A DNA stretch of 23,494 bases from a virus: positions 1 to 23,494 of the IMG/VR virus record IMGVR_UViG_3300017726_000087. The stretch is one strand, 5' to 3'. Shown one piece after another: positions 1 through 23,494 of this stretch. The position numbers were made by a program, and so were the translations under genes. Below the pieces are notes generated by a model that searched no databases, had not been told where the DNA came from, and was given only the letters and a program-made list of their open reading frames with translations. Every line of letters starts with the position of its first letter. Positions within the stretch are counted from its first letter, which is position 1.

Positions 1-146
1 ACAGCTCCCATACCTCCAACTATCCAATATTCTAATCTTTTGATTCTATCTTGCATTTCTTTTATTTGTTCAAACGTTTGCTTTTGCATAATTCTACAAA
101 GCTTTTCATGCGATTCAATTTTTTGTAATGCAGATTTTTTAGCCAT
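1..146 (-). CDS. XhlA/holin-like small coiled-coil membrane protein, 3' part cut by window edge
   Basis: Reading leftward from ATG at 146 gives an open frame of at least 48 codons that runs off the window. It begins MAKKSALQKIESHEKLCRIM and continues with a heptad-like stretch (EQIKEMQDRIKRLEYW) into a hydrophobic run (WIVGGMGAV). A short basic/acidic coiled coil leading into a membrane segment is the layout of XhlA-type haemolysin/holin accessory proteins and of small lysis proteins of marine phages. The start lies one base after the TAA of the 1348-aa gene, and AGAGGA upstream serves as ribosome binding site. A lysis gene after the ejection proteins would be a normal podovirus arrangement. 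The membrane segment itself is only partly inside the window, so the holin-like reading is tentative; that it is a gene is well supported. Confidence 0.6.
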   Translation of the reverse strand, partial: MAKKSALQKIESHEKLCRIMQKQTFEQIKEMQDRIKRLEYWIVGGMGA

Positions 147-147
147 A

Positions 148-3100
148 TTATCCTCTGCCAAATAGTAAATCTAATTTCTGTTGTGTTGTCAAGTTATTAT
201 AATTACTGCCTTGTACTTGAGCTGACACAGCATTAGCATCAATGCTAGGTAAATTAAGTGTTGTAGGACCTAGTGGTGTGTCTTGCATAATAACTTCTAA
301 TGGATTTGCAAACACAGGAAATTCAGCTAGATCTAAACTTAAATCTGCCATCTGACCTTCTAAATTATATATTGCATCAGCCGCTACATCAAAAGGGTTT
401 GCAACACCTATTTTTGCAGCGTTATTTGCAAAGGCGTCTCTAACTTCTTTAGAAACACTGTAAGGTCTAAAAACATTATTCTCAATTGCATTTATTTCTT
501 TGTTAGATATTCTATCTAATGCATTATAAAAACCAGTTTCAGAAATATTTAATAATCTTGCAGCGTCCATGTCACCTTTTAAATTTTTCTTTACACCAAA
601 CAATGCTCGGTTAGCATTTAAATATGCATCTACAACTTCTTTAGGTTCAACCGGACCACCTTTTAATGCAACTCTAGTAAATAATGATCTTGAATCCCTT
701 ACACCTTTTTGAAAATCTGCAACTTTAAAATTCATTCCTCTTTCTGGATTTACATTAACTGCTCTAAAACCAAACAATCCACCAAACTCATCACCAAATT
801 CAAACTCTTGACCATACTCATCAAACTTACCTTTTGTAATTACATCAACAGATTTTATAGATCTATCTAATCTTTTTAATTGATCTAATGAAAAAGGCAT
901 TTGTGCTCTAACTAAGTGAGCCATAATTTTACTGTTACGATCTCCTGCTGTATCTTGATCACTATAAACTTGGAAACCTTCTCTTGTTCTACCACCTCTA
1001 GCTATAATATCTAAAGCAGCCTCAGTCCAAATAGATTCTGATATAAATGGTTGACCAAACTCTCGCATAGCTGTGAACATACCTTTTGCAAAGTCATCCA
1101 TCATACCATCTTGATCTGTTCTACCCTCTTGAACAGCGTTAACTACAGTTTGTAGTGGTCTAATTAATGTATCGTATGCATTAGCATGACTAAAATCTAT
1201 GTATTTAAAACTACCATCTTTGTTTTTAATAGGTAGTAGTGTAGAGTTTTTTGACCATTGAGCTGCAAATCTACGAATAGCCTCTCTTTCGTCGTCTGTA
1301 ACGTCGTATAGGGCTTGAAATGCTGCTGTTGTGGCCACTGGTACAGCCGCAACTGTAGTCGTAAAACCAAATAATCTAGTATATCCAATACCTTGCATAG
1401 GTTTTACAATTGTGCCATCAGCTAAAGTTATTTCTTCATTAATCTCTCTTAGTGCTCGTCTTACAATATTTGTGCCTGTTCTAGCTATTTCTGCTGGAAA
1501 AGATACAAAGTTACCAATTGGTAATTTTCTTAAACCTTGTACAAATTCAGATACATAATCATAGTTAGGTATATTGTTTCTTACAATGTCAGCTGCTTCT
1601 TGTTTAAAAAAGGTTTCATCCAATCTAACATCAACACCATTACGTTTAAAAGATTGTCCTCTAACTAAACCAACTTTTTCATATGCTTTTTCTAATCTAG
1701 ATTTTTCTATGGCCCAAGAATATATTTTCCAAAAGTCATCTTCAGCTGTGTATAGATCTTGTGATACAGATTTTAATCTTGATAATGGTTTTAATAATAA
1801 TCTCATACCTTTGTCAGAGGTCATACTAGAACCAAAATCTACATCTTTTAATAGTCTAGATAAATCTCCTAGTCTTACGTTAGAGTTTACAACACCTAGT
1901 TCTAGCAGCTCTTGATACAAATCGTTTTGCATTCGTGTGCCTTTAAGTGGTGTTTGTAATGCTTGATATGCTTGTTTGATTGCACCTAGATCTGCTGCTG
2001 GTAAAATACCATTTGCTGCAGCAAAAGCTCCAGCACTTACAAAGTTACGTAAGTGTGTTACAGGTGATAAAATTGTTTTAGCAATCTGTGATGTAGCTTT
2101 AGGATACAATACTAAACTTTCATATATTCTACCAAGAATACCTTTACCTTGTGTAGTTAAAGAAGTTTGTTCCATGGCGTCTGCTATTCCAGGTCTTGCA
2201 AAAAATGGTTTGCTAATGTCACCAAACGGATTACTAGAACCGGCTTGGATATTTACATTTAAAGTTTGTGCAGGATCTATGGGTTGTATTCTTCTGTAGT
2301 CATCACCAAAAAATGCTCTAGCTTCTGCTTCTGATCTAGCAAACATAGGTTGAGCTACCGCTCTTTTGTCGGTAGCATTTCTCCATCCCTCTGCTACCTC
2401 ATTATTTTTTTTAATTAAATCATCATAAAATAAATTACGTCTTGTAATTAAAGATAGTTTAGCCATACCACCTATCATTGTTTGCATAGGATTTTTTTGT
2501 TTACCAAACAAATCATCAAATACTTTTCTATCTGCACTTAATTTTAAATCTGCAATAGATATTCTTCCAATACCACCACGTTTAACTGCATCATCTAATG
2601 CAGTTCTGTTTACAAAAAAGTCTGGTATATTAAATAATGCATCAGAGGGTTTATCCATTCTTAAACCTTTAGGTAGTCCAGAAGTTTTTAATACATTGTT
2701 AACAATTTGTTCTGCTTCTAAATCTGTAATGTCTTTACCTGCTTCTCTTGCACTAGATTTAAATAATGTTTTAGCATTTTCTATAGCTTCAGCTGCAGGT
2801 TTATATCTTAACCAAGGTAAAATACTTTTGTCTTGAAAAATATCATATGTAGCACCAAGGTATCCTTTAAATTTTTTACTAAATGCATCTTTAAATTTTA
2901 CTAAATCTTCTGGATCTAAAGCACCACCTAATTTAGTAAACAAATTTGCCCACTTACTTCTCATAACAGATAGTCCACCAAAAATAGATTTTTCTAATTC
3001 TTCAGCAGCCTCTTTAGTTGGTGCAAATTTTTTAATTTTGTCTCTTACTTTTTTTACTGCAGCAGCATCCATGTCCCCAAATTGTGCTATCATTCTATTG

Positions 3101-4194
3101 CTGTCTATTACTTCTGTATATTTATTTAAATCTGCTTCTTTCATTCTTTGTATAATTAAATCTTCGGCTTCTGGTGACGCCGCAGAAAATAATTTTCTAC
3201 CTTCTGCATTTAAAACTCTTTTTTCTCCTTCACGAGTTAACGTAGGAGAACCAGATACTAAAGCCTCATTTACTTCACTTAAAAATTGTGTTCTTTCTTT
3301 TGCAGTTTGTTTATTAAACACTGTTCTAATGGGTGGAAACAATTTATCTACATCAACGTCTAGTTCTCTTGATAAATTTCTTGCAACGTTGGCATCAGCT
3401 GCTTGCGCACCAATAGATTGTCTTTTTATATCAAAAAATTCTTTCGTTGTACCACTACGCGCTCTAAATTTTGAGGCAACAGTATCAATCCATCTATCTA
3501 ATTCAGAGTTAGCTGTATCTAATCCTTTGTTTCTATCTGTTATTTTTTTAATAACTCTACCTGTGCCACCAATAATACCGGTAAATAATGCACCTTCTGT
3601 ACCAAATTTAATTCTATTTAATATTTCTCTTGCTGCATCTGGATCTGTATCACTTCTATCTATTGCTGTTGGACCTCCAATAAGATCTCCAAACGTACCA
3701 ATTTTTTCTGCATCACCTACAAATACACCTTCTGCAACACCACCACCTAATGCACCAGCAATAAATTGTCTTCCTTTACCTCTAGTAGTTAATCCTAATG
3801 CTGTGTCAGCTGCACCAACTAAATTTTTATTTCCTAGTCTAACATATTTTTTATTTTTACCTGCAAGCATTGCAGTCTTTGCTAGACCACTTGCAGATTT
3901 AAATGCAAGACCACCTGGTATACCAATGTTAACTAATGCTTCTGTAATTTTACCAGCAGCTGTTGCTTCTGCTTTTTCATCAAAATCTGTAAGATCATCA
4001 AACCATTTTTCTACAGCAGCAGCTTTACCACTGTTAACACCAAGGTCCATAAGACTTGCACCTAATGAAAAAAAACCTTTTGGTATTGCAATTAAACCTG
4101 ATGCTACACCTGATAGCATAGATTCTAGTGTTCCAACTTTATTATTTTTTTCTGAAGAACTTACAAAATCTGAATAGTCGTAGTTTGAGGCCAT
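148..4194 (-). CDS. Very large internal virion / DNA-ejection protein (1348 aa)
   Basis: This is the largest gene of the window. It has no enzymatic motif I can recognise. The N-terminus (around residues 26-56) is amphipathic and Gly/Ala-rich (MLSGVASGLIAIPKGFFSLG). More small-residue hydrophobic segments appear around residues 140-165, 700-745 (SPVTHLRNFVSAGAFAAA) and 940-960 (TTTVAAVPVATTAAF), separated by long charged helical stretches. A giant, mainly helical protein with scattered membrane-active segments, last in a run of internal proteins, fits podovirus core/ejection proteins (the position and style of T7 gp16, though no transglycosylase motif is visible). The start is fixed by an AGGAGG ribosome binding site at 4201-4206 that overlaps the TAG of the upstream gene, six bases before ATG. 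The C-terminus is followed directly by the holin-like gene. The family role is inferred from size, composition and position. Confidence 0.7.
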   Translation of the reverse strand: MASNYDYSDFVSSSEKNNKVGTLESMLSGVASGLIAIPKGFFSLGASLMDLGVNSGKAAAVEKWFDDLTDFDEKAEATAAGKITEALVNIGIPGGLAFKSASGLAKTAMLAGKNKKYVRLGNKNLVGAADTALGLTTRGKGRQFIAGALGGGVAEGVFVGDAEKIGTFGDLIGGPTAIDRSDTDPDAAREILNRIKFGTEGALFTGIIGGTGRVIKKITDRNKGLDTANSELDRWIDTVASKFRARSGTTKEFFDIKRQSIGAQAADANVARNLSRELDVDVDKLFPPIRTVFNKQTAKERTQFLSEVNEALVSGSPTLTREGEKRVLNAEGRKLFSAASPEAEDLIIQRMKEADLNKYTEVIDSNRMIAQFGDMDAAAVKKVRDKIKKFAPTKEAAEELEKSIFGGLSVMRSKWANLFTKLGGALDPEDLVKFKDAFSKKFKGYLGATYDIFQDKSILPWLRYKPAAEAIENAKTLFKSSAREAGKDITDLEAEQIVNNVLKTSGLPKGLRMDKPSDALFNIPDFFVNRTALDDAVKRGGIGRISIADLKLSADRKVFDDLFGKQKNPMQTMIGGMAKLSLITRRNLFYDDLIKKNNEVAEGWRNATDKRAVAQPMFARSEAEARAFFGDDYRRIQPIDPAQTLNVNIQAGSSNPFGDISKPFFARPGIADAMEQTSLTTQGKGILGRIYESLVLYPKATSQIAKTILSPVTHLRNFVSAGAFAAANGILPAADLGAIKQAYQALQTPLKGTRMQNDLYQELLELGVVNSNVRLGDLSRLLKDVDFGSSMTSDKGMRLLLKPLSRLKSVSQDLYTAEDDFWKIYSWAIEKSRLEKAYEKVGLVRGQSFKRNGVDVRLDETFFKQEAADIVRNNIPNYDYVSEFVQGLRKLPIGNFVSFPAEIARTGTNIVRRALREINEEITLADGTIVKPMQGIGYTRLFGFTTTVAAVPVATTAAFQALYDVTDDEREAIRRFAAQWSKNSTLLPIKNKDGSFKYIDFSHANAYDTLIRPLQTVVNAVQEGRTDQDGMMDDFAKGMFTAMREFGQPFISESIWTEAALDIIARGGRTREGFQVYSDQDTAGDRNSKIMAHLVRAQMPFSLDQLKRLDRSIKSVDVITKGKFDEYGQEFEFGDEFGGLFGFRAVNVNPERGMNFKVADFQKGVRDSRSLFTRVALKGGPVEPKEVVDAYLNANRALFGVKKNLKGDMDAARLLNISETGFYNALDRISNKEINAIENNVFRPYSVSKEVRDAFANNAAKIGVANPFDVAADAIYNLEGQMADLSLDLAEFPVFANPLEVIMQDTPLGPTTLNLPSIDANAVSAQVQGSNYNNLTTQQKLDLLFGRG

Positions 4195-4204
4195 ATGTTA
4201 CCTC

Positions 4205-5359
4205 CTATAGCTGCACTTCAATTACTTTATTTTTTTTAATAGAAACTAAAGAATCTCCAACTGTGTAGTCTCCATCAGGTAAATCTCTTCCTTTAATTTT
4301 TTCTTCTGTCCATTTTGTAATTCTATCTATAGTATTATCGTTAGGAAATTTTTCTATTAAATTTTCTTCTATTTTTGTCCAATCTGAATTTGTAACTATG
4401 TTTCCTTTAAAATTGTCAGACGCAAGATTTGCTCCAGCGTCAATAGCTGCTTGACCAGAAAGATCCTTACTAGCTGCAATTTTAGCTTCAGTAAAATCTA
4501 ATATTCCTAATTCTTTTTTTCTATATTTTTCAGCAGCTTTTGGATCATCTAAACCTAGTAATGCTACTTTTTTATCAAAAGCATCTGGTCCTTTAATATC
4601 TTTTTCTATTTGTCCTTTTAATATTAATGTATCAATTGCATCTTTAGTTTTTTGAGGTTTGTCAAATGCTTTACCAGTTGATTGTATAATTCGATTAATT
4701 AAACTGCCATCTTTTATAGCTCCTTTTAAATCTCCGCCTGCTTCGTTAACAGCTGCACTAGCTGCAAGTAAAGAATCATAAGCAGCTTGTTTATTCATAC
4801 CTTTAATATCTACAATGTCTCTATACTCTTGAAGTTTTTTAGCTCTTTTTTCTTTGTCAGTTAATTGAACACCACCACCACCTGTTTTAATTGTTGTTGT
4901 ATCTTCTACTTCTTCTACGTTACCACCTTTATTCTCTAGCTCTGTAATCTTTTCTTCTACATTCATAGACGGAGTAGTAAATCCTTTTTTAGCACTTGTG
5001 TCGAATCCAAAAAATTTAGCAACATTAGGGTCGTATCCAGTTTGTTTACTAAAATTTCCACCAGTTAATGTGTCTACAAATTTAGTTCCAGAAAATCCTG
5101 GGTTATAACCAAACAGTCTTGCTGCAGTATTAATAGGAACAGCTCCTAAATCATATATGCCAGCTAGTGCAGCATTAGGTCCATAATTTACAAAACCAGT
5201 TCCTGCTTTTGCAATAGGTGTTTCACTAAATTTATATTGATTTTGAGGTTGTACACTTCCTGCCTGATTATACTTTTGTCTAGGTTCTTTAATACCAGAC
5301 ATAATCCCCTCTTTAATGGGGCCTCCGTATCTAAACATTGGTCTATTTAATGGTTTCAT
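4205..5359 (-). CDS. Putative internal virion protein with MFRYGG/EPRQ N-terminal signature (384 aa)
   Basis: The protein starts MKPLNRPMFRYGGPIKEGIM and has EPRQKY at residues 25-30. An N-terminal MFR-GG-GIM pattern like this is familiar from structural proteins of marine podoviruses. A Gly/aromatic segment of about 100 residues follows (NPGFSG, LTGGNFSKQTGYDP), then an acidic low-complexity linker (ENKGGNVEEVEDTTT) and a C-terminal half rich in Lys/Asp helices. No catalytic motif is visible. It lies between the Gln/Ala-rich 314-aa protein and the 1348-aa protein, six bases after the former, with AGGT just before its ATG as a weak ribosome binding site. Its stop codon overlaps the strong AGGAGG that starts the giant gene. 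A virion or ejection role is inferred from neighbours and signature; the exact function is unknown. Confidence 0.6.
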   Translation of the reverse strand: MKPLNRPMFRYGGPIKEGIMSGIKEPRQKYNQAGSVQPQNQYKFSETPIAKAGTGFVNYGPNAALAGIYDLGAVPINTAARLFGYNPGFSGTKFVDTLTGGNFSKQTGYDPNVAKFFGFDTSAKKGFTTPSMNVEEKITELENKGGNVEEVEDTTTIKTGGGGVQLTDKEKRAKKLQEYRDIVDIKGMNKQAAYDSLLAASAAVNEAGGDLKGAIKDGSLINRIIQSTGKAFDKPQKTKDAIDTLILKGQIEKDIKGPDAFDKKVALLGLDDPKAAEKYRKKELGILDFTEAKIAASKDLSGQAAIDAGANLASDNFKGNIVTNSDWTKIEENLIEKFPNDNTIDRITKWTEEKIKGRDLPDGDYTVGDSLVSIKKNKVIEVQL

Positions 5360-5365
5360 AATTAC

Positions 5366-6310
5366 CTACTTAAATATTTTTCCGTACAACCCACCAACAC
5401 CTAAAGCTGTAGATAAAGCAGTTGAGAACGGACTTGCTGCTTGAGGTTCCATATATTGTTGTCCTGATACACCACCTGCTAAACCAGTTAATGCATTGCC
5501 GTATTGACTTAATCTTCCGTAAGGTTCATAAGCTGCAGTTTGTGCTGCTTGTTGATCAGCACCTAACATAGCTTGGTTCATACCTTGTCTTAATGCACCA
5601 AGACTTCCTAATGCAGAAACATCTGCACCCATGTTTTGTCTTTGGAAATTAGATAGACCATATTGTTGACCAGCTAGACCAGATTGTAGACCAGCTAAAT
5701 CAGAGCCTTGTCCAAATAAACCTCTTTGCATGTTAAACAAGTCTCCTTGATTTTTAAAATTTTGTTGTGCTAATTGATTTGCTTGCGTAAATCCTGATTG
5801 TAATAATTGTGCTTGTAAAGCAGCTCTGTTTGCTAATCTATCTGCATCGTACTGACCTAACATTGCTCCTTCTCTACCACCACCAAAGTTTCCAGAATCA
5901 AATGCTGCATCTCTAATAGTTTGTGCTCCTTGTGCACCTCTTCTGTCATACTCTGCAAGAGTAGTATCAATAACTTGTTGTTGATAAGGTGACATGAAAG
6001 GTTGATAAGCACCAGCACCTGTCATGCCGGCTGCACCTTGTGCAATACCACCTGCTCCTGTTTGAAAAGCACCTAGTCCACCTACGGTCCCAGCTGCTTG
6101 TTGTTGTGCAGCTTGTGCTGCAGATAAAAACGGTTGATAAGATCCTACACCTTGTTGTGCAATGTTAATTGCTTGAGACTGTAAAGGGTCTTCACCAGCA
6201 ACAAATTGTCTACCAGTGAATTTACTTGTATCAATAGGTGCCGAGTAAGTGGCTGTCGCCTGTGTTGTGTAATCTTTTATTGCCGGTTCTATAAAATCTG
6301 ATATTGCCAT
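5366..6310 (-). CDS. Gln/Ala/Gly-rich internal virion (ejection-type) protein (314 aa)
   Basis: The sequence is dominated by Gln, Ala and Gly with no hydrophobic core segments. Residues 102-150 read YQPFMSPYQQQVIDTTLAEY, then a helix and FDSGNFGGGREGAM. This matches a recurrent pattern in internal proteins of marine podoviruses, where a YxNPYxQxVID segment is followed by an AFGGSRQ-like motif; the GGGRE here corresponds to that glycine-arginine turn. The rest is long amphipathic helix (LANRAALQAQLLQSGFTQ) with repeated LAGLQSGLAGQQYGL-type turns. Such proteins form the core or are ejected with DNA. The start codon overlaps the previous stop as TAATG at 6310, so it is translationally coupled to the 421-aa gene. 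I am confident it is virion-associated, less so about its place in the particle. Confidence 0.65.
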   Translation of the reverse strand: MAISDFIEPAIKDYTTQATATYSAPIDTSKFTGRQFVAGEDPLQSQAINIAQQGVGSYQPFLSAAQAAQQQAAGTVGGLGAFQTGAGGIAQGAAGMTGAGAYQPFMSPYQQQVIDTTLAEYDRRGAQGAQTIRDAAFDSGNFGGGREGAMLGQYDADRLANRAALQAQLLQSGFTQANQLAQQNFKNQGDLFNMQRGLFGQGSDLAGLQSGLAGQQYGLSNFQRQNMGADVSALGSLGALRQGMNQAMLGADQQAAQTAAYEPYGRLSQYGNALTGLAGGVSGQQYMEPQAASPFSTALSTALGVGGLYGKIFK

Positions 6311-7575
6311 TATGCTATCCTCGATTGTAACATTTGTTGTTGATCATACATTGCTTGCGCACCCTCTAATCCTTGTGAATCCTCAGAAACTTGTCCACCT
6401 TGTTCTAAGTTTTTCATTAAATTTTCCATAACTTCAGCGCCTTTATCTATATCGCCGTCTCCTGCATTTCTAACAGCATCTGCTGTAAATACAAACTCAT
6501 TTTTAGATAGTCTAGCGGGCACATCGTCAGCTTTTTCTTTCTCACCCATTGCTACAAAACCACCTTCGTTTCTATAATCTTTTTCCATACCACCCATGTC
6601 AATCATTTCTGATGCTTCTTCAGTTTCCATGATCCCACCATCAGCTCTGTTTACTCTTAAAATATCTTTTAATACTTCAACACCACCAAAAGGTTCTGTG
6701 CCTCTAGACTCTATATCGAAACCTAAGTTTTTTAATTTAAATATTTCTAACATAGAGAAAGGGCTTCCTCCATTTGAGTAACCTATTCTACCACCATTAG
6801 CTGCCATAGCCATAGGTTGTTCCATACCTGCACCTTCAGGTGCTTGTTGTTGCATTACTGCTTTTACAAATTGTTCAAAAGATAGTGTGCCACCTTTGTT
6901 TTTGTATTTTACAAATTCCATCATAAGCATTTGTTGTGCTTGTTGTTCACCAGCACCACCACCCATATTTAGCATAGCTCTACCACCTGCAGCTGCATAA
7001 AAATTAGGTTGTACAAAACTTTTACCTGGCATAAATTCTAATCCTGTGTCTGTAGCTCCTCTGTAATAATCTCTTGCACGGTTTCTAATATCAGCAATGT
7101 CCATGACATCGACGTCTTCTTCAATTTCTTCATCACCATACATGTCAGCTAAAAAAGGTGCTGCAGTTGCTAAAGCACCTGCTGTAAGAAATGCATTCTT
7201 ACCACTAAAGTTACCACCGAAAGGATTTAATGAACTAAAAAAACCACCTTTATTTGCACCGCCAGCGTTTCTCATAATTGCTGCTTCTCTTGCTGTATTT
7301 CCTACAAATCTTTTTGCAAGTGCTGCTTTACCTTGATTAAATAAAGCACCAACACCACCGCTCTTACCAAAGATACTTGAAGCTGGTCCACCAAAACTTG
7401 CTCTACCTAATAGACCACCAAACTGTGTTCCAGGTAAACCAAATGCTAATGCACCACCAATAGCTATTTTACCCAATGGACTTTTAGCAACTTTCTTAAC
7501 ACCACGAACAGCTTTTTTAACTAAGCTTCCTAATCCGTATAATTGTCTGGGTTCTTGCATTCTAGATATTGCCAT
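6310..7575 (-). CDS. Putative internal virion protein with C-terminal ARLSKNEFVFTADAV motif (421 aa)
   Basis: The N-terminus (MAISRMQEPRQLYGLGSLVK) is followed by a basic Lys/Val helix (KKAVRGVKKVAKSPLGK) and a Gly/Ala-rich hydrophobic region to about residue 140, suggesting membrane or DNA contact. The middle carries two glycine-arginine turns, AAGGRAMLNMGGG near 200 and ANGGRIGYSNGG near 262. The last part, from about residue 345, contains DDVPARLSKNEFVFTADAV and NAGDGDIDKGAEVM, a block I recognise as widespread in virion proteins of marine phages. It is the first of four probable ejection proteins, and starts 22 bases after the 55-aa gene with AAGG as ribosome binding site. It shares EPRQxY at its N-terminus with the 384-aa protein two genes downstream. 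No enzyme motif is visible. Confidence 0.65.
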   Translation of the reverse strand: MAISRMQEPRQLYGLGSLVKKAVRGVKKVAKSPLGKIAIGGALAFGLPGTQFGGLLGRASFGGPASSIFGKSGGVGALFNQGKAALAKRFVGNTAREAAIMRNAGGANKGGFFSSLNPFGGNFSGKNAFLTAGALATAAPFLADMYGDEEIEEDVDVMDIADIRNRARDYYRGATDTGLEFMPGKSFVQPNFYAAAGGRAMLNMGGGAGEQQAQQMLMMEFVKYKNKGGTLSFEQFVKAVMQQQAPEGAGMEQPMAMAANGGRIGYSNGGSPFSMLEIFKLKNLGFDIESRGTEPFGGVEVLKDILRVNRADGGIMETEEASEMIDMGGMEKDYRNEGGFVAMGEKEKADDVPARLSKNEFVFTADAVRNAGDGDIDKGAEVMENLMKNLEQGGQVSEDSQGLEGAQAMYDQQQMLQSRIA

Positions 7576-7597
7576 ATTTTTACCTTAATTGTTCGTT

Positions 7598-7765
7598 TTA
7601 CTTGGTTTTAGAGAACAAATCAAGAGCTGGCATTATTACTTTTACGTCCTGTGCCATGTCCTCGTTCTTATAACCCTTGGATTCCCAGTCTTTTCTCTCC
7701 TGAAAAACCTCACCAGTTTTTTTATGTCTATAAGTCGTCTCTACCTTTGCTTGTTTTAGTTCCAT
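7598..7765 (-). CDS. Small conserved-looking hypothetical protein (55 aa)
   Basis: The ATG at 7765-7763 overlaps the stop of the 112-aa gene as TAATG, and the frame ends at TAA 7598. The product begins MELKQAKVETTYRHKKTGEV, continues with FQERKDWESKGYKNEDMAQD and ends ALDLFSKTK. It is soluble and highly charged, with no membrane segment. Evidence for reality is the exact stop/start overlap, which repeats the coupling used by the surrounding genes, and the fact that it fills an otherwise empty stretch between two genes. The function is not recognised. It could be a small virion cement or assembly factor. Confidence 0.7.
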   Translation of the reverse strand: MELKQAKVETTYRHKKTGEVFQERKDWESKGYKNEDMAQDVKVIMPALDLFSKTK

Positions 7766-8103
7766 TAGTCTGTTTTCTCCTTTAATATATTGAGATAACT
7801 AATACCAAAAACCACACCATCAGATACAGTGCCTGCTGTAGTATAAGCTAATGTTGTCCCACCTTCTACAATCAAAGGTAAGGTTAATATTTCAACACTA
7901 GTAGCGGCTACTAACGTTTGTGTATTTACTATCTCAAATGCATTGTTTTTTATTGTAACTGTTGGTGTATTAGATCCTGATTTATTTGTTACTCTTAAAG
8001 ATTTTATTATAATAGTTTCGTTAACACTTGGAGAAAGCATTGTTACGGTCTCTGCAGCAGTGGTAGTTTTCCCGTAAAATTTATACTGATTTACTACTGC
8101 CAT
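7765..8103 (-). CDS. Small beta-rich structural protein (112 aa)
   Basis: The product begins MAVVNQYKFYGKTTTAAETV and is almost wholly alternating hydrophobic and Thr/Val/Asn residues (IIIKSLRVTNKSGSNTPTVT, EILTLPLIVEGGTTL). This is the pattern of a small beta-sandwich decoration or tail protein. The layout (an N-terminal signal-like loop, then IKSLRVTN..., then a central P-x-I-V-x-G-G-T-T-L turn) resembles the 130-aa protein at 19012-19404, suggesting that both belong to a broad class of small virion beta-sandwiches. It is coupled at both ends by TAATG overlaps (8103 and 7765). No enzymatic residue is conserved that I can see. It is likely exposed on the particle; the precise role is unknown. 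Confidence 0.6.
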   Translation of the reverse strand: MAVVNQYKFYGKTTTAAETVTMLSPSVNETIIIKSLRVTNKSGSNTPTVTIKNNAFEIVNTQTLVAATSVEILTLPLIVEGGTTLAYTTAGTVSDGVVFGISYLNILKEKTD

Positions 8104-8267
8104 TATTCTAAAAAGAAACTTTTAGCTTCTATCTCTTGTTTAACTTCATCTTGAAATGAAGAATTTAATTTTGTTATTACACCATCTAAATCCCTAACTA
8201 ACGATTGTAGATTTTTTTGATCGTACTCAGGTTGAGCTCTAGTTAATGATTGTACTATCTTTGCCAT
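8103..8267 (-). CDS. Small helical hypothetical protein (54 aa)
   Basis: Between the 296-aa and 112-aa genes there is an exact 54-codon frame. Its ATG at 8267 overlaps the upstream TAA (TAATG), and its own TAA at 8103-8105 overlaps the next ATG (TAATG). The product begins MAKIVQSLTRAQPEYDQKNL, continues QSLVRDLDGVITKLNSSFQD and ends KQEIEAKSFFLE. It is predicted to be almost entirely helical, with a heptad-like Leu/Ile/Val pattern, so a small coiled-coil oligomer is plausible. Similar small helical proteins are common beside tail genes of marine phages (recalled, not checked). The double coupling makes it a real gene; the function is unknown. Confidence 0.75.
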   Translation of the reverse strand: MAKIVQSLTRAQPEYDQKNLQSLVRDLDGVITKLNSSFQDEVKQEIEAKSFFLE

Positions 8268-9157
8268 TAGCTACCGTCCATGTCTCCTAAACCAAAGTCC
8301 GCGCTAGTAAAAGCGTTTGTATTTACTATACCTTCATTAGTATTTAATGGAACGTTTAAAGCTTGATTATTAATATTACTAGGATCATTAAGTGTAAAAC
8401 TTGTTTCTGAAATTTTTTCATCTTCATCCTCGTCTAATGTTCCTGTTGGTGTTCCAAATAAACCTAGACGATTATAGTCACCCATGTCATCATAAAATTT
8501 ATTTCTAAATAATCCTTGACCTTTGTCATACGCACTACCAATAGCACCACCTACAAAAGGTATGCCTGTTACTAAACTCATCAATCCACCAAACAATCTT
8601 CCACCAAAACCTGGTTTAAGAGAACCATCAGCTAGTGTATCTGTATATCCATATTTATTTGCACCACCAAATAAACGACTTCTGCCTGTGTATTTTTGTA
8701 AAGGACCATAAGTTCTATTAGCAATGTTAGCTCTTTCATCATAACCCAGTCTACCAGCTTGTGCTCTTTCTGCCATTTGTAATGTAGCTCTTTGATTTGC
8801 TGTTCTTCTATCAAAATCTCTATCGCTCTCTCCTGGTCCTTGACCAGAAAAACCTCCACCTCCAGGACCTGAATCGTATCCACCGCCAGCATCTGTGTCT
8901 CCCCCTGATGCACCGCCACCACCTACATCACCAAAACTATCTAGTGACATAATTCCTGATGGACCCATGTTAGGACCTTTAGATAAAGATCCATGTATAT
9001 CTTTTTTAAGTATTAAATCTTTTTCTTCTTTTGTAATATATGCAAGTTCTGTTGCAGGAGCATCAGGACTAGATTGCCATTTTCTAGGTGCAACAACCTG
9101 TGGCTGTTTACCTAAATAGTTTTCTACTCCACCTTGTACTATTGGTTTCTTTGCCAT
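8267..9157 (-). CDS. Putative virion protein with conserved N-terminus and Gly-rich linker (296 aa)
   Basis: The N-terminus (MAKKPIVQGGVENYLGKQPQ, then VVAPRKWQSSPDAPATEL and ITKEEKDLIL) is a block I associate with structural genes of marine podoviruses. Residues 70-108 are a glycine/aspartate linker (VGGGGASGGDTDAGGG). A charged helix follows (ESDRDFDRRTANQRATLQMA). Residues near 185-210 form a hydrophobic segment (FGGLMSLVTGIPFVGGAIGS) that could contact membrane or a tail channel. The C-terminus is acidic (LDEDEDEKISE). The ribosome binding site AGGAGGT (9166-9172) is embedded in the last codons of the nozzle gene, and the ATG overlaps its stop as TAATG at 9157. The position after the nozzle and before the ejection proteins suggests a tail or internal protein. 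No catalytic motif is seen. Confidence 0.6.
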   Translation of the reverse strand: MAKKPIVQGGVENYLGKQPQVVAPRKWQSSPDAPATELAYITKEEKDLILKKDIHGSLSKGPNMGPSGIMSLDSFGDVGGGGASGGDTDAGGGYDSGPGGGGFSGQGPGESDRDFDRRTANQRATLQMAERAQAGRLGYDERANIANRTYGPLQKYTGRSRLFGGANKYGYTDTLADGSLKPGFGGRLFGGLMSLVTGIPFVGGAIGSAYDKGQGLFRNKFYDDMGDYNRLGLFGTPTGTLDEDEDEKISETSFTLNDPSNINNQALNVPLNTNEGIVNTNAFTSADFGLGDMDGS

Positions 9158-11334
9158 TATCTTCTACCTCCTGGGTGTATGTCTAATCTAAATGTACCCA
9201 ACTTCCAATCTTCACCGGCTGCAGTATTAGCAACCTCAAGAGCAATCTGTCTTGCTCTTACTCTAACATCTTTTTTAGTTGTTGTAGAATCACAAGAAAA
9301 AGTATTCGTAACTTGTGCACTATTTGGATAAACTCTTGTTTTAAATTTAATTGCTGTGTTACCTGTTTGACTAATAAAATCTGGTATAAATCTGCTTATT
9401 CTCATTATAAATTCTCCATCACCTCTCAAGTCTGGTGAACCAAGTGCTTGACCGCTTGCAGCTCTTCTTTGTGTAATATCAAAATCACCAGAAGTAATAC
9501 TAGCAATAACAGCGGTAATAACACCACCAGCATTTACTTGATCGGTTCCTGTTTCCTGTTGATAGTATATAGTACATCCGTCTGTATTACCAGTAACATC
9601 GTAAGAGCTATTGCTGCTAGGATCATAGTAGGTAGCATGAGGTCGTTCGAATACAGCAGAGTCTTGCCATGCTGCTCTAGGTAAAGTGCCTGTTGTCCAT
9701 ATAGGTCTTTTAGGTGTTGAGTCTAGATAATTGTATGTAACTACCCTGTTAATTTGATTAGAGTTTGTTGTGCAATAAAACCAACTTATTTCTCCAAATA
9801 GATTATTTAGTCCTGCATTAATAAGATCTCTAGAAACTAAATTTATATCATCATAAACATCGTCTTCAACTAAACAAGGCATTGATTTTAATTGACCATC
9901 ATATGTAAAGAATCCATTTTCTGACATCCAATAGGCAGAACCATCTACCTCTATACAAGCATTTTTTCCCACTAGTCCGCAGTTAGTTCCTACCTGTTCA
10001 AAAGAGAAAGTAAACGGCTGACCCACAAACTTCATAAGAAATAGTGCAGTATCAGTCCATACATAAATAGCATCCCTACCTTTGATAGCTCCCATAATTC
10101 TTGAACCATCAGCAAGTCTTTGAGTACCTGCGGTATTGTCAGCTCTGACTGTGTATGAATCTGTTTGATCAATACTTTCTTGAGAAGAGAATCTAATAAA
10201 CATATCATCTTGAGTGCTAGCACTTCCTACAGTTGTTTCTGTACCAAAAAATACTAAGTGTCTGTCGGGTGTAGATACTAATACATGTCTTGATGCAGTC
10301 GGTGCATTTGGTAAAAGAGTGGCTCTTGTACTAGTAGACCCGGCTGCTGCTGCATCCCATTCAAAACAAGCACCATTATATATAAGAGCAATTAATTTTG
10401 TACCATAGTTATCTAATATCCATAGTCCTGGGTCAATCGTAAAGTCAGAAGAAGATGCTTCACCCCAACCTACAAAGTCAGATATATTGGTAACCGTAGC
10501 ACCTCCACTGTGAGTCGCTTTGGTTGTTCCATTAACACCTCGAGCTCCTCCGCTTAGAGTATTAGTTGTGGTATTGTTAGCTGTAAAACTTATGTCTTCT
10601 GTTCCAATTCTTATTTCTCCAGTTGATGGAAAAGCTGCAGTGCTGGCTAATACAATATCAGTCGTAGTCAGATCTGTTATGGCAGTTGCAAGAGTGCTCG
10701 TTGCTGGTCCTAATGCAGTTCCTGCCCAAAGACCTGTACCCCAACCAAAGCCACCTAATTGTTGTGAGGGTCCTACGTCATAATAACATAAGACAGAAGC
10801 TGACCCTGCAGTTGATAACGGAGTTCCAGTTTCTTGAGTAGCCATAGTAATCGTAAATGTTGTAGATGTAGGCACAGAAGTAACCATAAACTTTTCATCT
10901 TCAAAAGTTGCATTGGTAAAAGTAGAACCAGATAAACCTGTTACACTATCAAATAAAACAATACCATCTTCTAATAATCCATGAGCCCCGGTGCATGTTA
11001 CCGTAACTGTGGTTGATGAAGATGTGCTGGTAAAATTAGCTCCTGTTAAAGTAGTTTTAATAGGGTGTATGTCATAGTATGTACCACCAGAATATACGTA
11101 TAAAATTTTATTTGTTCCAATAGCAGCGTATTTAACACCTGAGTTATCGTCCCAATGATGAATAGCTCTAGCGGCACCAGTTAATTTACTGACTCCTAAT
11201 TGTTCCCAACCACCTATTTTTTCAGGTGAGCCATACCTAAAACGTACGTTATCACCATCAAACCATTGCCCTTCGGCTCCGGTTTCCGTTACTTGTTTAT
11301 TAAATCCTGGGGCAAAGCCTAATTTTTGTAGCAT
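9157..11334 (-). CDS. Tail nozzle / hub-like beta-propeller structural protein (725 aa)
   Basis: The protein opens with MLQKLGFAPGFNKQVTETGA, EGQWFDGDNVRFRYGSPEKI and GGWEQL. This is the N-terminal pattern of large podovirus tail proteins that bind under the adaptor ring: a 'path' loop, then 'DGDNVRFR.G.PEKIGGWE'. The body has regularly spaced WxxDxxxxKYAAIG/KLIALIYNG/HLVFFG/IYVWTD blades, as expected for a beta-propeller, similar in layout to P22 gp10-type and T7 gp12-type nozzle proteins. Residues 101-170 and 221-283 are two inserted beta modules that also occur in the 265-aa protein at 22584-23381. The C-terminus (KDVRVRARQIALEVANTAAG, then WKLGTFRLDIHPGGRR) fits the closing strand. An extended -10 promoter element lies upstream. 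The fold call is by pattern only. Confidence 0.6.
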   Translation of the reverse strand: MLQKLGFAPGFNKQVTETGAEGQWFDGDNVRFRYGSPEKIGGWEQLGVSKLTGAARAIHHWDDNSGVKYAAIGTNKILYVYSGGTYYDIHPIKTTLTGANFTSTSSSTTVTVTCTGAHGLLEDGIVLFDSVTGLSGSTFTNATFEDEKFMVTSVPTSTTFTITMATQETGTPLSTAGSASVLCYYDVGPSQQLGGFGWGTGLWAGTALGPATSTLATAITDLTTTDIVLASTAAFPSTGEIRIGTEDISFTANNTTTNTLSGGARGVNGTTKATHSGGATVTNISDFVGWGEASSSDFTIDPGLWILDNYGTKLIALIYNGACFEWDAAAAGSTSTRATLLPNAPTASRHVLVSTPDRHLVFFGTETTVGSASTQDDMFIRFSSQESIDQTDSYTVRADNTAGTQRLADGSRIMGAIKGRDAIYVWTDTALFLMKFVGQPFTFSFEQVGTNCGLVGKNACIEVDGSAYWMSENGFFTYDGQLKSMPCLVEDDVYDDINLVSRDLINAGLNNLFGEISWFYCTTNSNQINRVVTYNYLDSTPKRPIWTTGTLPRAAWQDSAVFERPHATYYDPSSNSSYDVTGNTDGCTIYYQQETGTDQVNAGGVITAVIASITSGDFDITQRRAASGQALGSPDLRGDGEFIMRISRFIPDFISQTGNTAIKFKTRVYPNSAQVTNTFSCDSTTTKKDVRVRARQIALEVANTAAGEDWKLGTFRLDIHPGGRR

Positions 11335-11357
11335 AAAAAAACCTGTTTTAACGCTAG

Positions 11358-11385
11358 ATTATATCAGATTTATTGTGGATTTCTA
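11358..11385 (-). promoter_or_regulatory. Candidate extended -10 promoter for the nozzle gene and downstream genes
   Basis: On the minus strand the 48-base gap after the last oxygenase gene holds TGATATAAT (11366-11358), a perfect extended -10 (TG-n-TATAAT). Sixteen bases upstream is TAGAAA (11385-11380), a 4/6 match to TTGACA. The expected start near 11351 gives a leader of about 17 bases with AGG before the ATG at 11334. It is one of the two longest intergenic gaps in the window, and the element sits exactly at the boundary between the oxygenase array and the structural genes. Chance matches are common in AT-rich DNA, so this is a candidate only. Confidence 0.5.
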
Positions 11386-11976
11386 GAGGTTTAATACCAG
11401 ACCAATTCTATTATCATCTATTTTGTGTGTAGGAACTTCGTGATACAACCAAGATGGCCATAATAAAAGACTTCCTACTACAGGTTTATATGAAACAGTA
11501 CCAAAAGTATTTATATTTTGATAATCCAATACAGGCCAATTAGTATATTCTCTTACATGTATAGGATCGTTAAAAATAATTTGAGCAGAACCTTCTGGTA
11601 CTTTTAAATATAGAATGCCTGATAGCTGATATTTATGTATATGTCTTTCTTGATAAGACCCTTTATTCAATTCTGTGGTAAAAAAATAAGGATCAAATTT
11701 TTTAGCTATTTGACTATAATCAAAACCTAAATCTGTTAAATAAGCTTGTGCCACTTGTTTTAAATATTTTAAAAACTTTTGATATTCAGGTTGTTTAGCT
11801 AAATTATATTTAGTGTCGTATGTAGTTCTACCTTTATAAAATCTTTCTTTATTAATCTTTTCATAGTCTAAATATTTAAGGGACGGCTTTAATAATTTTT
11901 TAGCCCATTCTGGATTGTAGTGTGATAAGATAGGAACAGAGAACCAGCTTTCTATTTTATAATTAGTTATTTTCAT
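11383..11976 (-). CDS. 2OG-Fe(II) oxygenase-like protein 9 of 9 (HxH type, 197 aa)
   Basis: Last gene of the array. The metal motif reads RHIHKYQLSGILYL with H112 and H114. The distal histidine is H179 in LLWPSWLYHEVPTH and the putative 2OG-binding arginine is R190 (11 residues on, in DNRIGLVLNL). After the first motif comes FNDPIHVREY, the 'F-x-DP-R' block of the putative oxygenase family PF13759, and YKPVVGSLLLWPSW forms the strand before the distal histidine. The N-terminus (WFSVPILSHYNPEW) aligns with that of protein 5 (YFQSPICSIEIPEW), so these two look like paralogues. The ATG overlaps the end of gene 8 by 14 bases. The stop TAG overlaps the -35 region of the next candidate promoter. 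A fold-level call is secure; substrate and activity are unknown. Confidence 0.8.
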   Translation of the reverse strand: MKITNYKIESWFSVPILSHYNPEWAKKLLKPSLKYLDYEKINKERFYKGRTTYDTKYNLAKQPEYQKFLKYLKQVAQAYLTDLGFDYSQIAKKFDPYFFTTELNKGSYQERHIHKYQLSGILYLKVPEGSAQIIFNDPIHVREYTNWPVLDYQNINTFGTVSYKPVVGSLLLWPSWLYHEVPTHKIDDNRIGLVLNL

Positions 11977-12496
11977 TAAATATTTCCCAATGTTTTTCTA
12001 TTGCAATTATTTCCATATTTATCGAAAGTCTAAGCTGTTTTGATTTAACATTAACAGGGTTATGCCATAACCAGCATGGAAAAATATATAACTCATTTGT
12101 TTTAGGTTTAATTTTTAATATATCTTTTCTTCGATTTCTAAATTCTATTTCACCACCTTCCATATCTTTTGGTATATCTAAATAATAAACTGAATTAATA
12201 GTTGAAGATTTAATGTGATTATGCCAATTAACAGATGGTTTAAAGTCTTTATTAGAAGCTACAGCCCAACAAAAATCTCTATTCAAATCTTTATTAACTT
12301 TAAACTTTAAATGCTTTTGAGCAGTATTTACAAATGTATTATAAAGTTTTGTAGTAAATTTACTTTTTTCAAGAGCATAATTATTATCCCACTGTGCTCT
12401 TTTAATTTGATCAATAACTTTATTTTTAACTCTTGTATGCTCTCCTTTAGAAAAGTCGTATAAATTATCAATCCTTATAATAGGAAAGTCTTTCAT
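11963..12496 (-). CDS. 2OG-Fe(II) oxygenase-like protein 8 of 9 (HxH type, 177 aa)
   Basis: The core begins at NWHNHIKSSTINSVYYLDIP, with H92 and H94 as proximal ligands. The strand GGEIEFRN follows, then LYIFPCWLWHNPVNV with the distal H145, and R156/S158 in LRLSINMEI. This is the complete H-x-H, H, R-x-S order expected for a double-stranded beta-helix oxygenase of the PF13759 kind, with His where the usual Asp would be. The first 75 residues are variable, charged and helical. The start forms TAATG with the stop of gene 7 at 12496. The Trp-His and VYYL context is closest to proteins 1 and 3 of the array. A C-terminal extension of about 15 residues (AIEKHWEIFNENN) is not seen in those two. 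Confidence 0.8.
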   Translation of the reverse strand: MKDFPIIRIDNLYDFSKGEHTRVKNKVIDQIKRAQWDNNYALEKSKFTTKLYNTFVNTAQKHLKFKVNKDLNRDFCWAVASNKDFKPSVNWHNHIKSSTINSVYYLDIPKDMEGGEIEFRNRRKDILKIKPKTNELYIFPCWLWHNPVNVKSKQLRLSINMEIIAIEKHWEIFNENN

Positions 12497-13176
12497 TATC
12501 TCGGAATCTTTTTTTCTACTCTTTTAAATCTACTTGGTAACCCTAAATGTGGTCGTCTATCAAAAGCGTTTTCTTCTGCACCTTTAGTTGCTTTGTTATT
12601 GTAATGTAAAAATACTTGTGCACAATAATTTCCTGTATAAGGCTCTCTCCAATGTTCTAGTAAATCACCTCTATAAACTAACATGTCACCAGGTTTTAAA
12701 TCTACCTTAACTCCTTTAGATTTAGACGCATCATAATCTCTTGTTGTTGGATTTATTCCACCTTCTTTTTCATTTGGGTTTATATAAATTGGCCAAGGTT
12801 TATCTCCGCCTAAATTTAATGTAGTTGATATTTCACAACTAAATCTATCTTTGTGTCTATGTAATACATCTTTCACTTTATAAACTCTAGTGTAAGAATA
12901 ATTTTCAAATAATTTTAAACCTGTAGCTTTTTCCATTTTTGGTTTTAATGTAGTTAATAATGTTTCCATCATCACATCTCCATAATGAGAATAAGTACCT
13001 GGAACTTGTTTATCTCTCCAAGTGCCCCAGTCATGATTAAATTCTGATATATGTTTAGTTGTAATAAATGCTTGAGTTACTTTTCTTTTAAGCAAGATAT
13101 AGTTTTTTAAAAGCTCAGCGATATCCTTACTTACGGCTCCTTTTATTACAGTAAATTTATCTTTTTTCCAATTCAT
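12496..13176 (-). CDS. 2OG-Fe(II) oxygenase-like protein 7 of 9 (HxD type, no canonical Arg, 226 aa)
   Basis: The proximal motif is HRHKDRFSCEISTTLNLGG, giving H108-x-D110 with a canonical carboxylate. KPGDMLVYRGDLLEHWREPY gives the distal H175. At 10-12 residues past this histidine, where the other proteins have arginine, the sequence is YCAQVFLHYN (C185, A186, Q187), so the usual 2OG-binding Arg is missing. R177, immediately after the distal His, could substitute. I recall the EHWREP...CAQVFLHYN pattern from other marine-phage proteins, so it is probably a subfamily feature and not decay. The N-terminal 95 residues are helical, and the C-terminus is basic (SRFKRVEKKIPR). The ATG lies one base after gene 6's TAA, and the stop overlaps gene 8's ATG (TAATG). 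Confidence 0.75.
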   Translation of the reverse strand: MNWKKDKFTVIKGAVSKDIAELLKNYILLKRKVTQAFITTKHISEFNHDWGTWRDKQVPGTYSHYGDVMMETLLTTLKPKMEKATGLKLFENYSYTRVYKVKDVLHRHKDRFSCEISTTLNLGGDKPWPIYINPNEKEGGINPTTRDYDASKSKGVKVDLKPGDMLVYRGDLLEHWREPYTGNYCAQVFLHYNNKATKGAEENAFDRRPHLGLPSRFKRVEKKIPR

Positions 13177-13177
13177 A

Positions 13178-13672
13178 TTATTGATAGTTAAAATTAATTA
13201 CTATTTTATATTTTTGATCTGTACAAGTTGTAGCTTGATGGGTTTCATTTCCTTCAAAAAATACTATCCTGTTTTCTTTTGCTTGTACCTTTCTATCTTT
13301 AAACAATGTTAAACCATTATTAGTATTAATATATAATATAGCTGCTTTACATTTATACTCTTGATCTGTGTGTTTATCAAACTTATAAACTTTATCTGTA
13401 TTAGAAACTAAATTTGCTTTTATTCTTATAAAATATTTAGGTTTTAATATTTCTATAATAGGTTCTAATAAACTATAAGCATTAGAATTTATTTTATTAT
13501 CTTCAAAAAAAACATGAGTAAGTTGGTAATCACTTTTATGTTTTGTATATTCTTTAGGGTCTTTGGATGTTTTATTATTATTTAAATACCAAGGAAAAAC
13601 ATCAGAAGTTAAAGCTTTTTTTATTTTATTAAAGTCTTCTTTTTTTAAAAAATTATTTTTTACTTTTGACAT
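13178..13672 (-). CDS. 2OG-Fe(II) oxygenase-like protein 6 of 9 (HxD type, Arg replaced by Lys, 164 aa)
   Basis: A short protein whose core reads FDKHTDQEYKCKAAILYINT (H101-x-D103). GLTLFKD and then RIVFFEGNETHQATT follow with the distal H145. The final strand is TDQKYKIVINFNY. The residue that is Arg in related proteins (by recollection, xNRIVxNFNY) is K156 here, which might weaken 2OG binding or change the co-substrate. It is the smallest HxD member and resembles the compact phage oxygenase-like proteins often found in marine T4-like phages. The ATG at 13672 lies within gene 5 (20-base overlap) and is preceded by GAGGAC. The start MSKVKNNFLKKEDFNK leaves only about 75 residues before the core. 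Confidence 0.75.
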   Translation of the reverse strand: MSKVKNNFLKKEDFNKIKKALTSDVFPWYLNNNKTSKDPKEYTKHKSDYQLTHVFFEDNKINSNAYSLLEPIIEILKPKYFIRIKANLVSNTDKVYKFDKHTDQEYKCKAAILYINTNNGLTLFKDRKVQAKENRIVFFEGNETHQATTCTDQKYKIVINFNYQ

Positions 13673-14351
13673 CTTGTCCTCTCAAATGATTGGTTAATAA
13701 TTTTCTAACAGCTTGTAAATTAAAATGCACAAATCTAAAATCATCTACTCCAGCATCTACTGTAAAACCATGTTCTAAATATGATGGAAAAAAAATCATA
13801 GTCCCTGGTTTAGGTTTATATTGAATCAGTGGTGAAGCCATTGAAATGTTAGCCGGATCTTTCAGAGGCAAGTCTGACATGACTTTAGCTAATCTTGGAT
13901 CTTTAAAATAAGGAACAGAGGTTCTGTCACTACATTTTAAAAAATAAAAACCTGAAATATGGTTATCATAATGTATGTGACCTTCATGGTGTCCTCCACC
14001 TTTTTTAGAAAATTCTTGTACCCATAATTCAGTCCACATTAATTCGTACTGAGACATATCATATCCAAAAAAATCCATAACATTCCAACTTGTTGATCCA
14101 ACATATTCTTGAAATTCTTTTAATTCAGGATCGTTAATCATGCTTCCTGAATGGTGTGATAAAGTTATATCCCCAACTTTTTTCTTCCATCTTTTTTCCC
14201 TATCTTTAATCATAGGTTCATTTCTTTTCTTGGCTTCTTTAATATATTTATTACATACTTTATCAACATGGCCTACCCACTCAGGTATTTCAATAGAACA
14301 GATTGGAGATTGAAAATAAATTGATGTAGTTAATTTATCTGTTTTAGGCAT
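13653..14351 (-). CDS. 2OG-Fe(II) oxygenase-like protein 5 of 9 (HxH type, 232 aa)
   Basis: The start used here is the ATG at 14351 (MPKTDKLTTSIYFQ), two bases after gene 4's TAA. A longer reading from 14372 would need a TTG start and a 20-base overlap, and seems unnecessary. The core is HHEGHIHYDNHISGFYFL with H125 and H127. YFKDPRLAK then forms the DPR block of PF13759. KPGTMIFFPSYLEHGF carries the distal H194, and R206 lies in DDFRFVHFNL. A 20-residue insert between DPR and the distal strand (DLPLKDPANISMASPLIQYK) makes it one of the longer members. N-terminal YFQSPICSIEIPEW matches protein 9. The C-terminal tail is basic (RGQDVKSKK). Confidence 0.78.
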   Translation of the reverse strand: MPKTDKLTTSIYFQSPICSIEIPEWVGHVDKVCNKYIKEAKKRNEPMIKDREKRWKKKVGDITLSHHSGSMINDPELKEFQEYVGSTSWNVMDFFGYDMSQYELMWTELWVQEFSKKGGGHHEGHIHYDNHISGFYFLKCSDRTSVPYFKDPRLAKVMSDLPLKDPANISMASPLIQYKPKPGTMIFFPSYLEHGFTVDAGVDDFRFVHFNLQAVRKLLTNHLRGQDVKSKK

Positions 14352-14352
14352 A

Positions 14353-15021
14353 TTATTTAAATGGATACCCAAGTGCCCATAGCACTAATGAATATCTTTT
14401 TCCTGTAGTAACTGGTTTAACTCTATGCCATAGATGAGAAGGAAATACAATAATACTTCCTCTTGCACCAAAATGTCTTTTAGTATTTAAAACTATTTTT
14501 GGATCTGTTTCTGTTCTTGGTTGTATTTCTAACTCCCCACCTTTGTAATCTTTAGGATTAGATAATTGAACAATAGCTGAAATTTTTCTTTGTTTACCAT
14601 GGAAATTAGGATCTGCTGGATTATCATAAGGTGTTGGAAAAGGGTCACAATGCCAATCATAAAACTGGTTACGTTTATATTTAGTAAATTGGCAAGTTTC
14701 AAAATAACTAATTTCAAAATTCCAACCAGCGCTTTGATTTGCTTGATGTATATAAGGAATTATTTGATCATAGATCCATCTATCATTTACCCAAGCAACA
14801 TTAGAATCTCTTTGTTTTTTTAAATCTTTTATTTCTTTTCTTGTTAAGTGTTTTTGAATTTCTGATTCATGTTTTACACCAATTCTTTCTTTAACACTCC
14901 TTGCTGTTTTACCTATGGTTCCTATTTTTTCTCTTTGAGAATTACCATGTTCTATTAATTCATCACAAAACTTGTCTCCAAGTATACCTGTAAAATACCA
15001 ATAAGCGTTTTTTAAAATCAT
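14353..15021 (-). CDS. 2OG-Fe(II) oxygenase, PKHD/prolyl-hydroxylase-like, 4 of 9 (HxD type, 222 aa)
   Basis: This is the most canonical enzyme of the array. QFYDWHCDPFPTP gives H124-x-D126. RKISAIVQLSNPKDYKGGEL is the classic strand of PKHD-type/P4H-like hydroxylases (PF13640). SIIVFPSHLWHRVKPV gives the distal H199, and GKRYSLVLWALGYPF gives R209-x-S211. All four expected 2OG/iron residues are present, in the usual order and spacing. Length and the YFTGILGDKFCDELI N-terminus are normal for this family. Members hydroxylate protein or small-molecule substrates in other organisms; which applies here cannot be read from sequence. The ATG overlaps the TGA of gene 3 in a four-base ATGA junction. 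If only one protein of the array is an active hydroxylase, this is the best candidate. Confidence 0.88.
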   Translation of the reverse strand: MILKNAYWYFTGILGDKFCDELIEHGNSQREKIGTIGKTARSVKERIGVKHESEIQKHLTRKEIKDLKKQRDSNVAWVNDRWIYDQIIPYIHQANQSAGWNFEISYFETCQFTKYKRNQFYDWHCDPFPTPYDNPADPNFHGKQRKISAIVQLSNPKDYKGGELEIQPRTETDPKIVLNTKRHFGARGSIIVFPSHLWHRVKPVTTGKRYSLVLWALGYPFK

Positions 15022-15470
15022 ATTAAATCTATTGCAATTGAATAACGTTTAATTTTTTTAGGTGAATAAGGTTGAGAATGTATTTCATTACCATCAAAAA
15101 CTAATAAAGAATTTTGTGGACATTTTCGTGAAGTAATCTTGTCCCAACTATATCTTTCATCTCTAAACATAGTTCCTAAACTATCAGAATTTTGTAAAAA
15201 GTAAACAGCCGATAATTTACAGGTAGGGTGATTGTGCCAATTAATCTCATCCCCTTCACAATAATTACCCCAAGAATTTTCAATTTGATATTTTTTAAAA
15301 TATTTAGACATAATTAAATTGTAAAAATGTTTAGTTTCGTCAAACGTATGTAGATCCATAAGAGTCTGTAAACCAGGACATCTTGGCCTTAAATCTCTAA
15401 CCTGTGTTTTAACAAACGCCAGTAACTTTTTTCTTTCTTTTTCTGTAAGAATATTTTTATATAACTTCAT
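15018..15470 (-). CDS. 2OG-Fe(II) oxygenase-like protein 3 of 9 (HxH type, 150 aa)
   Basis: The shortest member. The core reads NWHNHPTCKLSAVYFLQNSD with H79 and H81. LGTMFRD follows, then SLLVFDGNEIHSQPYSP with the distal H131, and R142/S144 in IKRYSIAIDLI. The Trp before the first His and the LSAVYFL strand place it near protein 1 (WHTHPRTNLSAVYYL). The N-terminal 60 residues are helical (LTEKERKKLLAFVKTQV). It begins at TAATG with gene 2's stop (15470) and ends in the ATGA overlap with gene 4. At 150 residues it is close to the minimum for this fold, so it probably has no separate substrate-recognition domain. Confidence 0.78.
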   Translation of the reverse strand: MKLYKNILTEKERKKLLAFVKTQVRDLRPRCPGLQTLMDLHTFDETKHFYNLIMSKYFKKYQIENSWGNYCEGDEINWHNHPTCKLSAVYFLQNSDSLGTMFRDERYSWDKITSRKCPQNSLLVFDGNEIHSQPYSPKKIKRYSIAIDLI

Positions 15471-16072
15471 TATGTCTGTAAAAGTACATTACCTGCAATA
15501 GACATTCTGGTTTTGTTGCTGTTATAAAACGGGTATACAATATGCTGTAATTGTGCAGGAAATAATACTATACGCCCCTCATCTTTTTTAGTTAAAGTTA
15601 ATCTATGTGTTAAATTTTTTCCTATAATAGAATTGTAATTATATTCAAATATTGAAGGAACTGGTATCTGCATCCAAATATTATAAGACAACACACCGCC
15701 ATGTTCGTGTAGTGGTAAATATTCATTTTTTTTCTGAAAGTTTACCCATGGTGTTCTAAAAGCCATTGGTACATCTTTATCTAAATATCTTATACCATCT
15801 AAATAACCTGGAAAAGTTTCTCTATATTTTTGAATCATTTTTTTAATAACTTCAATTATCTTTAATGTATTTTCTTCTGTTATAAAATAATGTTCTGATA
15901 CGCCTTTCTCAGTTAAATAAGATATCATTTTTTTCTTATAATCTATGTCTAAAGCAATTCCACGTGGTTTTGGTTTCTTTATAGATAAACATTCTTTTAA
16001 TAAAGAATTATATAATTCTTTTGGTAATCTACTTTCTATAACTCCAAAATTAGGTAGTGGTAAAATTTCCAT
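15470..16072 (-). CDS. 2OG-Fe(II) oxygenase-like protein 2 of 9 (HxH type, 200 aa)
   Basis: The central sequence FRTPWVNFQKKNEYLPLHEH, followed by GGVLSYNIWMQIP, gives H122 and H124 with E123 between them. RIVLFPAQLQHIVYPF gives the distal H167, and R179-x-S181 lies in TRMSIAGNVLL. The 'W-N-QK---Y-PLH-H-G--S---W--IP' block defines a recognisable marine-phage subfamily distinct from the other array members. IFEYNYNSIIGKNLTH sits where other members carry the F-x-DP block. E123 or H124 could supply the second proximal ligand; alignment favours H124. The start forms TAATG with gene 1's stop at 16072. The N-terminus (LPNFGVIESRLPKELYN) resembles a short substrate-lid helix. Confidence 0.78.
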   Translation of the reverse strand: MEILPLPNFGVIESRLPKELYNSLLKECLSIKKPKPRGIALDIDYKKKMISYLTEKGVSEHYFITEENTLKIIEVIKKMIQKYRETFPGYLDGIRYLDKDVPMAFRTPWVNFQKKNEYLPLHEHGGVLSYNIWMQIPVPSIFEYNYNSIIGKNLTHRLTLTKKDEGRIVLFPAQLQHIVYPFYNSNKTRMSIAGNVLLQT

Positions 16073-16557
16073 TAATTATAAAAATCACAGTTAAATGATA
16101 TAACTGTCTTCCTTTCATTGCTTTTGTTTACAGGAGCTCTATGTAACATATATGATGGAAAAATCAATATGTCTCCTTCTTTAGCTTTAATTTTATTATT
16201 TTTAAATTCAGTAATTAATTCTTTTTTAGGTAATTCTAAATAATATACAGCAGATAAATTAGTTCTAGGGTGGGTATGCCAAGCGTGTTTATCATTTTTT
16301 TTATATTGCATAAACCATGCATTATGAATTGTCCAATTTTGACATTTAAATTTTTTAGCTGTTTGTGACATTAAAGAATTTATTTCTTTATAAAAGAAAT
16401 CTAAATAATCTCTTTGAAAATCAGAAGGTAAGTTCCAATCGGATTTAGTTGCCGTTGTGCCTTTATGTGTTTGATAAAAAATATTTGGCATTTTATCAAT
16501 TAAAGATAAAAGTTTATTTTTAATTTTATTATGCTTTCTAAATTGTATTACCCACAT
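16072..16557 (-). CDS. 2OG-Fe(II) oxygenase-like protein 1 of 9 (HxH type, 161 aa)
   Basis: First gene of the array. WHTHPRTNLSAVYYLELP gives H94 and H96. AKEGDILIFPSYMLHRAPVN gives the distal H139, and RKTVISFNCDF contains R149 and S154. The order matches PF13759-type proteins, with the second proximal ligand His in place of Asp. The ATG at 16557 has no purine-rich ribosome binding site: the ten bases before it are AACCCATACC. A strong-looking promoter lies so close that transcription would start about 3-5 bases before the ATG, so this gene may be expressed from a nearly leaderless message. All eight following genes are coupled to it by overlaps or gaps of at most two bases, so its expression probably sets that of the array. 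Confidence 0.8.
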   Translation of the reverse strand: MWVIQFRKHNKIKNKLLSLIDKMPNIFYQTHKGTTATKSDWNLPSDFQRDYLDFFYKEINSLMSQTAKKFKCQNWTIHNAWFMQYKKNDKHAWHTHPRTNLSAVYYLELPKKELITEFKNNKIKAKEGDILIFPSYMLHRAPVNKSNERKTVISFNCDFYN

Positions 16558-16567
16558 GGTATGGGTT

Positions 16568-16596
16568 TTTATATACTTTAATTAATTAATAGTCAA
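16568..16596 (-). promoter_or_regulatory. Candidate sigma70-type promoter driving the oxygenase array
   Basis: On the minus strand TTGACT (16596-16591, 5/6 match to the -35) and TATAAA (16573-16568, 5/6 match to the -10) are separated by exactly 17 bases. The -35 lies in the last codons of the glycine-rich gene, and the -10 lies in the 24-base gap before the first oxygenase gene. The predicted start is near 16562-16560, that is 3-5 bases before the ATG. The absence of a ribosome binding site agrees with this. Position, spacing and both hexamers agree, which makes it the best promoter candidate in the window, though it is untested. Confidence 0.6.
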
Positions 16597-18498
16597 TGTT
16601 CCCGAAACAACAAATTTAGCAACGGTATGTCCACCAACACAAGATATAGTATTACATCCTGGTGAAGCTGACATAGGGTGTCCTGCTGGTGATCTAACAA
16701 CAACGATACCTGAACCACCTTTTGATCCATAGTGTGATTTTCCACATGGAGCTAAATAAGTAGGAGCACCAAAGTTAGTAGGTCCTCCAGTACCTCCACC
16801 GCCGCCACCGCCGGTATTTGCAACACCTGGTTCTGATAAAGAAGCAGCGTTTCTTGAAGCAGCAGTTCCACCGCCACCTGATCCACCGGTTCCACCGGCT
16901 AGTCCGCCAACTCCTCGGTCAGTTCCGGATCCTCCACCTCCAGCATAAGCTGAACATGCAACACCTGTAATTAAGTTCGCAGCTCCCGCTCCTCCAGGTA
17001 CTCCTGGGTCTGAACCTGATCCTGGACTTCCAGCTGCAGTAGCACCTCCGCCACCACCAGAAGCTTTGTTATCAGGGTTTCCTCCAGATCCACCATCATT
17101 TCCTTCAGGTGGAGAGAATCCTCCAATGTTTCCAGAACCTCCTGGTCTTTTACCACCAATAAGAGAAGCATAACCTCCAGAACCTGAACCTCCAGGTCCA
17201 CCTCTATAACCATTGTTAGCATTCCATGGGCTTCCGCAAGATGCGTTTAAAGGTACAGCACCTCCAGATGATTGAATAAGAGAACCGAAACTTGATGGGC
17301 TACCATAACCTGGACCATCTAAAGATGGGGGTGATGTGTCAATAGGATAAGCAGTTCCGGCAGCACTTGCTCCGCCTGCTCCAATTGTAATTGTATAAGC
17401 TGAAGAAGAACATGCAACGACTGCACATCCTTGTAAAGGTGAAGGTCCGTAACCAGAAGCTCTATAACCTCCAGCTCCACCTCCGGCAAATAATTGACCT
17501 GCTCCGCCTCCAGCGACTACTAAATAATTTAATGTAACTGATTCAATAACTGTTCCATCAGGCCATGCGCCATCAGATTGTGCAGTTCCAGCTTGGACCA
17601 TTGGCCAAACTCCTCTTGCATTGTTTAATTCTTTTGTAATGACTACACCTTTTCCGCCGGCACCGCCGCCACTTGGCGCAGGATCATACTCGGCGCCTCC
17701 GCCGCCACCACCAGTGTTTTCAACTCCAGCTCCGCCTGATCCAGGTCCTTTTCCAGCACCACCGCCACCTGGGCCTGCAGCACCACCTGTTCCACCGCCA
17801 ACAGCAGGTACGTTTGCACCGCCACCGCCGCCACCAGCAATTACTCCACATACTCCAACACCAGTACCAAATATTGCTGAAATATTTGTTCCAGCTCCAC
17901 CGGCTCCACCGTCTCCGCCACCTCCGGATTGAGTACCATTTGCTCCGACAGCACTAGATCCTCCACCGCCACCAGCAGCTTGAAAATAAGTTGAAGGTGT
18001 ATTACCACCACTAAAACCTTGAGCGGGACTTGTTGGAGGTGTGTTACCAGCACCTCCGCTGTCTGCGTTAGTTCCTTTTCCTGGATTAGGTCCGCAGGCT
18101 CCTCCGCCTCCGCCTGATCCACCGGCTCCACCGACTCCGCATCTAGCTCCGCCATCTCCACCGCCATCAGCAGTGTATGTTACACCACCGATTACAATAC
18201 TTGAATCAACTCCAACAGCTCCAGCAGCTCCGCCGCCACCAACTACTGCTGGTACGTTTCCACATATCGATAAATTTTGAATTGTTCTTAATCCACCGGC
18301 TCCACCGCCGCCACTTTCACCGCCACCGCCACCGGCGACAACAGCAATGTCAACTAATTTTGTTCCAGATCCAATAGTAACGGTTCCAGTTGCAGCTGTG
18401 CTTGTAATTTTATTTTTACCAAAAGAAGCACAATTGGCTACACCAATCATTCCTCCTTCAGCTGTACTAATTTTTGTGAGTTTGTTTATTCCAGCCAT
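16582..18498 (-). CDS. Glycine-rich tail fibre / adhesin-like protein (638 aa)
   Basis: After a 45-residue leader (MAGINKLTKISTAEGGMIGV) the protein consists of two long glycine-rich modules. Module 1 spans about residues 47-290, opening IAVVAGGGGGESGGGGAGGL and closing GGKGVVITKE. Module 2 spans about 320-638, opening YLVVAGGGAGQLFAGGGAGG and closing SGIVVVRSPAG and TVAKFVVSGTLTIN. This is the layout of phage glycine-rich domains that end fibres; polyglycine runs can pack as polyglycine-II helices in fibre-tip adhesins such as that of Salmonella phage S16. Its place at the end of the fibre genes supports receptor contact, though that is inferred. Several Cys residues and PG/GP steps lie in the loops. 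A GGGGGA ribosome binding site precedes the start at 18498. The GC-rich glycine codons contrast sharply with the AT-rich array that follows. Confidence 0.7.
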   Translation of the reverse strand: MAGINKLTKISTAEGGMIGVANCASFGKNKITSTAATGTVTIGSGTKLVDIAVVAGGGGGESGGGGAGGLRTIQNLSICGNVPAVVGGGGAAGAVGVDSSIVIGGVTYTADGGGDGGARCGVGGAGGSGGGGGACGPNPGKGTNADSGGAGNTPPTSPAQGFSGGNTPSTYFQAAGGGGGSSAVGANGTQSGGGGDGGAGGAGTNISAIFGTGVGVCGVIAGGGGGGANVPAVGGGTGGAAGPGGGGAGKGPGSGGAGVENTGGGGGGAEYDPAPSGGGAGGKGVVITKELNNARGVWPMVQAGTAQSDGAWPDGTVIESVTLNYLVVAGGGAGQLFAGGGAGGYRASGYGPSPLQGCAVVACSSSAYTITIGAGGASAAGTAYPIDTSPPSLDGPGYGSPSSFGSLIQSSGGAVPLNASCGSPWNANNGYRGGPGGSGSGGYASLIGGKRPGGSGNIGGFSPPEGNDGGSGGNPDNKASGGGGGATAAGSPGSGSDPGVPGGAGAANLITGVACSAYAGGGGSGTDRGVGGLAGGTGGSGGGGTAASRNAASLSEPGVANTGGGGGGGTGGPTNFGAPTYLAPCGKSHYGSKGGSGIVVVRSPAGHPMSASPGCNTISCVGGHTVAKFVVSGTLTIN

Positions 18499-18504
18499 GG
18501 GTTA

Positions 18505-18996
18505 TTATCCCCCTGTAGCATCCCAAGCTGATGTGCTAGGATTCCATTCATATTGATCTGCACTTCTGTAACCTATCCACTGTTGATTTGCTTCACTCCA
18601 TTCTATTCGATAATAAAATTGTTCTCCATCAATTTCTTCAAATTCGACAGAAGGACGAGCAATAGGTGGTTCCCAGTTCCAATCAGTTGTGTTTAATGTC
18701 CAAGACGCATAAGGTTGTTGTGCATAAAATACATCATTTTCAGAATCATATACTGCACCTCGTCCTGCATATTTACCTCTAAAATTATTATTGTAAGATG
18801 TTTGTTTCCATTCACCACCATTAAAAAGTTTTTTACAATAAAACTCTCCATCTGGGTGCATGTCATTCTGACCTAAAGTAGTTAAACCTGCAGGAACATC
18901 ATTTCCTACAACAACAACTCTTTTAACAATGTACTTGTTATCAGTTGTGAAACCTGTTGGATCTTGTTTTAATTCTAATTCAGCAAAATGTGCCAT
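18505..18996 (-). CDS. Conserved marine-phage virion-type protein, MAHFAELE family (163 aa)
   Basis: The sequence MAHFAELELKQDPTGFTTDN, then VKRVVVVGNDVPAG, EFYCKKLFNGGEWKQTSYNN, NFRGKYAGRGAVYD and QQPYASWTLN matches a pattern I know from many cyanophages and other marine myo- and podoviruses. There MAHFAKLD...VVVVNNDV...GG.WKQTSYNNNFR...PQPY.SWTL recurs next to tail or fibre genes. It is rich in Trp and Tyr, a compact beta fold, with no catalytic motif. The function is not established to my knowledge; a fibre-associated or virion role is likely. The ribosome binding site is AGGAGG overlapping the upstream TAG. It lies between a small beta protein and the glycine-rich adhesin, with six bases to the latter. 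Confidence 0.7.
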   Translation of the reverse strand: MAHFAELELKQDPTGFTTDNKYIVKRVVVVGNDVPAGLTTLGQNDMHPDGEFYCKKLFNGGEWKQTSYNNNFRGKYAGRGAVYDSENDVFYAQQPYASWTLNTTDWNWEPPIARPSVEFEEIDGEQFYYRIEWSEANQQWIGYRSADQYEWNPSTSAWDATGG

Positions 18997-19011
18997 AGTC
19001 TATTAATCCTC

Positions 19012-19404
19012 CTATGCATCATCTATTACTTCATAAGACACGAATAAATCTAAATCAGAAGCAGCACTTGCTCCCCCTTTTAGAATATCGGCCTCCATTA
19101 AATATATTGGTGAGTCTACAACAACAAGTGTTGAGTCTGCTGGAACGTTAACAGTTTTTGCTAAATAAACTGTAGCGTCTGCACCAGTAGTCGTAACTCC
19201 AGATGCACCACTTCCTAATCCATCGATAAATAAATCGAAAGTTGCAGCGTTTGTTCCGTCAACGTTTGCTACTGTAATTCTATTTATTTTTAATAATTTG
19301 TCTGCATCAACAGTTAATAAAGTGTCTGTTGCTGTAGCAGATAAATTAAAACCAGCGTTTCCGCCTAGAATACTTGTTACTGAAACTATATTTGGGTTTG
19401 CCAT
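19012..19404 (-). CDS. Small beta-sandwich structural protein (130 aa)
   Basis: Begins MANPNIVSVTSILGGNAGFN. Alternating hydrophobic strands follow (TLLTVDADKLLKINRITVAN, ATFDLFIDGLG), then the turn TVNVPADSTLVVVDSPIYLM and the C-terminal strand LDLFVSYEVIDDA. The 'V-PA-STL-VV--P-YL-E-D' block is common in small virion proteins of marine phages that give a single beta-sandwich. No catalytic residues are seen. The ribosome binding site AAGGAG is well placed, and the gene lies 12 bases after the fibre-like gene. The general arrangement resembles the 112-aa protein at 7765-8103. A virion decoration or fibre-associated role is inferred. Confidence 0.65.
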   Translation of the reverse strand: MANPNIVSVTSILGGNAGFNLSATATDTLLTVDADKLLKINRITVANVDGTNAATFDLFIDGLGSGASGVTTTGADATVYLAKTVNVPADSTLVVVDSPIYLMEADILKGGASAASDLDLFVSYEVIDDA

Positions 19405-19416
19405 AATTAACTCCTT

Positions 19417-20208
19417 TTAACCGAAAACGATTGCCATTGCAATAGCTTTTCCTGTTGATATACCAAATGTTGATGTTGATGTCCACTGTGTATTTCCGCT
19501 ACCATCTGAGGTTACTAGGGCTTGAGAAGCCGAACCTACAGCTGCTGGAAGGGTTATAGTGTACGATGATGAAACTGTTGCAGGAGCATCTACCCCTACA
19601 TATTCTCCACCTGTATTGTCTCCTAATCTTAGGTCACCTTCTGCTGCAATTGTAAGGTTTGCATCGTCCCATGTTAGATTAGCTGAAGCTCCAAAAGAGC
19701 CTGAATTATTAAATTGAACTTGTGTATCTGATCCTGCTGGATTATCTACACCTACTTCTACTTCTTCAATATCTGGATTAGATGCATCATTACCTGTTGC
19801 AGAAAGAACTTTCCAACCTTTATCAGTTGTTGCAAAAGTTACAGTGTCACCTGAACCAGATGCATATTTAAACTGAACTGTATAAGCACCACTTGTGCTG
19901 TTTTTTACAAAAAATAAACCTGTTACGTCTAAAGGAATTGTTACGACTTTGTTACCTGTAATAGCTTGAGCAGATTCTGCACCTAAAATTAATACTCTGT
20001 TTTGAGCACTTCCTGATGTTCCACCATCAGTCACTGTTAAAGTTGTAGTGTTAGCACCAGTTCCGGCAGTATTTAAAGTTTGAACTTTATATCCACCAAT
20101 TAATTGTTCAAATAAAGATAGGTTATTATTAGTTTTTGTTCCCCAAGTACCGGCATTTTCACCGGTTGCCATTAGTTCAACACCTAGAGGTGTGTATGAT
20201 GAAGCCAT
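19417..20208 (-). CDS. Tail fibre-like protein (263 aa)
   Basis: The N-terminus (MASSYTPLGVELMATGENAG, then TWGTKTNNNLSLFEQLIGGY) is a frequent opening of fibre proteins in marine phages and presumably attaches the fibre to the tail. The region to about residue 150 is Thr/Gly/Ser-rich beta structure. After DNPAGSDTQVQFNNSGSFGA and ANLTWDDANLTIAAEGDLRL comes the repetitive strand pattern typical of a trimeric fibre shaft, and the C-terminus ends STSTFGISTGKAIAMAIVFG. This last stretch is short for a receptor-binding tip, so binding may depend on the following small proteins or the glycine-rich protein. The ribosome binding site is AAGGAG. No intramolecular chaperone or lytic motif is visible. 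Confidence 0.7.
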   Translation of the reverse strand: MASSYTPLGVELMATGENAGTWGTKTNNNLSLFEQLIGGYKVQTLNTAGTGANTTTLTVTDGGTSGSAQNRVLILGAESAQAITGNKVVTIPLDVTGLFFVKNSTSGAYTVQFKYASGSGDTVTFATTDKGWKVLSATGNDASNPDIEEVEVGVDNPAGSDTQVQFNNSGSFGASANLTWDDANLTIAAEGDLRLGDNTGGEYVGVDAPATVSSSYTITLPAAVGSASQALVTSDGSGNTQWTSTSTFGISTGKAIAMAIVFG

Positions 20209-20220
20209 AATATTTTCTCC

Positions 20221-21345
20221 TTAAGCCACGTTTACGTCTGTATAAGATGTATTTCCTGTTATGTCAATATCTTTATATCCTAACGGAGATACATTTCCAA
20301 CTGCTGTCGTAGCTTCTACACCAGTTAGTCCTACAACATCTGCAGGAACTATTGTTCCAACAGCAGAAGTTGCTGATTGGCCCGTTAATTCATAGGCCAT
20401 TTCTATTGTTAAAGATCCTACAGCAGAAGTTGCTCCAACACCAGTAATATTTATTAAATCTATTGCATCAATAGTAATTGATCCAACAGCGGTAGTTGCG
20501 CCTACACCTGTTATTCCTAAAGAGAAACTATCTGGAGTTATTGCACCAACTGCAGAAGTTGCAACTTGACCAGTTAATCCAACAATCTCTCCATCTATTG
20601 GAGAAGGAGTTCCAACTGCAGAAGTTGCAGCTTGTCCAGTTAATGAAACTATTGGTGATAAAATAATTGTTGGTGCACCAACATTAGATGTTAACCCTTG
20701 ACCAGTTAATCCAACTACGTCTGCAGGAGTTATTGCTCCTACACTAGAAGTCATTGCACTAGGAGCAGTTAAATTAAATACTGCTGATTCAACAGTACCC
20801 CAACCATTTTCACCCCAGTCTAGTGTACCCCAACCAGGTCTTTGTTCTACAGTTATATCTCCAAGAGAAACAGTAGCTCCTTGACCTTCTAGTAATACGC
20901 TACCAACAATGCCCCAACCTCCGTCATTCCAAGTGTTTCTACCCCAACCATTTTGCACAACGTTAGAGTCACCCCAATCCATTTGTCCATAGTGTGATCT
21001 ACCCCAACCATCTGTATTTGCTTGACCACCCATACCGCCATGGTTTGTACAATAATAATATAATGTTGAAGGTGCACCATTTTGAACTGAAATTTCTGTG
21101 TAAGCTCCAGATGATCCTGGAGTTCCGTTTGTTGTTACACCTATAGTATATTCGCTACCACCGGAGTGTGTACCATCATCGGTTGTTGAAAATCTTAATG
21201 GGTGAGTTGCATTTGAACTATCTGATTGGTCAAACTTATAAGTAAGACCCGCACCTATCATTACGGTGGCTTGTTGAACTCCGTCTATAAAATATTTATT
21301 ACCGCCAGCAGAGGCGACTGTGACAACGAAAGTTTTGTCTGCCAT
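20221..21345 (-). CDS. Cupredoxin-like head with WG-rich linker and LTGQxATSAVG repeats (374 aa), virion protein
   Basis: Residues 1-107 look like a cupredoxin fold: MADKTFVVTVASAGGNKYFI, YKFDQSDSSNATHPL with H48, then STLYYYCTNHGGMGG with C99, H102 and M105. A His, then a C-x2-H-x2-M cluster, is the ligand order of type-1 copper sites, though the H-to-M spacing is shorter than in plastocyanin (C-x2-H-x4-M). Residues 113-183 contain six or more GWG/DWG motifs. Residues 191-356 hold about eight repeats of 20-22 residues with consensus (L/I)TGxxATSAVGxIT. Proteins of this layout recur among structural genes of marine phages, so I infer a fibre or tail appendage. The ribosome binding site lies in a perfect hairpin with the stop codon of the upstream gene. 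Copper binding is untested. Confidence 0.65.
   Translation of the reverse strand: MADKTFVVTVASAGGNKYFIDGVQQATVMIGAGLTYKFDQSDSSNATHPLRFSTTDDGTHSGGSEYTIGVTTNGTPGSSGAYTEISVQNGAPSTLYYYCTNHGGMGGQANTDGWGRSHYGQMDWGDSNVVQNGWGRNTWNDGGWGIVGSVLLEGQGATVSLGDITVEQRPGWGTLDWGENGWGTVESAVFNLTAPSAMTSSVGAITPADVVGLTGQGLTSNVGAPTIILSPIVSLTGQAATSAVGTPSPIDGEIVGLTGQVATSAVGAITPDSFSLGITGVGATTAVGSITIDAIDLINITGVGATSAVGSLTIEMAYELTGQSATSAVGTIVPADVVGLTGVEATTAVGNVSPLGYKDIDITGNTSYTDVNVA
20278..20775 (-). repeat. In-gene tandem repeat, about eight units of 60-66 bases
   Basis: Within the 374-aa gene, units starting at residues 192, 213, 235, 257, 278, 300, 320 and 340 share (L/I)TGxxATSAVGxIT. Spacing is 20-22 residues. The DNA is visibly repetitive too (repeated GTTGGAAC...GCAGAAGTTGC on the plus strand). 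A degenerate unit lies near residue 152. Unit number may vary between relatives. Confidence 0.8.
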
Positions 21346-21361
21346 AAGGAGTTACTCCTTA
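21345..21361 (-). promoter_or_regulatory. Hairpin covering the ribosome binding site between the 145-aa and 374-aa genes
   Basis: On the minus strand TAAGGAGTAACTCCTTA forms a perfect 7-bp stem with a 3-base loop. The left arm contains the upstream stop codon TAA and the ribosome binding site AAGGAG; the right arm CTCCTTA runs into the ATG at 21345. The site would be masked unless a ribosome finishing the 145-aa gene opens it, as expected for translational coupling. No U-tract follows, so it is not a typical terminator. Confidence 0.6.
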
Positions 21362-21796
21362 GGCTATTCGAATAATTGCTGTTGATGCTGCTGCTGCAGG
21401 AAATTGAATTGTAAAAGTTCCGCTAGATACAGTTTTGTCTCCACCAAATGCAACTACTGCACAAGCCTTATCTGATTGTGTATCGTTATATATTAAACAT
21501 CCATTAGCTGTAAAAGAAGCTGATGACCAAGAGACGTCCGCAAAATCACAAACTGCAGTTGATCCATCTAATACCGGTGTAACACTTGTAATTGTTTCAC
21601 CGCCAGCAGAATAAGCTGAACCTGATGTGTTAGAAATTTCATTTGTAGCTGAATAAGCTGTAGTGCTCGCACCTAAAGATGCTGAACTTGTATACAATGC
21701 AATTTTAAAAGCGTTTCCAGATGATGCAGTAAAGTTATGAGTACCAACTAGGATCTCTTGTTTAAAGCTATTGCATATAGCTGATGATATTGCCAT
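21359..21796 (-). CDS. Beta-rich virion structural protein (145 aa)
   Basis: Begins MAISSAICNSFKQEILVGTH. The strands FKIALYTSSASLGASTTAY, AYSAGGETITSV, CDFADVSWSSASFTANGCL, IYNDTQSDKACAVVAFGG and SGTFTIQFPAAAASTAIIRI follow. This order ('YT..GE...Y.aGG..l...V', 'DF-D--W--ataT--g--iY', 'v-v--FG', 'GtFti-fP') is a pattern I recognise from many tailed phages, annotated there only as structural or hypothetical. It suggests a small beta-sandwich in the tail or capsid. The ribosome binding site is GAGGAG. The gene lies 17 bases after the adaptor-like gene, and its stop codon is part of the hairpin that masks the next ribosome binding site. No enzymatic motif is visible. Confidence 0.65.
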   Translation of the reverse strand: MAISSAICNSFKQEILVGTHNFTASSGNAFKIALYTSSASLGASTTAYSATNEISNTSGSAYSAGGETITSVTPVLDGSTAVCDFADVSWSSASFTANGCLIYNDTQSDKACAVVAFGGDKTVSSGTFTIQFPAAAASTAIIRIA

Positions 21797-21813
21797 AATT
21801 TTTTCTCCTCAAT

Positions 21814-22581
21814 TTATGGAGACGGGGACTTAACTGGTATTCTAACTGTTCCGTCAGTATAATCGTCTCGTCTTCGTCTTCCAAGCTGCATTCCTGCAAA
21901 CTGTTGTATAGCATTTTTATATTTATTTTCATATAATGTCAACATATCTATCGGACCTTTTAAGAACCCATAGGCTTCAACCAAGCAAGCATATAGAAGT
22001 CCGTTTGGAAAGTATTTACTTAGGTATGTTGAAGTCGTTGAACTAGATAATCCTAATGGAATCATATTATAATATATTCTAAACATATAACCGGCATCAG
22101 GTGTCGGGGCTATGTATATACCTCCAGATGTTGTGCTAGAATCTCCTGTAGCACCTCCAAACATCGCATAATATTTGGGAAATCCTGTTACAGAATTAGT
22201 GGTGTCTGTTGGTTTTTGTATAGTTCCAGAAGGACCAAATTTTCTATCTACATACTCTGATAAATACGTTTGATCTTTTTTCTCTAACCAAGTTCCATTG
22301 CCTTCTGTATTTGCTGTAGAATCAAATACTTCTATCCCTCTAATAAACAAAGCTCCTGTTGACCCTTTGGTTCCTTTACCAGGGACATTTAAAGTATTAT
22401 CATTGGCAGCTAAAGTTCCTTCTGAAACATATCTAGATGAATCCATAGGAAGCTCTTGATATATTCTAAACTCAGCATCTTCAATAAATCTATTTATAAC
22501 AGCAGTAGTAAATACATCAGAGCTTACCTCTGTGTAATTTCTAATATCATCTGTTAAACTTGAGTATGTTGTTCCAGCCAT
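21814..22581 (-). CDS. Head-tail connector / adaptor protein, SU10-adaptor-like (255 aa)
   Basis: The N-terminus MAGTTYSSLTDDIRNYTEVS, then SDVFTTAVINRFIEDAEFRI and YQELPMDSSRYVSEGTLAAN, is typical of the small connector proteins that bind below the portal of podoviruses (the SU10-like adaptor family): an N-terminal helix pair, then IxxFIxDAExRIxxELP, then a beta part. The middle gives IRGIEVFDSTANTEGNGTWL, EKKDQTYLSEYVDRK and the strand YIAPTPDAGYMFRIYYNMIP. The C-terminal helical part (FPNGLLYACLVEAYGFLKGP, LYENKYKNAIQQFAGMQLGR) is also characteristic. This protein links head and short tail, so it supports podovirus morphology. The ribosome binding site is weak (ATAGAGC), suggesting dependence on translation of the upstream gene, whose stop is two bases away. 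Confidence 0.7.
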   Translation of the reverse strand: MAGTTYSSLTDDIRNYTEVSSDVFTTAVINRFIEDAEFRIYQELPMDSSRYVSEGTLAANDNTLNVPGKGTKGSTGALFIRGIEVFDSTANTEGNGTWLEKKDQTYLSEYVDRKFGPSGTIQKPTDTTNSVTGFPKYYAMFGGATGDSSTTSGGIYIAPTPDAGYMFRIYYNMIPLGLSSSTTSTYLSKYFPNGLLYACLVEAYGFLKGPIDMLTLYENKYKNAIQQFAGMQLGRRRRDDYTDGTVRIPVKSPSP

Positions 22582-22583
22582 AA

Positions 22584-23381
22584 TTAAGCTCTATCATTTA
22601 TCGGTCCAATTGTACACTGTAAACCGCCCCCTGTTTCTGTGCTTGATGCAGTATTAACTAAAGTAACATTTATTCCATCAAATTGTGTAGAAAATTCAGG
22701 TTGACCTGTTCCTTTAACCTGAGTCGTATTTAATGATGCAACTTTATAAGAACCAAAAACTTTAGCTAAATTACTATGTGAACTTGCAACTGTAGATTCA
22801 GGAGATACACCTCTATAAGGCGCAGACGTGCCTCTAGTACATCCTGTCAACTGATTTGATGATCTTCCAGTATATTCAATAACTTCGTTTTCATAAATTC
22901 CTGTTGTGCTGTTTACTTTTTCTATTACAATAAAACCAGATGTTGGAAATTCTGATCCATCGGTAAGGTCAATTGTTGTTGCTGAATCTGTTATTGCTCC
23001 ATTTAAAGTTGTTGATAGTTCTAATTTTGAAATTGCAGCTCCACCAACAGGTTGTTTAACATTACGCAAACGAATATGATCATTAACTTGTAGTTCTCCA
23101 TTTGGAAAATTAATTTTTAAAGTAGTGTTAGATGCAGTTACAATAGGATTTTCAGGTAGAAAATCTTCTGTTGGAAATTCTGTTCTAGCAGGTCTAGCTC
23201 TTTGTAGAGCTTGTGGATCTGCACTTGTTGGTTTAGGTTCTAATTGTGGTTGTTTAGGTTCGTATTCTGAAATGTGTACAAACGCACCATTCCATTCTCT
23301 TACCATTTCATTGTATGGAAAAGCCATTCCTGATCTGTCAGAAATTGCTAATGCATATTTACCTTGCGAAAAAACAGCCAT
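22584..23381 (-). CDS. Tail/virion beta-module protein (265 aa)
   Basis: The product begins MAVFSQGKYALAISDRSGMA, then FPYNEMVREWNGAFVHISEY, an N-terminal block with a conserved EWNGxxVxxxEYEPKQPQ pattern seen in marine phages. A Pro/Arg linker of about 30 residues follows. Residues 84-118 and 133-208 form two beta modules that resemble inserts in the 725-aa nozzle-like protein: 'TT-I-L-D---FP-SG-I-IE' and 'NEVIEYTGRSSNQLTGCTRG', then a 'HS---A-V' end. The C-terminal strand ends ATTTTT-type beta structure (VTLVNTASSTETGGGLQCTI). The start overlaps the upstream stop as TAATG at 23381, with GGAG as ribosome binding site. A structural role is likely; the exact place in the virion is unknown. Confidence 0.6.
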   Translation of the reverse strand: MAVFSQGKYALAISDRSGMAFPYNEMVREWNGAFVHISEYEPKQPQLEPKPTSADPQALQRARPARTEFPTEDFLPENPIVTASNTTLKINFPNGELQVNDHIRLRNVKQPVGGAAISKLELSTTLNGAITDSATTIDLTDGSEFPTSGFIVIEKVNSTTGIYENEVIEYTGRSSNQLTGCTRGTSAPYRGVSPESTVASSHSNLAKVFGSYKVASLNTTQVKGTGQPEFSTQFDGINVTLVNTASSTETGGGLQCTIGPINDRA

Positions 23382-23494
23382 TAACTAACTCCAGGGTAAT
23401 ATATTTTAGGAGATATATATGTAGAGTTAGAAGAACCATCTTCGTCTTCTGCTCTTAACAACTCATCTTCATATAATAATTTTAATTCTTGAAC
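23381..23494 (-). CDS. C-terminal end of an unrecognised gene (5' part beyond the window)
   Basis: An open frame enters from the right edge and ends at TAA 23383-23381, 37 residues after the edge. The visible end is VQELKLLYEDELLRAEDEDG, SSNSTYISPKIYYPGVS. It is an acidic helix followed by a short Tyr/Pro-rich tail. The stop overlaps the ATG of the 265-aa gene (TAATG), so it is part of the same operon. Too little is visible to assign a function; a structural protein is likely from position. Confidence 0.7.
   Translation of the reverse strand, partial: VQELKLLYEDELLRAEDEDGSSNSTYISPKIYYPGVS

Follow-up and report, generated by a model that had tools for sequence, protein, structure and literature searches.

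Why would a phage devote an unbroken stretch of its structural operon to one enzyme superfamily? The window analysed here (the whole stretch of DNA, 23,494 nucleotides, IMG/VR record IMGVR_UViG_3300017726_000087) covers part of the genome of a relative of the HTVC023P-type pelagiphages, and the host of this phage probably belongs to the ocean bacteria of SAR11. Its minus strand carries, at positions 11383-16557, nine intact ORFs (150-239 aa) placed back to back, which occupy 5175 of the 23494 bases (22%) and encode diverged 2OG-Fe(II)-oxygenase-type proteins (eight recognised by profile matches, g3 and g4 by AlphaFold models). The principal claim of the initial annotation, namely nine adjacent and uninterrupted genes of this type within a structural operon, was borne out by the ORFs, the profiles and the two models.

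Layout and family membership of the array

Seven of the junctions between the nine ORFs are overlaps (14, 1, 20, 20, 4, 1 and 1 bp) and one is a 1-bp gap; the translational coupling that had been stated outright for all nine genes is therefore plausible. The array is AT-rich (27-29% GC, versus 33-50% in the flanks). Promoter and terminator predictions did not exceed the level of shuffled sequences and were uninformative, while the Rfam and tRNA searches gave no matches.

Transcription would begin with g9 (16072..16557; all coordinates refer to the minus strand), a 2OG-Fe(II) oxygenase-type protein (PF13759, E 1.5e-15; phrog_81, E 1e-30) with the motif HTH...H139 and an Arg at +10 (H94, H96, H139 and R149 invariant in 21 orthologues). 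The same type was assigned to g8 (15470..16072; PF13759, E 8.5e-9; HEH...H177, invariant in 7 orthologues; dN/dS 0.13-0.29) and g7 (15018..15470; phrog_81, E 2e-14; HNH...H131, invariant in 18 orthologues). The P4H/PKHD-like g6 (14353..15021; PF13640, E 1e-16), a core member of the array, has the PKHD hydroxylases 3dkq and PiuC as PDB relatives, and its motif (HCD...H199, Arg at +10) and R209 are invariant in 170 orthologues. Further downstream lie g5 (13653..14372; PF13759, E 1e-14; HIH...H201, invariant in 127 orthologues), likewise oxygenase-type and core, and two proteins with a predicted 2OG oxygenase fold: g4 (13178..13672; HTD...H145, with H101, D103, H145 and N160 invariant in 42 orthologues) and the core member g3 (12496..13176; HKD...H175, invariant in 187 orthologues). 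The array closes with two more oxygenase-type genes, g2 (11963..12496; PF13759/PF13640, Pfam E 2e-9; HNH...H145, with motif and Arg invariant in 22 orthologues) and g1 (11383..11976; PF13759, E 2e-17; HIH...H179), the latter with 3bvc (E 3e-13) and 2rg4 (E 3e-12) as solved relatives.

Pfam matches above the cut-off were thus obtained with PF13759 for g1, g2, g5, g8 and g9 and with PF13640 for g6 and g2; g7 (PF13759, 23.6 bits) and g4 (PF13640, 24.5 bits) stayed below it, and the Pfam search with g3 gave no match. All nine proteins matched phrog_81, 61, 274 or 2954 (E 3e-13 or better). The double-stranded beta-helix is predicted for g3 and g4, is indicated by homology to solved structures for g1 and g6, and by profile match for the other five.

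Immediately upstream of the array lies a gene for a Gly-rich fibre-like protein (16582..18498; phrog_2295, with a weak PF21722 Gly_rich_2 match of 21.8 bits), preceded by one for a 163-aa protein (18505..18996; phrog_7759). The downstream flank is formed by a nozzle-like structural protein (9157..11334; phrog_3287, E 1e-92), 45-46% identical to the HTVC023P and HTVC027P genes. All three are encoded on the minus strand.

Active sites, selection and predicted folds

The proximal HxH/HxD motif and the distal His are present in all nine proteins, and seven have an Arg 10 to 12 residues past the latter, as the initial annotation had it; the spacings it listed between first and distal His hold for eight proteins, while that of g8 (second in the list) is 55, not 45. 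Of the iron-binding triad typical of the superfamily (HxD/E...H), the HxD...H form is invariant in g3, g4 and g6, while HxH...H is invariant in g1, g2, g5, g7, g8 and g9 (the HxH form also occurs in the PF13759 relatives 3bvc and 2rg4). A basic residue suited to binding the 2OG carboxylate was found in eight of the nine: the Arg at +10 to +12 is invariant in seven orthologue groups, and g4 has a Lys at +11 that is an Arg in most of its orthologues. In g3 the usual spot holds neither; other residues of g3 (R97, R111, R177 and Q187) are invariant. Considering that 973 of 1001 profile-positive ORFs have the motif, while among 672 further ORFs of comparable size only 105 do, its presence is not due to chance.

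As the active-site residues are invariant inside every orthologue group and dN/dS among close relatives is low (0.05-0.30), these sequence comparisons indicate that the array genes are under purifying selection and maintained; both observations rule out decaying or passenger genes. Recent tandem duplication is likewise ruled out, since full-length identity within the array does not exceed about 27% (best pair g1/g5, 25-27%), versus 60-100% to orthologues in other phages, in agreement with the earlier view of diverged proteins rather than recent copies. The predicted activity of the array proteins is catalysis that depends on 2OG and O2.

The absence of a double-stranded beta-helix from most members had been put forward as grounds for rejecting the whole assignment. 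The two weakest members were modelled, and both have a predicted oxygenase fold. The AF2 model of g3 (pLDDT 93.9) had as its best Foldseek match a Pseudomonas putida P4H (E 1.4e-8, probability 1.00), and the 50 fold matches listed were 2OG-type oxygenases. For the g4 model (pLDDT 91.6) the best matches were PHD/PHD2 and AspH (probability 1.00), those listed comprising PHDs, AspH, P4H and PolD; its sole PDB profile matches were weak ones to Tet-like dioxygenases (E 0.24-0.74). Protein-hydroxylase structures (P4H, PHD2, AspH) are therefore among the closest matches of both proteins, albeit at only 9-17% identity.

On the strength of these models, the PHROG names of g3 and g4 look wrong. A ferrochelatase relationship of g3 ('ferrochelatase', phrog_2954) was sought and was absent from the Pfam matches of 34 homologues, from the PDB profile matches and from the 50 fold matches listed; with no such relation among these and a predicted oxygenase fold, we reject the name. 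The name of g4 ('DNA endonuclease V', phrog_274) is rejected as well, as all its PDB profile matches and listed fold matches lie elsewhere, with none to pyrimidine-dimer endonuclease V.

Slot content and exchange with the fibre gene

In related phages the slot, bounded downstream by the nozzle-like gene, varies in content: 93 dereplicated relatives carry 1-11 oxygenases in it (mean 4.6). The run of nine was rightly called unusual only insofar as most relatives have 3-5, since unbroken runs of 9-10 turn up repeatedly. The most frequent type of array consists of oxygenases only, and g6 and g3, as core members, are retained where other content changes; in some relatives the slot also houses genes for a Trp halogenase, sulfotransferase, carbamoyltransferase or methyltransferase. 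A 182-aa insert (X182) gave no match in Pfam, NCBIfam or PHROG, no significant one in the PDB and no phage record. Some arrays are inverted in relatives.

Of 73 dereplicated loci, 66 have a Gly-rich ORF among the three genes that precede the array, and the two are exchanged together: backbones that are 95% identical carry different fibre and array modules, while diverged backbones share almost the same module. Compared with L199, most flanking genes show 92-97% identity, as against just 23-80% for the module; compared with L190, the flanks reach 42-88% (nozzle 80%) and the array 87-96%; and compared with L112, identity is 40% for the nozzle and 66-84% for the array. The 163-aa protein marks the upstream end of the exchanged module (its identities vary with those of the module and not with those of the backbone), whereas the nozzle-like protein follows the backbone. 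Array similarity tracks that of the fibre and not that of the nozzle (partial Mantel r 0.33, p 0.001, n=63), and does so too when the set is limited to loci with a complete nozzle (coefficient 0.35, p 0.002, n=31). Hence, the enzyme genes and the fibre gene are inherited together, whatever the backbone. Adjacency alone could produce such co-inheritance, yet the equally adjacent nozzle shows none.

Array size did not correlate with fibre length or with its Pro, Asn, Lys or Gly content, and halogenase presence gave no signal with fibre Trp content (n=6). Fibre Tyr content was related to array size (rho 0.52; p 0.0075 when grouped into 27 nozzle clusters), a value that fails correction for 20 residues, and is retained as a lead only.

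Possible functions and known systems

That the row of enzymes and the fibre gene move together between relatives suggests a chemical finishing, by these enzymes, of the fibre with which the phage grips its host. We regard this as the best explanation, with confidence slightly above even: the array would supply the enzymes of a polymorphic fibre-tailoring module, and these would oxidise side chains of the fibre. The 163-aa gene, the fibre gene and the oxygenase run would recombine between backbones as one unit; the oxygenases would be separate Fe(II)/2OG hydroxylases, each differing from the others in specificity, and late in infection they would jointly hydroxylate side chains of the adjoining Gly-rich fibre (the proposed substrate) or of another late tail protein. 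The halogenase, sulfotransferase, carbamoyltransferase and methyltransferase of some relatives may modify the fibre further, and varying enzyme content would change adhesin chemistry on a constant scaffold, so that the host-recognition surface is altered or hidden. Oxygenase fold and family, intact active sites, purifying selection, a fixed slot, variable content and fibre co-exchange were observed or computed; from these we infer catalysis, the fibre as substrate and adsorption as the changed trait. The other group-adding enzymes in the slot count in favour, as do the protein-hydroxylase structures matched by g3 and g4. Against it count the null results on fibre length and on Pro, Asn or Lys content, the loci with 3-5 oxygenases and no adjoining Gly-rich fibre (L018, L051, L062, L075 and HTVC027P, i.e. 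L084) and the related genes located among the replication genes of the T4-like P-SSM2. Of the roles suggested initially (multi-step pathway, substrate-specific hydroxylases, or diversification of one target), the last fits best, since array content varies and follows the Gly-rich fibre gene. More tentatively, the commonest pelagiphage group might possess an exchangeable PTM cassette (up to 11 substrate-specific hydroxylases, with a halogenase, sulfotransferase or carbamoyltransferase added) by which a Gly-rich adhesin is given a chemical pattern that varies, so that receptor binding is diversified through chemistry, not sequence.

The occurrence of relatives outside fibre regions in T4-like phages, together with a P. 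putida P4H crystallised in complex with EF-Tu among the closest structural matches of g3, would also suit hydroxylases that modify host proteins (EF-Tu, ribosomal proteins, regulators) during takeover, with the late operon merely tolerating insertions. We deem this unlikely, as takeover functions would be out of place among late structural genes and array content following the fibre, not the backbone, is left unexplained. An insertion hot-spot that collects unrelated moron genes, linked to the fibre merely by neighbouring recombination, could account for the low GC, the widely varying content and the inverted arrays; it is the least probable reading, given the purifying selection and invariant active sites in all nine, the near-exclusive occupation of the slot by one superfamily, and the coupling to the fibre alone, although the nozzle is just as close.

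The slot's enzyme mix resembles a biosynthetic cluster, and g3 also has Foldseek matches to small-molecule proline hydroxylases and natural-product oxygenases; synthesis or tailoring of a small molecule or short modified peptide by these enzymes, as in natural-product clusters, is nonetheless quite improbable, for neither an enzyme that makes a scaffold nor a precursor-peptide gene was recognised, pure-oxygenase arrays are the commonest form, and the core g6 and g3 are retained amid otherwise varying content. For cyanophage 2OG oxygenases, roles in 2OG/NtcA signalling and DNA repair have been proposed (PMC3037559), and corresponding metabolic, nitrogen-signalling or nucleic-acid modification functions would agree with the weak Tet-like similarity of g4 and with the host iron-uptake genes raised by HTVC027P infection (PMC12753301). 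We consider them improbable too, because consuming 2OG would not take nine enzymes that have diverged and are each conserved, the array goes with the fibre and not with replication genes, and the solved relatives of g6 are PKHD-type hydroxylases.

The suggestion in the initial annotation that the system is undescribed is not supported in that form, as multiple 2OG genes with 'ferrochelatase' partners are already known from pelagiphages: the HTVC023P type is reported to carry eight non-orthologous 2OG genes clustering with 'ferrochelatase' genes (PMC9599517), and both are enriched in seasonal marine viruses, with phrog_2954 and phrog_61 named (PMC11561400). Gene families, phage lineage and the multiple clustered non-orthologous copies per genome coincide with the window; however, those copies were described as frequently nearby 'although not adjacent' and their partner was read as a heme enzyme, while here nine are contiguous, the 'ferrochelatase' has a predicted oxygenase fold and the array exchanges with a fibre gene. 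Long unbroken arrays, PHROG misnaming and fibre co-exchange were not found described in the literature, nor was a paper on oxygenases modifying phage fibres. Heme-based readings rest on the 'ferrochelatase' name, which structure prediction contradicts, and the array-to-fibre link makes oxygenase abundance in marine phages a question that mass spectrometry of virions from cultured phages can address directly.

Among known enzymes, P4Hs and HIF-PHDs (4j25, 6t8m, PHD2), AspH and PKHD-type proteins (3dkq, PiuC) share the predicted fold of g3 and g4, sequence similarity with g6 and the conserved HxD...H, but differ by the low identity of the fold matches and by HxH, not HxD, in six of the nine array proteins. 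The PF13759 proteins 3bvc and 2rg4, to which g1 aligns over 150 residues (HIH motif included), are single uncharacterised bacterial proteins, unlike the array of family members in the window. The Pelagibacter phage HTVC008M has a deposited contiguous run of five (gp068-gp072, annotated 2OG oxygenase/ferrochelatase) with g3-like and g9-like relatives; it is, however, a T4-like myophage, its run is shorter and lies in reverse orientation to the neck and baseplate genes, and a Trp halogenase and an oxygenase lie separately, near the terminase genes.

Layout, active sites and fold of the nine genes

The run of nine adjacent, uninterrupted 2OG-Fe(II)-oxygenase-type genes proposed in the initial annotation was recovered as nine intact, contiguous ORFs at 11383-16557 on the minus strand (g1 to g9, numbered by rising coordinate and transcribed from g9 to g1), joined by 1-20 bp overlaps and a single 1-bp gap. 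In gene order, a 163-aa gene (phrog_7759; 18505..18996, minus strand) and a Gly-rich fibre-like gene (16582..18498, minus strand) precede this array, and a nozzle-like structural gene (9157..11334, minus strand) follows it; we refer to the position upstream of the nozzle gene as the slot. The proximal HxH/HxD motif and the distal His, both noted initially, were found in all nine ORFs, and the Arg at +10 to +12 past the distal His in seven; eight of the reported His spacings stood, and that of g8 is 55 residues, not 45. The proteins are, as had been claimed, diverged (low pairwise identities within the array; best full-length pair g1/g5, 25-27%). G+C content dips to 27-29% over the array (window 11001-16500), as against 33-50% on either side.

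Within each group of orthologues from other contigs (187 sequences for g3, 170 for g6, 127 for g5 and 7-42 for the remaining groups), both proximal motif residues and the distal His were invariant, and dN/dS against close relatives was ~0.05-0.30 for all nine genes. The invariant motif is HxH in six groups (g1, g2, g5, g7, g8 and g9; 11383-12496, 13653-14372 and 15018-16557) and HxD in the other three. The solved PF13759 proteins 3bvc and 2rg4 also carry HxH, and PF13759-type enzymes with HxH in place of HxD may possess a three-His iron site.

Six genes (g1, g2, g5, g6, g8, g9) scored above the Pfam cut-offs (PF13759, PF13640), g4 and g7 fell slightly under, and g3 had no Pfam match. In PHROGs, g1, g2, g5, g7, g8 and g9 were assigned to phrog_81, g6 to phrog_61, g4 to phrog_274 ('DNA endonuclease V') and g3 to phrog_2954 ('ferrochelatase'). 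Since g3 and g4 were doubtful by these assignments, the structures of these two of the nine were predicted from alignments of relatives (g3: pLDDT 93.9, pTM 0.90; g4: pLDDT 91.6, pTM 0.87). Foldseek against the PDB matched both models to prolyl hydroxylases and other 2OG oxygenases with probability 1.00 (top matches: P. putida P4H, E 1.4e-8, for g3; Dictyostelium PHD, E 2e-7, for g4, with human AspH at TM 0.67), and neither a ferrochelatase nor an endonuclease V was among the matches listed. We therefore set aside 'ferrochelatase' for g3 and 'DNA endonuclease V' for g4: judging from the predicted models, the PHROG names look wrong for both genes. The profile of phrog_3531, likewise named 'ferrochelatase', is matched in its first half by g3 and in its second by g6, a hint in the same direction. 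Judged from these halves, the cyanophage 'ferrochelatase' of ~362 aa (phrog_3531; L261:7974-9062) is an apparent fusion of g3-like and g6-like oxygenase domains. This apparent misnaming, of which we found no description in the open-access literature, is of consequence, since under the identical name the 'ferrochelatase' partner has been interpreted in print as a heme enzyme (PMC9599517, PMC11561400).

Composition of the slot among relatives

Variation was assessed in 192 loci carrying the nozzle gene, using profiles made from g1-g9, with subtype labels taken from 40%-identity clustering because the profiles merged during iteration. The locus queries were the nozzle, g3, g6 and g9, so prevalence is biased except in the nozzle-sampled set. 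Slots hold 1-11 oxygenases, with a mean of 4.6; these figures come from the query-biased, dereplicated set of 93 slots in which one or more ORFs precede the array. The longest unbroken run is ten (L112), and runs of nine occur in the window, L081, L164, L190, L191 and others. Among the 31 nozzle-sampled slots, g3-type genes were present in 26 and g6-type genes in 25; a frequent order was g6, g5-type, g3, the remaining members being accessory. The array is inverted relative to the nozzle in L043, L064 and HTVC027P.

Marine phages with multiple 2OG oxygenases have long been known (PMC3037559), and HTVC023P-type pelagiphages carry eight non-orthologous ones with 'ferrochelatase' partners, described as 'not adjacent' (PMC9599517). 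The deposited annotation of HTVC008M contains a run of five such genes, compared with nine in the window; unbroken arrays of at least nine were not found described in the open-access literature.

Other genes also occupy the slot in some relatives: between the Gly-rich fibre and the nozzle, a Trp halogenase (PF04820, E 3e-103; L148, L162, L173, L184, L042, L118, L245), a carbamoyltransferase (L164) or a sulfotransferase (L148, L170, L109), and, elsewhere among the relatives, methyltransferase-like, DUF6445 and cupin/JmjC-like proteins. A 182-aa protein (SIDIDW...) lies mid-array in L194 (9532-10077), L195, L196, L198, L199, L200 and L201; it had no match in Pfam, NCBIfam or PHROG, no significant one in the PDB, and was absent from all phage records, and its VNVDHHHD motif suggests a metal site. 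The pairing of halogenase and oxygenase recurs at a second site in the T4-like pelagiphage HTVC008M (L260, 1296-3255), where PrnA, a Trp halogenase, adjoins a 2OG oxygenase beside the terminase genes.

Coupling of the array to the fibre gene

Outside the module, the window is mostly 92-97% identical to L199 (nozzle 95%, upstream tail genes 92-97%), whereas within it identity falls to 70% for the 163-aa gene, 72% over the matching half of the fibre and 23-80% for the array. The pattern is reversed against L190 (array 87-96%, fibre 84% over the matching part; outside genes 42-88%, nozzle 80%), and against L112 the array shares 66-84% and the nozzle 40%. These identities show that the 163-aa gene moves together with the Gly-rich fibre and the array as one exchanged unit; the open-access literature yielded no description of this exchange of array and fibre gene.

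In Mantel-type tests, in which phylogeny is incompletely modelled, array similarity tracked the fibre and not the nozzle (partial r 0.33, p 0.001, n=63), also with complete nozzles only (array-fibre coefficient 0.35, p 0.002, n=31) and among the nozzle-sampled loci (p 0.024, n=15). Fibre and nozzle are equally close to the array, so adjacency alone does not fully explain the coupling. Of 73 slots, 66 have a Gly-rich ORF among the first three genes upstream; the seven exceptions (L018, L051, L062, L075, L084, which is HTVC027P, and two others) indicate that such a neighbour is not strictly required.

The best reading is that the array is a putative fibre-tailoring module. Separate, presumed hydroxylases would target the neighbouring fibre, or else some other late tail protein, as would the halogenase, sulfotransferase or carbamoyltransferase where present, and a newly added hydroxyl could serve as acceptor for the latter two. 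The enzymes might instead hydroxylate host proteins, tailor small molecules or serve metabolic or DNA functions, or the slot could be a passive insertion hot-spot; each of these accounts less simply for the coupling to the fibre than tailoring of the fibre does. Fibre Tyr content rises with oxygenase number (rho 0.52, 63 loci), a trend that is weaker when grouped by nozzle and unsafe after multiple testing, and that is a possible hint to the target residue.

Phage and host

In the window, a 23.5-kb virus record, the nozzle-like protein is 45-46% identical to its counterparts in HTVC023P and HTVC027P, two phages of Pelagibacter, and related slots were found on two Pelagibacteraceae single-cell contigs (L264, 62 kb; L266, 60 kb), which makes SAR11 the likely host of the window virus. 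Both contigs carry the nozzle and a slot with four oxygenases. Since each is about as long as a complete genome of an HTVC023P-type phage, they probably stem from phages present inside SAR11 cells.

Follow-up and report, generated by a model that had tools for sequence, protein, structure and literature searches.

The feature at positions 20221–21345 of the window, i.e., of the whole 23,494-nucleotide stretch of viral DNA analyzed here, is a single open reading frame (ORF) on the minus strand with its ATG at 21343–21345 and its stop codon at 20221–20223. Read on the plus strand, the same segment is riddled with stop codons. The ORF encodes a putative appendage protein of 374 amino acids, which starts with a predicted cupredoxin domain of about 110 residues (residues 3–110, 21016–21339, minus strand) as delimited by an AlphaFold2 model, fold matches and relatives. 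A Trp/Gly-rich linker with WGR and DWGD motifs follows (residues 111–187, 20785–21015, minus strand); it coincides with DNA repeats (D3). The remaining residues 188–374 (20224–20784, minus strand) form a repeat region of LTG..AT..VG units, each of about 20–22 residues and encoded by direct DNA repeats whose copies are mostly 60–66 nucleotides apart. Neither linker nor repeat region yielded a confident model, i.e., the prediction of the full-length protein from 17 sequences reached a pLDDT of 39.9 and was uninformative outside the N-terminal domain. The layout of domain, linker and repeats is common to relatives of 374–400 amino acids. By eye, no signal peptide was apparent in the window protein.

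The initial annotation had pointed out H48, C99, H102 and M105, in the order of cupredoxin ligands and next to a tyrosine-rich strand. We found all four residues at these positions, with LYYY immediately preceding C99. On the minus strand they are encoded at 21202–21204 (H48, the candidate first ligand, which aligns with the His of the plastocyanin family), 21049–21051 (C99, the candidate thiolate ligand), 21040–21042 (H102, the candidate second His ligand) and 21031–21033 (M105, the candidate axial ligand). C99 is the sole Cys of the 374-residue protein, and an intramolecular disulphide is thus impossible.

AlphaFold2 modeled the N-terminal domain from a 50-sequence alignment with high confidence (pLDDT 94.8, pTM 0.88). 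In this model, DSSP assigned strands to residues 4–12, 16–20, 35–39, 50–53, 70–73, 82–86, 94–99 and 106–110. H48 lies directly ahead of strand 50–53, C99 ends the penultimate strand 94–99, and the loop between this and the final strand holds H102 and M105; both strand order and ligand placement, from which the convergence of the four residues was judged, are of the cupredoxin type. A Foldseek search of the PDB gave two matches below an E value of 0.001, 2dv6 (2.4e-4) and a rusticyanin (7.6e-4). The best 999 Foldseek chains were then compared with VIA-align, where 2dv6, matching with the first part of a three-domain copper nitrite reductase, again came out on top (Z 9.5, rmsd 2.8, 100 aligned residues), and laccases (Z 8.6), rusticyanin (8.4), a Nitrosopumilus purple cupredoxin (7.9) and plastocyanin (7.3) were among the others. 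Z was at least 8 in 17 of the 999 chains; since a Z near 8 is weak by itself according to the tool's own warning, the weight of the comparison rests on the uniformity of the match lists. All 50 best rows listed by Foldseek and all 50 best rows listed by VIA-align were proteins that we take to be of cupredoxin fold from their titles and from general knowledge of the families, and some of the Foldseek chains were engineered with an amicyanin loop. The phage protein differs from the best structural matches, i.e., nitrite reductase, laccases and rusticyanin, in that a second copper centre is not apparent and one domain is combined with linker and repeats. We conclude with near certainty that the N-terminal domain has the cupredoxin fold, a Greek-key β-sandwich.

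Sequence comparisons with the window protein itself gave no match in Pfam, including PF00127 (Copper-bind) and PF25489, and none in NCBIfam, including the amicyanin family TIGR02657. In the PDB, the window sequence alone found mostly antibody chains with a best E value of 0.12. The profile A3 of 23 diverse relatives placed five plastocyanin sequences on top with weak E values of 0.011–0.018, and below these the list mixed antibodies with copper proteins. In the plastocyanin match, His, Cys and His of plastocyanin fell on H48, C99 and H102. A profile-profile comparison with five host cupredoxins gave 53% probability and an E value of 1.3e-4 and was in register. PF25489, the At5g54830-like domain, matched weakly in five of the 23 members of the profile (best E 0.033), and where scores were shown, those of the relatives did not exceed 14.6 bits compared with a curated cut-off of 27 bits.

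A firm link to a known cupredoxin family was provided by a bridge protein. A stretch from a marine Bacteroidetes single-cell genome (L183) was matched by the phage-domain profile with an E value of 6.7e-11, and this same stretch passed the curated cut-off of PF00127 (32.4 vs 21.2 bits). Used alone against the PDB, it found 69 chains at E values up to 1, and the best 60 listed were all cupredoxins. When 12 sequences were aligned jointly, five columns were invariant, three of them being those of the Cys and both His ligands. Homology of the phage domain to the plastocyanin/azurin family PF00127 is therefore supported via this relative at sequence level. The cupredoxin-like domain that had been suggested from the window sequence is thus borne out by a confident model, by two fold comparisons and by the bridge protein. 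One might otherwise read the domain as an immunoglobulin-like sandwich in which four residues line up by chance, as the antibody chains of the single-sequence search and a BFVD label of one relative as an immunoglobulin-domain protein would suggest. Neither PDB fold list had an immunoglobulin protein among its best 50 rows, and both the conservation of the site described below and the bridge to PF00127 speak against this reading, which we consider next to impossible; fold lists and conservation together ruled out a chance motif or an immunoglobulin domain.

To describe conservation, we extracted 191 domain copies over 176 loci, many of them near-identical and with copies lacking the site included. 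Two partial rows (L100, L164) do not contain the columns of C99, H102 and M105, hence 189 copies have all four columns. H48 and M105, for which conservation across phage homologues had been set in advance as the test, were far from poorly conserved, with 188 of 191 and 187 of 189 copies, respectively; C99 and H102 were each present in 185 of 189. The four ligands were found together in 185 of the 189 copies, three copies had one of them, one copy had none, and no copy had two or three. A change of the axial Met to Gln, Glu or Leu did not occur in any of the 189 copies. The intact domains had exactly one Cys each, the ligand, in 185 of 185 cases, which ruled out a disulphide inside the domain. 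Two of the scans had a conserved-motif stretch among their seeds. The INPHARED records were found by whole-domain similarity instead, and in these the site was present in 26 of 29 copies (25 of 28 distinct ones), each with one Cys.

We further assessed invariance in curated alignments. Alignment A1 combined the window sequence, which replaced L001, with 26 of the 33 remaining non-redundant rows. The 50-sequence alignment A2 was made from 64 representatives and consisted of the window sequence and 49 of the 50 non-INPHARED rows; here, H48, C99, H102, M105 and G106 were the only invariant columns. That four residues named beforehand all fall within five invariant of about 105 columns has a chance of about 1e-6 if columns are treated as equal, a figure that ignores the general tendency of Cys, His and Met to be conserved and leaves out the site-less copy L149:9823-10146, which had been dropped from A2. 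A3 was a hand-picked set of 23 with 11 of 14 INPHARED rows, the site-less L170:4550, L171:5538 and L174:3067 having been dropped, and none of its other members lacked the site. The numbers of invariant columns in A2 and A3 are thus conditional on the dropped site-less copies; the counts over all copies, at the identity limits and in INPHARED include these. When redundancy was limited to 70% identity (57 copies), the four ligands were among the six best conserved columns. At a 50% limit (21 copies), Met was kept in 19, the first His in 18, and Cys and the second His in 17 each, on a par with several fold positions.

In the four copies without the site, 62 of 87 other well-conserved positions were still matched, and we hence conclude that the domain can work without the site. 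Two of these copies occupy equivalent positions in baseplate proteins of related cyanophage origin, so that at most three independent losses are counted. The cyanophage baseplate wedge proteins at L170:2849-7180 and L171:3837-8978 contain one intact and one site-less copy per chain. In cyanophage PSS2, gp080 (L174:3070-3408) is a stand-alone domain of 112 amino acids without metal site (DATM) and is annotated as baseplate wedge subunit. Five further loci (L042, L043, L045, L092, L093) encode two tandem domain copies per protein with the full site in both.

Overall, the four residues appear to be kept or lost as a unit, as would suit a metal site; packing residues or a disulphide would account for this poorly. 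This all-or-none pattern and the lone cysteine support the plausible type-1 copper site of the initial annotation, and we regard an intact metal site in the domain as highly probable. Alternatively, the site might be empty in nature and the four residues kept for packing or inter-chain contact. Such a reading would agree with the existence of site-less copies and with assembly in a compartment low in copper. It is very unlikely given the all-or-none loss and a Cys that has no partner in the domain.

In the 185 intact copies, the ligand loop has the spacing C-x2-H-x2-M in 152 cases, the window protein included, and C-x2-H-x3-M in 33. In 179 of 191 copies, the residue directly after the first His is Pro. 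Laccase T1 sites likewise have a His followed by Pro. The loop is indeed two residues shorter than in plastocyanin, as had been noted at the outset. The doubt about copper that had been derived from this length is unnecessary, because the spacing equals that of amicyanin, with the ligands His53, Cys92, His95 and Met98 as given in an excerpt of PMC12723479; a loop shorter than that of plastocyanin is hence no argument against copper. Moreover, amicyanin loops grafted on other cupredoxin scaffolds gave type-1-like copper sites, as described in an excerpt of PMC7480511. Amicyanin thus shares with the phage domain the ligand set, its order and the C-x2-H-x2-M spacing, and was found among the Foldseek matches together with chimeras that carry its loop. 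In contrast to the phage domain with its predominant Pro, amicyanin has Asn54 after the first His according to the same excerpt (PMC12723479). The two further differ in that identity in the Foldseek rows is about 17%, that TIGR02657 fails to recognize the window protein, and that the phage domain belongs to a tail-region protein in which no signal peptide is apparent.

Beyond the window protein, the domain was widespread among the phage records searched. With the window domain as query, tblastn found 233 of 50,697 phage records at an E value of 1e-5. By name, 221 of these were Synechococcus, Prochlorococcus or cyanophage records, four Methylophilales, three Pelagibacter and five others. When matches up to an E value of 10 were considered, the sole clearly different group was Gordonia with seven records, one of which was displayed at E 6; these matches are probably due to chance. 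A search with the copy from cyanophage gp9 found 326 of the 50,697 records, and 49 of the best 60 listed were annotated as baseplate wedge tail fiber connector. The domain forms the end of gp9, the annotated baseplate-tail fibre connector, in T4-like cyanophages; Syn30 and S-RIM2 are examples of laboratory cyanophages with this gp9 domain. PHROG matches of the domain were mostly to tail fibre, baseplate and virion families, and the tail fibre and baseplate families PHROG 30742, 693, 677 and 708 contain it, as does gp9. None of the annotations of these families and of gp9 mentioned cupredoxin or copper among the rows listed. In BFVD, 63 models matched at E values up to 0.001, and the named ones among the best 50 listed were mostly proteins of cyanophages or uncultured phages.

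PHROG matches of the domain and of neighbouring proteins, together with a structural gene neighbourhood, place the protein in the tail or baseplate region. The domain protein of phage S-TIM5 is called a virion structural protein in its record. In S-CREM2, a phage with a virion proteome, no domain copy was found within 42100–91900. The appendage-like character assigned to the protein from the start is supported by the tail fibre, baseplate and gp9 proteins that are homologous to it, and from this homology the window protein is expected to be part of the virion. By annotation, the domain is a recurring module on tail fibres, baseplate wedges and gp9 connectors, mostly of cyanophages, and the hundreds of phages that have it are probably mostly marine.

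Bacterial and archaeal genome assemblies contained the domain at 53 loci. Many of these lie on short contigs and may be viral. A Flavobacteriaceae assembly encodes a protein of more than 2,000 amino acids (L149:5848-12303) that begins with a hydrophobic stretch and contains the domain twice, once intact and once without the site, and cells may hence use the domain, too. Furthermore, a 133-amino-acid 'beta-sandwich protein' of Pithovirus LCPAC304 (BFVD A0A481Z7Q7, rank 48) matched the model with an E value of 1.1e-5 at 19% identity; judging from this match, giant viruses may have the fold as well.

The known roles of cupredoxins are those of free electron carriers and of oxidase domains. For the phage protein, the explanation that we are inclined to prefer as a whole is a type-1-like copper site that mainly stabilizes a module of the adsorption apparatus. 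The N-terminal cupredoxin would hold this site with H48, C99, H102 and axial M105 on a short amicyanin-type loop, and marine phages would use the domain as a mobile building block of tail fibres, baseplate wedge and gp9 connector. Copper is probably the natural metal. As no signal peptide is apparent by eye, it would be acquired either inside the host, from the cytoplasm as Cu(I), or after lysis from the seawater. The metal might then lock the β-sandwich and the exposed end loop in a stable shape for contact with other subunits or a receptor; that its role is mainly structural we propose tentatively.

Cellular cupredoxins are usually exported, and the cytoplasm, in which phage proteins fold, contains little free copper. 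Both points, along with the apparent lack of a signal peptide, would suit a genuine and purely structural site whose native metal is not copper, e.g., Zn(II), and the observed conservation is compatible with any metal. We regard this as unlikely, since ligands of this kind, with Met in the axial position, are those of type-1 copper and this Met never changed to Gln, Glu or Leu in the 189 copies. At the other end, a working copper site may be envisaged, where redox state or loading switches fibre or baseplate, or where the exposed loop contacts a partner on the host surface. The position of the domain at the end of the gp9 connector and the retention of the full type-1 set, rather than of a merely structural subset, would agree with such a switch. 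It is decidedly unlikely in view of site-less copies that persist in baseplate proteins. In its most far-reaching form, virions of many marine phages would be cuproprotein particles in which copper loading or redox gates fibre-baseplate signalling or host contact; this would link ocean copper chemistry to phage adsorption, and we consider it very improbable.

In a search of open-access literature, with few subscription papers and no bioRxiv preprints, we found no report of a phage-tail cupredoxin, and this absence is weak evidence. Of the papers that came up, one was on Borgs, and PMC8115048 deals with a viral NirK. The cupredoxin fold with a complete site occurs here as a recurring phage-tail module, among others in the gp9 connector of numerous T4-like cyanophages, and hundreds of proteins now labelled hypothetical or tail fiber gain a domain name. 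Should the domain bind metal, phage tails would be added to the few virion parts that depend on metals, among which, to our knowledge, copper with a type-1 ligand set is not known, and infectivity could depend on copper.

The closest named records, as found with two window proteins, were the Pelagibacter phages HTVC027P and HTVC023P and phage 023Pt_psg01. The gene order of HTVC027P resembles that of the window as judged by annotation and two protein matches, and its segment 32304–44942 contained no domain copy. In 023Pt_psg01, the domain starts a protein of 365 amino acids that lies upstream of a homologue of the window ORF 21814–22581, with one gene between them. Elsewhere in the window, nine consecutive ORFs on the minus strand (11383–16557), placed in a phage structural module, overlap at seven of their eight junctions. 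Eight of the nine match Pfam families of 2OG-Fe(II) oxygenases at E values up to 0.01, six of them over the curated cut-off. HTVC027P has three ORFs at the equivalent place, one of which is annotated as 2OG-Fe(II) oxygenase. Adjoining the oxygenase array on the minus strand, 16582–18498 encodes a very Gly-rich protein of 638 amino acids that belongs to phrog_2295, where no function is assigned; from its sequence and position it is a possible substrate of the adjoining oxygenases.
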